NCBI RefSeq assembly: GCF_003610455.1
Contig: NZ_RAQK01000001.1
Span: forward strand, 1,364,001 to 1,428,000
Direction: 5' to 3'
Length of the DNA: 64,000 bases
From: Sulfitobacter guttiformis
GTDB taxonomy: Bacteria > Pseudomonadota > Alphaproteobacteria > Rhodobacterales > Rhodobacteraceae
In this document: one piece after another, positions 1 to 64,000 of the stretch
How the letters are laid out: each line of letters begins with the position of its first letter
How positions within the stretch are numbered: position 1 is the first letter of the stretch
Made by a program: the position numbers and the translations under genes
Notes under the pieces: generated by a model
What the model saw: the letters and a program-made list of their open reading frames with translations, nothing else
What the model was told of the DNA's origin: nothing
The model's database searches: none

Positions 1-16
1 TGCGGCGCGTGGACTT

Positions 17-817
17 TTGGTTGCGACCATGATCATGACCCCTGCGCTCGTCCTGCCGGGCCTCGATGCTGATTCGACGCAAATAATTCTTCTGGTTGGG
101 CTACTGGCCGCAATCCTTACATTTGTTGAGTATACCTCAGTTTTCCCGAGTATTGTTGAATTTCGTGACGCGGCTCCGTTCAACAGACTGCGCTTTACCT
201 CGCTGTTCCTGACAGTGTTTTTGCTGAGCGCGATTGTAAAAGGCATGACTGATCCAACGGTGCTGACGATGGCGCTCACCTCGATCGGTACGATCGTAGG
301 CAATGCGATGGACTTCCCTTACTCTCCCGTTCGCATGGTTGTTCTGATGCTTCCCGTTGACGCAAACTATGAAACGGTAAGCTTTGTGCGAACGGCAGCC
401 GGTTTGTCCTATCTCATTTCGCTGATCGCAATGACGGCATTTGTGTTTCTAGTCCGCATTCTGAACTGGCCTGCACGTGCGGGTGCTTTCAATGTCTGGG
501 TAAATCTCCCTCTGTTCGATCCTACTGCGGGTGGGGATGTACTGGAGCGGCTGCAGCGTGACGCGCGGGTCAACATCGCCCTGGGATTCCTTTTGCCCTT
601 CGCCGTTCCGGCAATGGTCAAACTAGCCTCCGGTCTGATAGACCCTGTAACATTGCAGAATCCGCAAACCCTTATTTGGACAATCGCAGCATGGGCCTTT
701 CTTCCGGCAAGCATCATCATGCGCGGCATCGCCATGGGCAAGATTGCCGATATGATCGAGGAAAAGCGCAAACGCGCCTATGCCGAACAGGCAGCCGCAG
801 GATTGCAGATCGCCTGA
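17..817 (+). CDS. Conserved multi-pass membrane protein, function unknown (5' end possibly outside window)
   Basis: An open frame of up to 266 residues rich in hydrophobic stretches. Segments near residues 22-42, 60-76, 127-147 and 190-207 look like membrane helices, and the C-terminal tail is charged (EEKRKR). The frame stays open to base 2, so the TTG at 17 and the ATGs at 29 and 35 are only candidate starts and the gene could begin before the window. It ends in a TGA that overlaps the apparent start of the phosphoesterase gene, so the two are probably one operon, followed by leuB. I do not recognise a functional family. Confidence 0.7.
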   Translation: MVATMIMTPALVLPGLDADSTQIILLVGLLAAILTFVEYTSVFPSIVEFRDAAPFNRLRFTSLFLTVFLLSAIVKGMTDPTVLTMALTSIGTIVGNAMDFPYSPVRMVVLMLPVDANYETVSFVRTAAGLSYLISLIAMTAFVFLVRILNWPARAGAFNVWVNLPLFDPTAGGDVLERLQRDARVNIALGFLLPFAVPAMVKLASGLIDPVTLQNPQTLIWTIAAWAFLPASIIMRGIAMGKIADMIEEKRKRAYAEQAAAGLQIA

Positions 818-1821
818 TACGCACACTTGCTACGGCGCTCATTGTTTTGGCTTTTTCGCCGGCCCTTTTGAAGGCCGATACGTTGCGTATAGCCACTTTC
901 AATGCCGAGCTTATGCGCAAAGGTCCCGGTCTTTTGCTCCGCGACATACAGCGCGGCAAAGATCCCCAACTGGACGCCTTTGTTGCGCTGCTGGTCGATG
1001 TTCGTCCCGATGTGATTACGCTACAGGGGATTGACTACGATCTCCGCCAGACCGCCCTTAACGCGCTTGCAAGTATGCTGGCACAAGCAGGCCTCGAATA
1101 TTCCTACATGTTCTCCAGCGCGCCCAATGCTGGGCAGGCCAGCGGCCTTGACTTGAACGGAAACGGCACTTTGGGGGACGCTGATGATGCACACGGCTAT
1201 GGCCGCTTTAACGGTATGGGCGGCATGGCTGTCCTGTCGCGCTTTCCCATCGTCTTCGATGCAGTGCAGGACTTCACCCCGATGCTCTGGCGCGATCTGA
1301 AAAATCACATCTATCCCTTCTCCGACGGGCAACCTTTCGGCGGTGGTGATGTATTCGCTGCCCATCGCCTTTCGTCACGAAACCATTGGGTCGTACCAAT
1401 TCAGACGCCCCATGGCGGCACCCTGCGCCTGATGACATTTCACGCGACCCCGCCCGTTTATGACGGCGACGAGGACCGCAATGGTCGCCGAAACCATGAC
1501 GAGGTTGCTTTCTGGCTCGATTATCTCGCCTTTGACACCAGCGATCTGCCATTTGTCCTTGCAGGGACTGCAAATATCGATCCTGTAAGGAGCAGCGGTC
1601 GGCCTACCGCGATCAAAGAGTTGTTGGCCTCTCCCCTCCTGCAAAACCCTTTTGACGACAGCCCCACCGCTGACTTTAAAGATCCTTTTCCTGGCAATTT
1701 ACGCGTCGACTACCTTTTGCCGTCGACTCACTGGCGCGTGACAGGACAGGGCATCGTGGGCGCACCGGCGGTCAGCCGCCATAGCCTGTTGTGGCTCGAC
1801 ATCACACCTACCGATCCTTGA
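814..1821 (+). CDS. Secreted endonuclease/exonuclease/phosphatase (EEP) family protein
   Basis: The mature part begins with an IATFNAEL strand typical of the EEP fold. It continues with a DVITLQGIDYD segment, a Ca-loop-like LDLNGNGTLGDADDA stretch, GGMAVLSRFPI, and a C-terminal VDYLLPS-S-H pattern. The usual metal-binding glutamate of LQE is glycine here. The first 20 or so residues after base 814 form a signal peptide (TLATALIVLAFSPALLKA). No ATG, GTG or TTG lies at the right place. CTG at 814 overlaps the upstream TGA, ATT lies at 802, and the in-frame ATG at 691 would add a tail encoded inside the upstream gene. Likely a periplasmic phosphoesterase; substrate unknown. Confidence 0.75.
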   Translation: MIRTLATALIVLAFSPALLKADTLRIATFNAELMRKGPGLLLRDIQRGKDPQLDAFVALLVDVRPDVITLQGIDYDLRQTALNALASMLAQAGLEYSYMFSSAPNAGQASGLDLNGNGTLGDADDAHGYGRFNGMGGMAVLSRFPIVFDAVQDFTPMLWRDLKNHIYPFSDGQPFGGGDVFAAHRLSSRNHWVVPIQTPHGGTLRLMTFHATPPVYDGDEDRNGRRNHDEVAFWLDYLAFDTSDLPFVLAGTANIDPVRSSGRPTAIKELLASPLLQNPFDDSPTADFKDPFPGNLRVDYLLPSTHWRVTGQGIVGAPAVSRHSLLWLDITPTDP

Positions 1822-1875
1822 CGGCCATCGCCCTGCGCGCTACGCCGATTTAAGTCAATTTCAGGAGCATTTCGC

Positions 1876-2982
1876 ATGGCAAACCCCACCCTTTTGATCC
1901 TCGCCGGTGACGGCATTGGCCCCGAGGTCATGGGCCAGGTCACCCGCATCATCGACTGGTTCGGTGACAAGCGCGGCCTCGCGTTCGATGTCGAGCATGA
2001 TCTGGTCGGCGGCGCCGCCTATGACAAGCATGGTACCCCTTTGCACGACGATACGATGGCGCGTGCGATGGAAGTGGACGCAGTTCTGCTCGGGGCTGTT
2101 GGTGGTCCGAAATACGATGACCTCGATTTTTCGGTCAAGCCCGAGCGCGGCCTGCTGCGCCTGCGCAAAGAGATGGACCTGTTTTCTAATCTGCGGCCCG
2201 CCCAATGCTTTGACGCGCTGGCCGATTTCTCCTCGCTCAAAAAACATCTGATCGCAGGCCTCGATATCATGATCGTGCGTGAGCTGACCTCTGGTGTCTA
2301 TTTCGGGGAGCCGCGGGGTATCTTTGAGGAAGGCAACGAGCGGGTTGGCATTAACACCCAGCGCTATACCGAGAGCGAGATCGGCCGCGTAGCACGCTCC
2401 GCATTCGAGCTGGCACGCCGTAGAGGCAACAAAGTCTGCTCGATGGAAAAGGCCAACGTGATGGAAAGTGGCATTCTGTGGCGCGAGGTTGTGCAAAAAG
2501 TGCATGATGAGGATTATCCCGATGTCGAGTTGAGCCATATGTACGCGGACAATGGCGCGATGCAGTTGGTGCGCGCGCCGAAACAGTTTGATGTGATCCT
2601 GACCGACAATCTGTTCGGCGATATTCTGTCCGATTGTGCGGCCATGCTCACCGGCTCGCTGGGAATGCTGCCTTCCGCCTCGCTGGGCGCACCCAATGCG
2701 GACGGGCGGCCAAAGGCGCTTTACGAGCCCGTTCATGGCTCTGCACCGGACATCACAGGGCAAGGCAAGGCCAACCCGATTGCGTGCATCCTCAGCTTTG
2801 CCATGGCCCTGCGCTATTCATTTGATCAAGGTGACGAGGCCACACGTCTCGAAAAAGCGATCGAGAAAGTTCTTGCTGATGGTGCGCGCACTGCGGACCT
2901 GATGGGTGAGGAAGGTGGCACGCCTATATCGACGTCTCAGATGGGCGATGTAATTCTCGCAGCTCTCGACGCGAGCCTGTAA
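1876..2982 (+). CDS. leuB: 3-isopropylmalate dehydrogenase
   Basis: The 368-residue protein has the full length of the family. It opens with [13 protein letters not shown] and carries [18 protein letters not shown] (substrate-binding arginines), [14 protein letters not shown], a KANVMES segment, and NLFGDILSD near residue 244, where aspartates bind Mg/Mn. The NAD-binding [14 protein letters not shown] lies near residue 290. It catalyses NAD-dependent oxidative decarboxylation of 3-isopropylmalate in cytoplasmic leucine biosynthesis. The ATG at 1876 has an AGGAG ribosome site (1863-1867). It sits 54 bp after the phosphoesterase gene. leuC and leuD are not in the window. Confidence 0.97.
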
Positions 2983-3092
2983 CGCAGAAAAACCGGCAGG
3001 CGCGCCTCTGCGAGATGCGCCTGCCATTTGCAGATTGAGACCTGCTGGAAAAACTGGCACCGTTCGGCAAACCACTGCCGAAGGGCTCCCAG

Positions 3093-4184
3093 ATGACAAA
3101 AACACCCATCCTTGCCGAAGTGCTGCTGCCGACGACCGAGCTGCGCAATGATCTGCCGTTTTTTACTAAAACACTCGGCATGCGGCTCGAGAATATCTTT
3201 CCCGCCGACGACCCGTCAGTCGCCAGCTTTTCCGGCCACGGCCTGAGAATCAGGATCGAGAAAGGGGCTGATGTGCCGCCGGGACATATCCGCATACTAA
3301 CCGATGATGTGGACGGCTTTGCAGATGGCAAGCGCGAGTTGAACGCGCCAAACGGCACACGCGTAACCATCATCCCTCTGACGCCGCAGGTCGAACATAT
3401 CACTACACAGCACGAATTTGCCGTACGGCGGCTTACCGATGAGGCCCCTTGGGTCATTGGGCGCGCAGGCATGCACTACCGCGATCTTATCCCTTCGCGC
3501 CTCGGCGGCTCAATCATCGCGAGCCATATCCGCATACCCGATGGCGGACCCGTACCTGACATGGTCCATTACCATACGGTCGGGTTCCAACTTATCTTTT
3601 GCTATCGGGGTTGGGTCGATGTTCTGTATGAAGATCAGGGTGATGTAATCCGCCTACACGCTGGTGATTGCGTGACACAACCCCCCGGCATCCGCCACCG
3701 TGTTGTCGAAGCATCGCCAAACATCGAAGTAATCGAAATCGGCGTACCCGCAGAACATATCACCACAATTGACCATGACTTTACCCTGCCCAACGGCACC
3801 GGTGATCCGGCCCGCGAATGGGACGGGCAGACCTTCGTTCACCACATCAAAGAGCGGGCCGTATGGGCGCCTGCCCACATCCCAGGCTTTACCGCACGCG
3901 ATACAGGTATCACCGCAGGCACCAAGGGCATCGCTGGTATTCAGGTTCTGCGCCGTGCCGAAGGTGCTTCATCCGCTTTCAGTCATACAGCGGACATCCA
4001 TTTTACATTCGTCATGGAAGGCACAATGACGCTGCACGCCGAAGGTCAACAGGACCGCACGCTGGAGGCCGGCGACGGATTCGTCATCCCGCCTGAAATG
4101 GTCGTCAGTTACACTGACGCATCCGAAGACATAGAGCTGCTAGAGGTTGCTCTGCGCGGTGATTTCAATACCGTTCTGGCATGA
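3093..4184 (+). CDS. VOC-like plus double-cupin domain protein
   Basis: The 363-residue protein seems to have three parts. Residues 1-105 resemble a glyoxalase/VOC fold (starts ILAEVLLPTTELRNDLPFFTKTLGMRLE). Residues 130-215 form one cupin, with a YHTVGFQLIFCYRGWVDVLYEDQG core and a GDCVTQPPGIRH motif. Residues 265-355 form a second cupin (HFTFVMEGTMTLHAEGQ, GDGFVIPPEMV). Cupins are metal enzymes or sugar/small-molecule binding proteins and the substrate here is unknown. The gene is monocistronic, 110 bp after leuB. The ATG at 3093 follows a purine-rich GAAGGGCTCC stretch. The VOC assignment is tentative; the cupin halves are clear. Confidence 0.8.
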   Translation: MTKTPILAEVLLPTTELRNDLPFFTKTLGMRLENIFPADDPSVASFSGHGLRIRIEKGADVPPGHIRILTDDVDGFADGKRELNAPNGTRVTIIPLTPQVEHITTQHEFAVRRLTDEAPWVIGRAGMHYRDLIPSRLGGSIIASHIRIPDGGPVPDMVHYHTVGFQLIFCYRGWVDVLYEDQGDVIRLHAGDCVTQPPGIRHRVVEASPNIEVIEIGVPAEHITTIDHDFTLPNGTGDPAREWDGQTFVHHIKERAVWAPAHIPGFTARDTGITAGTKGIAGIQVLRRAEGASSAFSHTADIHFTFVMEGTMTLHAEGQQDRTLEAGDGFVIPPEMVVSYTDASEDIELLEVALRGDFNTVLA

Positions 4185-4224
4185 CCAAACTTGAGCTAAG
4201 CAATCATAACGCGCGTTAAGTGCG

Positions 4225-4270
4225 GCGAACCTGATCTGGGTCAGCCACCTGCGTCATGCTGAAGGAAAAC
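4225..4270 (+). promoter_or_regulatory. Partial TPP-riboswitch-like sequence (3' half only)
   Basis: GAACCTGATCTGGGTCA matches the highly conserved 3' arm of thiamine-pyrophosphate riboswitches and is followed at some distance by GAAGGAA. The matching 5' arm (CTGAGA element) is not visible upstream and no thiamine gene follows. It is therefore probably a remnant, or chance similarity to the best-conserved part. Confidence 0.3.
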
Positions 4271-4467
4271 ACTGCCCTCAAGGTGGGATATGCAAAGTTC
4301 GAAGACTGCGCGATGCGATTTTTAACTGCACAAAGCGTCCCTCCGTTGCGACGGCGGCAATGGACGCTTTGACAGCTAAGCGGCTCGGGACACGTGTCGA
4401 CCGCACTGTTGCAAACAAGCGATATGTCTCAATGGTTGGAAGATCGACTAATCAGAGGTTTGGAGTA

Positions 4468-4890
4468 TCAGCCAACGCGGTTTCCCTCCGCATCAATCAG
4501 GGGCGTACCGTCTTCTTTCGACATCGCACCTGGCGGCAGGCGGTCGAGCAGGTTCAGCACTGTCTCGCTCGGCCGACAGAGCTGTACACCCTTGGACGAG
4601 CAGACAATGGGACGATTTACCAGAACGGGATGCTTCAGCATGGCAGCGAGTATCGTATCGTCGTCCACCGAAGGGTCGAGCAGGCCGAGTTCCTCAGCGG
4701 GGGATTTTGTTGTCCGCAGAGCGGAGCGCGGCGTGAGACCGGCGGCGGCGAACAGCGCCAGAAGCTGCGGGCGAGTCCAGCCAATTTTGAGGTACTCGAT
4801 CACCACAGGCATCTCGCCTGAAGCCTCAATGATCGCCAATACGTTACGCGAGGTGCCGCAGTCGGGGTTATGATGGATGACGATGCTCAC
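4468..4890 (-). CDS. arsC: Arsenate reductase, glutaredoxin-dependent (ArsC, Spx/ArsC fold)
   Basis: The 140-residue protein begins [16 protein letters not shown], the active-site loop of the glutaredoxin-coupled ArsC family, with the catalytic Cys at about residue 11. It has the arginines expected for arsenate binding (RTTK near 60, NRPIV near 93). It reduces arsenate to arsenite in the cytoplasm, which the adjacent Acr3 then exports. Its start overlaps the acr3 stop (TGA/ATG within four bases), so it is the last gene of arsR-acr3-arsC. Length is typical. Confidence 0.93.
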
Positions 4891-5954
4891 GAGGCGCCTT
4901 CTTCCTTTGGGAACCAGTGCTGCGTTCGGTTGGCGAACGCGACAAGCGAAAGCATTACCGGAACTTCCACGAGGACACCGACGACAGTAGCAAGCGCCGC
5001 TCCCGATCCCAGTCCGAACAGGCTGATGGCCACGGCGACGGCCAACTCGAAGAAGTTGGACGTGCCTATCATCGCACAGGGGGCTGCCACATTAAAAGGG
5101 ATGCCCCAAGCCCGCGCCGCGCCGTAAGCTAAGAAAAAGATACCGTATGACTGAATGAGCAGAGGCACCGCGATCAAAGCGATAACCAGCGGGCGATCAA
5201 GAATGACTTCACCCTGAAAACCGAACAGCAAAACGACCGTCATCAGCAGCCCAAGGATTGCGAAAGGCTGCACGCGGGACTTGAATGCACCCACCGCTGC
5301 CTCGCCACCCTTCGCGACAAGATTTCGGCGCGTTAAATACCCGGCCACAAGCGGCTGCAGGACATAGAGACCTACTGATATCAGGAGCGTATCCCACGGC
5401 ACGACGATATCGGTCACGCCCAGCAGAAAAGCCACGATGGGCGCGAAGGCGAAGACCATGATTACGTCGTTCACGCTAACCTGTACCAACGTGTAAGTCG
5501 CATCGCCACGCGTGAGGTTCGACCAGACAAACACCATCGCAGTGCAAGGTGCGGCCCCCAGCAAGATGACCCCTGCGAGGTAGGCTTGCGCGTCCTTCGG
5601 CGGAATTAGTCCCGCAAAGACGTATTCGAAGAACAGCACGCCTAGCGCTGCCATCGTGAAAGGCTTGACCAGCCAGTTTACCACCAGCGTCACAATTAGT
5701 CCCTTTGGCTTGTCGCCGACCTGCCGCAACGCACCAAAATCTACCCCCACCATCATCGGATAGACCATCGCCCAGATCAGCACTGCCACGGGCAAGTTGA
5801 CCGAGGCTACCTCCAGCGAAGCTAGAAAGGAAAAGAGATTAGGAAAGAGGTTGCCCAGCAGCAGCCCAGCGCCGATGGCAAGTGCCACCCAAATGGAAAG
5901 CCAGCGTTCAAAAGTTCCCAGACCCGCCGCAGCGGGAAGTGATATATCGGTCAT
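4887..5954 (-). CDS. acr3: Arsenite efflux permease, ACR3 family
   Basis: 355 residues with about ten hydrophobic segments. The family signature [20 protein letters not shown] contains the conserved cysteine needed for arsenite export, and [21 protein letters not shown] near the C-terminus is also typical. It is an inner-membrane carrier that expels arsenite using the proton gradient. It lies between arsR and arsC on the same strand and overlaps arsC by four bases. ACR3 fits better than ArsB from length and motif. Confidence 0.94.
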
Positions 5955-5988
5955 TTCGAGTGAGTATCCATTCTAGGGGTTTCTCGCA

Positions 5989-6321
5989 TCAGCAAGCACA
6001 AGCGAGCTCATTGATGACGGGCTGGCACAGTTCGGGACGTCCTCCGCAGCAATCCTCCATTAGGAAGGCCAACAGACCGCGCATCCCGTCCATGTCAGCG
6101 AAGTATCGGATACCACGCCCTTCCCGCTTGCTGCGGATCAGGTCGGCACGAGACAAAATGCTTAGGTTAGCCGACATCGTATTCTGACGAACCCCAAGAG
6201 TGTCGCTTATATCGCCTGCAGTCATGCCAATCTCTCCGGCCTTAATGAGCAGGCGGAATACATCAAGCCGCGTAGATTGACTGAGAGCAGCAAAGGCGTT
6301 GAGAGCTTTTTCTATATCCAT
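5989..6321 (-). CDS. arsR: ArsR-family metalloregulatory repressor
   Basis: 110 residues with an ArsR/SmtB winged helix: LSQSTRLDVFRLLIKAG, then GDISDTLGVRQNTMSANLSILSRADLIRSKREGR. The C-terminus is cysteine-rich (EDCCGG, ELCQP, ACAC), probably a thiolate As(III) site, because the classical ELCVC helix-3 site is absent. It represses the acr3-arsC operon until arsenite binds. It is the first gene of the operon, 34 bp upstream of acr3. The ATG at 6321 lies inside an inverted repeat that is probably its own operator. Confidence 0.92.
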   Translation of the reverse strand: MDIEKALNAFAALSQSTRLDVFRLLIKAGEIGMTAGDISDTLGVRQNTMSANLSILSRADLIRSKREGRGIRYFADMDGMRGLLAFLMEDCCGGRPELCQPVINELACAC

Positions 6322-6333
6322 AAATCTGGATAT
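6314..6333 (-). promoter_or_regulatory. Probable ArsR operator dyad overlapping the arsR start
   Basis: ATATCCA and TGGATAT form a perfect 7-bp dyad with a 6-bp spacer. It covers the arsR start codon, and a further ATATATC follows. Imperfect dyads of about this size are typical ArsR/SmtB operators. The placement implies autorepression at or just after the transcription start. Confidence 0.45.
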
Positions 6334-6460
6334 GTCGATATATCATGATGAAAGTCAAGCACTTTTGGGAGGTGTTGGGTGCCCTGCAAAGATAGATAGG
6401 ATTCACAAGGGGATCATGAAAAACGAAACTGAAAAGCATGACAATGAGCGGACAAAATAC

Positions 6461-6904
6461 TCAATTTTCTGCCACCGCCTTGACATTTCGGTAGCTGATT
6501 TTCTTGCCTGAGTTAGCATCGACCAACATGGGCGCAATAGGATCTCCTGTCTCCCGCGAGAACAGCTGCACTGAGGGCACGCCCTCCGTCGGAACATGCT
6601 CGTTTGCCCATTCGATCAATGTCACCAGTAGCGGATACAGGGCCTTGCCGCGATCGGTCAGCCGGTATTCATGGCGCAGCGGTCGCTGTTGGTAGGCCTC
6701 ACGTTGCAGCACGCCTGCCGCCTCGAGTTTGCGCAGCCGATCGGCAAGAACATGGCGTGTAATACCAAGCCGCTCCTGCATCTGCTCAAACCTGCGGATA
6801 CCCAAAAAGCAATCTCGCAGGACCAGCATGGTCCAGCGGTCGCCAACCACGGAAAGGCCGCGTGCGACGGGACAAGATTCCTTGTGAAGATCATTCCATT
6901 TCAT
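6461..6904 (-). CDS. HxlR-family transcriptional regulator
   Basis: 147 residues from the preferred ATG at 6904 (MKWNDLHKESCPVARGLSVVG); an in-frame start at 6952 would add 16 unlikely residues. The cysteine in ESCPVARGL and the RWTMLVLRDCFLGIRRFEQM winged-helix region are hallmarks of the HxlR/DUF24 family. An extra C-terminal segment of about 45 residues follows the DNA-binding core. It is divergently placed to a MATE pump, with 191 bp between starts, so control of that pump is a reasonable inference. HxlR proteins often sense electrophiles through the N-terminal cysteine. Confidence 0.88.
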   Translation of the reverse strand: MKWNDLHKESCPVARGLSVVGDRWTMLVLRDCFLGIRRFEQMQERLGITRHVLADRLRKLEAAGVLQREAYQQRPLRHEYRLTDRGKALYPLLVTLIEWANEHVPTEGVPSVQLFSRETGDPIAPMLVDANSGKKISYRNVKAVAEN

Positions 6905-6930
6905 GATGATTATATAGCAGGGATTGACAG

Positions 6931-6972
6931 GTTCTGAAAGAGAACTTACCAATAGTTAGTTCCTAAAAGGAA
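6931..6972. promoter_or_regulatory. Two small dyads in the HxlR/MATE divergent promoter
   Basis: GTTCT/AGAAC (6931-6945) and TTCCT/AGGAA (6960-6972) are short inverted repeats in the shared promoter region. They are plausible sites for the adjacent HxlR regulator, but the arms are only 5 bp. Confidence 0.3.
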
Positions 6973-7095
6973 TGCACCTCCTGACTGCTCGTTGAGCCGG
7001 TCAAGACTTTACAAAAGGTGAGCAAAAGCAGTGAATAATGTAAGATGCTTTCTGACCTCACAGATTAGTGACCGCCGTCCAAAAGGCGTCAGCGA

Positions 7096-8514
7096 ATGAC
7101 CTCGGGCGGCCAGACTTCGGCGGCAAACACAATGGCAAATGCGGCCGCGATCTCACGCGCCTCCAGGACGCGGCTCATGCTTGAGGCACCAATCGCACCT
7201 ACCCTTGCGAAGCTGGCGGCGCCGAACGTGCTGGCGATGTTCGTGCAGGCTGCGCAAAGCATTGCCGAGGCCTATTTCGCAAGCCTACTCGGAGTAACCG
7301 CCTTGGCAGGATTAGCACTGGTGTTCCCGTTGGTTATGCTGACGCAGATGCTCTCGGCGGGCGCGATCGGCGGTGCGATTTCTGCCTCCGTCGCGCGCGC
7401 ACTCGGTGCGGGGGATGTAGGCAGGGCGGCGACGCTTACGCTTGCCGCATGGATCATCGCGATCGGCCTAGCAGTGACTATGGCTGTGCTTGTCGCACTG
7501 TTTGGCACATCCTTCTTCATGATGCTGGGCGGCGGAGAAGAAACGGTTGCTGCCGCTACGACCTATGCGCTGGTCTTCTTTCCAGGCTGCGTGGCAATCT
7601 GGCTCTGCAATGCTTCGCTCAGCGTAATTCGCGGCACTGGCAACATGCAGATACCCGCACTCCTCTTGTTGATGGTGTCAGTGATCTCCATTCCGCTTTC
7701 GGGTGGCTTTGCGCTTGGGTGGGGACCGTTGCCGGCACTCGGCATGGCAGGCCTTCCACTCGGTGTGATCCTCGCCTTCTGCATTGGGGCGATCTTTGCG
7801 ATCGGGTATATCGCCTTGGGGCGTACGGGTCTGTCGTTTCAAGGGACGATCGGTCGCATCGCTCCAGATATGTTTAGCGACATCCTTAGCGTAGGCACGC
7901 TTGCTGCGATCAATACTGTACTAACGACAGTCACAATCATCATGATGACGGGGCTGGTCGGTCGTTACGGCGAGGGGGCACTGGCGGGCTACGGTTTAGG
8001 CGCTCGACTGGAATTTCTGATGATCCCGGTTATCTTCGGGATCGGAGCTGCGATGACGGCGATGGTCGGCGCCAATATCGGTGCCGGTCGCACCGACCGC
8101 GCGCTGCTTGTGGCTTGGACCGGCTCGCTTGCTGCGGCGGGCATTGTAGGCAGCATCGGCTTGCTGTTGGCGATCTTTCCGGACCTCTGGTTGGGAATGT
8201 TCCTTGCCCCCTCCAACACCGCAGCACTCGATGCCGGGCGCAGCTACTTCCGCATTGTGGCGCCTTTTTATGCCTTCTTCGGGCTTGGGCTCGCGTTCTA
8301 TTTTGCGTCACAGGGGGCTGGCCGTATGCTTTGGCCCGTGATTAGCAGTCTGAGCCGTATGGTCATCGCTCTATTCGGAGCACTGCTTCTCACGACACAC
8401 ACAGGCATGGGGATCGACGGTATATTCACTGCCATCGGCTGCGCCATGCTGGTCTACGGGCTGATCATTGCAATCGCCATCCAGCGCGGTGGATGGAGAA
8501 AAAGACAGTTATGA
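7096..8514 (+). CDS. MATE-family multidrug efflux transporter
   Basis: 472 residues with about twelve hydrophobic helices in the two-lobe MATE pattern. Both halves contain the repeated LAAPNVLAMFVQAAQSIAEAYFASLLG / GLAFYFASQGAGRMLWPVISSLSRM type segments. MATE proteins export cationic drugs or metabolites using Na+ or H+. The N-terminus is uncertain: ATG 7096, 7132 or 7177 are possible, and the family homology starts near LEAPIAPTL (about 7180). It is divergent to an HxlR regulator and overlaps the downstream MaoC gene (ATGA). Confidence 0.92.
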   Translation: MTSGGQTSAANTMANAAAISRASRTRLMLEAPIAPTLAKLAAPNVLAMFVQAAQSIAEAYFASLLGVTALAGLALVFPLVMLTQMLSAGAIGGAISASVARALGAGDVGRAATLTLAAWIIAIGLAVTMAVLVALFGTSFFMMLGGGEETVAAATTYALVFFPGCVAIWLCNASLSVIRGTGNMQIPALLLLMVSVISIPLSGGFALGWGPLPALGMAGLPLGVILAFCIGAIFAIGYIALGRTGLSFQGTIGRIAPDMFSDILSVGTLAAINTVLTTVTIIMMTGLVGRYGEGALAGYGLGARLEFLMIPVIFGIGAAMTAMVGANIGAGRTDRALLVAWTGSLAAAGIVGSIGLLLAIFPDLWLGMFLAPSNTAALDAGRSYFRIVAPFYAFFGLGLAFYFASQGAGRMLWPVISSLSRMVIALFGALLLTTHTGMGIDGIFTAIGCAMLVYGLIIAIAIQRGGWRKRQL

Positions 8515-8972
8515 CGCAAATGTATCTTGAAGATTTTAAGGCTGGCCAGACTTACAGCTCGGGCCAGATAGTTGTAACAGAGGAGGAAATCATCCATTTT
8601 GCTAACCAATTTGATCCGCAGCCCTTTCACCTTGACCCGGAGGCGGCCAAGACAACCTTTTTTCGCGGATTGGCAGCAAGCGGCTGGCACACCGCAGCAA
8701 TGACGATGAAACTTCTTGTCGGTGGTGAAATGGCACCTGCAAACGGAATTATCGGCGCAGGATTCGAATCTCTGAACTGGCCCAGACCCGTCCGGCCCGG
8801 TGACACGCTGCGGGTATTTTCAGAAGTTCTGGAGGTACGGCCCTCGAAATCCCGACCGACCCAAGGTATGATCAAAGTTCGCAGCAGGACATTGAACCAA
8901 AATGAAGAGGTTGTTCAGGAGTCCGTCGGTAATTTGGTTGTTATGACACGACAGACAAGCACGATCTCATGA
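8511..8972 (+). CDS. MaoC-family dehydratase (hot-dog fold)
   Basis: 153 residues. The hydratase motif FDPQPFHLDPEAA (Asp/His dyad) is followed by GLAASGWHTAAMTMKL and PVRPGDTLRVFSEVLEVRPSKSRP, all typical of stand-alone MaoC-like enoyl-CoA hydratases. I chose the ATG at 8511 because it overlaps the MATE stop as ATGA; an upstream ATG at 8493 lies inside the MATE gene. It likely hydrates an acyl-CoA in the cytoplasm. Its pairing with a MATE pump is unexplained. Confidence 0.9.
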   Translation: MTQMYLEDFKAGQTYSSGQIVVTEEEIIHFANQFDPQPFHLDPEAAKTTFFRGLAASGWHTAAMTMKLLVGGEMAPANGIIGAGFESLNWPRPVRPGDTLRVFSEVLEVRPSKSRPTQGMIKVRSRTLNQNEEVVQESVGNLVVMTRQTSTIS

Positions 8973-9225
8973 TCTGAGTTTTTGACAACAAGGTCGGCAA
9001 GAAACTAAGCAAAATTTCAAGCGATAAAGCACGCATCTTTGCGTTTAGCTTTAGCCTATTCTTGTCACAGCTCAAAAGCTAAAGCCGGGTTGGTTTTGCC
9101 ACCGCTTGAGGTGGACAAACAGCAGTTCAGTTTTCTTCAGCCGGGTGCGGGCAACTTGAACGCCTCAATATCCGCGAGGTCTCGAATGGCGTGTCGAACC
9201 TCCTCATCCATCAGCCGAATGACGA

Positions 9226-9524
9226 CGCGCGTTCCAGCCATTTTTATTCAAGTTCTTCAGGCGCGGCCTTTCTTTCATGATTGGCATCGACGTGACGAGT
9301 GCTTTCGTCGATCAACGCTACAGTGCTGCGATCATACCATTATCTGCGCAGACACCAACCACAGGATCAAAGGCACGCCGCATGGGATCATCATCAGTAA
9401 CACGCCTATGTCGGTTCTTGTTAAAGGCTGAAGGTTCTGACACCGCCCCTTCAAGGTCGAGGCGGCGAAACCAGCGTAGGCGAAGTTCACGTGAACTTCT
9501 TCGCAAGGTCGGACCTCTCATCAA
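9226..9524 (-). pseudogene. Remnant of an IS1182/IS5-type transposase
   Basis: Two pieces on the minus strand read ELRLRWFRRLDLEGAVSEPS, then AFNKNRHRR and VDESTRHVDANHERKAAPEELE in different frames. This resembles the N-terminal half of IS1182-like DDE transposases (RWFCRLGLEDKVPDHSTFSKNRHGRF pattern). Frames are broken near 9318 and stop near 9226. No C-terminal catalytic part or inverted repeats were seen. It is a dead fragment in an otherwise gene-poor stretch. Confidence 0.6.
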
Positions 9525-9744
9525 ATTCCTTAAGGTTCGTCTACCAGCGCATCCGGATCTTCAACTCTGGGTCAATCGACGAACGGCCTGTGGGTCTATA
9601 AAGCGAGGTCAGTTCAATGCGAAGGGCTGTAAAGTTCCCAAATCGATCCACGTGGCGCAGCAGGTGACCTTTGAAAAGGTAATCTTTCAACCGAAGCCGG
9701 TAAAAGAGCTCTTCCTTGCGTTCAATCTGGTCCTTAGGACAGCT

Positions 9745-10023
9745 AGCGTTTGGACGATCAGCCGCGCCTTAATGAGCAATGATCGCGCAACCTCGGCGGA
9801 TGACCGCACCGTCCACATCGAGCAATATACTGGGCGCATCCTCGCGGATGTCCGGTTTGCGGAGTATTCGGTATACGCACAGGGCATGGTCGGCCGCTTT
9901 GCAGCACCGCCTATGCCAAGCGAACTGCCGCTCTGACAGGGAGCCATACTCACCGGTCTTGGCGTATCGCTGCCTTTCCCAACGGCGGGCATTACGCCCC
10001 TGGCGGTGCTGTTACTAGACTGG
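9745..10023 (+). pseudogene. Broken PepSY-associated membrane protein (C-terminal fragments)
   Basis: The plus frame reads SVWTISRALMSND, TVHIEQYTGRILADVRFAEYS, then jumps to RFAAPPMPSELPL. A TGA codon stands where tryptophan is expected, followed by QGAILTGLGVSLPFPTAG and LLLDW. These are the C-terminal blocks of PepSY-TM (iron-regulated/reductase-like) proteins. The segment between the PepSY domain and the last helices (HEGN and transmembrane region) is deleted. Internal deletion plus nonsense codon make it a pseudogene. Confidence 0.6.
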
Positions 10024-10546
10024 ATATCCTTCTCGCACATTCCGGCAATACATCGGGTTCTATCATAAATAAAACTGCGCCACCCTCCAAGGCATGTGCA
10101 ACAACCTTTGCCTGTTTCCAAAACGCTGGTCAAAACTCAATCAGTTGTGAAAGATTTAGACCTCCCACATCGTACCTGACTTCTAAACTAGTGCACAAAT
10201 TTGGCAAAGAAGGCTCGTTTCCGCCCTTGGCTGCAAATGCATTGGCTGAACTTCAATGGATGGCAGCTGTGCGAATATAACGACCTCTTCGATTGTCCAA
10301 CCCCAAAGGTTGCAGTTGTAATGCTCCAGTCGCATTAAAGCGAAGCATTGAAGGGATGCCAACTTGAACTCAGATGCGCAGGTAAGATCGTTGTAACCTG
10401 TAAGTTCGATTGGCACTCTCACGCTATTGGAAGTATCGAGACGGGGCCGCGCTATCTAAGATAGCTCGATACACCTTGCAAATATGCAACCGAGTGTCGC
10501 AAGGTCATTGAGTCAGGTGTACAATATTGAGGTCTGTTAAGAAGGT
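10024..10546. other. Gene-free stretch
   Basis: No convincing reading frame or known element is visible. It continues the decayed region that begins after the MaoC gene at 8973. Confidence 0.5.
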
Positions 10547-10549
10547 TTG

Positions 10550-11476
10550 ATGATTGGATTAAGGTTAATTAGCTGTTTGGCCCATTTTTGGCTCATGGGC
10601 GCGTTGCTGATGACGCCTGCAATGGCAGAGGTCCGTTTTGACAACGCTTTGGGCAGTGAGACTTTGGGGCGGCCCGTAGCCTACGCGCTCTATTTGCCGC
10701 CTGGATATGACCAAGACAAACGCGCCTATCCCGTGCTCTATTTACTGCATGGTGGGGGCAGCGGACAACCAAGCGATTGGTTCACTCTTGCAGGCCTCGA
10801 CCAGACACTGGACCGAATGATCCGCGATGGTAAAATTCGCCCCTTGATTGCGATCGCCCCTGACGGGCGCCGGAACAGCGCTAACGATATTGCAACATAT
10901 TTTTTGGATGACCACGACGGTCAAGTCGCTTGGCAAACTATGTTCTTTGAAGATTTTATACCCGCCGTAGAAAAGCGCCACCGTGCCATTGGTGGTGGTG
11001 ACGCTCGCGCAATCCTCGGGATTTCAATGGGTGCGGTAGCAGCAACCATTTACCAAATGCAGGAGCCCAACGCGTTTGCAGGAGTATCCGCCCTGAGCTC
11101 AGCATTCAGAACAGAGGAGCAGCTTCTGGACCTCTCCACCGAGGGATACCAAAGTCGGTACGCCGGCATTATTGGGCCTGACTTAAAGGGCAAAGAGCGC
11201 CTGAACGTGGCTTGGACAGAATTACTACCTGAGAGTCTTGTAGACCAAACTGACAAAGCGCGCTTTCAGCGTATTCCGAGACTATACTTTGAGATCGGCT
11301 CTGATGACCCCTTTTTCGAAGCAAATGCAGATCTACATGTCGTATTCAGAGATGCGGGAATCAAACATCGGTTCCGTGTCACTGAAGGCGGGCATGATTG
11401 GAATTTTTGGCGCACCTCACTGGAAGAAGCGTTGTTGCATATAGATGCAGTGCTGACGCGCGGTTATGGAGAGTAA
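10550..11476 (+). CDS. Secreted esterase, alpha/beta hydrolase (esterase D / feruloyl-esterase-like)
   Basis: 308 residues with a signal peptide (residues 1-26, ending TPAMA). YPVLYLLHGGGSGQPSDWF forms the oxyanion region, and ILGISMGAVAATIY carries the nucleophile elbow G-x-S-x-G near residue 150. The acid probably lies in SDDPFFEANAD and the histidine in TEGGHDWNFW. This layout matches the putative esterase family (PF00756). I use the ATG at 10550, since the TTG at 10547 only adds one residue; GAAGG lies just upstream. Stand-alone gene; natural substrate unknown. Confidence 0.88.
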   Translation: MIGLRLISCLAHFWLMGALLMTPAMAEVRFDNALGSETLGRPVAYALYLPPGYDQDKRAYPVLYLLHGGGSGQPSDWFTLAGLDQTLDRMIRDGKIRPLIAIAPDGRRNSANDIATYFLDDHDGQVAWQTMFFEDFIPAVEKRHRAIGGGDARAILGISMGAVAATIYQMQEPNAFAGVSALSSAFRTEEQLLDLSTEGYQSRYAGIIGPDLKGKERLNVAWTELLPESLVDQTDKARFQRIPRLYFEIGSDDPFFEANADLHVVFRDAGIKHRFRVTEGGHDWNFWRTSLEEALLHIDAVLTRGYGE

Positions 11477-11760
11477 CAGACAATTCTGTCACAGAAATCG
11501 TGGTTAGGATGTGCTTTCGCTTTTTCCTACAACCGACATTCATACATTGGGCTCTTTGTAGGCTTTCGCTTCGTTTGCATCCAGTTTTTACTTCAGTTGT
11601 ACACGCCCATGGCCACTTGGCAGGCGGAGCGGCATTTGAGTATTCCGCCTTAATCCTCCGCTTCATTAAGCTCTTTGGCGACCCACCAAACTCAGGGGTA
11701 GAGAGGGTAAATATCTGGCAGGTAGTCTAATCCTGCATATTCAGACATTTCCAACGCACA

Positions 11761-12411
11761 TCAAAGTTTGATTAGTCGATCCCCAACCTTAACAGTCCCG
11801 TCTCTCACGATTTTACAAAGAATTCCACGTAGGCGAAAATCACGGTTCTCGCGCTTGTTGATCCATCTCAGGCTATCGTTCCCATACCTGTCGCGCCACT
11901 TGATGCAAGCCGTGTTGAATTTATCGCTTACTTCCAGCAGCGCCGAACCAACACTTAATCTAGTTCCGACCGGGAGGTTCGCGGCGCTGAGGTCCATATC
12001 CACAACAATAGGATCACCAGGATGAACAGTGTTCGTACGATCGCGCCAGCACAGATCCATGACCCGCTGTGAGAGAATAGAAACTTGAATTCGGGGATCC
12101 GGTTCGCCGTTAGGTAGGGTTAACCAAGGCTTCTTGGTCCATCTTTCCCCGATGATGCCGTGAGAGACGCTCATCTCTAATGCAACGGGAAACGTCCGGA
12201 GGCCAAAATCAGGTCGAAAGCACAACTGCCCTATCGTAGCGCCACTGTTCGGTGAAGCCAAAATGTGATCCAGCGCTGCTTCGCATTCAGAAATCGTTGC
12301 GTGTTTGGGAGTTTGTGGCTCTATCGCTTCCAACTTCGTATTCCTTGTCCAGCTTAATAATCGCTTGTCCAGCCTATCATGTCTAAGCCAGTGAAAAGTT
12401 TTATTTTTCAA
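11761..12411 (-). CDS. MOSC-domain protein
   Basis: 216 residues. The C-terminal half carries the MOSC pattern: a segment with a conserved cysteine (NTACIKWRDRYG, near residue 165), then LRGILCKIVRDGTVKVGDRL at the end. MOSC domains bind or transfer sulfur or activate N-hydroxylated substrates with molybdenum cofactor. The first 110 residues are not recognised. It is an isolated gene with short flanking spacers. Base composition is somewhat more AT-rich than the metabolic genes nearby. Confidence 0.72.
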   Translation of the reverse strand: MKNKTFHWLRHDRLDKRLLSWTRNTKLEAIEPQTPKHATISECEAALDHILASPNSGATIGQLCFRPDFGLRTFPVALEMSVSHGIIGERWTKKPWLTLPNGEPDPRIQVSILSQRVMDLCWRDRTNTVHPGDPIVVDMDLSAANLPVGTRLSVGSALLEVSDKFNTACIKWRDRYGNDSLRWINKRENRDFRLRGILCKIVRDGTVKVGDRLIKL

Positions 12412-13003
12412 GCATGCACCGCTTCATTCGGACCGAACCTATTGCTGCAGTTTGATCAGCAAGTACCCAGTGCGGGCGGCTTGATGCGCGCCGGATAGCA
12501 TTAGAACAGAGTATTTGGAAGTCATGTGGTTGGTTACGCGATGAACCTCACCGCCTGTTCACGCCAATTCTGTGAACTAAATGTGATCAGCCAACCGCTT
12601 GGCCATTAATTGACAGCAAATAGCAGATCTTTGTCATGCGGCAGCAAAAACAACCGTGCTCTTGCTCTCTTCAACATGGCGATCAACAGCAAGTTGTGAG
12701 GTTGCGATCTTTGTTGATTGCAGGTCATAGACGCAATGGCGTCAGCCAAGATCAAACAATGCGTATAAGGCCTGCAAACCACAACCCTAGGGTTAGTTCG
12801 TTTCGAGATAGCTGAAAACACGGGTGTGTCAGTGTTTAGGGTATCACGAGCAACTCACCAGCCATTCAATTACTGCTTGCGATACAACTATGCACAACAG
12901 CATCCGCAAGATGGGTGTGGAGCTGTGATATGTACTGACAGTTTGGGAAGCCGTCTAAATCAATATTTTAGTCCATTTGACACGGACGGCCTAAAGCTTG
13001 AAT
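12412..13003. other. Gene-free stretch
   Basis: About 590 bp between two minus-strand genes. Short frames on both strands look non-coding and no repeat or RNA was recognised. Confidence 0.5.
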
Positions 13004-14239
13004 TTATCGCTTGAACAGACCCGCGACTTTTCTACCCTGTTTGTCCAGCACTCTAGTATCTGCAAGATTTATCAGTTGGTTTGCTGCGATACGAGCGCGT
13101 TCGGCCTTCGCGCTTCGCAGTTGGACCGGCCCTCCGACAGATACGGCAATCCCGATATATTCATCAGCATTACGTTTTGAATTGTTGGCATGCATAGCAT
13201 TCTCGATTTTGGCCTCGATATCAATCGCAAGCATTGGATGCACCGAATTCACCGCGATCAGGAGCGTTCCGTTATTGGTGTAGGCCATCACTGTTTGATC
13301 GGGTTTGAAACATTTGGCAGATGATTCAGCAACATCCTGAAGCAGCGGAGCAAAAAATCGAGATGAGAGCTGCATGTCGACCGCTTCGATTGCCTCAATG
13401 ACAACCGCAAACATCTGGATATCAGTCACCTGTTTTGCGGGCAATTGGCTTAGGTAACTCGAAAATGCTTCGAAATCGACAAGACTTCCAATACCTTCGA
13501 CCTTTATTTTGTCCGGGAGTTTGAGGGCATAGGTCGGAGCCAAGTCTAATTTGTATTCTGTGTTTGTCTGTCTGACCTGATCTCGCTGAGCGAGGATCAG
13601 CTCCTGCGCTATTCGCAAACGGTCGCTCAATTCTGCAATATCGAAGGGTTTCGCGACATAGTCTGTGGCACCGGCTCTGTAGGCGTCACCCATAACCGCG
13701 ATGTCCCGTTTCGCGGTTAGCATGATTATAGGGGTTTCACTATATTGGGGCATCTGTCGAACAAGCTCACAGAGTTCCACACCGTCCATTACAGGCATAC
13801 TGATATCGAGCAAGATGCAATCAAAGGAAATTTCGCTGCTTTTCAACAGCTCTAGCGCCTGCCCACCTGAAGCAACGGCTGTCAGCTCGGAAAACCCAGC
13901 CTTTGCCGAGATAAGCGGCATAATTTCGAGGATAAATGGGTCATCATCTACAGCAAGGATCCTCATTGGCACCTCGATAGGCGCGGTCAGCTCTTTGTTG
14001 GAGGAATTAACAGGATCTGAGTCATCTCCTTGGACCCGATGGTCCGCTGGGGATAGAACATCACCGCGACGCATAAATATATTCGTGATTACCCGGGCAA
14101 CAGACAAAAGGATGATAGTTGTGGATCCGACCAATGTATAAAGGCCGAAGGCAAGCCAAAGTGATGACCCGAGGTGAAGGGCGGCAGCGAATGCGAACAA
14201 GCCAAAAAAGGCCCCGACAATAAGGTATAAGACTATCAA
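13004..14239 (-). CDS. Membrane-anchored receiver-domain protein (response regulator without DNA-binding domain)
   Basis: 411 residues from a TTG start. Two transmembrane helices (about 3-25 and 28-52) are followed by a linker, then a CheY-like receiver at 92-208 with acidic DDD 98-100, phospho-acceptor D145 (CILLDISMPVMDG), T175 and K197 (VAKPF). Residues 240-411 are an unrecognised output region, possibly a degenerate nucleotide-cyclase (GGDEF-like) fold because its end resembles such domains, but no GGDEF motif is present. A shorter product from Met92 is conceivable. It is divergent from a periplasmic protein and a histidine kinase, its probable partner. The membrane anchor on a receiver is unusual. 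Confidence 0.85.
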   Translation of the reverse strand: MIVLYLIVGAFFGLFAFAAALHLGSSLWLAFGLYTLVGSTTIILLSVARVITNIFMRRGDVLSPADHRVQGDDSDPVNSSNKELTAPIEVPMRILAVDDDPFILEIMPLISAKAGFSELTAVASGGQALELLKSSEISFDCILLDISMPVMDGVELCELVRQMPQYSETPIIMLTAKRDIAVMGDAYRAGATDYVAKPFDIAELSDRLRIAQELILAQRDQVRQTNTEYKLDLAPTYALKLPDKIKVEGIGSLVDFEAFSSYLSQLPAKQVTDIQMFAVVIEAIEAVDMQLSSRFFAPLLQDVAESSAKCFKPDQTVMAYTNNGTLLIAVNSVHPMLAIDIEAKIENAMHANNSKRNADEYIGIAVSVGGPVQLRSAKAERARIAANQLINLADTRVLDKQGRKVAGLFKR

Positions 14240-14567
14240 TTACTCAACTCGTATATTCTGACTGTTCAAACGCAAAAGTCATTGGAAACCAGTATATTTG
14301 GTCGTTGCTCCGAAGGTTCATCCATAATTTCAACTTTGGCAGCCGCTTAAAGCGTTCAAGGGGCAAGGGCTAGGACTACTTTTATTGCTACTTATTGGCG
14401 AAATTATGACCTACAAGTCAGCGCCCTGAACACCCACAGTGTCCTCCGATCCCAGCTTTGCCCGCCCTCCCTTCGTACAGAAGGCTATTTATGTCTTAAT
14501 ACCACCATTTTTTTCGCCTATAGGTAGAGTGTGCCAAGAACGCTCAAGTATAAGCAAAGGGAAAAAG

Positions 14568-15050
14568 ATGTCTGTCACGGTAAGAACAAAGCAGCTCTTG
14601 GTTGCACTTACACTTTGCTTTTTCGCTCTTCCTGTTGCAGGAAAGACGGAGCAAATTCTTACAGTTGAGGCCAATGGTAAGATCGCAAGCTATACGCTTC
14701 AAGATTTATCAAATCTTCCGCAGGCCTTTGTCAAAACCAGAAACAACTACGTCGATGACATAACTACATTTTCCGGCCCAACATTGCGATCAATTCTCGA
14801 GCAAAATGGTATCGGCCCAAATGACGATATAGAACTTCATGCGCTAAACGATTTTTTTGTAAGTGCACCTGCCAAGGATGCGTATAACTACAATGTCATT
14901 CTGGCCATCCTGATGAATGAGAAAGAGATGTCGGTCCGAGACAAAGGGCCGATTTGGGTTATTTATCCCATTGATGAACATCCAGAGCTGAATGATGACA
15001 TCTACAATGGTCGGCTCGTCTGGCAACTTGACAAAATAACACTCAAATGA
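14568..15050 (+). CDS. Periplasmic molybdopterin-binding-fold protein (SUOX-like), probable sensor partner
   Basis: 160 residues with a signal peptide (VALTLCFFALPVAG). The rest resembles a stripped-down oxidoreductase molybdopterin-binding domain: YTLQDLSNLPQ, FSGPTLRSILEQNGI, FVSAPAKDAYNYNVILAILMN and RDKGPIWVIYP. It lacks a visible cofactor cysteine and is much shorter than true enzymes, so a ligand-sensing role is more likely. The ATG at 14568 is preceded by AAAGGGAAAA. Its stop overlaps the start of the histidine kinase (ATGA). Confidence 0.75.
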   Translation: MSVTVRTKQLLVALTLCFFALPVAGKTEQILTVEANGKIASYTLQDLSNLPQAFVKTRNNYVDDITTFSGPTLRSILEQNGIGPNDDIELHALNDFFVSAPAKDAYNYNVILAILMNEKEMSVRDKGPIWVIYPIDEHPELNDDIYNGRLVWQLDKITLK

Positions 15051-16411
15051 ACTTCATAAAACGGCCGATCCGGACCACTTTGCTTGTTCTTTTCATCGTG
15101 GCCGCAGCCCTGAGCGGCGGCGTTCTTTGGGCATTGAATGAACATTTGCGGAAAGTTGTTGTCGTTGAGCAAGGTGATCCCTTGTGGGTGACGTCCCAGC
15201 TACAGCACGAGTTTTTGAGGCTAAAGGAATCAATAAACCTCTATGGTGATGGCGAGTTAACGGGCAGTAACGTTGCCTTGAGATTCGACATTGCCTGGAG
15301 CCGCATCAATATAATGCAATTAGGAGCCATGGCCGCTTTTTCTTCTGCGCTCCCAGAAGAAGAAAATCCTATCGCATCTCTTGAAGAGACTTTCAGGTCA
15401 ATTGAACACGCGATACAGGCACTTCAAGTATCAGAAAATTCGCTAACAGAACGTGCTCAGAATGCGAAGCTCTTGCAAGATAGTTTGCAGCCGTACGATC
15501 CCAGGCTGAAACGGTTTGCACTCCTGTTAGCGCAAGAAAAATCCCGATCTATGTACGAGTACCGCAGCAACGCGCTCTCGCTCGCCGGTGCTATCGGATA
15601 CCTATTAGCGGCCATTTTGTTACTGACAACAGCATTTTGTGGTTTTCTAGTGCTGGATTTACGAGAAAGCCGTGCAACAACCCTAAAATTAGAGGATCTG
15701 GCTAATAGAGCTAGCGCAGCATCGGCAGCGAAAGATCGCTTCATGAGCGCTATCAGCCATGAATTGCGAACGCCGCTAACTTCAATTCGCGGAGCGATAG
15801 GGATCCTGATTAACACATTTGATGCAATGCCGGCGGCCCAAGCTAAGAAAGTCATTGCTATAGCTGAGCGGAACTCCGAGAGGCTTTTGACGCTGGTAAA
15901 TGACATACTGGATGCTCAACAGGTCATGGAGGGAAAGGTTAAGTTGCGTTTGGAACTTATTGATCTATCGCACATCATCTGGGCTGCCGTCGAAGATTGC
16001 CAAGCATATGCCGATCAGATGCATGTCACGTACAAGGTCGAAATCCAAGATGAACCGCTGATGGTCGAAGCGGATAAAGACAGGATCTCTCAAGTCATAT
16101 GCAACCTTTTGTCGAACGCGGCCAAGTTTTCAAATTCCGGCGACGAGGTCACTGTACGCGCCTTTAAATCTGGCAACCTCGTAAAGGTCGAAGTCGAGGA
16201 CCATGGTGTAGGGATCGCAGAGGAAGAACACGAAAGCATTTTTACACGTTTTCATCAAATCAATCCCGGTGAGACCGGACCAAATAAAAGTAGTGGATTG
16301 GGTCTGAACATCTCAAAAGAATTGATCGAAATGCATGGTGGAAATATTAGTTTTTCTAGCTCACTGGCAACCGGAGCAATTTTTAGATTTAGCTTGACGG
16401 CAAAAGGTTGA
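15047..16411 (+). CDS. Sensor histidine kinase
   Basis: 454 residues. Transmembrane helix 1 (9-31), a periplasmic region of about 145 residues without recognised fold, transmembrane helix 2 (178-204). HisKA with SAISHELRTPLTSIRG (phospho-His238), then HATPase motifs NLLSNAAKFSNSG (N box), DHGVGIAEEE (G1) and SSGLGLNISKELIEMHGG (G2). It autophosphorylates on His238, and the divergent receiver protein is the likely target. Start overlaps the upstream periplasmic protein gene, so both are co-translated. The signal is unknown. Confidence 0.93.
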   Translation: MNFIKRPIRTTLLVLFIVAAALSGGVLWALNEHLRKVVVVEQGDPLWVTSQLQHEFLRLKESINLYGDGELTGSNVALRFDIAWSRINIMQLGAMAAFSSALPEEENPIASLEETFRSIEHAIQALQVSENSLTERAQNAKLLQDSLQPYDPRLKRFALLLAQEKSRSMYEYRSNALSLAGAIGYLLAAILLLTTAFCGFLVLDLRESRATTLKLEDLANRASAASAAKDRFMSAISHELRTPLTSIRGAIGILINTFDAMPAAQAKKVIAIAERNSERLLTLVNDILDAQQVMEGKVKLRLELIDLSHIIWAAVEDCQAYADQMHVTYKVEIQDEPLMVEADKDRISQVICNLLSNAAKFSNSGDEVTVRAFKSGNLVKVEVEDHGVGIAEEEHESIFTRFHQINPGETGPNKSSGLGLNISKELIEMHGGNISFSSSLATGAIFRFSLTAKG

Positions 16412-16577
16412 TCTATCGGTAAGAGCATCCCGCCCATACCTTCAGTTATCACGCTCGCTTCAAACACTGAGGCCCATCAGTCAATTTCAGCACAAAACCA
16501 TTTGGCCTCACCAGTTGCATTGCACGGGTACAAATTTTGTGGCAATCGAAACATCATATCACAACCGAGGGCTTGAT

Positions 16578-17153
16578 ATGCGGGTACTTGCTATAGGATT
16601 CAGGATTATCTGCGGCCTCAATGCCTTGATTGGTCATATTTTTTCATGGTTATCACTCGGGATTGTTCTTGTCTGCTTCACGGTGGTTGTGCAGCGATAT
16701 TTTTTCGCCACCTCTTATGTCTGGATGCAGGACCTCTATATCTGGCTGAACGGTGCAATGTTTACGGCCGTCGCGGGCTTTGCGCTGATGCGGAACGACC
16801 ATGTTCGCGTCGATATTTTCTATAGGCCCGCAAAAATGCGCACAAAAGCTGTTGTAGATCTTATCGGTGCGGTGTTCTTTTTACTTCCTTTCTGCGCTGT
16901 AGTTTACGCTTACTCTATCCCGTTTGTAACACGCGCGTGGAGCTATTCCGAAGGTTCCGCCAACGTCGGCGGCATGCCGGGACTTTATATACTGAAAAGC
17001 TTCATCATTGTATTTATCGCATTGCTGGCGCTTCAAGGGCTTGCGATGATATTGAAATCGATCATCGTGATCGCTGGTCATTCAGACCTGCTGCCTGTGT
17101 CGCAGCGCTATCGAGAGAGTGCGAATTTGTCCGACAGTGAAGGTGACGCATGA
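16578..17153 (+). CDS. dctQ: TRAP transporter small permease (DctQ type)
   Basis: 191 residues from the ATG at 16578, with four hydrophobic helices. The family feature YVWMQDLYIWLNGAMFTAVAGFALMRNDHVRVDIFY is complete. DctQ is the small membrane subunit of tripartite ATP-independent periplasmic transporters. Its stop overlaps the start of the large permease gene (ATGATG). The solute-binding subunit is encoded convergently downstream. Confidence 0.93.
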   Translation: MRVLAIGFRIICGLNALIGHIFSWLSLGIVLVCFTVVVQRYFFATSYVWMQDLYIWLNGAMFTAVAGFALMRNDHVRVDIFYRPAKMRTKAVVDLIGAVFFLLPFCAVVYAYSIPFVTRAWSYSEGSANVGGMPGLYILKSFIIVFIALLALQGLAMILKSIIVIAGHSDLLPVSQRYRESANLSDSEGDA

Positions 17154-18544
17154 TGGATCCCGTACTCATTGGCGAACTTCTGGCCGGACTCATGTTTTTC
17201 GGCATCATCGGCTTTCTATTGCTGGGTTTTCCCGTTGCTTTTACTTTGGCAGGTGTATCCCTGATGTTTGCTGCCGTTGGCATGGCATTCGGGGTTTTTG
17301 ATCCGTCTAATTTCGGCGCACTTCCCAACCGCTACATCGGATTTATGACCAGCGAGGTTTTGGTCGCTGTACCGCTGTTTATCTTTATGGGTGTGATGCT
17401 TGAACGATCCAATATCGCCGAGCAATTGCTTCTGACGATGGCAAAGCTTTTTGGAAACCTGCGTGGCGGGCTTGGCATGTCTGTTATCATCGTGGGCTCC
17501 ATGCTGGCCGCGTCGACAGGGGTCGTCGGTGCCACTGTGGTAACTATGGGTCTGATCTCACTACCTGCTATGCTAAGGGCGGGCTATGATCCTAAATTGG
17601 CAACAGGCGTGATCTGTGCAAGCGGTACGCTGGGTCAGATAATTCCGCCCTCTACAGTATTGATATTCATGGGCGATATGCTGTCCGGCATAAACTCTCA
17701 GGTACAGATGGCAAAAGGTAATTTCGCCCCCACTGCCGTATCTGTTGGTGACTTGTTTGCCGGAGCCCTGCTCCCAGGCTTCCTTTTGGTGGGGCTGTAT
17801 CTTGCCTATACTATCTTTAAGGCAATAACAGATCCTGAAAGCTGCCCGGCCACGCCGGTTCCCCCGGAAGAGAAGAAATATCTCCTGCGAGAGGTCGCCG
17901 TGTCACTGTTGCCACCCATGCTGTTGATCCTGTCCGTGCTGGGCTCAATCCTTGGTGGAATTGCTACACCGACCGAGGCGGCGTCGGTGGGTGCAGTAGG
18001 TGCAATGATCCTTGCAGCATTGCGCTGGAGGTTGTCCTTTACCATCCTGCGGGAGACCACCGTAGCAACGGCGACGATTACGTCGATGGTGTTTGTCATT
18101 CTGCTGGGCGCTTCGGTATTTTCGATCGTTTTCCGGCTGATGGGTGGCGATAATCTGGTACACGAGTTCCTATCCAATCTGCCCGGCGGTCCCTTGATGG
18201 CAGTGGCTGTCGTGATGGCCATCATGTTTGTCTTGGGATTCATTCTCGACACATTCGAGATTATCTTCATTGTGATCCCGATTACGGCGCCCGTGTTGCT
18301 GATGATGGATGTTGATCCCGTCTGGCTAGGAGTGATCGTTGGGGTGAACTTGCAAACTTCGTTCCTGACACCCCCATTTGGTTTTGCGCTGTTCTATCTG
18401 CGCGGCGTCGCGCCGGACACTTTGCCAACTTCAGCCATCTATAAGGGCATCCTACCGTTTGTGGTCCTCCAGGTTCTTGCGATCGCAATCCTGTTCGCAT
18501 TCCCCGGAATTGTTACGTGGCTGCCACGACTGATCGCCGGATAA
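17150..18544 (+). CDS. dctM: TRAP transporter large permease (DctM type)
   Basis: 464 residues with about twelve membrane segments. DctM signatures include AVPLFIFMGVMLERSNIAEQLL, STGVVGATVVTMGLISLPAML, GTLGQIIPPSTVLIFMGD and GVNLQTSFLTPPFGFALFYLRG. It forms the Na+-driven translocation channel with DctQ. A perfect hairpin terminator follows the stop and is shared with the convergent dctP gene. Length is typical. Confidence 0.95.
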   Translation: MMDPVLIGELLAGLMFFGIIGFLLLGFPVAFTLAGVSLMFAAVGMAFGVFDPSNFGALPNRYIGFMTSEVLVAVPLFIFMGVMLERSNIAEQLLLTMAKLFGNLRGGLGMSVIIVGSMLAASTGVVGATVVTMGLISLPAMLRAGYDPKLATGVICASGTLGQIIPPSTVLIFMGDMLSGINSQVQMAKGNFAPTAVSVGDLFAGALLPGFLLVGLYLAYTIFKAITDPESCPATPVPPEEKKYLLREVAVSLLPPMLLILSVLGSILGGIATPTEAASVGAVGAMILAALRWRLSFTILRETTVATATITSMVFVILLGASVFSIVFRLMGGDNLVHEFLSNLPGGPLMAVAVVMAIMFVLGFILDTFEIIFIVIPITAPVLLMMDVDPVWLGVIVGVNLQTSFLTPPFGFALFYLRGVAPDTLPTSAIYKGILPFVVLQVLAIAILFAFPGIVTWLPRLIAG

Positions 18545-18550
18545 TACGTA

Positions 18551-18583
18551 AAAGGCCCGGCACATGTACCGGGCCTTTCAGCT
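18551..18583. terminator. Bidirectional terminator between dctM and dctP
   Basis: AAAGGCCCGG and CCGGGCCTTT form a perfect 10-bp stem with an 8-base loop. The A/T flanks fit termination from both sides of the convergent pair. Confidence 0.85.
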
Positions 18584-18601
18584 TTTACAAAACAATATAG
18601 T

Positions 18602-19696
18602 TTAGTACTTAAGGTACTTCTGACGCGATACCTGATAGGGTAGGTCAACCATTTCTGTCCGCTCACGCACAAGGCTTAAACCTTCAATAAAGCTTTCAGT
18701 CACCTTCTTGACCATCGGATCATCACTGTTGCGCAGCTCTTCGATAACTTCTTGCGATGCCTTTGCACCCGCCTCCATGATATCTTCAGGGAAAGCACGA
18801 ACAGTAACGCCGTGTTCGTTGACGAGAGTGCGCAGCGCGCGTGGATCATTCGCATAGAAATCTGCCGCGACCTGATCGTATTCCGCCTGACAGACATCTT
18901 TTACGATCGCTTGTAAGTCCTCCGGCAGCGCCTGATACTTGGCTTTGTCCACAACAAGCTCTGTCGCCAGGCCGGATTCAACGAAGGATGGCATGTAGTA
19001 ATTCTTAGCTACCTGATGGAAGCCGAGTGCCAGATCGTTGTAAGGGCCGACGAATTCAGCAGCGTCCAGTGTACCCGATTGCAATGCTTGGAAGATCTCG
19101 CCTGCAGCCATGTTGGTGACTGTCGCGCCCAGCTTTTCCCAGACACGGCCACCAAGGCCAGGTGTACGGAAACGAACGCCTTTCAGATCTTCCACGCTTT
19201 TGAGTTCGTTCTTGAACCAACCACCTGCCTGCGTACCCGTGTTGCCGGACAAGAAACCTTGAACGCCAAACTGGTCATAAACCTCGTCCCAGAGTTCCTG
19301 ACCGCCAAGATAGCGCATCCATGCTGTCAACTCTGGCGTGGTCATGCCGTATGGCACACCGGTAAAGAACGACAAGGCAGGTGATTTGTTCTGCCAGTAA
19401 TAGGCCGCACCGTGGCTCATCTCGGCAGTACCGTCGATGACAGCATCCAGCGACTGCAACGGCGGAACCAGTTCACCAGCCGAGTATACCTGAACAGTCA
19501 ACCGACCGCCCGACGCGGCCGTGATACGGTCCCCAAGACGCTGCGCGCCGACACCCAGTCCGGGAAAGTTTTTTGGCCAAGTGGTAACCATACGCCATGT
19601 TATATTCCCCTGGGCAACTGCAGGCGCAGCAAGCCCTGCAGCAGTCGCGCCGACACCTGCGATACCAGCACGCTTAATAAAAGAACGACGATCCAT
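18602..19696 (-). CDS. dctP: TRAP transporter solute-binding protein (DctP family, Tat signal)
   Basis: 364 residues from the ATG at 19696 (four residues shorter than the longest frame). The N-terminus MDRRSFIKRAGIAGVGATAAG is a twin-arginine signal cleaved near AVAQ. The mature part shows DctP features: VTTWPKNFPGLGVGAQRLGDRI, then GVRFRTPGLGGRVWEKLGA with the conserved ligand arginine, and a GEIFQALQSGTLDAAEFVGPYND segment. The pattern suggests the 2-oxoacid or carboxylate type, but the ligand cannot be read. It captures solute in the periplasm for the convergent DctQM permease. Confidence 0.93.
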   Translation of the reverse strand: MDRRSFIKRAGIAGVGATAAGLAAPAVAQGNITWRMVTTWPKNFPGLGVGAQRLGDRITAASGGRLTVQVYSAGELVPPLQSLDAVIDGTAEMSHGAAYYWQNKSPALSFFTGVPYGMTTPELTAWMRYLGGQELWDEVYDQFGVQGFLSGNTGTQAGGWFKNELKSVEDLKGVRFRTPGLGGRVWEKLGATVTNMAAGEIFQALQSGTLDAAEFVGPYNDLALGFHQVAKNYYMPSFVESGLATELVVDKAKYQALPEDLQAIVKDVCQAEYDQVAADFYANDPRALRTLVNEHGVTVRAFPEDIMEAGAKASQEVIEELRNSDDPMVKKVTESFIEGLSLVRERTEMVDLPYQVSRQKYLKY

Positions 19697-20670
19697 AGAT
19701 CCTCCCAAATCTGAAAAATACCCGCCAACAGGACAATGCCTGAACTTGCAGTTTGGCCAGCAAGGCCAACATGGCTAACTAAATATCTACACTAAGGAAT
19801 GTCCAGCCGACTTGTTTTTTACTCTCATAAAACAAGGAGAATTCCAGAAGCACCATTATAATATAAAAAGGATGCTCTGATGTCATATCGCCTTTGATGA
19901 TGTGACTAAATCTCTGATAGATTTAAAATCCTGACTCATCGCTGCATAAATATCAATAAAAATGCCGAACAGTTTATTCATCAACAATTGACGATTGCCT
20001 GACGTCAGTGCCCGTCCGCAATTTTGTGGATTTGAATGAGTGAGAATTTCTGGTTTGTCTTATCAGGATGAGGCAGAAGCCGAACGCATCGGAATAGAAG
20101 ATCGGCATTGTCCTCGCGGGATTACGAGGCGTGGAAAGAACCGCCGTTCCTTGTCGCCGATGGCGCACAACCGAGAGCCCTTATAATAGCCGGCCCAGAG
20201 CATTCCTTGGAGGCAGGCAAGCATCAGCTTTCTGGCGATACTGCGCGTCAGGCGGCATTGCCCGAGGTGAAGATGCTTAGTGATGTGTCACTGCGTTGAA
20301 AGAATGCTTGGCTAATCTGACGCTTGAAAGAAGTGTGCTCAAAAAAAGCATTACCAGACTAAGGGGGACGGAGAATAATGTATCCCGCATTTGGAAAAAT
20401 TAGAAATCATCCGTGTCGCCGAGGGACCCCACCTAACGGCAACGGGATACAATCTAATATATAACTGTAGGTTGGACGCGTTCGCGGATCATTCGTCGCG
20501 TCCTGAGCCGGTTTGGGACCGCATTCCGGATGCACACAGAGAGAATTTGCCTGAGGTTTCATTAGAACACGGGGCACTGTCGACACACCAGCTTTCCGTA
20601 ACCAAACCGATGAGAAAAGATAGCTAATCTCTGGATCATTAGATTACCCGCTTCCAGTTAGTGAATTGTG
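19697..20670. other. Gene-free AT-rich stretch left of the transposon
   Basis: Nearly 1 kb without a convincing gene. Short frames at 20108-20299 and 20391-20627 have no recognisable product. It includes the dctP promoter and what should be the chromosomal flank of the Tn7-like element. No tRNA fragment matching the tRNA-Arg at 60.5 kb is seen. Confidence 0.5.
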
Positions 20671-20694
20671 CAGTAATGTCCCAAAAGGGGCATA
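20671..20694 (+). repeat. Left terminal inverted repeat of the Tn7-like element
   Basis: CAGTAAT-N9-GGGGCATA, matched in inverted orientation at 60493-60516. Probably the outermost transposase-binding site. A TGT three bases further out (20667-20669, TGTG) may be the true tip. Confidence 0.6.
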
Positions 20695-20827
20695 TTGAAA
20701 GTCAATGGTCTAATCTCGGCACTAAACTATATCGGTCGTTAGAGCGGCTAACTGATTCAAAGGTGAAATCACAGCCATCAACAAGATGTCCCTCTCAGGA
20801 CAATTCTGCCGGGCGGTAAAAAAGCCG

Positions 20828-21055
20828 TTTGCGGCATAAAAAATTGCCGCATAAATATTCACAAAAACGAGCATGCGCCTCCAGTGCTAGAGCAGCTCTA
20901 ATGTCCAATTTTATATAACAACGGACACTAGTCGCAAAAAATTTGCCAATGAGGCATATGAATGCACGAATCATTTAGTGCGGCTTTTAAGCCTTGATTA
21001 AAAATGTTTTTTATCAGTCTGTTATGGCGCGCCACTTTGCAGAGGACAGCATAAG
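20828..21055 (+). repeat. Internal transposase-binding boxes at the left end
   Basis: Boxes ending in GCATA recur at 20828-20840, 20842-20855, 20941-20958 and 21036-21055. The third, ATTTGCCAATGAGGCATA, is 16/18 identical to the right terminus. Arrays of such boxes inside the ends are typical of TnsB sites. The first, second and fourth are weak matches. Confidence 0.45.
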
Positions 21056-21092
21056 GGTGCACCTTTGACCCATAAGTATGCAAAGCTGGCTT

Positions 21093-21120
21093 AAAAAAAG
21101 ACCCGCCAAAAGGCGGGCCT
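21093..21120 (-). terminator. Terminator of the tnsABC operon
   Basis: CCCGCC-AAAA-GGCGGG hairpin. On the minus strand it is followed by a run of seven T, just after the tnsC stop. Confidence 0.8.
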
Positions 21121-21155
21121 GATTTTCTTCGATGGGTATCCTGTCACATGTCGGT

Positions 21156-22097
21156 TCATCCGTTAAGCGCAAGTAGTCTTTGCGGGTCGAACGCCTGTAA
21201 AAAGTCCGGTGCGGTAAAAGGTGAATATTGTTTTGGAAGACCTTTCTTCAAGGCAAACTGAGCGGCGAAATCTTGAACGTCCAACTGAGATTTCCCCGCC
21301 ACTTTTGCTTCGGCCAGCGTCTGAATCAAGAGTTCAATGACAAGACCCCATCGATGCGAACAAGCATGGTCGAGACGGGCCAAGAAATCTTGAGTCACAA
21401 TTTGCTCGATCTCAATGTCCACTTCATCGGCGAAAGCAAATAGAAGTTTGGTCAGCTGCTCCTGATCTCGTCGAATCTTGATTGTTGTGAAATGCACCGG
21501 GTCCACCAGTGCATCGAGCTGTTCATACGATTGAATGTATTCAGCCAACGACGGCACGCCGGACAAAATCATCATCAATGGCCAGCGTGGCTCTTTCATC
21601 ATCGACTTGAAACTGTCCAAAAATATCCTGTTCGACTTCGAACCTTCACCAAAGACGTGCTGACATTCATCATAGTGAATTCCTATGACGCCTTGACCAG
21701 CTGCTTGGTCGATCACTCTCTCCCAGATATACTCTTGGGTGCGGTTGCGCTGAAGATCATACCCAAGGGCTGTAAGGGTCTTTATCCCCAAGTCTTTGAA
21801 CGTCACTCGGCCCGAAAGAAGACAACTGACGATCTTCGCAGGCCGCCCGTCTGGCATGAGGGTTTCACTCGCGTTGAAGTCCCGGATCAGCTTCTTCAGC
21901 TCGCGTGATTTTCCCACCCGAGACTGCCCGGTGACAATCAACCCACGGACCTCCATGTCTTGGATCTCTTGGTGCAAATAGTACTCCTCTACGCATTTTT
22001 GGAAGGCCAGTTTTAGCGTCTTTGCACGTGGAAACTCCAAATGAGGTGCCTTGAGGCGTTTAACGATTGCGATCTTCTCCTCGTTCACAAATGTCAT
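21156..22097 (-). CDS. tnsC: TnsC/TniB-type transposition AAA+ ATPase
   Basis: 313 residues. Walker A is GQSRVGKS at 57-64; Walker B is GIHYDEC with D143-E144. The following segment (RIFLDSFKSMMKEPRWPLMMILSGVPSLAEYIQ) carries the sensor-1 pattern of TniB/TnsC proteins. In Tn7-type systems this ATPase bridges the target selector (TniQ/TnsD) and the transposase. At 313 residues it is a short, TniB-like form rather than the 555-residue Tn7 TnsC. Its start overlaps the tnsB stop (ATGA). It is the last gene of the operon, 485 bp from the left terminus. Confidence 0.9.
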   Translation of the reverse strand: MTFVNEEKIAIVKRLKAPHLEFPRAKTLKLAFQKCVEEYYLHQEIQDMEVRGLIVTGQSRVGKSRELKKLIRDFNASETLMPDGRPAKIVSCLLSGRVTFKDLGIKTLTALGYDLQRNRTQEYIWERVIDQAAGQGVIGIHYDECQHVFGEGSKSNRIFLDSFKSMMKEPRWPLMMILSGVPSLAEYIQSYEQLDALVDPVHFTTIKIRRDQEQLTKLLFAFADEVDIEIEQIVTQDFLARLDHACSHRWGLVIELLIQTLAEAKVAGKSQLDVQDFAAQFALKKGLPKQYSPFTAPDFLQAFDPQRLLALNG

Positions 22098-24403
22098 GAG
22101 AACTTACCGCCCTTCTTTGGACGACCGAGCGGTACTTGGCTTAAATCGCGTGGCTCAGCAGATTTTGGCCCGGCCGGAGTTATGCCATCATTGCCTTTGA
22201 AAGTCACTCCACCGTCGAGTTGAACAGCTGGGCTTTCAGAGTGGTTGGCTTCCTGATGATCGATTGCTGCGTTCCCGTCGCCTATCAGAAAGACTCCCGG
22301 ACCCTGCATGCTGGCAGTGAGGTCACCCGGACGAACAGTTTGACCACCTTCGGGCGCCCGAACGATACGGGCACCAGCAAAAACGTGCCGCGCCTTTATA
22401 CGGCACTCTTCGAAAGTCGAGTGGCTCCGGGTCAACCTGCGTTCGACACCGATCTGTTTGAGTAGGTCAAACCTCTGACGTCGAGTTGATGCGATCCGGT
22501 CTTCGTAAATTTCCGTGATGGCAGGATCTTCTCTGCGATGCGCCTCAGTGAGCTCAAGAACCTCGGGAATCGTTAGATCGGCGAAGGCCGTCACTTGAAG
22601 TTGGAGCCTGAACTCGCGCGCGACCCCAGGAATGATTGCGGTAGCATCGTTTACGTTTTCTGGATCAACGAAAACTGAAACCTTCGATACCGCGTGATCA
22701 TCAACGGCCACCTGAAACTCAGGCGAGTTAAACCAGATACCAGAGAGAACCCGGACACCCTCATCGTTCGGAGTGACTTCGAATTTCCAACCCAGATGAA
22801 TGCGCCGCTGATCAGCATCCATCATTTTGAACAGACCGCGTGTTTTGTTCAGCTCCTTAAGAACCTCGGCAGGGCGTCTGCCGCCCATCCCGACACCCAT
22901 GTGCCGCAAAGAAGGGTATTCATCAATGAAGAAGCGGGTCAGAATACCGTAAAGCTCATCAATATCGAGAAGTCCATTGGCATTGGAGTTGTAGCCAGGA
23001 AGCTCCCCCGCTTTCCGACCAGTATAGCCGTGGATCAATTTGATGAGCAGCGATTCGGTCGTACCGATCAGGCGCTCGACGTAGGGCTTGTCTGCCGATG
23101 CGTATGCTCTCACCGCAGCGTAGATTGCGGTGGTCCCCAAAAGACCCTCAACTACTGTCTTGTTTCGAAGCCCTACGCCGTTGTCAGTTTTAACTAAACC
23201 CAAGCCCATGGCCGGAGCTGGGTCGCCCTCACACCCGTATTTAATTTTTTCCTTTGTCTTGTCTCGGGTCGCCATCCTCAACAGCGCAAGTGTGGCTTCC
23301 GCCTTGGGCTTGTCGCTTACGACCCAAGCCAGCGGCATTCTGGTGGCAACATCAATCATCACAAGCAATGTCAGACGAGTTCTGATTTCTTTGTCGATCT
23401 CTTCGAGGGTTTGTTGGTCTTCATTCGACAGATTTTCCCAATACCCACGTTCTTTTGCAGACGATATCAGCGACAGCTTGCATTCGTCGGCTTCAACCAA
23501 CTCCCCGGGAAATAATCCCCGCAGATCTGTACTACCCCTGCCCCTTTTGTTGAGCGCATGGCGCTCACCCTTAGTCGCGACCAAAAACTCTGTTGGGTTG
23601 AGTAAGTACTGTTGGTGACGTTTCAACGTTTTGTGTGAAGGGACGACAAGTTTAGCCAGCCCATTTCGAATGCGACGGCCGTTCTCTTCGAATACCAGCA
23701 TCTCCAGATGATGGTGCACGTTCGAGACGGATGGACCTTTGAGGTCCAGACCGATTTCTTCCCAAGCTTGGGTCATCAACTGCAAGAGTGTCCAATCAAT
23801 CCGTTTGGTGTTGTTGCCCTTGAGATGATCTCGAGTTGCGAGTGCTGCGATAACGTCGTCATCAACCTCGAGCCTGTCAAATATTTGCAAATATTTCAGG
23901 ATTGTCCGACCGTCATAGAGAACCCACTCGTTGTTCTGGCCTCCGCGAAAGCCCTTAGGCCTGACCTTTTTACCAAAGATCTCTGTCGCAACCTTGCAAA
24001 TAAATTTGCGGTTGTCTGCATCGTTCAACAACGCCCCTGTAAGACGAAGGTCGGGCATGCCGTGTTCTCGGCGGAGCTTGGTTCGTAGCATCGCCGTTGC
24101 GCAACAGAAGGCATGATGAAACTGCCCACGTTCTTGCTGTGGCGGGGCAAGCTGCTCCGCCACCTTCAGGTTCCCGAGGCGCATTTCCAGCTCCGTAGAT
24201 GGCAATCCGGCGTCAGCCCCAATCTTCATGGCTGGGGATTTTTGGAGTTCGGCAAACTTGGAGAATGAGGTAACACCAACCTCACCCGTCTCCAGATTGA
24301 GCATCTCGTAGCCATTTTCTTGCATGGCGCAGATTGACATTTTTTCGTTGTAGAGTGTTATCTCTGTGCCCGCTGGATAATTATACTGTGGGACAAGGCT
24401 CAT
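22094..24403 (-). CDS. tnsB: TnsB/TniA-type DDE transposase (Mu/rve family)
   Basis: 769 residues from the ATG at 24403, which overlaps the tnsA stop as ATGA; the longer frame would run inside tnsA. The catalytic core shows VEADECKLSL (D306), LVKTDNGVGL (D407) and KPYVERLIGT (E443), a DD(35)E triad. A C-terminal beta-barrel/Mu-type region and a low-complexity tail ending in RPKKGGKFS follow. The N-terminal 250 residues should hold the end-binding helix-turn-helix domains. It cuts and joins the 3' transposon ends. It stands between tnsA and tnsC in one operon. Confidence 0.93.
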   Translation of the reverse strand: MSLVPQYNYPAGTEITLYNEKMSICAMQENGYEMLNLETGEVGVTSFSKFAELQKSPAMKIGADAGLPSTELEMRLGNLKVAEQLAPPQQERGQFHHAFCCATAMLRTKLRREHGMPDLRLTGALLNDADNRKFICKVATEIFGKKVRPKGFRGGQNNEWVLYDGRTILKYLQIFDRLEVDDDVIAALATRDHLKGNNTKRIDWTLLQLMTQAWEEIGLDLKGPSVSNVHHHLEMLVFEENGRRIRNGLAKLVVPSHKTLKRHQQYLLNPTEFLVATKGERHALNKRGRGSTDLRGLFPGELVEADECKLSLISSAKERGYWENLSNEDQQTLEEIDKEIRTRLTLLVMIDVATRMPLAWVVSDKPKAEATLALLRMATRDKTKEKIKYGCEGDPAPAMGLGLVKTDNGVGLRNKTVVEGLLGTTAIYAAVRAYASADKPYVERLIGTTESLLIKLIHGYTGRKAGELPGYNSNANGLLDIDELYGILTRFFIDEYPSLRHMGVGMGGRRPAEVLKELNKTRGLFKMMDADQRRIHLGWKFEVTPNDEGVRVLSGIWFNSPEFQVAVDDHAVSKVSVFVDPENVNDATAIIPGVAREFRLQLQVTAFADLTIPEVLELTEAHRREDPAITEIYEDRIASTRRQRFDLLKQIGVERRLTRSHSTFEECRIKARHVFAGARIVRAPEGGQTVRPGDLTASMQGPGVFLIGDGNAAIDHQEANHSESPAVQLDGGVTFKGNDGITPAGPKSAEPRDLSQVPLGRPKKGGKFS

Positions 24404-25146
24404 GCCGCCACCTCCACACGCGAAGTCTCGTGGATGACGTGATCCAAATTGGCGATCAATTTCTTGCGGGCGATGAGACGATAACAAGCACGGAAGACTC
24501 GCGACTGTGGCAGATCAACATGGGGGAATATATCCCTCATTTGCCAGATAGACTTCGTGCCCTCGATGGCTGACAGGGTGAGATCATCCGCCTCAGTATC
24601 GATCTGCTGCATGAGCTCATGCATCCGGAATAGATTTTCACGCCGCTGGCGAGAGTAGTCCGCCGCACTAACCACGATCATGTCGTTTGCAGAAGACGGC
24701 GGTGTCGCTCGACCAATGGCCGCAATTTCACGCCAGGTTTTTGGCTTATCCAAGCTCGCTTGGTTGCGGACGAACACAAGGCGACGATGCCCATTCCTGA
24801 GCGTGATTAGCAAATCGTGAGTGTATTCACGTGATTTCCCATCACACTGAAAACGAACGGTAAGTGGCTGAAATCTGACATCATAGATATCAGGGTCAAT
24901 CAGGAACTCCATTGACACAGCGGCTTCAGCCGCACTTTCGCAGATTCCGACCTTGAGTTTCCAATTGTTTGCGGGGGTTTTATAGGTCAACCAGACCCGG
25001 TGTGACGTCGAACTGCGGGAACCGGGGTTGCGCACCCCATCAAACGGCAGAACCCCGTGAATATCATCCAACTTAATCATTGGAGATTTCGCGAGCTTGG
25101 GTGGTGAGCAGGCAAACGTATCGTGGTCGATTACATCGTAGGACAT
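24400..25146 (-). CDS. tnsA: TnsA-like transposition protein with altered endonuclease motif
   Basis: 248 residues, first gene of the operon, with TnsA layout: an acidic helix (ESAAEAAVSMEFLIDPD, E70/E74), FQPLTVRFQ, then YTHDLLITL with D111 as the expected catalytic aspartate. Where the family usually has an E-x-K strand this protein reads LVFVRN, with Arg127 at the lysine position. The C-terminal part (about 165-240) resembles the TnsA winged-helix domain. In Tn7, TnsA cuts the 5' ends and loss of its activity gives cointegrates, so a weak or dead nuclease would matter. The family assignment rests on position plus motifs. Confidence 0.8.
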   Translation of the reverse strand: MSYDVIDHDTFACSPPKLAKSPMIKLDDIHGVLPFDGVRNPGSRSSTSHRVWLTYKTPANNWKLKVGICESAAEAAVSMEFLIDPDIYDVRFQPLTVRFQCDGKSREYTHDLLITLRNGHRRLVFVRNQASLDKPKTWREIAAIGRATPPSSANDMIVVSAADYSRQRRENLFRMHELMQQIDTEADDLTLSAIEGTKSIWQMRDIFPHVDLPQSRVFRACYRLIARKKLIANLDHVIHETSRVEVAA

Positions 25147-25156
25147 AGGATCTCCA

Positions 25157-25178
25157 TTACCGAAATCGACAGATTTCG
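25157..25178. promoter_or_regulatory. Palindrome just upstream of tnsA
   Basis: ACCGAAATC and GATTTCGGT form a perfect 9-bp dyad with a 4-base centre, 11 bp before the tnsA start on the minus strand. It is a candidate operator for control of the tnsABC operon. No regulator is identified. Confidence 0.45.
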
Positions 25179-25646
25179 GTTTCTTTGAATTTGCGGGCGG
25201 GACAGAGATCCGTTGTTGCCTGGACCGTTTTCGGTCTCTATGTCGGCTACAGACTAAGGGTGGATCTCATCCCAACTCGGCATCCGTTTCAGATCGAAGC
25301 GGATGCCATTTTATTGCGACTGATCAGATCATCGCCGATAAATTCCCTTTTGACCTCGTCTCCGTGACGCAAGCGAAATCACAGACAGCAAAATGTCCGG
25401 CTATGGGGTTGTTGCCACCGAAGCTTTTGAAACTCCCTTTGACAAATTCGGCTCTTGAGTAGGTGTGCAGTCGCGTGTGTTTCATCACATTCTCTTTTGT
25501 TTCTGGTTGCATGACTGACCGTGCTTTCGATGCTGATTCGTCAGTCACTGTCCTACTAAGAACTTTTCGTAAACCGTGCAGAGCTAACTGCACTCTCCGT
25601 GAGCCGGCTGTGACAATTGGGCGAAATAATCCTGTTTGCGGCTCCC
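25179..25646. other. Spacer with no clear gene
   Basis: A 53-codon minus-strand frame from 25485 to 25324 starts with ATG after a weak ribosome site. I recognise nothing in it. The rest shows no element. No transposon-end box was found here, so this is not the operon-proximal terminus. Confidence 0.4.
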
Positions 25647-25955
25647 TCAGGCCCTCATCAGGGACAGAGTTTCGTCCAGACGCGCACCGTGCCAGCGAAC
25701 CGCTGCATCGAAGTCCGGACGATCGCCAATATCAGCACCGCCAAACTTCGCGAGGCAGGCCCTGATGATCTCGACTTGATCCCGTTGGTGATCACGAGGC
25801 TGGGGACTACTGTCACGCAGCAGCGACAGTGCCGCCATCGCGTTGACATCGGCATATGCAAAGAGCAACTCCGACAAGGTTTCCCCGTTCTCTCTGAGAT
25901 GGTCTTCCAGTGCGGGGATCATTTCGAATTGCGCTTGTTTCATAGCTTGGGTCAT
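25647..25955 (-). CDS. Hypothetical protein
   Basis: 102 residues. The ATG at 25955 follows a good ribosome site (AAGGAGAG) and is preferred to the longer frame. The sequence is mixed-charge and helical (ALEDHLRENGETLSELLFAYADVNAMAAL), without signal peptide, membrane helix or known motif. It is followed at 68 bp by a second small gene upstream on the same strand, so the two may be an operon. They sit just inside the transposon core genes. Function unknown. Confidence 0.55.
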   Translation of the reverse strand: MTQAMKQAQFEMIPALEDHLRENGETLSELLFAYADVNAMAALSLLRDSSPQPRDHQRDQVEIIRACLAKFGGADIGDRPDFDAAVRWHGARLDETLSLMRA

Positions 25956-26022
25956 CGCTGACTCTCCTTGGTAGTTTGAACTGGGAGTTGGGGAAGCGGG
26001 TGGCGGTGGGATCTTGCTAAGA

Positions 26023-26391
26023 TCACGACAATCCGCAGATATAGCTGGCTTCTTCAGACGCATGCCTCAAACCGTCAGCCAGCAGGCAGAGTTGATCGAC
26101 CACCGGATCAAACGGATTGATTACATTTAGGAGCACGTCTTCGCTGACGATATCTTCGTCGAGCTCGAGACGGCGCATCATCCGTTCGAGGCGCCGCTTG
26201 GCATGTATGCCGATCGTCGCGTGAGTCGTTAGGTCATCGAAAAGGCGATCGGCCTCCTGGGCCGCGCGCTGGCCACCGAGTAGCGCGGCGGCGTTGCGCA
26301 AGGCAGGCCAGTTTTGAGCCACGTATTCGTGGACAGGGCTGCGATGTGCCGACACGGCATGGCGCAGGTCGAAAGGGGTTATCGAGTTCAT
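26023..26391 (-). CDS. Hypothetical protein
   Basis: 122 residues with a strong ribosome site (GGAGGTGA) before the ATG at 26391. It is predicted mostly helical, with an arginine-rich middle (AKRRLERMMRRLELDEDI) and no membrane segment. No family recognised. It precedes the 102-residue gene on the same strand. The sharp ribosome site and intact frame argue that it is real. Confidence 0.55.
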   Translation of the reverse strand: MNSITPFDLRHAVSAHRSPVHEYVAQNWPALRNAAALLGGQRAAQEADRLFDDLTTHATIGIHAKRRLERMMRRLELDEDIVSEDVLLNVINPFDPVVDQLCLLADGLRHASEEASYICGLS

Positions 26392-26515
26392 AGGTCACCT
26401 CCAAAATTGTTATTTGTTACGTCAAGATTTTGGTTCGGAGGGTGTGCCGCAGCTTCGACGGCTATCGTTGGTTTTCTCGATGTCCTTTGCTTGTTTGCTT
26501 CTGTCGTAATCAATG

Positions 26516-26552
26516 TTGGCCAGATGCGAAAAAGACGAAGCAGAAATAATAG
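26516..26552 (+). repeat. Dispersed repeat, copy 1
   Basis: TTGGCCAGAT followed by an A-rich stretch, about 29/37 identical to 33140-33176. Both copies lie in intergenic DNA near small cargo genes. Function unknown; possibly a regulatory element or remnant of shared origin. Confidence 0.4.
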
Positions 26553-26762
26553 AATTTAGGAATAATCTGTCTGTACGCATCAAATCGGAACTGGTGAGCC
26601 CATAATCCCAGTATGCGCACGCTGGTTTCGATGTAGGTCTTGCCGCACTCTGGCCAACGGTGAATCGGAAACCTATCTAACCGTTTGATTGCATTGGCCT
26701 TGCGCGGGTGGACGATCGCGCGCGGGGGCTTAGCTGATACCAATACTGAAAAGGAGTACCTC

Positions 26763-27440
26763 ATGACTGACCGCAAGACACTGTTCATAACCGGCGCGTC
26801 CAGTGGCATTGGCGCCGCCACCGCCCGGGCGGCCGTGACCGCGGGCTGGAATGTCGGACTGATGGCCAGATCCGAGGACAAGCTCGCCGATCTGCATGCC
26901 GAACTTGGTGACGCGAGCCTTGTTGTGTCCGGAGACGCCACCAACCTTACTGAACAGCAGAACGCGATTGCTGCCACAGTTGAGCATTTCGGGGGGCTTC
27001 ACGGCGCCTTTGCCAATGCAGGCATGGGTCTTGACACGCCGGGGACCGAGAACGGCGATCCGGAAGAATGGCGCAAGTTGATTGACCTGAACATCATGGC
27101 GCTCCTCTATACCGCGAAGGCGAGCCTGCCGGAGCTGCGCAAGACACGCGGCCACCTCGTGCTGACCGGTTCTGTTGCGGGGAAGGTGCATATTCCGGGC
27201 TCTATTTATGGCGCATCCAAATGGTTCGTGCATGGCTATGGCGGAAATATGGCGCAGGAAATGCGCGGGTGGGGTGGACGTTGTACCGTTATCGCACCCG
27301 GCATGGTCGACACGGCGTTCTTTTCCGAACCTAAGCCGGACAAGCTCAAGCCCGAGGACGTGGCAAACGCAGTGATGTTTGCGTTGAGCCAGCCCGAGCG
27401 CTCGAACATTCCGGAAATGACTGTCATGCCGACCGGCTAA
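26763..27440 (+). CDS. Short-chain dehydrogenase/reductase (SDR)
   Basis: 225 residues from the ATG at 26763, preceded by AAGGAGTACC. The cofactor motif TGASSGIG is at 10-17. FANAGMG follows near residue 82, a catalytic Ser in LTGSVAG, and the YxxxK pair in SIYGASKWF. This is a classical NAD(P)-dependent SDR of the YdfG/serine-dehydrogenase-like branch; the substrate cannot be assigned. It is alone on the plus strand with a strong terminator after it. Higher GC than its neighbours suggests a separate origin within the cargo. Confidence 0.92.
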   Translation: MTDRKTLFITGASSGIGAATARAAVTAGWNVGLMARSEDKLADLHAELGDASLVVSGDATNLTEQQNAIAATVEHFGGLHGAFANAGMGLDTPGTENGDPEEWRKLIDLNIMALLYTAKASLPELRKTRGHLVLTGSVAGKVHIPGSIYGASKWFVHGYGGNMAQEMRGWGGRCTVIAPGMVDTAFFSEPKPDKLKPEDVANAVMFALSQPERSNIPEMTVMPTG

Positions 27441-27465
27441 TGAGCCCAACCCCGCTGCGGCCAGA

Positions 27466-27493
27466 GGTGCAGGGCGGGGGCACGCCCTGCATG
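27466..27493 (+). terminator. Terminator after the SDR gene
   Basis: TGCAGGGCG and CGCCCTGCA form a perfect 9-bp stem with a G-rich 6-base loop, 27 bp after the stop. The T-run is poor. Confidence 0.55.
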
Positions 27494-27669
27494 GGGACGG
27501 TAGGCCCTGTACCCGTCGCAGGCTGAAAGCGGAAATCCGCTATCATAGATTTACTATAGCCGAAAATATGGGGGTGCACATCGTACCGTCAGCTCCCAGC
27601 TCGCTCGTGTCGATACGAAAATAGTCAAAAAATTGAGGTGCCCTTCACAACGCGATGCAGGGGCCGACT

Positions 27670-27849
27670 GACGGGTTTTGTCGCGCGGTTCAGCTCGATC
27701 CTGGCCAACAGCGCTTTCCCAGTGAGCTGATCGATCCTGCGGAATTGGAGACGTGGATGACAGCACCGGCGCACGAGGCGATGGCATTGCAGCGGCCTAT
27801 TGATGTTAGGCTTTTCGAGATTGTGGCAAAGCGTAAGAAGTCGGACTGA
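27670..27849 (+). pseudogene. C-terminal fragment of a SOS-response-associated peptidase (YedK/HMCES-like)
   Basis: The frame ends with PAELETWMTAPAHEAMALQRP and LFEIVAKRKKSD. This resembles the C-terminus of SRAP proteins (W-x-x-AP-x-x-EA-x-ALQRP-x-P pattern). The catalytic N-terminal cysteine domain is absent upstream. It is a truncated relic between the SDR gene and the retron-like locus. Confidence 0.45.
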
Positions 27850-27860
27850 TAATCTCAATC

Positions 27861-28892
27861 TCAGAAAGGAATGTTTTCAGTATCTGCCGATGCAGTTTCT
27901 GTCTCTTCAGGAGCTGGCAAACTTACCGACGTTTCCTGCAACCACTTATTTCGTTTCTGCCTGAGCATGTTCATCTGATCTGCGGCACGCATCCCAACGT
28001 CTGACTTTTGACCAACTATGTGGCGGACGGTACCGAGCTGGCTCATTAGGAGTTGCGCGCATGCGACCTTCTCCTCATTGGTCTCCGCTTCATGTAAATC
28101 CTTCCAATACCTTTTAATCCTAAGATTCAGCGAGTTGGGCGAAAGAAGATTCCGACCCACGACACCAATACCGGTTAAAATAACTGGGCGGTTTCCAGAT
28201 CTATAATTGATCTTGTGTGAGCGAAGGCCGCGCTCTCGAACAGCTTCCCTAATGCTGGTGACAACCTTACCCGGAATGAATTTCCCAGAAACGGTCAGAT
28301 CATCAACCCACAGAGAATGTCGCAACCCTCGCGCGTCGCATATATCGGAGATATTATCAAACATCGGCCGGTGGACTAAGGTGCAGAGAACGGGTGTCAA
28401 AGGTGATCCGAAGGAAACTATGCCGTCGACTGTGCTCAGGCGAGTTAGTAACCCTGCGACATCTTCGTACATACCGAGCTCGTCCACAAACCAACGATAA
28501 ACCATCGTTTCGGTGGTTGAGGGGTAGAACTGTTTCAAGTCGAGCGTCAGATACTGATCCTGATCAAGATGCAGCTCCGCATTATCGCGCTGACTTCGTT
28601 TCTTGCGCGGACTGAACAGGTAATTGGGCTGACGGACCTTGTTCAGATGAAATTTGAGACGCTCATGCGCCCCGCGCAATCTCGACACGGGATAGGCAAG
28701 ATCGCGAACCTTCCCGCCAATCTTCTCCTGTCGACGGACGATGAACTCGTCCTTGTAGTTGATCAATCGCTGGAGATCAGCCTTAGTTTCGCCCAACAAG
28801 GCGGCGACATCGCGCTGAGTTGGTTGCTGGGCAAAGGGAGAACGCTCGAGATCATATCTCTCATACTGGGGTGGTTTACTATTGCGCCGCAC
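27861..28892 (-). CDS. Retron-type reverse transcriptase
   Basis: 343 residues from a GTG start that overlaps the XRE gene by 14 bases. Polymerase motifs: LTLDLKQFYPS (D118), SFGSPLTPVLCTLVHRP (170-ish, substrate loop) and LWVDDLTVSG with W195-V-D197-D198 replacing the usual YxDD. Retron-specific features are present: NAELH at 104-108 (NAxxH motif, region X) and ILTG at 238-241 (VTG-like, region Y). Retron RTs make multicopy single-stranded DNA from an adjacent RNA and form antiphage systems with an effector. The RT is last in the operon: ncRNA, small membrane peptide, XRE protein, RT. Confidence 0.88.
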   Translation of the reverse strand: MRRNSKPPQYERYDLERSPFAQQPTQRDVAALLGETKADLQRLINYKDEFIVRRQEKIGGKVRDLAYPVSRLRGAHERLKFHLNKVRQPNYLFSPRKKRSQRDNAELHLDQDQYLTLDLKQFYPSTTETMVYRWFVDELGMYEDVAGLLTRLSTVDGIVSFGSPLTPVLCTLVHRPMFDNISDICDARGLRHSLWVDDLTVSGKFIPGKVVTSIREAVRERGLRSHKINYRSGNRPVILTGIGVVGRNLLSPNSLNLRIKRYWKDLHEAETNEEKVACAQLLMSQLGTVRHIVGQKSDVGMRAADQMNMLRQKRNKWLQETSVSLPAPEETETASADTENIPF

Positions 28893-29205
28893 CTGAAGTC
28901 TCCCTTGGAGAAAATGCCTCCAGTAGTTTCAATACGCGATTTGCGACGATGAGTTTTCCACGCTTCTGAACCGGCTCGCCTTCGAGTTCTTCAGCGAAGA
29001 ACATGAGCTGCGACATACGCACCCCAAGTCTCTCACTGTAACGCTCCAGAACGTCAATCGAGACCGATTTGGCGCTGCGTTCAATTTCCGAGATCATCGA
29101 CTGAGACAGTCCGAGCTCTTCAGACAACTCTGCCTGTGAGTATCCGTGATAGAGACGGATCAGGCGAAGGGCGTCATTTATCATTGGTCGTTTTACATCA
29201 GACAT
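28879..29205 (-). CDS. XRE-family helix-turn-helix protein of the retron-like locus
   Basis: 108 residues from the ATG at 29205, which has a strong ribosome site (GGAGGG); a longer frame to 29244 is unlikely. The HTH is QAELSEELGLSQSMISEIERSAKSVSIDVLERYSERLGV, in a Cro/cI-type domain at about 12-70. A 38-residue tail (GKLIVANRVLKLLEAF) follows. Retrons with small HTH accessory proteins are known as one class, so this may be the effector or its regulator. It overlaps the reverse-transcriptase start and lies 35 bp after the membrane peptide gene. Confidence 0.85.
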   Translation of the reverse strand: MSDVKRPMINDALRLIRLYHGYSQAELSEELGLSQSMISEIERSAKSVSIDVLERYSERLGVRMSQLMFFAEELEGEPVQKRGKLIVANRVLKLLEAFSPRETSGAAQ

Positions 29206-29240
29206 CTTTCCCTCCGATCGGCTATTTTCGAGGTCGCCGC

Positions 29241-29381
29241 TCACTCAAGGCCCATAAACCAGAACCAAAAACGAACAACATATTGTATTGCCTGGCCCAA
29301 CAGGACGATGACTTTCAAAAGCCACCCGTAGTTCCTGCCAGACCGGCGGCGACGCCGCTGGTGACGATTTCGTTTGCTCAT
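29241..29381 (-). CDS. Tiny basic single-pass membrane peptide in the retron-like locus
   Basis: 46 residues. The first 17 are strongly basic (MSKRNRHQRRRRRSGRN); the rest forms one hydrophobic helix (WLLKVIVLLGQAIQYVVRFWFWF). GAAGGA lies nine bases before the ATG. The layout resembles small membrane toxins or membrane-active effectors, but no family is recognised. Its start codon lies inside the proposed a2 strand of the non-coding RNA. It may be the toxic effector of the system; this is inference. Confidence 0.5.
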   Translation of the reverse strand: MSKRNRHQRRRRRSGRNYGWLLKVIVLLGQAIQYVVRFWFWFMGLE

Positions 29382-29606
29382 CCTAAAGTATCCTTCTAAC
29401 CCACCGGCGGAAGTGCCGGTGCCCATTGGGAAGAAGGTCAGTTCAGCGACGATTTACCTCGAACATGCCGCACCCGAGCCCAGCGGGTGCGGCGCGCTGC
29501 CGCGGTCCCTGCCGACGAACGGGATTGAGACGGAGACCATTGGTCTCCACAGGGCTCATGGCCCCAACTCCAGACGGGTTCTGCTCCTTGGATGAACAAT
29601 CCTCAC
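29374..29606 (-). ncRNA. Candidate retron msr-msd RNA
   Basis: The minus-strand transcript from about 29606 is strongly structured. The proposed a1 is TTGTTCATCCAAGG (29599-29586). It can pair with GGATGAGCAA (29383-29374) over 10 bp with one G-U. Directly after a1 comes AGC, where G at 29584 would be the branching guanosine, as in known retrons. Hairpins follow: GGGC/GCCC, GGAGAC/GTCTCC (29548-29532), CGCACCC/GGGTGCG (about 29493-29467) and CACCGGC/GCCGGTG (29421-29402). The exact msd limits cannot be read. Confidence 0.55.
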
Positions 29607-29612
29607 GCTTAC

Positions 29613-29641
29613 TAACTACAAGATTCGAACCGAGCTGTCAA
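29613..29641 (-). promoter_or_regulatory. Sigma-70-like promoter of the retron-like locus
   Basis: On the minus strand TTGACA (29641-29636), a 17-bp spacer and TAGTTA (29618-29613). A perfect 9-bp AT-rich dyad, ATAAAATAT/ATATTTTAT, lies just upstream at 29642-29670 and could be an operator. Confidence 0.55.
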
Positions 29642-29670
29642 ATAAAATATCACCAGGAGTAATATTTTAT
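29642..29670. promoter_or_regulatory. AT-rich dyad upstream of the retron promoter
   Basis: ATAAAATAT and ATATTTTAT are perfectly complementary, separated by 11 bases, and touch the -35 box. A plausible site for the XRE protein of the locus. Confidence 0.4.
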
Positions 29671-30030
29671 CGGCATGAAGATTTGACGGGTTCTCGGGCC
29701 GCTATTTTCGGCGGCAGATTCTCACTCTGAAGTTTCTTTTTTGACAAAAAGTGAGCCGCCTCCTCAACTTCACCCAACTCGTAAAGGACCCCACCTGAGT
29801 GGGGGCCAGATCGGCGCGGGATGCCGATGGGTTCTGTCATGATGTTATCTTGCGCCAGTTGGGATCAACCGAAGCCGTGGTCGATGAACGATCCTCTGGC
29901 TGCTTTTAGAAAGTCCTGGTGCCTTGGTCTTTTCCTGCTGATTTCACTGACACTGACCTGATCATAAGATCAACGGTAGCTTCGAGCCCAATTGGACCTG
30001 TGCTGGACTTTGCACCATTGGCTGCTATCG
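29671..30030. other. Intergenic stretch with hairpins
   Basis: No gene. A bulged hairpin (GGCGG, CTCAC with GTGAG, CCGCC; about 29711-29760) and CCCCAC/GTGGGG (about 29789-29805) are present. The latter may end the secreted-protein operon at 30031-31623. The rest is featureless. Confidence 0.4.
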
Positions 30031-30579
30031 CTACGTTTCGGGCAAGGCCTCGCCAGTGATGTAGGTATACGACCCTCGGACCAATTGAAGCACCACGTCC
30101 AATTCCGCTTCGGTGACTGGGGTATAGATCATCACGAAACCCTCCCAACCTGCGCGCTGATTGGCCCAAGGATGAGCGACGGCCCAACCGGCCTCCACCG
30201 CGGCGCGGGCTGTCTCCGGGTGCAATGAGGCATGTAGGCTGCCGTCGGGGTGAAGATGCGCAAACTCTCGGCCACCAACGATGGCCTGCGGTTGTGCGAT
30301 CGAGACGTCGCCCGTCAATTGGAACCCAACGGCACCGGGGAGTGATACGCGGGTCGCCCCAAGAGCGACTCCGGGAAAGTCGGTGACCTGACGCAGCATT
30401 TCCTCCGACAGTTTCGGGACCGGCTGAATGCCAATCTGGACATGTGGCACACCGCTCGTCGTCTCCGGCCGCGCACCATCGCGCATCGGGAACGCTACAT
30501 CCTGCGCGGACGCGGGTGCCGCTGCGATGAGCAGCGATACTGCGGCCGAGACAAAAATCAGGGGTCGAAGTCTGGGCAT
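30031..30579 (-). CDS. Secreted luciferase-domain (DUF5519-like) protein
   Basis: 182 residues with a signal peptide (FVSAAVSLLIAAAPASAQ). The conserved part, GGREFAHLHPDGSLHASLHPETARAAVEAGWAVAHPWA then EGFVMIYTPVTEAELDVVLQLVRGSYTYITG, matches the so-called luciferase domain family of unknown activity. The ATG at 30579 (MPRLRPL) fits the signal peptide and a GGAGAGAG ribosome site. It is third in a minus-strand set with two SnoaL-like secreted proteins and is divergent from a LysR regulator. Confidence 0.75.
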   Translation of the reverse strand: MPRLRPLIFVSAAVSLLIAAAPASAQDVAFPMRDGARPETTSGVPHVQIGIQPVPKLSEEMLRQVTDFPGVALGATRVSLPGAVGFQLTGDVSIAQPQAIVGGREFAHLHPDGSLHASLHPETARAAVEAGWAVAHPWANQRAGWEGFVMIYTPVTEAELDVVLQLVRGSYTYITGEALPET

Positions 30580-30622
30580 CTCTCTCTCCTTAACGTCTCG
30601 GCCGCGGCGTTGATCCGTGTCC

Positions 30623-31117
30623 TCAGGTTGCATGAAAGGCTTGGCTCACGGCGTAGCTGTCCTCGAACCAGTTCCACAGCACGACCTGTCCGTCGCGCAC
30701 CTTGGCGCGCAAAGCAAAGGTGAACTCATCTGTTTCTGCGCCAGAGCCTGTCAGCAGCAATTTCATCCGACCAAACACGGCCACCGTGTCACCGGAGGCA
30801 AAAGCATCCTGGTTTTCCCAGTGGGTCACCTGCACATTCTGTGAAAACGAACCGAGGAAACCAAAGATCGTCTCCTTGCCTTCCCATGTGCCGATCCATG
30901 GCAGGGCAGGGTCGCCTTCGTTCTGCCAGACCATGTCGTCGGCCATAAGCGCACCCATGCTGTCCATGTCGCCACCGCCCATAGCCTCCATGAAGGCCAT
31001 GACTGTGTCAAAAGAGGCTTGGGTTCCATCGTCGGTGGTCTGCGCGGTTGCCCGCGCTGCAAGGGTAATCCCGGTCGCGGCGGCAGCGGATGCGGCAAGA
31101 AGCTGTCGTCTGTGCAT
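30623..31117 (-). CDS. Secreted NTF2/SnoaL-like protein
   Basis: 164 residues. The N-terminus HRRQLLAASAAAATGITLAARATAQ is an export signal, perhaps Tat-like. The mature domain (FDTVMAFMEAMGGGDMDSMGALMADDMVWQNEGDP, then GWEGKETIFGFL-type loop) has the NTF2-like cone fold. The ATG at 31117 was chosen because GGAGT lies just before it. It is adjacent to a second secreted NTF2-like gene, so a duplication or pair is likely. Ligand unknown. Confidence 0.78.
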   Translation of the reverse strand: MHRRQLLAASAAAATGITLAARATAQTTDDGTQASFDTVMAFMEAMGGGDMDSMGALMADDMVWQNEGDPALPWIGTWEGKETIFGFLGSFSQNVQVTHWENQDAFASGDTVAVFGRMKLLLTGSGAETDEFTFALRAKVRDGQVVLWNWFEDSYAVSQAFHAT

Positions 31118-31143
31118 GTTGATACTCCTGTTGGGGGGTGAGA

Positions 31144-31623
31144 TCACCGACCGGAAAGCTGCTGCAACGCGCTGGCCCAGTCTTCGACATGATAGGTGCG
31201 GACAATCACACCATCGTCCAATTCGTGGATGTCGATGGTCAGGATGTCGAAGCTGCGCCCCTCACCATCCACGCCGAAAAACGGGCCTGTTGGCGTTCCC
31301 GTTGCACGGCTGCGCACGGTCACGAAATCACCGTCCTGATGCATCGCCTGCACCGACCAGTCGAGATCAGGAATGAGTTGGCTGAAGAACCCCATCTGCC
31401 CGACGAACCCGTCGCGGCCCTCGTTCTCGCCAGAGTAGTCGCCTACGCTTTCCCAGCTCTCGGACGTCGCGCCAAGGAACGCCGCCACGTGTGTTTCGGA
31501 GCCGGGATTGCTGAGCAGATCGTAGAAGGTTTGCACGTTAGCCATGTCGTCTGCGGCTACACTGGTTGCGATGGCTGTCAGGCCAAGCGAGGCCACTGCG
31601 AGAGTTCTTTGGAAAGCGTTCAT
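31144..31623 (-). CDS. Secreted ester-cyclase/SnoaL-like protein
   Basis: 159 residues with a signal peptide (LAVASLGLTAIATSVAADD). The mature part is an NTF2-like/SnoaL domain: FYDLLSNPGSETHVAAFLGATSESWESVGDY, GQMGFFSQLIPDLDWSVQAMHQDGDFVTVRSRATGT, then RSFDILTIDIHELDDGVIVRTYHVEDW. That C-terminal strand pair is the SnoaL polyketide-cyclase signature. First gene of the three-gene secreted set and divergent from a LysR regulator, 128 bp between starts. Confidence 0.82.
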   Translation of the reverse strand: MNAFQRTLAVASLGLTAIATSVAADDMANVQTFYDLLSNPGSETHVAAFLGATSESWESVGDYSGENEGRDGFVGQMGFFSQLIPDLDWSVQAMHQDGDFVTVRSRATGTPTGPFFGVDGEGRSFDILTIDIHELDDGVIVRTYHVEDWASALQQLSGR

Positions 31624-31751
31624 GGATGTATCTCCTGGTCGGTCATTGACGGCGTTGCGCGTTCTGCGTGCCTTCTGCCACCAAGATGGACAAATCTTGA
31701 TACCCGCATAAGATAGGATAGATAGATTTAACTGTTCGGATATCTGACGCT

Positions 31752-32636
31752 ATGATTGACCGATTGCGCCAGATGGCAATCTTCGCAAAGACGATTGACC
31801 ACGGATCGTTCCGTGGCGCTGCTCGGGAGCTGCGGCTGTCGCCCTCGGTGATCAGTCACCATATCTCGCAGCTTGAGGAGAGCCTTGGCGTCGCGCTGAT
31901 TTATCGCTCGACCCGAAAGCTGACTCTGACGCCCGAGGGCCACAGGCTTCTGGCTGCAACGCACAAGATGCTGGAGGCCGTCGAAGGCGAGTTGGCTGAT
32001 CTGTCGGTTTCCGCAACTGCGCCAAGCGGCGAGCTTCGCGTCACTATTCCATCCGTTCTGTCACAATCGCATTTCACGGAGCAGATCGCGTCGTTTTCCA
32101 GTGCATACCCTCGGATCAAATTGCTTCTGGACTTCTCGGACACACGACGTGCGCTCATCGACGACGGCTTCGATATTGCGATCCGTATGGGGCCGAAGGC
32201 AAAAAGCTCCGCGACCTCGCGCAAACTGTTTTCGGTCAAGCGCAAGTTGGTCGGCTCCGCTGAATACCTCTCGTCGCAACCGCTTCCTGCTGATCCCAAA
32301 GACCTTATTGGCTGGGATTGGCTGGCACTCACGCCGGTGCACAGCGCGCCCATTGCATTCAGCAAAGCGGGCGGAAACCGCGAAAGCATCAAGCCGGAGC
32401 CCCAGGTCTTTGCCAATGACGCGCAGGCTCTCTATCGGCTGGCCCGTGCAGGCGCCGGGCTTGCCATCATTCCAGACTTCCTGGCGGATGCCGATTTGGC
32501 ATCTGGGCTCATGCAAAATGTCCTCCCCGACTGGGAGTTGAACGCGATCGAAGTCTTCGCCGTCTGGCCCGCCAATGCCCCAAAGCATGGCCTTGTTCAT
32601 CTGTTGTTGGATGCTTTAACCCAGCAAAAGACTTGA
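31752..32636 (+). CDS. LysR-family transcriptional regulator
   Basis: 294 residues. The N-terminal winged helix reads MAIFAKTIDHGSFRGAARELRLSPSVISHHISQLEESLGVALIYRSTRKLTLTPEGHRL. The C-terminal substrate domain (90-290) is of the AaeR/DmlR branch, with GELRVTIPSVLSQSHF and GAGLAIIPDFLADADL. It is divergent from the secreted SnoaL/DUF5519 operon and probably controls it. Inducer unknown. The ATG at 31752 starts the canonical LysR helix at the expected position. Confidence 0.93.
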   Translation: MIDRLRQMAIFAKTIDHGSFRGAARELRLSPSVISHHISQLEESLGVALIYRSTRKLTLTPEGHRLLAATHKMLEAVEGELADLSVSATAPSGELRVTIPSVLSQSHFTEQIASFSSAYPRIKLLLDFSDTRRALIDDGFDIAIRMGPKAKSSATSRKLFSVKRKLVGSAEYLSSQPLPADPKDLIGWDWLALTPVHSAPIAFSKAGGNRESIKPEPQVFANDAQALYRLARAGAGLAIIPDFLADADLASGLMQNVLPDWELNAIEVFAVWPANAPKHGLVHLLLDALTQQKT

Positions 32637-32734
32637 ACCTGCCATCGGTGCAGCCGCAGCGAAAGCGCAGTTTGTCCCGCACACCGGACCTCGGTGCTGA
32701 CCGCAGCGAGGGCCCGCTCCAGGGAGTGAACAGA

Positions 32735-33067
32735 CTACTCCCATGAGGAGTTATCAGATGTATCAGTTAGGCGATCCGACTTGTCAGGCGAGATTACCAC
32801 TTCGATGCGACCGCCACAGACGACGGCGAAGCGCTCAAGGTCTTCAATGCTTGGAAGCAGCCCGACCAGTGACTCCATCCTCTCGATGTACTGTATGGTC
32901 ATGCCCGTCGCCTGTGCGACATCAGCCTGGGTCATGCCTTGCGCATCGCGCAAAACACGAAGCTGGATCGCAATGGCGCTTTTACGGCGGTTGCGTTTCT
33001 GCCTTGCGAGCACATCCGGACGTGCAAGGTTCATCCGCTCCCGAAATGAAATCGGCTTCTTACTCAT
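32735..33067 (-). CDS. XRE-family helix-turn-helix protein
   Basis: 110 residues from the ATG at 33067; the longer frame is non-coding in character. The HTH is LRVLRDAQGMTQADVAQATGMTIQYIERMESL (about 43-75), followed by FAVVCGGRIEVVIS, typical of HigA/HipB-like antitoxins and small regulators. No toxin frame was recognised beside it. It is divergent from the 124-residue gene at 33291. A dispersed repeat lies upstream (33140). Confidence 0.75.
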   Translation of the reverse strand: MSKKPISFRERMNLARPDVLARQKRNRRKSAIAIQLRVLRDAQGMTQADVAQATGMTIQYIERMESLVGLLPSIEDLERFAVVCGGRIEVVISPDKSDRLTDTSDNSSWE

Positions 33068-33139
33068 CTTTGCCTCCCATACAGATGCTCCTTGTCCTGA
33101 AGCTCTGAGCTCAAGAAAATCGCATTTCTGCAATGAACA

Positions 33140-33176
33140 TTGGCCAGATCTGAAAAGGACGAAGGAAAAATTACTG
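33140..33176 (+). repeat. Dispersed repeat, copy 2
   Basis: About 29/37 identical to 26516-26552, starting TTGGCCAGAT. It lies in the promoter region of the XRE gene. Confidence 0.4.
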
Positions 33177-33290
33177 CCACTGGAGCTGTCCTGGATCGGG
33201 AAACGCCAAAAACGAACAAACCGGGCGCAATTACTTTGCATTGGTGCACTTTGGCCAAGGTTCTTCTCACAACCAAGGGAGACCGCGATC

Positions 33291-33665
33291 ATGTATGAAA
33301 AAAAACTCAAGCCGGGAGAGCGCATCGATCTGTTGCGCGATGACTTGACCGACACCAACGCCTGGCTCGAAGACAAATACCCGTCAGACCACTTTGCGCT
33401 GATGGTCGACTATTATCACCATCAAAAATTCACCAAAGAAGTCGCATACGTCGTCATCCTCGGCCCTGCACAGGAAAAAAGGCGTGCGGTCCGAGCTGTT
33501 GCCACACGGGCTCTTGAAGCATTCGGCTGGCGGATCATGCCCGAAGGTGGCGGCGATGTCATCGACTCGCAGCCATATCCGACAAGCGATCTATCCGCAC
33601 ATCAACGTTTGCGATCAATAGCGCGGGTGAAAACCGCCCTCAATCAGGCAAAACAACCCAATTGA
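33291..33665 (+). CDS. Hypothetical protein
   Basis: 124 residues from the ATG at 33291, preceded by AAGGGAGA. The sequence is soluble and mixed-charge: KPGERIDLLRDDLTDTNAWLEDKYPSDHFALMVDYYHH, then a strand AYVVILGPAQEKRRAVRAVATRALEAFGW. No motif, signal peptide or membrane helix is recognised. It is divergent from an XRE gene; the pair could be a regulated unit but nothing proves it. Confidence 0.6.
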   Translation: MYEKKLKPGERIDLLRDDLTDTNAWLEDKYPSDHFALMVDYYHHQKFTKEVAYVVILGPAQEKRRAVRAVATRALEAFGWRIMPEGGGDVIDSQPYPTSDLSAHQRLRSIARVKTALNQAKQPN

Positions 33666-34180
33666 TGGATTAGTACCGATTGCTGCCCCTCCTACTTCCG
33701 ACTACTCTGAAAAGAAAAGACGGGCAGCAAATGGAATCGTCTGAACTTGCTCAATTTGTGAGCCAGCACGCTTCGGCTCCCGGCCCAGACCAACCGTTCG
33801 ACGAATGGTCAAGATGCTGCGGTGCAACCCGTCGAAGCGGACTTTCGCTGCAAATGCAAAATTTCCGATGGGTGAATTCACACCGTGCGGGACAAAGTCG
33901 CCTTGCGAGAATGAAGTTTAAGAAAATCGACGCCATATTTCCTCAGTACAACATGCAAGCTTGAACATCGTGAGCAACACGCCGTCACGGCGCAGGCAGC
34001 CCTTGGTCCGTTTGATGCGGCGTCAGATCGTGGCGACGGCATTCTTAATTGCATCGGACGGTCGAATGCTCAGCCAATGCCGGGTAGAGCACAGGGTTAA
34101 AACGCCAAAATTCATTTCAGGCTCCATCAAACCGGTTTTTGAGGCGGCAATGATACCCCGCACCACCTTGTGTGAACGAC
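33666..34180. other. Gene-free stretch
   Basis: About 500 bp between the hypothetical gene and the copper cluster. The short frames have no recognised product, and no inverted repeats pointing to an insertion sequence were seen. Confidence 0.45.
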
Positions 34181-34207
34181 GGGAGGCGACGCAAAACACC
34201 GCCTCCC
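34181..34207 (-). terminator. Hairpin at the end of the copper oxidase operon
   Basis: GGGAGGCG and CGCCTCCC form an 8-bp stem with an 11-base loop just after the cupredoxin-CusF stop. There is no strong T-run on the minus strand. Confidence 0.5.
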
Positions 34208-34214
34208 CTTTGCG

Positions 34215-35021
34215 TTACTTCAACTGGGTTACGGTCAGCTTGCCTTTGACTGGCTCCGCCACAAACTCTATGTTTTGCCCTTCGGACAGCTTCGAGATGA
34301 TCTCTTCATCTGCACGAAACACCATCTTCATCCCGGGCATATCGAGGTTCAGCAATGGGCCATGATCAATTGTCACCTTGCCGCCTTTTATGTCTACTTT
34401 TGCAACAGTGCCTTTGGTGTATTCCACGTCAGCCTGTGCCACTTGCACCTCCGCGGGTGCCATCGTCATCCTGGCCTTTGCCATCTGGTCTCCAACAGCA
34501 ACAGCGCGAAACATACCGGACTCGTAGTGCCCTGGCATGAGGCAAGCAGCCTCGAATGCGCCGTCATTTGAGAAGGTCCAGATCACTTCGCCCGACGCAC
34601 CGGCATCAAGGGTGATGCGGTTTGGATCGTCATGCTCCATCATCATCTTGGCCATTTCGATCTTGTGGGCAGCGTTGCGCTCCACCGTATCAAGGACGAA
34701 CTCATGCTCCTGCTCACCTTTGTTCTCGATCACAAAGCGGATGGTTTCGCCTTTCTCGAAGGTCATCTCATCCCCTTGAAGCAGCATTTTTCCGTCATCG
34801 GTCTCCACCATGGTGACGTTGATGGTCCGGTCTACTTTTGTGGCGTCACCGGGCATCCCAATCATCATCATTGCCGCATGGTTATCGCCATGGCCATCTG
34901 CACCATGGGCTTCGGTTTCTTCAACCTTTACCGCATCATGGGCGCCACCATGAGTGCCAGAAGCGTACGCCGGCACGGTAAAAGTAAACGCAATCGCGGT
35001 CGTCAAAAGAAGATTTTTCAT
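34215..35021 (-). CDS. Periplasmic cupredoxin-CusF fusion protein
   Basis: 268 residues with a signal peptide (LLLTTAIAFTFTVPAYA). A His/Met-rich segment (about 20-55) is followed by a cupredoxin domain at about 60-175 with Cu ligands in EHEFVLDT and ACLMPGHYESGM. The C-terminal 70 residues are a CusF-type barrel (GTVAKVDIKGGKVTIDHGPLLNLDMPGMKMVF) with the MPGM copper-binding methionines. It probably chaperones periplasmic copper toward the adjacent oxidase or the TolC-like exporter. Start at 35021 follows AGGAAAAAC. Last gene of the operon. Confidence 0.86.
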   Translation of the reverse strand: MKNLLLTTAIAFTFTVPAYASGTHGGAHDAVKVEETEAHGADGHGDNHAAMMMIGMPGDATKVDRTINVTMVETDDGKMLLQGDEMTFEKGETIRFVIENKGEQEHEFVLDTVERNAAHKIEMAKMMMEHDDPNRITLDAGASGEVIWTFSNDGAFEAACLMPGHYESGMFRAVAVGDQMAKARMTMAPAEVQVAQADVEYTKGTVAKVDIKGGKVTIDHGPLLNLDMPGMKMVFRADEEIISKLSEGQNIEFVAEPVKGKLTVTQLK

Positions 35022-35066
35022 CTGTTTTTCCTGTAGTTTTGTTGATGTTTCGAGCAAAAGGCCGAT

Positions 35067-36425
35067 TTAGCCCTTTTGCGTTTGCTTCGGTGTAATGATG
35101 GTTTTCGAGCTGGTGTTGGACGCAAACTCTGGCAGCTCACCGGTCCATTCATACGCCTGCTCGCCTGGAGGGTTTTCATACCAGCCGGGGTCCTCGTAAT
35201 CGTCCGCTCCGATCCCTTCACGTACTTTGACGACTGAGAACATACCACCCATCTCGATCGGGCCGTGCGGTCCCCAACCGTTCATCATCGGAATAGTGTT
35301 GTCGGGCAGTTCCATGGTCATCTTGCCCATGTCGCCCATACCGGCCGTGCCCATCGGCATATAATCCGGCTGGAAGGTCCGGATTTTTTGCGTCAGCTGC
35401 TTTTTGTCCACCCCGATGAATGTCGGCACATCATGGCCCATGGCATTCATCGTATGGTGCGATTTGTGGCAGTGGATTGCCCAATCGCCCAAGTGATCGG
35501 CGGTGAACTCATACGCCCGCATCGCGCCCACGGGGATGTCGATGCTGACCTCGGGCCACTGCGCGCTCTCCGGCACCCAGCCACCGTCGGTGCAGGTCAC
35601 TTTGAAGTCATACCCGTGCATGTGGATCGGGTGGTTTGTCATCGTGAGGTTGCCGACACGCACGCGAACCTTGTCGCCCCTGTTCACAACCAGCGGGTCG
35701 ATGTCGGGGAAAATCCGGCTGTTCCAGGTCCACAGGTTGAAATCCGCCATCGTCATGATCCGCGGCACGTAGGTGCCCGGATCGATGTCGAACGCGTTCA
35801 GCATGATCAGGAAATCGCGGTCCACGGGCATGAATGTCGGGTCCTTGGGGTGGACGACGAACATGCCCATCATCCCCATCGCCATCTGCACCATCTCGTC
35901 GGCGTGCGGGTGGTACATGAAAGTGCCGGATTTGACCAAATCGAACTCGTAGACAAAGGTTTTGCCCGGCTTGATCCCCGGATGGCTGAGGCCCACAACA
36001 CCGTCCATACCCGAGGGCAGGATCAGACCGTGCCAATGGACGGAGGTATTTTCCGGAAGTTTGTTGGTGACGTAGATGCGCACGCGGTCACCCTCAACCG
36101 CCTCGATTGTGGGGCCGGTCGACTGGCCGTTATAGCCCCACAAATGTGCAATCATGCCATCAGCCAGCTCGCGCTCGACCGGTTCGGCCACAAGGTGGAA
36201 CTCCTTGACCCCGTTGTTCATCCGGTAGGGCAAGGTCCAGCCATTGAGCGTCACGACAGGATTGTAATCCACCCCCGACGACGGGCGCGACGTGACCTGG
36301 GTGGCGGCGGTGTCCATCAGGGCCGCTTCTGGCAGGCCCATGTTCAGTGTTTGGCCCCAGGCCTGGGAGGAGACCAGCGTGGCGCCTGCGGCACCTGCTC
36401 CAAGTAATTGACGTCTGTTCAACAT
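35067..36425 (-). CDS. Periplasmic multicopper oxidase (CopA-type)
   Basis: 452 residues with a twin-arginine signal (LNRRQLLGAGAAGATLVSS). All four copper blocks are present: VHWHGLILPSGMDG (near 130), MYHPHADEM, HPIHMHGYDF and HCHKSHHTMNAMGHD with the type-1 Cys and Met. It oxidises Cu(I) in the periplasm to the less toxic Cu(II). I chose the ATG at 36425, with AAAAGGA upstream, over a TTG six codons earlier. It lies between the TolC-like gene and the cupredoxin-CusF gene. The window holds a second, more divergent oxidase. Confidence 0.94.
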   Translation of the reverse strand: MLNRRQLLGAGAAGATLVSSQAWGQTLNMGLPEAALMDTAATQVTSRPSSGVDYNPVVTLNGWTLPYRMNNGVKEFHLVAEPVERELADGMIAHLWGYNGQSTGPTIEAVEGDRVRIYVTNKLPENTSVHWHGLILPSGMDGVVGLSHPGIKPGKTFVYEFDLVKSGTFMYHPHADEMVQMAMGMMGMFVVHPKDPTFMPVDRDFLIMLNAFDIDPGTYVPRIMTMADFNLWTWNSRIFPDIDPLVVNRGDKVRVRVGNLTMTNHPIHMHGYDFKVTCTDGGWVPESAQWPEVSIDIPVGAMRAYEFTADHLGDWAIHCHKSHHTMNAMGHDVPTFIGVDKKQLTQKIRTFQPDYMPMGTAGMGDMGKMTMELPDNTIPMMNGWGPHGPIEMGGMFSVVKVREGIGADDYEDPGWYENPPGEQAYEWTGELPEFASNTSSKTIITPKQTQKG

Positions 36426-36439
36426 ATCATCATTCCTTT

Positions 36440-37906
36440 TCAATGTCCTGCGCCGCCACCAGCGGCAACCGTTGCGCCTTCTCCACCACCACCACCGCCG
36501 CCAGCGCCGCCGCCGTAGATGGCAGCTGTCAGATCGGCTTGAGCCATGTAGAAATCGCCTTTCGCATTTGCCGCCTCAAGAGATGCGCTCAGCTTCTCGC
36601 GCACATCTGTCAGTAGTTCGAACGTGTTTGTGATCATCCCGTTGTAGGACAGCAGCCCTTCTTCCTCGACGGTCTGGCGCAGGGGCACCAGAACATCCCT
36701 GTAGTGGCGCGCGATCTTGTAGGTCGCGTGATAGGATGCCTCTGCACCGCGTGCCTCGGAGCGCACATTCACGGCCGTCTCAGCCAGCACGTTTGCTGCT
36801 TGCAGATATGACAGCTCCGCCTTGCGCATCCGTGCCTTGCCCGTGTCGTAAATCGGAATTGCGAACTCCAGTTCGACCTGTGGAGTGAGGACTTTCTCGG
36901 TGTCCCCGTCCTCGCCTGCTTCGCGCTCGAACTCGGCCCCTGCGACGATCTCAAGATCGCTGACAATCCGGGTCTGGTCCGTGAGACCGAAGGCGGCTGC
37001 CTGTGCCTCAAGCCCCAATTTTGCAACGCGCAGATCCACGCGGTTGCGAAGCGCCTTGGCCTCAATATTGTCAATCCTGCCGACAGACTTCGGCAATGCA
37101 GGCAGCGCATCGGGGACGTAATAGTCCACATCCGTGCCCCACAGCCCCATGAGGCGTGTCAGCTCTTCCTTGGATTTTTCTGCATTCAGCCGCGCCTTTG
37201 CCAGTTGCCCCGCCAGTTCTGCGTTGAACGCCTGTTCGCGGGCCTGACCGGCTTTATTCAGGGCACCCGTTTCCCCCAGCTTGCGTGCCAGTTCGGACCC
37301 TGCGTCTGATGTGACCTTTGCACGCTTGAGATAGCCCACAGCTTCAAATGCGGCCACCGCTGTGATCCAAGCTTGGCGGGTCTGATTTGCCAGCGACAAG
37401 GTATCATTCACAGCCGCCAGTTGCGCCTGACGAAAGCTCGCGTCCGCAATCTCGCGGCGCTGCTTGCGTGTCGTCGCATCCAGAATGTTGGCGCGGATCA
37501 GCCCTTCTATGGCGCGGTATGCACCCAGTTCGGGCGCACCAATCCCCAAAACACCTATAGAGACGATCGGATTGACCGGTGTGGATTCTTGCCACGCATC
37601 AGCGGCGGACAGTCCGACATTCGCATAGGACGCCTGCAAGCCCTTATTGTTCAGCAAAGCCACCTGCACCGCAGTATCCGCCGAGATCGTTTTGCGATGC
37701 ACCATGCCATGCACCTGCTTCTTGAGCGCTTCGTTTTCAGCTTGGGTCTCGGCAAATACTGTCCGTTTTCCAATAGCAGGGGTGATCTGGCTCGCCACAT
37801 TGGCAAAGCCTGCTTTCGGCTCTGTGTAGGCGCCCGGTACGGCCACCGCACAGGCACCAAGGAATAATGGGATGCCAGCAATCAACGGGAGTTTCGAGAT
37901 ACGCAT
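36440..37906 (-). CDS. Outer-membrane efflux lipoprotein, TolC/CusC family
   Basis: 488 residues. The N-terminus has a lipobox (PLFLGAC), so the protein is lipid-anchored in the outer membrane. Long heptad-rich helices with two repeats (for example ADAWQESTPVNPIVSIGV and RMRKAELSYLQAANVLAETAVNVRSEARGAEASYHATYK) match TolC-type channels. The C-terminus is an unusual glycine run (YGGGAGGGGGGGEG). No CusA/CusB pump genes are in the window, so its inner partner is unknown. Co-transcribed with a small lipoprotein gene (TGATG overlap) and the oxidase. Confidence 0.88.
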   Translation of the reverse strand: MRISKLPLIAGIPLFLGACAVAVPGAYTEPKAGFANVASQITPAIGKRTVFAETQAENEALKKQVHGMVHRKTISADTAVQVALLNNKGLQASYANVGLSAADAWQESTPVNPIVSIGVLGIGAPELGAYRAIEGLIRANILDATTRKQRREIADASFRQAQLAAVNDTLSLANQTRQAWITAVAAFEAVGYLKRAKVTSDAGSELARKLGETGALNKAGQAREQAFNAELAGQLAKARLNAEKSKEELTRLMGLWGTDVDYYVPDALPALPKSVGRIDNIEAKALRNRVDLRVAKLGLEAQAAAFGLTDQTRIVSDLEIVAGAEFEREAGEDGDTEKVLTPQVELEFAIPIYDTGKARMRKAELSYLQAANVLAETAVNVRSEARGAEASYHATYKIARHYRDVLVPLRQTVEEEGLLSYNGMITNTFELLTDVREKLSASLEAANAKGDFYMAQADLTAAIYGGGAGGGGGGGEGATVAAGGGAGH

Positions 37907-38148
37907 CAGTTACCCTCCGATTGTTCTTCGTTGACCGTCCGCCAGTCGCGCGGGCCAGTCGGGCCGCGATAGGTGTATCCCGCAAGCGGGTCCTGATATC
38001 TGATCGGGGACACGACTGCCGCGTTCGTCACGGACTGTTGGGCAGTCACAACTGGCAACGGTGTCTGGGTATATGGCAACGGCTTGATATCTTGAGCACA
38101 TGCGCCGAGTGCGAGGGCCGAAGCCCCCATAACGAGTTGAATTTTCAT
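37906..38148 (-). CDS. Small lipoprotein of the copper operon
   Basis: 80 residues from the ATG at 38148, with a lipobox (ALALGAC) and a short mature part (PLPYTQTPLPVVTAQQSV, then YQDPLAGYTYRGPTGPRDWRTVNEEQ). No known domain. Small lipoproteins of this kind with a PxGPRDWR end accompany TolC-like copper genes in related genomes, as far as I can recall. Its stop overlaps the TolC-like start, giving tight coupling. Confidence 0.72.
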   Translation of the reverse strand: MKIQLVMGASALALGACAQDIKPLPYTQTPLPVVTAQQSVTNAAVVSPIRYQDPLAGYTYRGPTGPRDWRTVNEEQSEGN

Positions 38149-38225
38149 GAGATGAGCCTGATTGATGGATTTCAGAACCGCGCACACTGACACGCGAGAC
38201 GAAAAGCTCCGTTAAGAGCTCCGGA

Positions 38226-38618
38226 TCAAATCAGGAATTGGGGAGGGCGCAAGAAGCCGGACTGCGCGACAGAGTTCATCTGTGGATTGAGCGGCAGATA
38301 GCCGCCACTTGTGGACTGCCTCACAAAAACAGTGCCTATCTCACCGAGGACAACAGAGCTGCAAATACCACTGCAACATTTACCGCCTACATGATCCTTG
38401 CTATCCGAACTTGCTAAAGCGCCGCATTCTGATTGGGTCACAGCCGTCGCACTATGATCTATACCGCTGTGATCGGCTTTGTCAGATACCGCATGATGGC
38501 TGTCATGCATGTTTGAAGACGCGTGCGAAGCGCTCGGTGGGAGAAGCACCAATGCAAAAGCGAACGCCGCGCAAGCGAGCGTTTTGAGCAGTGCAATTAA
38601 GGAACTTCTCAATGTCAT
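38226..38618 (-). CDS. Small secreted His/Cys-containing protein, copper-associated
   Basis: 130 residues with a signal peptide (LACAAFAFALVLLPPSASHA). The mature part is rich in histidine (HDSHHAV, HSGIDHS) and has a GGKCCSGICSS cluster, suggesting metal binding. It resembles CopL/DUF2946-type small periplasmic copper proteins only loosely. A CueR-type operator lies 37 bp upstream (38655-38680), so it heads the lipoprotein-TolC-oxidase-CusF operon. Confidence 0.72.
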   Translation of the reverse strand: MTLRSSLIALLKTLACAAFAFALVLLPPSASHASSNMHDSHHAVSDKADHSGIDHSATAVTQSECGALASSDSKDHVGGKCCSGICSSVVLGEIGTVFVRQSTSGGYLPLNPQMNSVAQSGFLRPPQFLI

Positions 38619-38654
38619 CCCTCTCGTGTGGGCCAGTTGTAAAGCTCTGTCAAT

Positions 38655-38680
38655 CCGTCCAGCGCTGGAAGGTTTTCAAC
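38655..38680 (-). promoter_or_regulatory. CueR-type operator 1
   Basis: On the minus strand ACCTTCCAGCGCTGGACGG: the dyad TCCAGCGCTGGA with an ACCTTCC left arm, as in Cu(I)-responsive MerR-family promoters. It drives the operon starting at 38618. Confidence 0.65.
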
Positions 38681-38685
38681 TTTCT

Positions 38686-38718
38686 AAAAAGGGTGGCGCC
38701 CATTTGCCGACGCCACCG
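38686..38718 (-). terminator. Terminator after the glutaredoxin-MauE gene
   Basis: GGTGGCG and CGCCACC form a 7-bp stem. On the minus strand it is followed by five T. Confidence 0.65.
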
Positions 38719-38732
38719 TTCTCCGGGCGTAA

Positions 38733-39491
38733 CTACAGCATTCTGATCAGCATCCAGAACCCCATGCCAAGCATCATCAGGTTTTCCGTCAGGGAAATGA
38801 AACCAAGCGGCACGTTGCTATCACCGCCTACGCAGGCGCACTTCAGTTCCCGTTTGTCGATGTAGACCGCCTTGATCACCGATACGGCACCGATGCCGCC
38901 GATGATGATCGCCACCGGTGCAGCGATCCACAACAGCGTGCCAGCAGTCATGGCGATCCCGGCAAATGCTTCCCCAAACGGATAGACTTTGCCGTAGGGA
39001 ACCCAGCGTTTCGCGAGCAAGTCGTAGTTCAAAAACATGGTGGAAAAGCTCTCGATGTCTTGAAGCTTTTGAACTGACAGAAAGCACATCGAGATGGAGA
39101 TGAACCAGACGAACGCTTGCACCGTGACGATACTTTGGAAGCTATACCACGACAGGCCAAGTGCCATAAGGAATGCGACCGCAAAGATTGCAATTACGGG
39201 CTGATAGGAAGTATCGGATTGCTCGTCCTCGGGCTTGTCGAGGCCGAAGTGGATGCGCATGGCCTCGTACCCGCCGATCCGTTCACCGTTGATAAAAGTC
39301 TGTGGCGTGGTCTTTACGTCATGCTTTTCCATAAAAGCATCAGTTTGATCCCGGGTCGTCAGATGATGATCTTCGACTTCATATCCCTGCCGCTCCAATA
39401 GGTCCTTTGACTTCAGGCCATAGGGACAAGTGTGGTCTGGCATAACCATACGGTAAAGCTCTGCGGTTTTCGTGTTTTGATCTTTGGGCAT
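38733..39491 (-). CDS. Glutaredoxin-MauE fusion membrane protein
   Basis: 252 residues from the ATG at 39491 (ribosome site AAGGAGA). Residues 8-80 are a glutaredoxin-like domain: VMPDHTCPYGLKSKDLLERQGYEV, then TTPQTFINGERIGGYEAM with the cis-Pro. The active site is CPYG, so it is monothiol. From about residue 92 there are four membrane helices of the MauE/DoxX type (FGEAFAGIAMTAGTLLWIAAPVAIIIG), with a CACVGG motif near the end. Possibly handles thiol redox for copper proteins. Second gene after the DUF305 protein, overlapping by reading context. Confidence 0.82.
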   Translation of the reverse strand: MPKDQNTKTAELYRMVMPDHTCPYGLKSKDLLERQGYEVEDHHLTTRDQTDAFMEKHDVKTTPQTFINGERIGGYEAMRIHFGLDKPEDEQSDTSYQPVIAIFAVAFLMALGLSWYSFQSIVTVQAFVWFISISMCFLSVQKLQDIESFSTMFLNYDLLAKRWVPYGKVYPFGEAFAGIAMTAGTLLWIAAPVAIIIGGIGAVSVIKAVYIDKRELKCACVGGDSNVPLGFISLTENLMMLGMGFWMLIRML

Positions 39492-39502
39492 GTCAGTCTC
39501 CT

Positions 39503-39979
39503 TCACTTGCCGTCGATTTCAGGTGTCGCGGTTGGGCCGCCTTCCAGATCGATGATCAGCGCCTTCATTTCTGCAATCTCCAGCCGTTGCGCCTCAATGA
39601 TATCGTTAGCCAGCTGGCGCACCCGCGGGTCGGAGATATTTGCCCGCTCGGAAGTCAGGATCGCGATGGAATGGTGTGGGATCATGGCGCGCATCCACGA
39701 TGTGTCATCGACAGTTGTCTGACTGCGCACCAGAAACAATGAGGCTGCAAAGATCGCCACGCTCCCGATGAGGATAGCGATATTGGCGCTGCGGTTGGTG
39801 TACATGCCCAGCATGAAAGCCAACATGATCACTGCCATCACGGCCCCCATATAAAGCGCCATGTAACTGCGGGTTTCACTGAAAAATACATGATCGAGAG
39901 CGTAGGTGTTTAGATACATCAGACAGAACATCACCACAGTCGATGTGATGATCATCGCTAAAAAGCGCCAATAGGACAT
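39503..39979 (-). CDS. DUF305 membrane protein
   Basis: 158 residues with three membrane helices (7-30, 41-60, 68-85). The C-terminal DUF305 half carries AMIPHHSIAILTSERANISDPRVRQLANDIIEAQRLEIAEMKALI. The His-His pair and MK end are typical and suspected to bind metal. Such proteins accompany copper resistance genes. A CueR-type box lies 45 bp upstream, so DUF305 and glutaredoxin-MauE are likely copper-induced together. Confidence 0.87.
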   Translation of the reverse strand: MSYWRFLAMIITSTVVMFCLMYLNTYALDHVFFSETRSYMALYMGAVMAVIMLAFMLGMYTNRSANIAILIGSVAIFAASLFLVRSQTTVDDTSWMRAMIPHHSIAILTSERANISDPRVRQLANDIIEAQRLEIAEMKALIIDLEGGPTATPEIDGK

Positions 39980-40023
39980 GAAAATAACCTCCGGATAAAT
40001 TGCGTCTCTGGGGTTAAAACCCC

Positions 40024-40046
40024 ATTCCAGCGCTGGAGGGTTCCAT
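40024..40046 (-). promoter_or_regulatory. CueR-type operator 2
   Basis: Minus strand GGAACCCTCCAGCGCTGGAATGG, with the same TCCAGCGCTGGA core as operator 1. It lies between cueR and the DUF305 gene. Confidence 0.6.
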
Positions 40047-40048
40047 AA

Positions 40049-40441
40049 TTACGTCGAAAATTTCTCGAGTTTGTTCAGGATTGGACAATCAGGACGCCCG
40101 TCACCGGCGCATTCACGCACCAGATGGGACAGCGTATCGCGGATGGCAGCGAGGTCTGCGATCTTGCTCTCGATCTGGGCCAGATGCTCTTTGGCGATTG
40201 CGCGCACGTCGGCGCTGGCGCGGTCCTGATCATCCCATAGCGCCAACAGATTACGGCAATCCTCGATGGTGAACCCCAGGGCGCGCGCGCGGCCCAAAAA
40301 CGCCAGCTTGTGCATGTCGCTGTCACGGAAACTGCGATACCCGTTTGGATCGCGCAGGGGTGTGATCAGGCCGATATCCTCGTAGTAGCGGATCGTTTTG
40401 GGCGGCAGTCCCGCCTTCTTCGATACTTCACCGATGTTCAT
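40049..40441 (-). CDS. cueR: Copper-responsive MerR-family regulator (CueR)
   Basis: 130 residues from the ATG at 40441. The MerR HTH reads MNIGEVSKKAGLPPKTIRYYEDIGLITPLRDPNGYRSF. The effector end has CAGDGRPDCPIL with two cysteines eight residues apart, the Cu(I)/Ag(I) loop of CueR. It activates from elongated-spacer promoters, five of which are visible in this cluster. It lies 10 bp after the copA gene, so it is co-transcribed with it. Confidence 0.93.
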   Translation of the reverse strand: MNIGEVSKKAGLPPKTIRYYEDIGLITPLRDPNGYRSFRDSDMHKLAFLGRARALGFTIEDCRNLLALWDDQDRASADVRAIAKEHLAQIESKIADLAAIRDTLSHLVRECAGDGRPDCPILNKLEKFST

Positions 40442-40451
40442 GGGGTGTCTC

Positions 40452-42959
40452 CTATTCCGCCGCCGCTGGCACAAGGTTGACGGTTTCAACTTTTTGCGTG
40501 CGCCCTTCCGACAGCGTCGGCGCGATCCAGCGCAGGCGCAGCGCGTTAGAGAGCACAAATACACTCGAAAGCGCCATAGCCCCCGCCGCCAGTGCAGGCG
40601 ACAACATCAACCCGAACAGGGGATAAAACACACCCGCAGCGACGGGGATCAGCAGGGCGTTATACCCGAACGCCCAGAACAGGTTTTGATGGATATTGCG
40701 CATCGTTCGTCGGCTGATGTGCAACGCATTCACCACGCCTTTCAAGTCTCCAGACATCAGCACCACATCCGCCGCCTCGATCGCAACATCAGTGCCGGTG
40801 CCGATCGCCACGCCAACATCCGCATGAGCCAAAGCGGGCGCATCATTGATCCCGTCCCCGACGAATGCGACCTTGCGGTCCCCTGCCTGAAGCTTTTGGA
40901 TTGCTGCAACTTTGCCCTCCGGCAGCACTTCGGACACAACCGTATCAATGCCAAGTGTCGCCGCAATCGCATTGGCTGTCGCGTGATTGTCGCCGGTGAT
41001 CATGGCGACCTTGAGCCCCAAGGCATGCAAGGCAGAAATCGCTTCGGCTGTGCTGGGTTTGATCGGGTCCGACACTGCGATGATGGCGGCAAGACGCCCG
41101 TCAATGGCAGCATACAGCGGCGTCTTGCCGGCTTGGCCCAGCTTCATTCCCACATCTTCGACATCGTCAAGTGCGATTCCTTCACGGATCATGAAGCGGT
41201 CTGCCCCAACAAGGACTTTGCGCCCCTCTATGACGGCGCTGACCCCGTAGCCCGTGACGGAGTTGAACTCCTCGACGGGTGCAAGGGACAGCCCGTCCTG
41301 CTCAGCGCGCCGTAGGATGGCCGCCGCAATCGGATGCTCCGATGTGGCCTCAACCGAGGCTACCAGCAGCAAAACATCGGCTTCCTCGAATCCGTCCGTC
41401 ACTGTCAAATCGGTCAGTTCCGGACGGCCCTGTGTCAGTGTGCCGGTCTTGTCCAAAGCAACTGTCTGCACGTTGCTAAGCGACTGCAAGGCATCGCCGC
41501 GCCGGAACAGCACCCCCAGTTCGGCCGCGCGCCCCGTGCCCACCATGATCGATGTGGGCGTGGCCAAACCCATCGCGCAAGGACACGCGATGATCAGGAC
41601 CGCCACCGCAGCGACCAGCGCAAAGCTGAGCGCGGGATCGGGGCCCACCAGCAGCCACGTTAGAAACGTCACCGCCGCCACTACCATAACGGCAGGCACG
41701 AACCATAGCGTGATCCGGTTGACCAAATCCTGAATGGGCAGCTTGGCCCCCTGTGCCTCTTCGACCATGCGGATGATCTGAGCCAGCATCGTATCGCTGC
41801 CAACGGCTGTCGCGCGGAAAACCAGCGCGCCGGTTCCGTTCACAGTGCCGCCCACCACACCCGCGCCTTCGGTCTTTTCGGAAGGCACAGGTTCGCCCGT
41901 AATCATGCTTTCATCTACGTAAGACGCGCCTTTGACCACGGTTCCGTCCAGAGCAATTTTCTCGCCCGGCCGAACCTGCACCAGATCACCGACAACGATC
42001 TCATCCACCGGCAGCTCAATCACTTCGCCGTCCCGTTCCACATGGGCGGTCTTTGCCCTGAGGCCGACCAGCTTGGCAATAGCCTGTCCCGTGCGTCCCT
42101 TCGCCCGTGCCTCAAGAAACCGTCCCAGCAAAATGAGGGTGACGATGACCGCTGCTGCCTCGAAATAGACAACGCGTGTGCCAGCAGGCAAAAGCGACGG
42201 TGCGAAAAGTGCGACAGTGGAGAACCCCCAAGCGGCGGACGAGCCAAGCGCCACCAGCGAGTTCATATCGGGCGCGCCTTTGAACAATGCGGGGAAGCCT
42301 TTTAGGTAGAAATCCCGTCCGGGCCACGCCAGAACGATGGTCGTCAGGACAAACTGGATGCCCCAGTTGAGCCCCATGCCCAGCGCGTTCATGATCCAGT
42401 GATGCAGCGCGGGGACCATGTGACTGCCCATTTCGAGAATGAACACAGGCATCGTCAAAATCGCCGCAACCAGCGTCATGATTTTGAGATGTGACGTTTC
42501 TGCCGCTTTTCGCTCTTGGGTAACATCGACGCTGCCCTGATCCGTGATCACACTCGCAGGATAACCCGCAACAGTTACCGCCTGTGCAATCGAGGCCGCC
42601 GATACACCCAGTGCCTGAACGGTCGCCTCCTCTTGCGGCAGGTTCACCGAAGCGGATACCACACCCGGAACGGCTGCAAGGGCGCGCTCGACACGGCCGA
42701 CACAGGACGCACAGGACATATTCTCGACAGAAAAGCGGAACGCTTGCAACTCGGCTGGATACCCTGCGGTATCGAGCGCTGTGGCGATCAAACCCATATC
42801 GAAACTATCGCCGACCACCAAAGTGGCAGTCTCGGCGGCGAGGTTGACTGTAGCCTCTTGCACCTCCGGCACGGAAAGCAGCGCCTTTTCGACCCGACCC
42901 ACGCAGGAGCCGCAATTCATCTCGCGGACGTAAAAGGTGAATGAATTTTCGCTGCTCAT
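40452..42959 (-). CDS. copA: Copper-exporting P1B ATPase (CopA), two HMA domains
   Basis: 835 residues. Two N-terminal heavy-metal domains carry MNCGSC (near 16) and MSCASC (near 81). Transporter features: CPC in [13 protein letters not shown], phosphorylation [15 protein letters not shown] (A domain), [10 protein letters not shown] and the HP of [11 protein letters not shown]1B-1 ATPases pump Cu(I)/Ag(I) from cytoplasm to periplasm. The upstream region has a near-perfect CueR promoter. Together with cueR it forms a self-contained module. Confidence 0.96.
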
Positions 42960-42991
42960 AATGAGACTCCTGATCTGACATAATCAAGAGA

Positions 42992-43018
42992 TAGTGCTTC
43001 CAGTGGATGGAAGGTCAA
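42992..43018 (-). promoter_or_regulatory. CueR-type promoter of copA (operator 3)
   Basis: Minus strand TTGACCTTCC, then CACTGGAAGCACTAT. The -35 TTGACC, dyad CTTCC/GGAAG and 19-20 bp spacer are close to the well-known Escherichia coli copA promoter. Confidence 0.8.
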
Positions 43019-43133
43019 GGGGCAATACCGATTTGGTCGACTCATCCGTCATCGTCACGGGTCCATGCAAGACTATCTGGTGCAGGGCCGAGAGCAATCA
43101 CTCTCGGCGTAGGATTCACACAGCCCTCTTGCG

Positions 43134-43559
43134 TCAGTGAGGCGGGTTTCTGCTTGCCTGAATATCGCGCTCCCGCGCGGGCCAGGTTGATCGAATATAG
43201 GCGAGGATATTCCAGATATCACCGTCGGGGATCACACTCTCATAGGCAGGCATGCCACTGTTGAAATCCTTGATGCCCAATGCGGCCAGTGCGCCTTTCC
43301 CACCCAGTTTTGTGTAATTGAACAGGAGGGCATTATCGTGGTGCCACGTATGGCCATTCGCATCATGGGGCGGAGCGGGCAGCACCCCGTCCGCATCGGG
43401 CGACTGCCAGTCAGGTTGACCTTCGAGGTCTGCGCCATGACATGCTGCACAGTGCTGATCGTATAAAGCGCTTCCCGCAGATAGATCCCGGTTTTCCAGT
43501 TCGTGATCCGCGCCAGCGGCAGTGGCCAAGACAATCAGGAGTGGCGCGAGCCATTTCAT
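43134..43559 (-). CDS. Secreted c-type cytochrome
   Basis: 141 residues from the ATG at 43559, with a signal peptide (LAPLLIVLATAAGA). A single haem site, CAACH, lies near residue 38 and a possible Met ligand in SGMPAY near 105. A histidine-rich middle (DANGHTWHHDNALL) could bind copper. It may accept electrons from the oxidase encoded directly upstream, whose stop overlaps its start (ATGA). Confidence 0.87.
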   Translation of the reverse strand: MKWLAPLLIVLATAAGADHELENRDLSAGSALYDQHCAACHGADLEGQPDWQSPDADGVLPAPPHDANGHTWHHDNALLFNYTKLGGKGALAALGIKDFNSGMPAYESVIPDGDIWNILAYIRSTWPARERDIQASRNPPH

Positions 43560-44854
43560 ACGACATTGACCCATGTGCGCATCCCGCCAACAGCATGGCT
43601 GAGCATGTGACAGTGCAAAAGCCAACGCCCGGGGTTATCGAAGACGCAGATGATATCGCGGCTTGCCCCTGCATCCACCAGTGTCGTGTCGCGCAGATCG
43701 CCCAAGGCATTGCCCTCGCCCACCTCATAGAAATGATGACCGTGCAGGTGGATACCATGCGGAAACGACGTATCGTTCACCATGGTGATCCTGACGGTCT
43801 CGCCCCGCTGGAATGTCCCAAACGGTTCTTCCTGCAAGTCGGAAACATCGTTGAATGCCCAGATATTATCGCCGTCGTGCCGTCCGCCCATCGCACCACC
43901 CATCATTGTCAGCGTCAAATGCTGGCTTGGCGTGTCAGGTATCGGCAGATCAGGCGGTGACAGCGCTGTGATCGGGCTTGGCATCCTATCGGTATTTGTG
44001 CCCTCGGCTGCAAGGTCGGCCAAGCGATATAGTCCGTCACGGATGACCATATCAAAACCGACATCGGCCTCTACATCGACAATCAGATCGGCACGCTGCG
44101 CCGGAGCCAGAATGACCTGTGTCAGGGGGCGCGGCACAGCCAAGGCCATGCCATCATAGGCCATGATTGATCCGCTCACACCAGTGACCTGCACCGGAAA
44201 GATACGGTTTGTAGCCGCATTGATCATCCGCAATCTGACGCGATCCCCGACCTGAACCGTAGATTTGGACAGGAACCCGCGCGCGAAGTTCCCCATGTAT
44301 CCGCCGTGGGCGACACTATGCATGTCGCTGTATTCTTCAACAAGGCTGCCATCTTCCTGCATCCGCCAATCCGACAAAAGCACAGTAATATCGTGATCAA
44401 CATCCGGCGGCACGTCATCCTCGACGATCAACGGCCCCATCATGCCCCGTGCAACCTGTTCATTGGAGATGTAGTGAGAGTGATACCAATAGGTTCCTGC
44501 ATCCGGAGGCACGAAGCTGTATGTTTTGGTCCTGCCGGGATCGATAAGGCTCTGCGTCAAAACAGGAACCCCGTCCATCTTGTTCTCCAACCGGATTCCG
44601 TGCCAGTGGACCGCCGTGCCTTCGTCCAATCCATTCTCGACTTCCACAGTAACGCGCTGCGCACGGCGCACCCGCAGTTCAGGCCCGGGCATCGCGCCGT
44701 TGAACCCAAGCATCGCGGTCATGCCATCGCCCTCCGGCAGGACCTGCTGAACGACCGCTTCAGCCTTCAGCCGCAGCGGATCTTGTGCTGCCATTACTTG
44801 GCGCGGAAGGAGAGCGAGAGCCGAAGCCGAAGCGAGAAACTGTCGTCTGTTCAT
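43556..44854 (-). CDS. Multicopper oxidase, second type
   Basis: 432 residues with a Tat-like signal (NRRQFLASASALALLPRQVMA). Copper blocks: VHWHGIRLENKMDG, WYHSHYISNEQ, HGIHLHGHHFYEV and LLHCHMLSHAVGGM, all complete. It differs clearly from the oxidase at 35067 and fits laccase/CumA-like enzymes. Likely oxidises Cu(I) or an organic/metal substrate in the periplasm. It belongs to the cytochrome-copC-copD-oxidase-cytochrome operon read leftwards from 46512. Confidence 0.92.
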   Translation of the reverse strand: MNRRQFLASASALALLPRQVMAAQDPLRLKAEAVVQQVLPEGDGMTAMLGFNGAMPGPELRVRRAQRVTVEVENGLDEGTAVHWHGIRLENKMDGVPVLTQSLIDPGRTKTYSFVPPDAGTYWYHSHYISNEQVARGMMGPLIVEDDVPPDVDHDITVLLSDWRMQEDGSLVEEYSDMHSVAHGGYMGNFARGFLSKSTVQVGDRVRLRMINAATNRIFPVQVTGVSGSIMAYDGMALAVPRPLTQVILAPAQRADLIVDVEADVGFDMVIRDGLYRLADLAAEGTNTDRMPSPITALSPPDLPIPDTPSQHLTLTMMGGAMGGRHDGDNIWAFNDVSDLQEEPFGTFQRGETVRITMVNDTSFPHGIHLHGHHFYEVGEGNALGDLRDTTLVDAGASRDIICVFDNPGRWLLHCHMLSHAVGGMRTWVNVV

Positions 44855-44861
44855 GTGAACC

Positions 44862-45710
44862 TCATGTTGGCAAAGTAAGATTGGACGTCAAAAGCGCTGT
44901 CGTCCCGATAACAGCGAGGATCACCCCCCACTCAACGGATATGGATTTTGACAGATGGCCTGCCGCATGCGGGTCTTTTGCCTGTAAAGCCGGGATGAAC
45001 CGCAGTTTATTAGCGGCACCCAAGGCAAGCAACCCGGCGACAAATACGACCTTCAGGATCAGGGCCTGCCCATAACCTGTATTCACCAGCGATTTGAACG
45101 AACCGACAAGGACATAACTCATATACACTCCCGCGACAATCAATACAGGGATCATGATCTTCGCGAGGATGCCAAACCGGTGCCCGAGATCAGCGGCCTC
45201 GGGCCATGTGGCCTCAGCCGATGCCAGCCGCTTTAGCGGGATCAGAATCCCGATCCAAAAGCCGATGGTAACCAGGTGCAGCATAAGCGAGATATCAAGG
45301 AGCACGTTTTCTCGGGTCGATACATGGCTCACCTGAACAAACGACCAGAGCGAGACAAGGCCACCAACGGCCGAGAGCCATAGCCCGCCCCGACCTAAAA
45401 ACAGACCAAGGATCAGCAGCCCCAGACCGATCAGCCGGACCATAAATGCTGTCCCGACGGACGTGGTCCAGAGAAGCCCCAGCATTTCCGGATCTGACAT
45501 GCCACTTGCGTCACCGGTCAGGTTAGCACCGCTCAACGAAAAGGACAGCGCGGCAGCCACAAGGCCGACCACCGCAAAAACCAGCGCCACCCCTCGCAAG
45601 CGCTCCAGCCGGAATACCAATGCGACGATGACACTTCCGACTGCTGTCAACACGCCAAGATAAAGCGCAACCTTGATGATGATCGCTGCCTGCCCCCAGA
45701 TATCAGGCAT
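44862..45710 (-). CDS. copD: Copper resistance membrane protein CopD
   Basis: 282 residues with about eight membrane helices. Family segments include HLVTIGFWIGILIPLKRLASAEATWPEAADLGHRFGILAKIMIPVLIVAGVYM and NTGYGQALILKVVFVAGLLALGAANKLRFIPAL. CopD works with CopC in copper uptake or homeostasis across the inner membrane. It directly follows copC (2-bp gap). Confidence 0.9.
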   Translation of the reverse strand: MPDIWGQAAIIIKVALYLGVLTAVGSVIVALVFRLERLRGVALVFAVVGLVAAALSFSLSGANLTGDASGMSDPEMLGLLWTTSVGTAFMVRLIGLGLLILGLFLGRGGLWLSAVGGLVSLWSFVQVSHVSTRENVLLDISLMLHLVTIGFWIGILIPLKRLASAEATWPEAADLGHRFGILAKIMIPVLIVAGVYMSYVLVGSFKSLVNTGYGQALILKVVFVAGLLALGAANKLRFIPALQAKDPHAAGHLSKSISVEWGVILAVIGTTALLTSNLTLPT

Positions 45711-45712
45711 CG

Positions 45713-46054
45713 TTACTCTACAACAAAGCTGAACGAGCCAGTCATCGCGTGGCCGTCAGCCCCCAATCCGCGCCAGTCAATCACATAGGTCCCGCTTCCC
45801 ACGGACTGCATAGGGACAGTGAAATCTATTTCCATTCCTTTGTAGGCACTCAGATCCAGATCGACGGCAGGGTTATCAGCTTGTGTCAGGCGCACCTTTG
45901 TCAGGCGAATATCGTGCAAGAAGTTCATGACAATTTCGGATGGAGCGTCAGTCAAAACCGCCTCATTGGCCGGTGTCGTCTCGTCCATGGCCGAATGCGC
46001 CACAGCGCCTGTGGCCCAAAAGGCAATCATGCCAGCAAGTATTATATTTTTCAT
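45713..46054 (-). CDS. copC: Periplasmic copper-binding protein CopC
   Basis: 113 residues from the ATG at 46054. The signal peptide ends TGAVA and is followed by HSAMDETTPANEAVLTDAPSEIVMNF: the first mature His is the family's Cu(II) ligand. A C-terminal YVIDWRGLGADGHAMTGSFSF closes the beta-sandwich with a second His. It binds Cu in the periplasm and partners CopD. An alternative start at 46075 overlaps the cytochrome stop. Confidence 0.92.
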   Translation of the reverse strand: MKNIILAGMIAFWATGAVAHSAMDETTPANEAVLTDAPSEIVMNFLHDIRLTKVRLTQADNPAVDLDLSAYKGMEIDFTVPMQSVGSGTYVIDWRGLGADGHAMTGSFSFVVE

Positions 46055-46074
46055 TTTCTCGTCCTCATAGGCCA

Positions 46075-46512
46075 TCAGTTGATTCCGTTGGCGCGTTGTA
46101 ATTCCCGAATGTAGGTGGTGATCAGTGTGACCTCGCCGCGTGTCAGACCCTCAACCGCACGCATGTCTCCGAACGGCCAGTGGTGCGCGCGCACACCCGA
46201 TGCCACCGCCCGCTGAAAGCTCTCGTCAGCGTGGTGGCTTGGCTCATAAATTTTGTGGACAAGGGGTGGTGCTACTCCTTCGCGTCCTGCGGCGTTTGTG
46301 CCGTGGCAGGACGCACAGTTTGCCTCGAAGGCACGTTTTCCGATTTGCGCATTTTGCGTCAGGGTATCCGGCACTGCGACGTCAGCCATTTCACCACCGG
46401 CAACGGGTGTATCGGGCGTATTTTGAACACTCTGACCAACAGCGGTCCAAATAGCGTAGGCGAGCCCAGCAATAAGTATTATCGTCACCACTGCAATTGT
46501 TTGCCTCATCAA
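46075..46512 (-). CDS. Membrane-anchored c-type cytochrome
   Basis: 145 residues. An uncleaved N-terminal helix (IAVVTIILIAGLAYAIWTAVG) anchors it to the inner membrane. The haem site is CASCH near residue 66; the C-terminal region has HHWPFGDMRAV with a possible Met ligand. It heads the copC-copD-oxidase operon. A CueR-type promoter lies 40 bp upstream. Confidence 0.87.
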   Translation of the reverse strand: MMRQTIAVVTIILIAGLAYAIWTAVGQSVQNTPDTPVAGGEMADVAVPDTLTQNAQIGKRAFEANCASCHGTNAAGREGVAPPLVHKIYEPSHHADESFQRAVASGVRAHHWPFGDMRAVEGLTRGEVTLITTYIRELQRANGIN

Positions 46513-46549
46513 TACCTATGTTTTTACTTTACTTTTTCGCAGCGATAGC

Positions 46550-46576
46550 CGTTCCAGCAGGGGTAAGGTCAAGCAT
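46550..46576 (-). promoter_or_regulatory. CueR-type promoter of the cytochrome-copCD-oxidase operon (operator 4)
   Basis: Minus strand TTGACCTTACCCCTGCTGGAACGG: -35 TTGACC with the ACCTT...CTGGAA dyad pattern. Confidence 0.65.
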
Positions 46577-46666
46577 TCATTTATAAGAACTTTGAAGATG
46601 AGTAGAACAATATTGGCTGATTGAGGCAGACGCGCGATACGCCCAATGTTAGCTGATCGTGAGATG

Positions 46667-46689
46667 ACCCCTGCCACGAGGCAGGGGCC
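46667..46689 (-). terminator. Strong hairpin after the truncated paralogue
   Basis: CCCCTGCC and GGCAGGGG form an 8-bp stem with an ACGA loop. It separates the truncated reading frame at 46699 from the copper operon. Confidence 0.55.
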
Positions 46690-46698
46690 AACACTTTC

Positions 46699-46947
46699 CT
46701 ACGGGCGCACAATCTCCCTGTAATCGCCGCGCAGCTTCAGCGTTACCCTACGGTCAGTTTTGTCGCGGTTGCGCCAGAACCAGCTGTGGTCGCCTGCGAA
46801 GGGCGCTGTGATGCTGCCATCTCCTGCTGTCTGGCCACGGCCTCTCTCGTAGGCGACCTCTTCGATGCCTGAATGTGCACGAAGATCAAAGCTGATCCTC
46901 CCGCCTGTGGCAAACTTCCGATGAGCAGCCTCACTTGAGTGGTCCAA
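46699..46947 (-). pseudogene. Truncated paralogue of the 57481 membrane-anchor protein
   Basis: 82 codons corresponding to the C-terminal domain of the protein at 57481-58104. GRISFDLRAHS, YERGRGQTAGDGSITAPFAGDHSWFWRNRD and RGDYRE align with GRVNFDMHGHG, YEKGRGSTGNEGEIVAAFDGEHGWFWRNRD and RGEYAE. The N-terminal anchor and first strands are missing. It is either a relic or a short cytoplasmic form without a signal. I read it as a relic left when copper modules were joined. Confidence 0.6.
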
Positions 46948-47066
46948 ATTGAAAGTTAGTATATGAACTATTTCAGGCCGTTCGCGAGTATGCGCGGAAA
47001 TAGTGTTCGCTGCGGAAGCCCACGCTGAACTGGCCCCAGACGCGGGTCAGCGGACTGGCTGATGGA

Positions 47067-47678
47067 TCAAGTTTTCCTGAACAAGCCAAAATGGAACCGC
47101 TGCATGCTGCCCCAAGGCGTGTGGTGATCGTGTATCAAGGACTGGATCAGCCGGTAGTTCGGACCCAGCCGTTCCGCGAGCAGCCTTGCGTCATAGCGGG
47201 CAACCGGCAGTCCGCTGCATTTTTCCGGTCCATCCAGCGCAAATGTGCCGATGATGGCATGGCCACCGGGGCCAAGAGCTCGATCCATGACCTCGAAATA
47301 GGCCTGCTGATCGGCGACATCGGTGAGGAAATGAAACGCTGCCCGGTCATGCCAGACATCGAAGTGCCCTGGCGGTTGCCAATCGAGGATGTTCGACACA
47401 ACCCACTCGACGGGCACATCCTCGGGCAGTCGCGCGCGGGCCTTTGCCAGCGCTGAGTCCGACAGGTCGAGCACAGTGATCCGGTGATAGCCCAGTTCCA
47501 GCAAGCAATCCACGAGCCGCGACGCCCCCGCGCCAACGTCAAGAATGGCGGCGTCGCTGGTCGCCTCTGTCGCCGCGATCAGGTCGAGCGAGACCTGCGG
47601 ACGATCCTCGAACCAGCTCGTCTCGGCCTCAGCCTTGCTTTGGTAGACGTTTTCCCAGCGGTTCGGTTTTTCAGCCAT
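47067..47678 (-). CDS. SAM-dependent methyltransferase, class I
   Basis: 203 residues from the ATG at 47678, with GAGG eight bases upstream. Motif I is ILDVGAGASRLVD near residue 48, followed by ITVLDLSDSALAKARARL and a VVSNILDWQPP acidic loop; WHDRAAFHFLTD follows. Family resembles small thiopurine/tellurite-type or metal-associated methyltransferases. It lies directly downstream of a metal P-type ATPase, so it may methylate a metal(loid) or a thiol substrate. Substrate not determined. Confidence 0.87.
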   Translation of the reverse strand: MAEKPNRWENVYQSKAEAETSWFEDRPQVSLDLIAATEATSDAAILDVGAGASRLVDCLLELGYHRITVLDLSDSALAKARARLPEDVPVEWVVSNILDWQPPGHFDVWHDRAAFHFLTDVADQQAYFEVMDRALGPGGHAIIGTFALDGPEKCSGLPVARYDARLLAERLGPNYRLIQSLIHDHHTPWGSMQRFHFGLFRKT

Positions 47679-47688
47679 TGCCATTTCC

Positions 47689-50022
47689 TCACAAATCGAT
47701 TCGCCGCAACCGCAGCGCATTGGTGATGACCGAGACAGAAGACAGGCTCATCGCGGCCGCCGCGATCATCGGTGAGAGCAGAAGACCGGTGAAAGGATAG
47801 AGCAGCCCCGCCGCGATCGGCACGCCAAGGGAATTGTAGGCGAAGGCGAAGAACAGGTTCTGCTTGATGTTGCGCAGGGTCGCCCGCGCCAATTTGCGGG
47901 CCCGTACGATGCCCACAAGATCGCCACCCAGCAGCGTGATCCCTGCGCTTTCCATCGCCACGTCGGCCCCGGTCCCCATGGCGATGCCGACGTCAGCGGC
48001 GGCCAGCGCAGGCGCGTCATTCACCCCATCACCTGCCATGGCGATCTTGTGGCCATCCTTGCGCAACTGGTCGATCAGGTCCTTCTTGTCTTCCGGCAGG
48101 ACACCCGCGCGCACCTCGTCGATGCCGAGCTTGCCCGCCACCGCCTGCGCCGTGCGTTCGTTGTCGCCCGTCGCCATGATGACGCGCAGCCCCTGCGCAT
48201 GTAGTTCCTTTATCGCCTGCGCTGTGCTGTCCTTGATCGGGTCGGCCACGGCAACGATCCCCACCAGCGCCCCGTCGACCGCGATGAACATCGCTGTCTT
48301 GCCCTCAGCTCGCAGGGCATCGGCCTGTGCCTCGGCCGCGCCCGTGTCCAGACCCATCTCCATCATCATCGCCGAGTTGCCAAGTGCTACGGCGCGACCG
48401 CCGATTAGTCCGTGCACACCCTTGCCAGTGACCGCCTCAAAATCGGTGGCCTCTTGCCGTGCGGCGCCCGCCGCTTCGGCCCCTTCGACAATCGCTTCGG
48501 CAAGAGGATGCTCGGACCCGCGTTCCAATGCCGCGGCCAGCGATAGCAGGTCCGCCTCGGCCAAATCCCCCAGCGCCAATGTGTCAGTCAGCTTCGGCTT
48601 GCCCATGGTTAGCGTGCCGGTCTTGTCCACGATCAGCGTATCGACAGATGCCATGCGTTCCAGCGCCTCTGCGTCCTTGATCAGCACGCCCGCCTGCGCC
48701 CCACGCCCTGCCGCCGTAGTGATCGAGATCGGCGTCGCCAGTCCCAGCGCACAGGGGCAGGCAATGATCAGCACCGACACTGCCGAGGCGATGGCGAAGA
48801 CCAGCGCTGGTTCCGGCCCGAAGATCATCCAAAGGGCGAACGCAAAGATCGCGGTTCCCACGACCGTTGGCACAAATATGGCTGAGACCCGGTCCGCGAG
48901 GCCCTGGATGGGGGCACGTGACCGCTTCGCGTTCGACACCATGGTCACGATTTGCGCCAGAACGGTATCAGCGCCGACCTTACCCGCTTCGATCACCAGA
49001 GAGCCGTTCTTGTTAATCGTGGCCCCGGTCACAGCATCGCCGGGGCCTTTTTCGACGGGCATCGACTCTCCGGTCAGCATGCTTTCGTCCAAGCTTGACC
49101 GCCCCTCGATCACCGTTCCGTCCACCGGGACCGCATCGCCGGGGCGTACACGCAGCCGGTCGCCTTCCATGATGTTTTCCAGCGGCGCGTCGTATTCATT
49201 GCCGTCCGGCAAGATACGCCGCGCAGTCTTTGGCGCGAGGTCGAGAAGCGCGCGGATCGCGTCGCCCGTGCGTTCGCGCGCCCGAAGTTCCAGCACCTGG
49301 CCGACAAAAACCAGTGCAACGATCACCACTGACGCCTCGAAGTATGTGCCGACGCCTTGGCCCATGCGATATTGTTCGGGGAAAAGGCCCGGCAGGAACG
49401 TCGCGAAAATCGAATAGAGATAGGCCGCCGACACCCCAAGGCTGATCAGCGTCCACATGTTTGGTGATCGATTCACGACGGAATCCCAGCCCCGCTTGAA
49501 GAACGGCCATGCCGCCCAAAGCACGATCGGTGTGGCCAGCACGAATTCCAGATAGCTGGCCATCTGATGCCCGATCCAGTCGCGCACCGGCAGGCCGACC
49601 AGCCCGCCCATGGTCAGCACGATCAGCGGCACCGCCGCAGCCGCCGAAATCCACATCCGGCGGGTGAAGTCGGTCAACTCCTCGCTGGGCTCGTCGGTTG
49701 GCAGCATCGGCTCCAGCGCCATGCCGCAGATCGGGCAGGCTCCGGGCGCGTCGCGGATGATCTCGGGGTGCATCGGGCAGGTGTACTGAACGTCGGCGGG
49801 TGCTGCCTTCTTCTTGCCCGCAGCGCGGCCTGACGCATAGTGCCAAGGGTCGGCCTTGAACTTCGTCTGGCATTTTTCGGAGCAGAAATGGAAGGTCTCG
49901 CCCCCAAACTCCGCGTACCGCCCGTCGGGCTTGACCGCGACCGTCATCCCGCAGACCGGGTCCTTGGCAGTCTCTGTCTCCGACGGGATTTCGGGTGCCG
50001 CGTGTGGGTGATCGTGGTCCAT
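47689..50022 (-). CDS. P1B ATPase with YHS and heavy-metal-binding N-terminal domains
   Basis: 777 residues. Residues 18-60 form a YHS domain ([19 protein letters not shown]). Residues 78-108 form a YTCPMHPEI...[10 protein letters not shown] heavy-metal-binding domain. The ATPase core has [40 protein letters not shown] and [10 protein letters not shown]. This domain order is typical of SilP/CopF-like Cu(I)/Ag(I) pumps. A CueR-type operator stands 36 bp upstream. It is a second copper pump distinct from the two-HMA CopA. Confidence 0.94.
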
Positions 50023-50055
50023 GAGGTGCCAGCCTTTCAGTTGTTTCTCAGCCTA

Positions 50056-50081
50056 AGGCTTCCAGTCATTGGAAGCTCAAG
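50056..50081 (-). promoter_or_regulatory. CueR-type promoter of the second ATPase (operator 5)
   Basis: Minus strand TTGAGCTTCCAATGACTGGAAGCC: dyad GCTTCC/GGAAGC in an elongated spacer behind a TTGAGC -35. Confidence 0.7.
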
Positions 50082-50088
50082 CCATTTC

Positions 50089-51396
50089 TCAATGGTCATC
50101 GTGAGCGTCTTCCCTGACCGGATTGCGCGCGAGGAAAACCCGCGCGAAGAGGAACACGAGCGCCATGCCGATGACGCCAATCACGACTATCAGCGGGTCG
50201 GAATGCCACTTCATCACGGCGAAGGCGGTCAGCACTACGGCATCGAGTACGATGGCCGTCAGCAGCACCCAACCCCGCGCGCCGATCTCCTCGCGCACAT
50301 GCCGGAACACGCCCAAGTGGATGATCATGTCCATCACCAGGTAGAAGAACGCGCCAAGCGAGGCGATGCGGCTGAGGTCGAAGAAGACCGTCAGGAAGCC
50401 TGCGATCACGACGGTGTAGACCAGTGTATGATCCTTGATCGTGCCCGGCATCCCAAAATGGCTGTGGGGGATCATTTTCATGTCGGTCAGCATCGCCAGC
50501 ATCCGCGAGACCGCGAACACGCTGGCGATCAGACCTGACGCCGTGGCCACCAGCGCCAGCGCCACCGTCAGGTAGAAGCCGGTCTGGCCGAGGGCGGGCT
50601 GGGCCGCCTCGGCAAGCGCGTAGTCCTTGGCTGCCACGATGCGGTCGAGAGGCAGGCTGGAGCCGACGGCGAAGGCGACAAGCAGATAGGCGATCACGCA
50701 AATCCCAATGGACAGGACAATGGCCCGCCCCACGTTTTGATGTGGCTTGGTGATCTCGGCACCGCTGTTGGTGATCGTGGTAAAGCCCTTGAAAGCAAGG
50801 ATCGACAGCGCGACCGATGCCACGAAGCCGGTGGCGCCCGCGTCTCCACCCGTCGCCTCGAACGTCAGACCGCTGGCCCAAAGTGCCGAAACACCGAACA
50901 GCGCGATGCCGCCCACCTTCAGTACGGCCATGACGATGGAAACCAGCCCGACCGAACGGGTGCCCGAGGCATTCACGAGATAGGCAATGACGATCAGCCC
51001 GACGCCCAGAACCGGAACAAGAATGCTGTCGGCATCGCCGCCGAACGCCCGCAGCGTGTAAGTGCCGAAGGTGCGCGCGACGAGACTTTCGTTGATGACC
51101 ATCGACAGCGCCATAAGGAGCGAGGCACCTGCCGCCACTGTTGTCGGCCCGTAGGCTTTCTCCAGGATCATCGCGATGCCGCCCGCAGACGGATAGGCGT
51201 TCGACATCTTGATGTAGGAGTAGGCGCTGAACGCGGTCACGATGGCACCGACGACGAACGAGAGCGGAAAGAGCGGCCCGGCGAGTTCCGCGATCTGCCC
51301 GGTCAGCGCGAAGATGCCAGCGCCGATCATAACACCAGTGCCCATGGCCACTGCGCCGGGCAAGGTGATGCTGTTTTTCTTGTAGGCGTCCGCCAT
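50089..51396 (-). CDS. APC-family amino-acid/polyamine permease
   Basis: 435 residues from the ATG at 51396; a longer frame to 51582 lies over the neighbouring gene. About twelve helices. The APC signature GTGVMIGAGIFALTGQIAELAGP is near residue 20, with YSYIKMSNAYPSAGGIAMILEKAYG after it and FKGFTTITNSGAEITKP mid-protein. It moves amino acids or related compounds across the inner membrane; substrate unknown. It overlaps the VTT gene start by one base, so both share a transcript. Confidence 0.9.
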   Translation of the reverse strand: MADAYKKNSITLPGAVAMGTGVMIGAGIFALTGQIAELAGPLFPLSFVVGAIVTAFSAYSYIKMSNAYPSAGGIAMILEKAYGPTTVAAGASLLMALSMVINESLVARTFGTYTLRAFGGDADSILVPVLGVGLIVIAYLVNASGTRSVGLVSIVMAVLKVGGIALFGVSALWASGLTFEATGGDAGATGFVASVALSILAFKGFTTITNSGAEITKPHQNVGRAIVLSIGICVIAYLLVAFAVGSSLPLDRIVAAKDYALAEAAQPALGQTGFYLTVALALVATASGLIASVFAVSRMLAMLTDMKMIPHSHFGMPGTIKDHTLVYTVVIAGFLTVFFDLSRIASLGAFFYLVMDMIIHLGVFRHVREEIGARGWVLLTAIVLDAVVLTAFAVMKWHSDPLIVVIGVIGMALVFLFARVFLARNPVREDAHDDH

Positions 51397-52067
51397 CAGA
51401 ATTCCTTTTGAGTTTTGCGTCGGGTCGCGATCCAGAGCAGCGGCAATCCGGTGATCAGGCCGAGGCCAAGCACCGCCCATGTCGCCCGGCGGAGGTCTCC
51501 GCTCACCGCTTCCCCGCCGAAATGGGCGAGCAGGAAGCTCGCCGGAACGATCCCGGCCAGTGTCGCAACCGCGAAGCGCCAAGCGTGCAGTCGGCTGAGC
51601 CCCGCCGCGTAACTGATCATGTCGAAGGACACGAAGGGCATCAGCCGACTGGCAAAGACCGTCGCCATCAAAGCAGTCTGCGAGCCGAGCAAACCGGCAT
51701 CGACCCGATCACCGAACACCCGCCGCAAGACGTCATGCCCCAGAGACCGCGCCAGACCGAAGGCGATCAGCGCCCCCAGCTCGGCGCCGATCACGACCAG
51801 CACCGTGCCCCAGAGATGTCCGTAGGCAGCCCCGGCGGCGAGCGCGATCGGTGCGCTCGGGATCGGGCTGGCCACGACCGCAACGGTCATCAGCGTGACG
51901 ATCACGACAGGACCCCAGAGGCCAGCGCGGGCCACCAATTTATCGAGACGCTCAGCGTCCATCAGCCCGCGTACCTCGGTGAACACCGATGGCGCGAACT
52001 GCCACACGCTGAGCAAGGCGATCCCGAGGATCGCCAGCGCTGCCAGGATGACGGCGCGCAGGCTCAT
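51396..52067 (-). CDS. TVP38/TMEM64 (VTT/DedA-like) membrane protein
   Basis: 223 residues from the ATG at 52067, one base after the DUF302 stop. About five helices with the VTT core: VASPIPSAPIALAAGAAYGHLWGTVLVVIGAELGALIAFGLARSLG, then FASRLMPFVSFDMISYAAGLSRLHAWRFAVATLAGIVPASFLLAHFG. Proteins of this fold are linked to membrane lipid scrambling and metal homeostasis. Middle gene of a DUF302-VTT-APC operon. Confidence 0.89.
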   Translation of the reverse strand: MSLRAVILAALAILGIALLSVWQFAPSVFTEVRGLMDAERLDKLVARAGLWGPVVIVTLMTVAVVASPIPSAPIALAAGAAYGHLWGTVLVVIGAELGALIAFGLARSLGHDVLRRVFGDRVDAGLLGSQTALMATVFASRLMPFVSFDMISYAAGLSRLHAWRFAVATLAGIVPASFLLAHFGGEAVSGDLRRATWAVLGLGLITGLPLLWIATRRKTQKEF

Positions 52068-52068
52068 C

Positions 52069-52455
52069 TCAGATCGCCGCGACGGCCTTCGCCAGAAGGT
52101 CGCGGACCTCTCCTGCAACGGCCGTGAGTTCAGCGTTTTCTATCGCCTGCATCGACGCCACCGGGTCGATGGCGCTGACCTCCACGCCGCCTTCGACCTC
52201 TCGCAGGATGACATTGCAAGGCAGCATCGCGCCGACCCGCGGCTCGATCCCGATCGCCTGATGCGCCATCTTCGGGTTGCAGGCGCCCAAGATTCGATAG
52301 GCTGGCATCTCGACATCGAGTTTCTTCTTCATCGTCGCCCGGACGTCGATCTCGGTCAGGATGCCAAAGCCGTGATCGGTCAACGCATCGCGAGCGCGGG
52401 CGTCAACGGCGTCAATACCGGCGTCCGGTATCAGGCGATTCATCGTGTAGTCCAT
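52069..52455 (-). CDS. DUF302 protein
   Basis: 128 residues with the DUF302 pattern: ARDALTDHGFGILTEIDVRATMKKKL, then YRILGACNPKMAHQAIGIEPRVGAMLPCNVILRE. No signal peptide. DUF302 proteins are small and of unknown role, often near metal or sulfur genes. First gene of the operon with the VTT protein and APC permease. Upstream is a 38-residue membrane peptide on the same strand. Confidence 0.9.
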   Translation of the reverse strand: MDYTMNRLIPDAGIDAVDARARDALTDHGFGILTEIDVRATMKKKLDVEMPAYRILGACNPKMAHQAIGIEPRVGAMLPCNVILREVEGGVEVSAIDPVASMQAIENAELTAVAGEVRDLLAKAVAAI

Positions 52456-52471
52456 CGGAAGTCCTTTCAGT

Positions 52472-52588
52472 TCATTTGCGCAAGTATTTTAGAAGCGCCG
52501 CAATAGCGAGCCCGACCAGTACGATGCACACGATCGCCCAGATCCAGCCAAAGCCCATTCCATTCCCCATGCCGTAGTCGTTCATCAT
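52472..52588 (-). CDS. 38-residue membrane peptide
   Basis: A frame of 38 residues, too short for usual gene calling. GTAGGAGA is placed correctly before the ATG at 52588. Begins MMNDYGMGNGMGFGW, followed by a single membrane helix (IWAIVCIVLVGLAIAALL) and a basic end (KYLRK). The methionine/glycine-rich start resembles small copper-cluster peptides. It lies 16 bp upstream of the DUF302 gene, so is likely co-transcribed. Confidence 0.6.
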   Translation of the reverse strand: MMNDYGMGNGMGFGWIWAIVCIVLVGLAIAALLKYLRK

Positions 52589-52664
52589 TGTTTTCTCCTA
52601 CAATTACTCATGAGACTGCCCCCGCCAACCGGCGCTTGGCGCGATTGACGGCGAAACCTGCGCA

Positions 52665-53156
52665 TCAGTTGTCGCCCATCATGCCTCGATGTCTGCCCTG
52701 CATATCGCCATGCTGCCAGCCGCTGTGGCTTTCCATCATCGCGGCCATTGCAGCCATTTCGGCTTCCGTCACCTGTGCGTCGCCGTCAGGGTCGTGCATC
52801 TGGAAGGCGCGCACGGTCATTGGTCGCGTATGAGCCGCGTGCATCACCGCAAATTCCTCAAGCGAAAGCGTACCGTTGCCGTCAGCGTCATACGTCTTGA
52901 TTTCGGCCTGAATGCCGGCTGTCATTTCTTCAGGGCTGAGCGTACCGTCCTTGTTAGTGTCAAACGTGGCCATGGCATAGTTCTGACCTCCGCCCATCAT
53001 CATGCCCATCCCACCATGGTCACCCATCATACCGATTCCGCCACCCATCATCTGGCCTGGCTGCATCTGGGTTTGCTGCGCGACCACCGGCACCGCAACG
53101 GCGGTCAGGCAGAGCGTGGCAACGGCTGCAACCGCGAAATTTTTCGAATGTCTCAT
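52665..53156 (-). CDS. Secreted EF-hand calcium-binding protein, Met/Gly-rich
   Basis: 163 residues with a signal peptide (AAVATLCLTAVAVPVVAQQ). A methionine/glycine/histidine-rich segment (MMGGGIGMMGDHGGMGMMMGGG, shown in part) might bind copper. Three EF-hand loops follow: DTNKDGTLSPEE, DADGNGTLSLEE and DPDGDAQVTEAE, the last less canonical. The C-terminus is again Met/His-rich. It belongs with the metal genes by content and position; role unknown. Confidence 0.85.
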   Translation of the reverse strand: MRHSKNFAVAAVATLCLTAVAVPVVAQQTQMQPGQMMGGGIGMMGDHGGMGMMMGGGQNYAMATFDTNKDGTLSPEEMTAGIQAEIKTYDADGNGTLSLEEFAVMHAAHTRPMTVRAFQMHDPDGDAQVTEAEMAAMAAMMESHSGWQHGDMQGRHRGMMGDN

Positions 53157-53739
53157 GGCATCTCTCCTCAGTTTATTGGCACATCGCCATGGAAGCGTGC
53201 ATAGGCCCTTCCGGGCTTCAAGAACTGACTTGGATCAATCATCGGATTCACAGACCTGGTAGCATGAAAATGACGCCTGCACTTCACATTGCTCTGCCGC
53301 ACGTCTAAGCCCAAGATATTACAGGAGCAGTTTTCCGGATCACTAAGAGATCGGCGCCCCCAACATCTATATCACTATGCCCAGGCATGATTAGATTATC
53401 GCTGAGAGGGATTGCCCCCCAAGGGGGACGCTGGACCCACCGTCGGCCCATCAGGCTCGCTCCATGAACCCCCTGTTGACGCAAGCCACTGTGCAGCGCG
53501 GCGGAGAAAAGTTTTGCCTCGAGGCCGCCTGAATGGCAGCTTTCATCTTCGCAGCCAGATTGGCTCGCAAGTGCAGCGAAGGTCCGGCGTCCGCCGTTTT
53601 TTTTGAATGCTGCGTTAGCGAAATTTCGACCCAAGCGACATTTTTATTATCTTTTTTCTCGGTTCACGAATCCAAGGAAGGATTGGAAAAACGGACGTTG
53701 TTATGGCCTGTATAGTATAAACGTTCCAGGCACCTTCGC
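53157..53739. other. Gene-free stretch before an IS110 remnant
   Basis: No convincing gene. A minus-strand frame at 53305-53634 has no recognisable product. The sequence just before 53740 is probably decayed IS110 flank. Confidence 0.4.
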
Positions 53740-54258
53740 TATCAAGGACTACGAAATATTGTTGCGTAGGTTCGAATCGGTTTCTGGAGCCTGGTCTTGT
53801 ATCAGCACTTTCTTGAACTGGACCGCCGTGTCAAACGTGCCGCCGCCCGGGATGAGGTCTGCCTCCGGATGATGACCGTTCCGCGTGTCGGGCCGATTGC
53901 CGCGCTGACCTTCAAGGCTGCCGTTGACGATCCTGCGCGCTTCAAACGGTCTCGGACGGTTGCCGCTCATTTTGGGCTGACACCAAGGCGCTATCAATCT
54001 GGCGAGCATGACAATCCCGGCAGAATTTCCAAAGCCGGAGACCGGGATGTTCGAGCGACGCTTTATGCGGCAGCGAATGCCCTACTGATGCGCACGATGG
54101 CAGGCTCTCAGATCAAATCTTGGGGCATAGGACTGGTGCGAACCAAAGGACGCCGCCGCGCCGTTGTCGCGGTGGCCAGAAAGTTGGCCGTCCTGCTGCA
54201 TAGAATGTGGGCAGATGGCACCGAGTTCCGTCCGGCAGAGGTGAAGGGCACAGCATGA
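53740..54258 (+). pseudogene. IS110-family transposase, C-terminal half only
   Basis: The intact part from about 53797 reads LDRRVKRAAARDEVCLRMMTVPRVGPIAALTFKAAVDDPARFKRSRTVAAHFGLTPRRYQSG, then DRDVRATLYAAANALLMR. This is the C-terminal (Transposase_20) domain of IS110/IS116 elements. The N-terminal RuvC-like DEDD domain is missing and the upstream frame is broken. It lies at the junction between the copper and nickel modules. Confidence 0.82.
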
Positions 54259-54643
54259 TCTGATCCGCCACCCTCCAAAGCCGAACGGGATCGTCCCTCA
54301 CCGGACGAGGTCTGTGGAAGAAACCGAAAATAGCTGCTGCGCAACGAGAAGCGCGTCCCAAAGCAAGGCTCTCCACTGCCAATCCGACACATGCGTGCAG
54401 CGATGCGCTATGGCATCAACCAGACTGCGAAGAGAAGCGTGACTCGGATGAGTGACAATGATCCACAAGAAAGAAGGAAAACGAGCTTGACCAAAACGCC
54501 CAATTAGAGAAGCGGACTCTCAAACTCGATGTGGCGAATATCCCCTCCCAATTCGATTTGACCGATGCGGCTCTATGGATGGATATCAATGTCACTAAAA
54601 GCAGAAGCGAAATTTCTCCGGTCACGGTTTCGGCTTGCTACCT
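54259..54643. other. Non-coding flank of the IS110 remnant
   Basis: No gene recognised. Probably the non-coding IS110 end plus remnant DNA up to the MFS gene. Confidence 0.4.
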
Positions 54644-55963
54644 TCAAAAATGCGTAGCCCAGCGAGGATGGCTTTCGTCGATAACCAGGGCATGGCTGTG
54701 CCTGCGATGCCCATTTAAGTGGGGATGACTGAGCGGCAGGTTGTCGTGGGTGTGTTCAAGCTCCACGGGGTCGCCGGATGGCCACAGATTCAGCGCTACG
54801 AGCATCCCTAAAGCCGCGATGAGGGCCAGCCCAACCAGCGCAGGAACGACGCCATAGGCCGTCAGTAGCCATCCGGACAGCGGATAGGTCACCAGCCAAC
54901 AGGCGTGGGACAGCGCAAATTGCGCCGCGAACAGCGTAGAGCGATCCCCTGCATGGGCGGAACGGCGCAGCAATCGGCCAGACGGGGTGAGGACGGCGGA
55001 ATATCCGATCCCGACCAGCAACCATGCCCCCAGAAGGATGGACCAGCCGAGACCGGCCACCACGACCGTTGCCGCCAGCCCCAGAAGTGTCGCCACCATC
55101 AACCCTGCACCGCCAAACATCACGGCCCGGTCAGGTAGTGCATCCAGAATGCGTGGGAGGACCAGCGCGGCCGTCATGGAGCCCGCGCCAAAGGCAAACA
55201 TTGTCCATGCCAGTCCGCTTTCCGACAGGCCAAGTGAGCCGCGCACCAGAACTACGGTATTAACCAGCACCATCGCCCCTGCCGCCGCTGCCGCGAGGTT
55301 CAGCGCCAAGAGGCCGCGTAGGCGGGGCGTGGCAAGGTAGATGCGGATACCCCGTGTGGTCCGATCATAGGTTCCGCGTGGCTCGGACGGGTTGGGGCTG
55401 GGCAGCAGCACCGAAACAACCAGAAGGGCCGAGGCCGCGAAACCTACAACTGTTCCGAGGAAAAGCGAATTGTAGGACATCACCGTGAGCAGAAGTGCCG
55501 CCAGCGTCGGACTGACGATGTTTTCCAGATCGTAGGCCAGCCGCGACAGCGACAGCGCGCGGGTATAGCGCTCCTCTTCTGGCAAAACATCCGGGATCGT
55601 CGCCTGGAAGGTCGGCGTAAAGGCGGCAGAAGCCGATTGCAGCAGGAAAATCAGTGCATAGACCTGCCAGACCTCGGTCACGAAAGGGAGTGCCAGCGCA
55701 ACGCCGGCGCGCACCAGATCGAGCGTCACCAGAAAAGCGCGGCGCGGCACCCGGTCCGCGAATGCCCCGGCAATGGGAGCGATACCCACATAGGCCACCA
55801 TCTTGATGGTGAAGACCGTGCCGAGGACCAGCGCGGCCCCGTCGCCCGCAAGATCGAAGGCAAGCAGACCAAGTGCGACCGTTGCGAGTCCGGTTCCCAG
55901 AAGCGCCACGACCTGCGCCAGAAACAGATGGCGGTAGGTGCGGTCGGAGAGGATATCGAGCAT
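54644..55963 (-). CDS. MFS efflux pump with histidine-rich tail (nickel/cobalt type)
   Basis: 439 residues from the ATG at 55963, with about twelve helices. The MFS loop between helices 2 and 3 reads GAFADRVPRRAFLV. The C-terminal 45 residues are histidine-rich (ELEHTHDNLPLSHPHLNG, RRHSHALV), a metal-binding tail seen in NreB/NrsD-like nickel exporters. It lies 8 bp after an RcnR/CsoR-family repressor on the same strand. Nickel or cobalt export is inferred from tail plus regulator; drug efflux is the alternative. Confidence 0.82.
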   Translation of the reverse strand: MLDILSDRTYRHLFLAQVVALLGTGLATVALGLLAFDLAGDGAALVLGTVFTIKMVAYVGIAPIAGAFADRVPRRAFLVTLDLVRAGVALALPFVTEVWQVYALIFLLQSASAAFTPTFQATIPDVLPEEERYTRALSLSRLAYDLENIVSPTLAALLLTVMSYNSLFLGTVVGFAASALLVVSVLLPSPNPSEPRGTYDRTTRGIRIYLATPRLRGLLALNLAAAAAGAMVLVNTVVLVRGSLGLSESGLAWTMFAFGAGSMTAALVLPRILDALPDRAVMFGGAGLMVATLLGLAATVVVAGLGWSILLGAWLLVGIGYSAVLTPSGRLLRRSAHAGDRSTLFAAQFALSHACWLVTYPLSGWLLTAYGVVPALVGLALIAALGMLVALNLWPSGDPVELEHTHDNLPLSHPHLNGHRRHSHALVIDESHPRWATHF

Positions 55964-55971
55964 GGCGGGCC

Positions 55972-56232
55972 TCAGAGATATTTGGCGATCGTCCGCAGTT
56001 CTGCGCGATCTGTTTCGGAACCTTCGACGTTCAAGCAATGGTCCATATGGTCATGGATCAGCGCCCGCTTGGCATTCGTGACAGCCTTTTCGACCGCCTG
56101 CATCTGTTGGGCGATCTCCAGGCATGGCTTGCCCGCCTCGATCATATCAATCACGGCGCGCAGGTGGCCGTCAGCACGTTTCAGCCGAGCGATAAGGGCG
56201 GGATGGGTTGCATGAACAGGGTTAGTTGTCAT
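55972..56232 (-). CDS. RcnR/CsoR/FrmR-family metal-sensing repressor
   Basis: 86 residues, all-helical DUF156 fold. It contains LIARLKRADGHLRAVIDMIEAGKPCLEIAQQMQAVEKAVTNAKRALIHDHMDHCL. Cys37 and His60 match the RcnR/CsoR metal site, with extra histidines at 62 and 65; the pattern favours Ni/Co over Cu, not proven. Cotranscribed with the MFS pump and divergent from the His-rich peptide and HupE-like genes, so it likely controls both. Confidence 0.86.
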   Translation of the reverse strand: MTTNPVHATHPALIARLKRADGHLRAVIDMIEAGKPCLEIAQQMQAVEKAVTNAKRALIHDHMDHCLNVEGSETDRAELRTIAKYL

Positions 56233-56316
56233 ATGAATTTCTTATCCTCCCCTGGGGGATAGAACAAGATGGTGCCGCGACGCATCACATGAAAGACGAG
56301 CGGACAGGCAGTATTG

Positions 56317-56673
56317 ATGACAAGTTTACGAACAATCGGAAAGGCCGCCTTCGCGACGCTTCTCTGCGCGGCCGTTATTGTCTGGTCGGTCATGCCTACA
56401 ACCTCGCACGCGCCCGCAATCCTCGACGTGCTTCAGGAGCATGCCGAGATGATCGCCGAGCATGGGCATTCGCATGGTCTGGAAGAGGACCTGGCTTGGG
56501 CCATGCACGGACACAGCCACGACAGTGTCGATCACGACCATAGCCAGGCGGTTGTGCCTCGCCCCGATCTGTCGTCGCAGCCGCTCGACATCTACAGGAC
56601 CTCATGGCGGCTCGGTTCGGCCACGGCGAGTACGTTGCGGACAGAACAGATCGAACGACCTCCGCGCGTCTGA
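56317..56673 (+). CDS. Small secreted or membrane-anchored His-rich protein
   Basis: 118 residues. The N-terminal helix (AAFATLLCAAVIVWSVMPTTSHA) looks like a signal or anchor. A histidine-rich middle follows (HGHSHGLEEDLAWAMHGHSHDSVDHDHS), a classical nickel/cobalt/zinc-binding run. The C-terminus is not recognised. It is divergent from the RcnR-family gene and 61 bp before the HupE/UreJ-like gene. Probably a periplasmic metal buffer or donor. Confidence 0.72.
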   Translation: MTSLRTIGKAAFATLLCAAVIVWSVMPTTSHAPAILDVLQEHAEMIAEHGHSHGLEEDLAWAMHGHSHDSVDHDHSQAVVPRPDLSSQPLDIYRTSWRLGSATASTLRTEQIERPPRV

Positions 56674-56734
56674 TCGACCGCGCGCCCTCGGCGCGTTTCA
56701 TCCGATCATCAAACACATATGCGGAGTTCAACCC

Positions 56735-57463
56735 ATGAACACAGTCCATCGGGGCTGGACCGATCCCGGCACGCGTCGGATCGCGATCCTGTCCTTCATT
56801 GCGCTATCGGCGCTCATCTCAAGCACGGGCCACGCGCTTGCCCACAATGTCACCGAAGGTGACGCGGGCTACATTCAGGAAATCTGGGGAGTGAACATCA
56901 TTCCCTTCATGTATCTCGGTGCCAAGCACATGGTCACGGGATATGACCACATCCTGTTCCTGCTGGGCGTCGTCTTCTTCCTCTACCGGATGAAGGAGGT
57001 CGGCATCTATGTCAGCCTCTTCGCGCTGGGGCATTCGACCACGATGCTGGCGGGCGTCTGGTTCGGATGGGGCATCAACGCCTACATCATCGACGCTATC
57101 ATAGGCCTCTCGGTCGTCTATAAGGCGCTCGACAATCTGGGCGCCTACCAGCGCTGGTTCGGGTCTCAGCCCAACACCAAGGCCGCGACACTGATCTTCG
57201 GCCTATTCCACGGCACGGGCCTCGCCACCAAGATCCTCGACTACGAAATCGCCTCGGAGGGGCTGCTGGCCAATCTTCTGGCGTTCAACGTGGGCGTCGA
57301 GCTTGGCCAGATCATGGCGCTCGCCGTGATCCTCATCGTGATGGGCTTTTGGCGGAAATCCCCGAACTTTTTCCGCCAGGCCTACACCGCCAACGTCGTC
57401 ATGATGTCCATGGGGTTCATCCTCATGGGCCTGCAAATCACCGGCTATTTCGTAGCCACCTGA
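56735..57463 (+). CDS. HupE/UreJ-like membrane protein
   Basis: 242 residues from the ATG at 56735, with a signal-like first helix (IAILSFIALSALISSTGHALAH) and about six more. MYLGAKHMVTGYDHILFLLGVVFF and LFALGHSTTMLAGVWFG carry the HupE/UreJ histidine-aspartate motif (H-x-x-x-G-x-D-H) linked to Ni/Co transport. IFGLFHGTGLATKIL is the second half's equivalent. In this setting it is a Ni/Co permease or metal-sensing channel. It is co-transcribed with a membrane-anchor protein 17 bp downstream. Confidence 0.87.
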   Translation: MNTVHRGWTDPGTRRIAILSFIALSALISSTGHALAHNVTEGDAGYIQEIWGVNIIPFMYLGAKHMVTGYDHILFLLGVVFFLYRMKEVGIYVSLFALGHSTTMLAGVWFGWGINAYIIDAIIGLSVVYKALDNLGAYQRWFGSQPNTKAATLIFGLFHGTGLATKILDYEIASEGLLANLLAFNVGVELGQIMALAVILIVMGFWRKSPNFFRQAYTANVVMMSMGFILMGLQITGYFVAT

Positions 57464-57480
57464 GAAAATTGGAGACCCAA

Positions 57481-58104
57481 ATGTTCAACGCAGAAAAACC
57501 GAGCCTTGAAGAGCTGCCAAGCTCCGCGCAGCTCCTCCGTTCCACCGCTATCGCGGCAGTCAGCGCCGTCGCGATCCTTGTAACCGTCGTTCTGCCCGCC
57601 GAATACAACATCGACCCGACCGGGATCGGAGGAGTCCTCGGCCTGGCAGAGATGGGAGAAATAAAGACCCAGCTCGCAGAGGAGGCCGAGGCCGACAGGT
57701 TGATGGAGCTTGAGGGAGAAGAGCAGTCCAGCCTGATGAACGACATCTTCGGGCTCTTCGTCGGCGCGGCACACGCGCAGGAGGTCGAGGTCTGGCGCGA
57801 CGAGATCACTTTCACTCTGGCACCTGGTGACAGTGCCGAATGGAAGCTGGTGATGGAAGAAGGCCAGACGGTGGAATATCGGATGCTCGTTGAAGGCGGG
57901 CGCGTGAACTTCGACATGCATGGTCATGGTGGCGGTCAGTCGGTGACCTACGAGAAGGGCCGCGGCTCCACCGGCAACGAAGGCGAAATCGTCGCCGCGT
58001 TCGACGGCGAACACGGCTGGTTCTGGCGCAACCGCGACAGCTCGGATGCTACTGTGACCGTGCAGGTGCGCGGCGAATACGCCGAGTTCAAAGACGCCAG
58101 CTGA
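57481..58104 (+). CDS. Transmembrane-anchored periplasmic protein
   Basis: 207 residues. A single N-terminal helix (TAIAAVSAVAILVTVVLPAEY, about 22-42), then a charged helical linker, then a beta-rich domain from about 100 (FTLAPGDSAEWKLVMEEGQTVEYRMLVEGGRVNFDMHGHG, HGWFWRNRDSSDATVTVQVRGEY). The domain also exists as a truncated copy at 46699. Histidines in MHGHG could bind metal. It follows the HupE-like gene, and a strong terminator ends the operon. Function unknown; anchoring to the periplasmic side is inferred. Confidence 0.78.
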   Translation: MFNAEKPSLEELPSSAQLLRSTAIAAVSAVAILVTVVLPAEYNIDPTGIGGVLGLAEMGEIKTQLAEEAEADRLMELEGEEQSSLMNDIFGLFVGAAHAQEVEVWRDEITFTLAPGDSAEWKLVMEEGQTVEYRMLVEGGRVNFDMHGHGGGQSVTYEKGRGSTGNEGEIVAAFDGEHGWFWRNRDSSDATVTVQVRGEYAEFKDAS

Positions 58105-58111
58105 CACCTGA

Positions 58112-58147
58112 AGCTGCCGTTCGTGCGATGTGCGGCGAACGGCAGCT
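58112..58147 (+). terminator. Terminator of the nickel-type operon
   Basis: AGCTGCCGTTC and GAACGGCAGCT form a perfect 11-bp stem eight bases after the stop codon. The T-run is weak. Confidence 0.65.
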
Positions 58148-58473
58148 CTCCGCCCTGATCTACAGCTGCGGTCTATAGCCGTGTTTTGTCAGCAGCCGAA
58201 CTTTGCCTATTTTTCTAACAAAAGCCGCTGAAGTGATCCAAATCACCCCAACGGCCAAGCTTTGCCTGCAAAATGGACAACGAATTCACCAAAACGGTCA
58301 ATTTATGGTTGTCGATTCATTAAGTATCCATGCCGTCAACAAAGCCACTTGGAATACCCTTAGCATGCGCAAGTCATGCACCCTTCACACTAATGCCAGC
58401 CTCAGGTGCCTGATCCGGAAACTTGATACGTCATACCTTTCGCATTCGCCTGCACAGACCTATATTATCCAAT
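58148..58473. other. Spacer before tniQ
   Basis: No gene; presumed tniQ promoter region. The tniQ start within it is uncertain. Confidence 0.45.
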
Positions 58474-60342
58474 GTGCTAAGTCCTCTTCCCCTACGTCCC
58501 GTGCCTATCCACAGGGAGACGATACTATCGTTCCTGTCGCGGATAGCAGCGATAAATGGTGTGTCGGCTGCCGACCTTGCAATGGATATGGGTTTTTCAA
58601 TCAAGAAGATTATCAACCTTGAGGAAAATGCTGTGCGCGGTCTTGCTGAATGCGGCGGCCTAACTGACGAGCAAATTCAAGAGCTCGTGTCTTGGACCGG
58701 CCAAGCAGTGGGAGGTGTCCGGATGGCATTTCGCGATGAGATCTTCGTCTCAAGAGCGGTCAGGAACCCAATCATGCGGGGCTGCCCGATTTGCCTTCGC
58801 GAGGATGCCAGTAACCATCCCTCGCGACCGATCAGCCGAATGGCGATGCGAGGAGACTGGCAGTTGCGAGAACTCAATCTTTGCATCGCGCATCAGCACC
58901 CCATAGTTCCGCTTTGGAAAAACGATCTGCCAACTGATAGGTTCGATATTTCGAAACGACTCGCAGAAATCTTGCCAGCAGTGCTCGAAGGCGGATTGGA
59001 CCAGCTGCGTGTGACACCTTCGCCCTACGATCTTTGGCTTAGCAATCGGCTGGACACCGGATTAGATGATACTTGGCTCGCTGATAAATCTCTCTATGCA
59101 GCGACAACTTTTTGTAAACTTTTGGGGGTAGAGCTTCAGCAATTGCAATCTTTTCCGGATGAGATTGGATATGCGGTTGAAGCCACTGCTCATGATGTTG
59201 GGTTTGATGTCGCAAGCCAGGGCGAGGTCAGCATACGGGCCGCGTTCAACTCACTTGCTGCTCGCGCGGATGGTCAAAATGACGAGCCTAAAAAGGCTTT
59301 TGGTAAGCTTTACTCAGACTTGAGCCAAGCTCATGTAGATAAGCACGAGTTTGCACCATTCCGGAAACTTCTGCGCGATTGTATCATAGACATTTGGCCT
59401 GTCGCCGCCGACGAGAACATGCTCGGGGTAACCCAGAAAGAAAGGCTGCTGCACTCAATCAAAAGCGCAGCGCAGGAGACCGGTATCGGAGCAGGCCTGC
59501 TCGACCAATTCTTGGTTCATGCAGGCGCGATATCCGCAGAGGACAAACGTCCCGCGGCCCGAAAGACCTTTGACGCAAAGGCATACCAAGAGCTTCTTGC
59601 AGAAATCCCGACGTTGGTCGGCTCTTTGGAGATGCAACAACGCATTGGGGCAACACAACATCAACTTGCGTCTTTGGCAGAGGATAAGGTCCTACGTCCA
59701 CGGATCGACATACCAACGATCAAAGCTCCTTGGCGGGTTGCTGATGGCATGGCTCTGATTGCCGAACTCCACGGGCTGGCGAGCTCAATCCAGCGGAATG
59801 ATAGACGCTGGGAAACGATACAAATGGCCAGGCGCCGATCCGATTTGAGCGTGGGTACACTCATCGCGGCTGCCCGGTCGCGGCAGCTTCAGGTTGGGCA
59901 CCGTGAGGATCTCTGGGGATACGCCGGGTTCAGCGTTTTGAAGTCTGAGGTCGATGCTTTGAAATCGTTACGTAAAGATCAGCAGGAGGATTTCTTGATC
60001 AGCGCCGCGGCGTTTGCACGATCCGTCGGGATGCGTCGCGAAGGTTGGTTCGAGAAGTTCATGGCGGCAGGGCACATCACTGGAACACGAATGCCACACC
60101 CGAAAATTGGAGGGATGCGGATTTATATCTCCAAAGAAGATATCGCAGAATTTCACGCGCGCTTCGTGACTGCCTCGACCATGGAACGAGAATTCGGACT
60201 CCACAAACGAACACTGCTCGCAAGGCTGAAAGCGGCGCATGTGAAGCCTTTCGCCCCGAACGCTCAGGATTTTGGAACGCTCTATCTACGTGAGGACGTC
60301 GAAGCGGTGATCAAGCCTGCGCGGATAGTCTCGCGAAAGTAA
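58474..60342 (+). CDS. tniQ: TniQ/TnsD-like target-selection protein
   Basis: About 622 residues. I chose the GTG at 58474, so the protein opens LSPLPLRPVPIHRETILSFLSRIAAINGVS, the usual TniQ beginning; a TTG at 58423 is the other candidate. A zinc-finger region carries CPIC (MRGCPICLRED) and WQLRELNLCIAHQHPI. The C-terminal 150 residues hold two winged-helix-like segments (SAAAFARSVGMRREGWFEKFMAAGHI and TASTMEREFGLHKRTLLARLKAAHV). Such proteins recognise the attachment site and recruit TnsC. Its position next to the right end and tRNA-Arg suggests the tRNA region is its target. Confidence 0.85.
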   Translation: MLSPLPLRPVPIHRETILSFLSRIAAINGVSAADLAMDMGFSIKKIINLEENAVRGLAECGGLTDEQIQELVSWTGQAVGGVRMAFRDEIFVSRAVRNPIMRGCPICLREDASNHPSRPISRMAMRGDWQLRELNLCIAHQHPIVPLWKNDLPTDRFDISKRLAEILPAVLEGGLDQLRVTPSPYDLWLSNRLDTGLDDTWLADKSLYAATTFCKLLGVELQQLQSFPDEIGYAVEATAHDVGFDVASQGEVSIRAAFNSLAARADGQNDEPKKAFGKLYSDLSQAHVDKHEFAPFRKLLRDCIIDIWPVAADENMLGVTQKERLLHSIKSAAQETGIGAGLLDQFLVHAGAISAEDKRPAARKTFDAKAYQELLAEIPTLVGSLEMQQRIGATQHQLASLAEDKVLRPRIDIPTIKAPWRVADGMALIAELHGLASSIQRNDRRWETIQMARRRSDLSVGTLIAAARSRQLQVGHREDLWGYAGFSVLKSEVDALKSLRKDQQEDFLISAAAFARSVGMRREGWFEKFMAAGHITGTRMPHPKIGGMRIYISKEDIAEFHARFVTASTMEREFGLHKRTLLARLKAAHVKPFAPNAQDFGTLYLREDVEAVIKPARIVSRK

Positions 60343-60492
60343 GGTTTATAGGTCGCTCCGATTTGAAATTTGGTTGAACTGAAAGATCTCAGTATGTGCG
60401 TATGAGCACAATACGATCCAAAATAAAGTTCCTACGTGCAGACACAAACTTCTTGACACCGATTTGCACGAAACAGGCAGAATTTGCACTCT

Positions 60493-60516
60493 TATGCCCC
60501 ATTGGCAAAATTACTG
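60493..60516 (-). repeat. Right terminal inverted repeat of the Tn7-like element
   Basis: Reverse complement reads CAGTAAT, nine bases, GGGGCATA; 19/24 identical to the left terminus and with identical spacing. It ends 7 bp from the tRNA-Arg 3' end. Confidence 0.6.
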
Positions 60517-60523
60517 ATTTCCA

Positions 60524-60600
60524 TGGTGATCCCGGCAGGATTCGAACCTGCAACCTGCCCCTTAGGAGGGGGCTGCTCTATCCAGTTGAGCCACGGGACC
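60524..60600 (-). tRNA. tRNA-Arg (anticodon CCT)
   Basis: 77 bases including an encoded CCA end. Acceptor GGTCCCG pairs with CGGGATC in a near-perfect stem (one G-T type position). The D stem is GCTC/GAGC, the anticodon stem GCCCC/GGGGC with loop CTCCTAA, and the T arm is standard with TTCGAATC. It is intact and adjacent to the transposon right end, the probable attachment site. Confidence 0.97.
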
Positions 60601-60727
60601 ACGAAATCTTTCTATCCTAAAGATTCATCCTGATCCAGAGGCCGGTAGCCGGAGATATCCCTGATTGCCTGTCCGGTCTTCAAACATTACGCTCGGCTCA
60701 AATCATTCGCACCGCAGGAATACCGAA

Positions 60728-61765
60728 TTGTCCCAAAAACCCAAACGCCCCCTTACCCTTCGTGATGTGTCGGAAGCATGCGGTGTCTCTGAAATGACCG
60801 TGAGCCGCGTTTTGCGAAAGAGCGGGGACGTCTCTGCCGCCACACGGGAGCGGGTTCTGGCATCGGCAAAGGAGCTGGGGTACGTGCCCAACCAGATCGC
60901 AGGCTCCCTCGCATCGCAGCGGGTCAATCTTGTGGCCGTGATCATCCCTTCACTGGGCAATATGGTATTTCCGGAAGTGCTGTCGGGCATCAACTCCATC
61001 TTCGACGACACCCCTTTGCAACCAGTCGTCGGCGTAACCGATTACCGTCCTGAAAAGGAAGAACAGGTACTGTACGAAATGCTATCGTGGCGACCATCAG
61101 GTGTGATTATCGCAGGATTGGAACATTCCGAGGCTGCACGGGCCATGTTGCTCAATGCGGGCATTCCGGTGGTTGAAATCATGGACGTAGACGGCAATCC
61201 GGTCGATGCAATGGTCGGAATTTCCCATCGTCAGGCTGGCCGTGATATGGCCAAGGAAATCTTGCGCGAAGGATACGAGCGGATCGGATTTCTAGGCACA
61301 AAGATGCCGCTCGATCATCGTGCGCGCAAACGCTTCGAGGGGTTCACGGACGCGCTGGCCCGCGAGGGGATAGAGATTGAGGACCGCGCATTTTACTCTG
61401 GTGGTTCTGCCCTCCTGAAAGGGCGCGAGATGACCCGCGATATGCTGGCGCGCTCTCCAGATCTGGATTTTCTGTATTATTCAAATGATATGATCGGCGC
61501 TGGTGGCTTGCTGCATTTGCTCGACAGCGGGATCGACGTACCCGGTCAGATCGGGCTGGCGGGTTTTAATGGAATCGAACTGCTGGCAGGGCTTCCGAGG
61601 CAATTGGCGACTATGGATGCCTGCCGCCGTGAGATCGGGATAGAGGCTGCAAAGATCATCCTCAACGCATCCAGCACCGATCCTGAGCCAGATATGCCAA
61701 AAGTCATCACAATGAAGCCTACCCTCACGCTTGGGAATACCCTACGCCGCCGCAAGCACGGATGA
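60728..61765 (+). CDS. LacI-family transcriptional regulator
   Basis: 345 residues from a TTG start at 60728, eight bases after AGGA; the upstream in-frame TTG at 60665 would extend into the promoter. The LacI HTH reads LRDVSEACGVSEMTVSRVLRKSGDVSAATRERVLASAKELGYVPNQIAGSLAS. The periplasmic-binding-protein-like effector domain continues from LVAVIIPSLGNMVFPEVLSGI. It fits the GntR/gluconate-type branch. It overlaps the downstream YcaQ-like gene (ATGA). Effector unknown. Confidence 0.93.
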   Translation: MSQKPKRPLTLRDVSEACGVSEMTVSRVLRKSGDVSAATRERVLASAKELGYVPNQIAGSLASQRVNLVAVIIPSLGNMVFPEVLSGINSIFDDTPLQPVVGVTDYRPEKEEQVLYEMLSWRPSGVIIAGLEHSEAARAMLLNAGIPVVEIMDVDGNPVDAMVGISHRQAGRDMAKEILREGYERIGFLGTKMPLDHRARKRFEGFTDALAREGIEIEDRAFYSGGSALLKGREMTRDMLARSPDLDFLYYSNDMIGAGGLLHLLDSGIDVPGQIGLAGFNGIELLAGLPRQLATMDACRREIGIEAAKIILNASSTDPEPDMPKVITMKPTLTLGNTLRRRKHG

Positions 61766-62991
61766 GCCTGAGACGGCTGTCAAACAAAGCCGCACGGCGA
61801 ATTTTTATGGACCGCCATGCTCTGTTGGACGCCCCGCGCGGGCCCGCCGATTCTGCATCATTGCTGGCGCTGATTGAGAGATTAGGGTTCGTCCAACTCG
61901 ACAGTATCAATACGGTCGCGCGGGCCCACGATCTGATCCTGTTCGCACGTAAGCCGCAGTACCGGCCAGATGCCCTCAAACGATTGTACGAAGACGAGGA
62001 CGCTCTGTTCGAGCATTGGACACATGACGCCGCGATTATCCCCCTGTCCTACTACGGAAAATGGCAGATGCGGCGTGCGCGTGACGCGGCCAAGCTGCGC
62101 ACACAATGGCGCAGCGATCGTCGCGATGGTTTCGAAGAACAACTCAAAACTGTTCTCGATCACATTCGGCTCAACGGTGCATGTGGTTCCTCCGATGTGG
62201 GAAAAGGGGAAAAGCGCGGCTCTGGCGGGTGGTGGGACTGGCATCCCTCAAAAACCGCGTTGGAATATCTGTGGCGCAGCGGCGCGCTGCATGTGGTGGG
62301 GCGCGAAGGATTTCAAAAACGCTATGATCTGACGGAGCGTGCGCTGGATCCTAAGATCTGGGCCACAAACTCAACGTCAAGCGAACAGCATACAGTAGAG
62401 TGGTGTTGTGCAGGCGCATTACAGCGGCTAGGCTTTGCCACTGCCGGTGAGATTGCAGCGTTCTGGGCCCATGTTACCCTTACAGAAGCAAAAGAGTGGT
62501 GCGCCTGCGCCCTGAACAATGGCACGATCGAGGAGATTGAGATTACAGGCGCAGATGGTTCTGTAAAACGCGCCTTTGCGCGGCCATCAACCCTTAGCGA
62601 TCCCGCCATCGAGTGCGCCGCGACGAACCGCCTGCGTGTCTTAAGTCCCTTTGATCCGGCCCTGCGTGATCGCAAGCGTGCCTTTTTCCTGTTCGGTTTC
62701 GATTACAGGATCGAGGTGTTCGTACCAGAGGCCAAGCGGGTCTTCGGCTATTATGTTTTTCCAATCCTTCAGGGTGAGCGGTTGGTAGGCCGTATCGATA
62801 TGAAAGCATTCAGAAGCGAAGGTATCCTGCGTGTCAGGGCACTGTGGCCGGAAAAGGGTGTGGCATGGGGAAAAGGGCGGCAATACGCACTCGAAGCCGA
62901 GCTAGAGCGGATAAAGCATCTGGCAGGCGTCGATAAAGTTGAGTTCGATAGTCGCTGGCTACGGCCTTCAATGCAGCACCAATTCGGCTAG
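61762..62991 (+). CDS. Winged-helix DNA glycosylase-like protein (YcaQ/HTH_42 family)
   Basis: 409 residues. Family features include GFVQLDSINTVARAHDLILFAR, LFEHWTHDAAIIPLSYYGKW, GWWDWHPSKTALEYLWRSGAL and LSPFDPALRDRKRAFFLFGFDYRIEVFVP. YcaQ/AlkX-type proteins remove interstrand crosslink or alkylated lesions through a QxD-like motif (here FVQLDSI). Translationally coupled to the LacI gene. Likely a cytoplasmic DNA repair enzyme. Confidence 0.92.
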   Translation: MSLRRLSNKAARRIFMDRHALLDAPRGPADSASLLALIERLGFVQLDSINTVARAHDLILFARKPQYRPDALKRLYEDEDALFEHWTHDAAIIPLSYYGKWQMRRARDAAKLRTQWRSDRRDGFEEQLKTVLDHIRLNGACGSSDVGKGEKRGSGGWWDWHPSKTALEYLWRSGALHVVGREGFQKRYDLTERALDPKIWATNSTSSEQHTVEWCCAGALQRLGFATAGEIAAFWAHVTLTEAKEWCACALNNGTIEEIEITGADGSVKRAFARPSTLSDPAIECAATNRLRVLSPFDPALRDRKRAFFLFGFDYRIEVFVPEAKRVFGYYVFPILQGERLVGRIDMKAFRSEGILRVRALWPEKGVAWGKGRQYALEAELERIKHLAGVDKVEFDSRWLRPSMQHQFG

Positions 62992-63744
62992 CTCTAACGC
63001 AGATGCTTTCAACCGGGGCAGATGAGCCTTGAGGCCATCCAGATCAATCCGCTGTGTCGGCGCATGGATCGACAGCGTCGACATTAGACGGTTTTGCGCA
63101 TCCAATAAAGGCACCGCGACCGCAACCATGCCCTCCATGAATTCCTCGTTGTCACAGGAGTATCCACGCTCCCGAATCATTTCTATCTCGGTCTTAAGCG
63201 CATCGGGGTCGGTGATCGTGTGATCAGTCTGTGCATCAAGTGTCACAATACCGAGGTATTTTGCAAACAATCGCGGCTTGAGCGAACTAAGGTACATTTT
63301 GCCGCTGGCCGTACAGTGGAACGGCACTTCGGTCCCAACGGGCAGCTGAATGCGCAACGGCCATTTCGTCTCGACCCGGTCGAGATAGACCATGGCATGA
63401 CGTTCTGGCATCGCGATATTGCATGTCTCGCCCACATCATCGGCCAGCGCAGTCAAAACCGTTTGCCGCACCATCCGAATGCGCGACGTAGACAGTATAG
63501 AGGCTGCAAACCGCCGCAGCCTATACCCCGGCGCATAAGAGCGACCATCAATATCACGCTGAAGAAATCCCTCCTCCTCGAGGGTATGGAATAGGCGATG
63601 AATCGTCGGCTTTGGCAGGCCCAAAACCTCGTTCACCGCCGTAGGGGTAATGGCCACACCCGCCTTTGCAAGCTCCTCGAGCAACAGCAACAATCTCAGG
63701 TTTGTGGGGATCGTTTTTTCAACTGTGCTGGTGTCGTTGTGCAT
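62968..63744 (-). CDS. IclR-family transcriptional regulator
   Basis: 258 residues. The N-terminal winged helix reads LLLLLEELAKAGVAITPTAVNEVLGLPKPTIHRLFHTLEEEGFLQRD. The C-terminal GAF-like effector domain has VPFHCTASGKMYLSSL and RERGYSCDNEEFMEGMVAVAVPLLDAQNRLMSTLSIHAP. It converges with the YcaQ-like gene, overlapping by 24 bp at the 3' ends, and precedes a TRAP permease on the same strand, which it may control. Effector unknown. Confidence 0.93.
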   Translation of the reverse strand: MHNDTSTVEKTIPTNLRLLLLLEELAKAGVAITPTAVNEVLGLPKPTIHRLFHTLEEEGFLQRDIDGRSYAPGYRLRRFAASILSTSRIRMVRQTVLTALADDVGETCNIAMPERHAMVYLDRVETKWPLRIQLPVGTEVPFHCTASGKMYLSSLKPRLFAKYLGIVTLDAQTDHTITDPDALKTEIEMIRERGYSCDNEEFMEGMVAVAVPLLDAQNRLMSTLSIHAPTQRIDLDGLKAHLPRLKASALELAELVLH

Positions 63745-63758
63745 CGGCAGGGGTATCC

Positions 63759-64000
63759 TTATCTGGCCGGGAGCAGCATGAGTGACAAATCCGGTACTAA
63801 TGCAACGATAAACCAGATGCTTATCAACGCAACCAGATAGGGCACCGTATACCGTAACAGCCTGAAATAAGGCACACCTGTAACGCCACTGGCTACATAG
63901 AGGTTTAAACCGTAGGGCGGTGTCACGAAGCCAATGGATGCCCCGACGAGAAAAATCACTGCAAAGTGTATCGGATCAATGCCCACCGACATCGCAATCG
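63759..64000 (-). CDS. TRAP transporter large permease (DctM type), C-terminal part
   Basis: The frame runs off the right edge. It reads IAMSVGIDPIHFAVIFLVGASIGFVTPPYGLNLYVASGVTGVPYF then the last helices to LMLLPAR: the GIDP and TPPYGLNLY motifs are the C-terminal DctM signature. The 5' part lies beyond the window. Upstream of an IclR regulator on the same strand, likely with a second TRAP system. Confidence 0.88.
   Translation of the reverse strand, partial: IAMSVGIDPIHFAVIFLVGASIGFVTPPYGLNLYVASGVTGVPYFRLLRYTVPYLVALISIWFIVALVPDLSLMLLPAR

What the first reader, a model, noticed from the sequence alone, without database searches (positions are those of the whole stretch)
27861..29641. Retron-like locus carried as transposon cargo, with an RNA candidate, tiny membrane peptide, XRE protein and RT
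The reverse transcriptase has the retron motifs NAxxH (104-108), LTG (239-241) and a WVDD catalytic site in place of YxDD. Upstream, on the same strand, stand a promoter, a strongly structured RNA candidate, a 46-aa Arg-rich single-helix peptide and an overlapping XRE protein. Retrons with HTH accessory proteins are known. The added basic membrane peptide and the WVDD site make this one worth examining as a distinct antiphage design.
Basis: partly seen in the sequence, partly recalled or inferred. Interest (0 to 1): 0.85.

Follow-up and report, generated by a model that had tools for sequence, protein, structure and literature searches.

The report
Retron whose RNA locks a peptide
This is a bacterial retron (a reverse-transcriptase module that probably defends against phages) of the known type VI, and comparison with its relatives suggests that its RNA doubles as a lock on the making of a small membrane-active peptide, which is probably the weapon.

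Summary
The locus is real: promoter, structured RNA, 46-aa basic peptide, XRE protein and RT, inside a Tn7-like element. RT and XRE match PADLOC's type VI retron models best and the RT lies with type VI RTs. So it is a type VI retron, not a new system. The peptide is no local addition: a basic one-helix ORF passes a strict rule in 69 of 74 dereplicated type VI loci (1.8% in shuffles) and is also present in six HTH-less loci (two lineages). WVDD is fixed in this clade (10 of 10 loci).

New here: (1) an operator-like palindrome at the -35 box; (2) a covarying hairpin whose 3' arm abuts or overlaps the peptide's Shine-Dalgarno site (its SD helix aligns poorly in the window's clade); (3) in the window's clade only, pairing of the RNA's 5' end with the peptide's start codon (moderate support).

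Most likely: XRE is an autorepressor, the RNA is both retron template and translational lock, the peptide is the membrane effector. msDNA, toxicity and defence could not be tested. A small auxiliary protein of type VI is already in print (PMC8541194); I saw no description of the lock in my searches.

The parts
29644..29668 (-). Operator-like palindrome AAAATATTAC-TCCTG-GTGATATTTT (9 of 10 arm positions complementary) ending 2 bases before the -35 box; proposed XRE site
   Evidence: Sequence; aligned palindrome at the same place in 6 relatives; the window itself was not scored
29613..29641 (-). Promoter: TTGACA 29641-29636, 17 nt, TAGTTA 29618-29613
   Evidence: Sequence; TTGAC/TTGAA aligned in all 7 clade loci; not tested
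29382..29606 (-). Leader RNA (putative retron RNA, msr-msd); both ends are estimates
   Evidence: DNA identity 0.92-0.93 to two relatives over 29606-29440; covarying helices; fold z -2.36
29590..29599 (-). 5' segment TTGTTCATCC, proposed a1, pairs with 29383-29374 (GGATGAGCAA), which holds the peptide start codon
   Evidence: 91.9% of cells paired in 7 loci, slid 37-45%, 18 of 500 shuffles as high
29532..29548 (-). Short hairpin GGAGACC/GGTCTCC (msr-like)
   Evidence: 95.8% paired, 4 of 7 pairs doubly changed
29467..29493 (-). Ten-pair hairpin GCCGCACCCG/CGGGTGCGGC (msd-like)
   Evidence: 100% paired, 2 of 10 pairs doubly changed
29392..29437 (-). Shine-Dalgarno hairpin: CCTTCT (29437-29432) with AGAAGG (29397-29392), inner stem CACCGGC/GCCGGTG (29421-29415 with 29408-29402)
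   Evidence: Inner stem 93.5% paired, 5 of 7 pairs doubly changed; outer SD stem only 66.7% in the structure-blind alignment, register shifts by eye; equivalent hairpins in two other subclades
29241..29381 (-). 46-aa basic single-helix peptide; proposed membrane effector
   Evidence: Same kind of ORF in 69 of 74 dereplicated type VI loci and in six loci without HTH
28879..29205 (-). XRE protein (HTH_VI), taken from the ATG at 29205; the listed ORF opens at GTG 29244
   Evidence: PADLOC HTH_VI 1.3e-30, Pfam HTH_3 above cut-off
27861..28892 (-). Retron type VI reverse transcriptase, 343 aa, WVDD
   Evidence: PADLOC RT_VI 3.5e-58; tree

Best explanation
A type VI retron whose effector is the small basic peptide. 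One promoter, repressed by the XRE protein bound to a palindrome at the -35 box, makes one transcript: leader RNA, peptide, XRE, RT. The RNA has two jobs. Its msr-msd part is (by analogy) the RT's template for msDNA; its 3' end folds so that the peptide's Shine-Dalgarno site lies in or against a stem, and in this clade the RNA's 5' end also pairs with the start codon. In a healthy cell little peptide is made. When phage infection disturbs the RT-RNA-msDNA complex, the lock opens, the peptide is translated, acts on the inner membrane and stops the infected cell. Supported here by comparison: type VI membership, conserved peptide, conserved hairpin at the SD, operator. Inferred only: msDNA synthesis, XRE binding, toxicity, trigger, unlocking.
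For: RT_VI and HTH_VI best models; RT inside the type VI group. Peptide rule met in 69 of 74 dereplicated loci against 1.8% in shuffles and 14 of 659 other ORF starts; a basic hydrophobic small ORF precedes or overlaps the RT in six HTH-less loci, two lineages. SD hairpin: 0 of 500 shuffles reach the covariation score in three alignments. SD less open than with shuffled upstream sequence in 83% of 77 loci, p 6e-10, and than the HTH gene's SD, n 45, p 1e-3. Peptide gene dS 0.31-0.51 against over 2.6 in HTH and RT genes, as expected if RNA and coding functions overlap. Operator-like motif in 36 of 77 loci, palindromes near -35 above shuffles.
Against: Nothing shows that the peptide is toxic or the RT active; WVDD is an unusual site. 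The SD stem itself is only 66.7% paired in the window-clade alignment. Start-codon pairing is not seen family-wide, and the peptide's start codon is not less open than that of HTH (0.47 against 0.44). The window's own SD is 0.37 unpaired against 0.47 shuffled, and in L156 and L147 it is more open than shuffled. Many peptides are only amphipathic (17-residue hydropathy 5th percentile 0.60), so membrane insertion is uncertain. dN/dS is no clean proof of coding: one of four shifted-frame comparisons (0.36) was lower than the in-frame value for the same pair (0.52).
Confidence: 0.5

Rival explanations
1. The XRE protein is the effector or sensor held by the RT-msDNA complex, as the type's HTH label suggests; released, it changes host or phage gene expression. 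The peptide is an accessory, for example a membrane anchor for the complex.
For: XRE is present next to the RT in 121 of 154 loci and overlaps the RT gene here; in other retrons msDNA binds DNA-binding accessory proteins (type IX Kva2 winged helix, passages of PMC13405049).
Against: Six RT loci inside the type VI group have the peptide but no HTH match; an operator-like motif at the retron's own promoter gives XRE an ordinary job.
Confidence: 0.2
2. The hairpin at the SD is simply the 3' end of the retron RNA (part of msd or a2), kept for reverse transcription; SD occlusion is a side effect and the peptide is made constitutively, as a regulator, anchor or antitoxin rather than a toxin.
For: In subclades A and B the hairpin directly follows a proposed a2 (by eye); in the window clade the helix at the start codon would close the whole RNA, as an a1:a2 stem does.
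Against: Low SD accessibility over 77 loci; the 3' arm stays beside the SD in three clades while its sequence changes.
Confidence: 0.22
3. The small ORF is a leader peptide whose translation controls the downstream XRE and RT genes by coupling or attenuation; its sequence matters little.
For: Short ORF directly upstream, good SD, close to the next gene.
Against: Charge pattern and hydrophobic helix are kept across very diverged loci; no terminator-like alternative was sought.
Confidence: 0.08

Closest known systems
Type VI retrons (class of Mestre et al. 2020, not held, recalled and as cited in PMC8541194; PADLOC RT_VI and HTH_VI), e.g. in Peduovirus P22H1, Klebsiella phage ST147-VIM1phi7.1, Burkholderia phage KS5, Shewanella phage MuM16-1
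   Same: RT and XRE family, gene order, RT/HTH overlap, small protein upstream
   Different: This clade sits on its own long branch, has WVDD instead of YxDD, a divergent operator and start-codon pairing by the RNA's 5' end
Retron Ec48 (type IV, two-transmembrane effector; recalled)
   Same: A membrane effector in a retron would be the same strategy
   Different: Effector there is a larger two-helix protein; I recall no translational lock
Type I toxin-antitoxin pairs such as TisB/IstR-1 (recalled)
   Same: Small hydrophobic basic peptide held back by structure in its own mRNA leader
   Different: No separate antisense RNA was looked for or found; here an RT, an XRE protein and a retron-like leader belong to the unit

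Membership tests
Retron | Retron RT with NAxxH and VTG-like motifs | tested here: met
   NAxxH 104-108, LTG 239-241; PDB and PADLOC matches. Motif meaning recalled
Retron | YxDD catalytic site | tested here: not met
   WVDD; W in 10 of 10 clade loci, Y in nearly all other loci where the motif could be read, one LQ; the DD pair is kept
Retron | Structured non-coding RNA beside the RT with a1/a2 repeats | tested here: inconclusive
   Conserved covarying RNA upstream; a1:a2 assignment is tentative; no Rfam match
Retron | Makes msDNA | not testable with these tools
   Needs RNA/DNA from cells
Retron type VI | RT in the type VI group | tested here: met
   RT_VI 3.5e-58, next model 4.3e-33; quick tree, branch 99 (careful tree not finished)
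Retron type VI | XRE/HTH gene next to the RT | tested here: met
   HTH_VI 1.3e-30
Retron type VI | Small auxiliary protein | tested here: met
   description in PMC8541194 (passages)
Retron type VI | Phage defence | not testable with these tools
   Needs a plaque assay
Type I toxin-antitoxin system | Antisense RNA antitoxin | not tested
   No search for an antisense promoter was made
Tn7-like transposon (carrier) | TnsA, TnsB, TnsC-like and TniQ genes, inverted ends | tested here: met
   TniB and TniQ above Pfam cut-offs, TnsA (26.0 of 26.5) and rve (23.0 of 32.6) below; inverted 14-mer at 20944 and 60507; target duplication not examined

The most novel reading that the evidence does not exclude
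Type VI retrons are translation-gated suicide switches: the RNA that is reverse-transcribed is itself the 5' leader of a membrane-toxin mRNA, and the state of the retron complex (template copied, msDNA damaged, RNA cut) decides whether the ribosome reaches the toxin. In the window's clade the retron's closing a1:a2 stem would contain the toxin's start codon, so that fitness for reverse transcription and silence of the toxin are one structure, and the msDNA would begin as an antisense copy of the toxin's ribosome-binding site.
Probability: 0.25. Interest if true: 0.88.

Novelty: new variant of a known kind. Interest (0 to 1): 0.62.

Why it matters
Type VI retrons are filed under their HTH gene, and I found no established effector for them in the papers seen. 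A conserved basic one-helix peptide that remains in loci without the HTH, behind a hairpin at its ribosome site, names a concrete effector and a concrete switch. Both can be tested in laboratory E. coli: a related type VI retron is in 88 of 5,426 complete E. coli genomes. If right, it adds release of translation to the ways retrons are known to act, which are release or activation of a finished protein (e.g. Ec86 and Ec83 as told in PMC12948488, passages).

Tried and rejected
Group II intron or DGR RT: not supported, the best models and PDB matches are retron RTs. Rfam retron RNA: none at gathering score. Pairing of upstream RNA with the start codon over 77 loci (RNAduplex): mean z -0.15, no signal, so it is claimed for the window clade only. 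Window RT alone against viral contigs: 8 pattern matches, no relative. WVDD as a sign of decay: rejected, it is fixed in the clade. Replacement by HipA/DUF3037 as in Retron-Sda1 (section 10 of PMC12548924 read): not the case here. Covariance-model hits in L149, L044 and L011 lie away from the peptide start.

Rows dropped: of 154 loci 121 had an adjacent HTH. 117 of 121 gave a peptide pick; L064, L080 and L154 are cut at the record end inside or at the HTH gene, and in L061 the frame is present but reads on. With L155-L157 added these were dereplicated to 78; L087 (masked bases) was dropped, leaving 77. 74 of them entered (L155-L157 not), with misses L062, L067, L072, L097, L106. One search scored 58 of 77; the others had no promoter call or too short a flank, the window among them. 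Of 12 type VI-group loci without HTH match, six (L041, L042, L054, L055, L104, L091) are read as real absences; the others lie at record ends or are unclear (L026). L041, L042, L054, L055 and L104 form one group in the tree, so these are two lineages. The operator motif is missing in 5 of 5 of those tested, but since only 36 of 77 HTH loci carry that exact motif this is weak evidence for joint loss.

Full report
WHAT IS THERE. On the minus strand, reading from 29668 to 27861, lie a palindrome, a sigma-70-like promoter, about 225 nt of structured RNA, a 46-aa ORF, an XRE ORF and an RT ORF. The unit is sharply bounded. Against its two closest relatives (L155, L156) DNA identity is about 0.35 upstream of 29680 and falls to similar values downstream of about 27880, but is 0.92-0.93 in 29606-29440, 0.90-0.93 in the SD hairpin, 0.82-0.84 in the peptide gene, 0.78-0.79 in the XRE gene and 0.71 in the RT gene. 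The RNA is the most conserved part.

MOBILE CONTEXT. The unit lies inside a Tn7-like element: TnsC/TniB-like, TnsB-like and TnsA-like genes at 21156-25146, TniQ at 58423-60342, a tRNA-Arg at 60524-60600 just outside, and an inverted TGCCAATGRGGCAT at 20944 and 60507. With 2 mismatches allowed this 14-mer has 2 matches where 1.5 are expected by chance, but both are exact and the match extends to 16 of 18. TnsA and TnsB matches are below Pfam's cut-offs. Cargo includes two heavy-metal P-type ATPases. The window's genome has one copy of the RT at E up to 0.001.

FAMILY. RT_VI is PADLOC's best model for the RT (3.5e-58, next 4.3e-33) and HTH_VI for the XRE protein (1.3e-30). Pfam RVT_1 and the NCBIfam retron models match the RT below their cut-offs. 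Of 8 PDB sequences matched, 7 are named retron RTs (Ec86, Ec67, Ec83, Kva2) and 1 an RNA-directed DNA polymerase. In a quick maximum-likelihood tree of 110 RTs, 91 rows, with every HTH-bearing locus in the tree and the window's clade, lie on one side of a branch with support 99; the nine WVDD rows have one origin (97) and with L035 form a group (100) on a branch of 1.45. W stands before the catalytic VDD in 10 of 10 clade loci (window, L146-L148, L155-L158, L173, L174) and in no other locus whose motif could be read; the scans demanded Y, so they could not show it.

THE PEPTIDE. Nine of ten first relatives had a small basic ORF just before the HTH gene; the tenth, L011, has one as well. A pick was possible in 117 of 121 HTH-bearing loci. 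With a fixed rule (ATG, SD of at least 4 nt, 30-85 aa, net charge at least +1, 17-residue hydropathy at least 0.5, stop in the right place) 69 of 74 dereplicated loci pass, against 1.8% of shuffles and 14 of 659 other ORF starts. Median length 54 aa, net charge +8, hydrophobic segment towards the C-terminus. In the window's clade dN/dS in frame is 0.21-0.58; three of four shifted-frame comparisons are higher and one (0.36) is lower than the in-frame value of its pair, so this test alone is weak. dS of the peptide gene (0.31-0.51) is far below HTH and RT (over 2.6): its synonymous sites carry another constraint. RefSeq lists such an ORF as a hypothetical protein in an E. coli genome and two plasmids. 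In six loci of two lineages inside the type VI group (L041, L042, L054, L055, L104; L091) no HTH match exists in the fetched stretch, and a basic hydrophobic small ORF precedes or overlaps the RT. Loss of XRE with retention of the peptide is what one expects if the peptide is the partner that matters.

THE OPERATOR. TTCGCT-N3-AGCGAA or a close form lies 275-351 nt upstream of the peptide in 36 of 77 dereplicated loci and in 0 of 5 HTH-less loci tested (weak, since only half of the HTH loci have the exact motif). Palindromes near the -35 box exceed shuffles (7.16 against 6.08 of 9, p 3e-8, 58 of 77 loci scored). The window's clade has its own version ending at the -35 box. This fits autorepression.

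THE LOCK. In the window's clade (7 sequences) six helices give 92.1% paired cells (86.5 in shuffles), 15 pairs changed on both sides (8.1) and a covariation score reached by 0 of 500 shuffles; the number of pair types is not above shuffles (326 of 500), and slid versions give 39-47% paired. The inner stem of the SD hairpin is strong (93.5%, 5 of 7 pairs doubly changed). The SD/anti-SD stem is 66.7% in that structure-blind alignment; by eye the register shifts (CTTGTC/GACAAG in L147, TCCTC/GAGGA in L148 and L157). The stem of RNA 5' end and start codon is 91.9% paired (slid 37-45%), with 18 of 500 shuffles as high and no excess of doubly changed pairs (2 against 1.2): moderate support. In subclade B the hairpin has 99.2% paired cells and 9 of 16 doubly changed pairs, in subclade A 77.0% and 6 of 9 (21 of 500 shuffles reach the latter, 0 the covariation score). 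Folding shows the peptide's SD less open (0.30) than with shuffled upstream sequence (0.44; lower in 83% of 77 loci, p 6e-10) and than the HTH gene's SD (0.43, n 45, p 1e-3); the start codon is not less open than that of HTH. A covariance model from subclade B finds hairpins placed exactly at the peptide start in L043, L073, L004, L025 and L039, and three hits elsewhere, in 74 sources. Start-codon pairing across the family was not found.

HOW IT MOST LIKELY WORKS. XRE keeps transcription low; the leader serves the RT and hides the peptide's ribosome site; phage attack on the complex frees it; the peptide damages the membrane. The first two steps rest on comparative evidence, the last two are inference from what is generally known of retrons and type I toxins (recalled).

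NOVELTY. 'Type VI retron' occurs in one paper of the library, PMC8541194; its passages say that such systems join RT, DNA-binding and small auxiliary proteins, and that a transmembrane segment was predicted for one of three such small proteins. No paper held retron, msDNA, toxin and Shine-Dalgarno together. The listings showed me no paper on such a lock, but I read passages or sections of only five papers. Mestre et al. 2020 is not held, nor are most subscription papers and preprints, so priority is open.

Noticed in passing
window 20944-60507: Tn7-like element of about 39.6 kb with inverted ends beside a tRNA-Arg gene, carrying metal-resistance genes besides the retron.
   Followed up: partly
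L041, L042, L054, L055, L104, L091 (just upstream of the RT): RT loci inside the type VI group with no HTH gene but still with a basic hydrophobic small ORF next to the RT: a natural test of which partner is needed.
   Followed up: partly
L175 3004-4432; E. coli genomes: A type VI retron related to L129 is in 88 of 5,426 complete E. coli genomes; in the one examined it lies between a replication gene and the portal gene of a P2-like prophage.
   Followed up: partly
L043, L044, L040, L053, 40-60 nt upstream of the peptide: The SD hairpin has a purine-rich asymmetric inner loop (GA on both strands) that resembles a kink-turn; judged by eye only.
   Followed up: no
L149 3983-4942: A TIR-domain gene directly follows a type VI retron on a Microvirga plasmid, perhaps an added effector.
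   Followed up: no
window 29360-29321: Within the peptide gene the arginine-rich stretch is 0.93-0.95 identical in DNA to two relatives, suggesting that a conserved nucleic-acid element overlaps the ORF.
   Followed up: no
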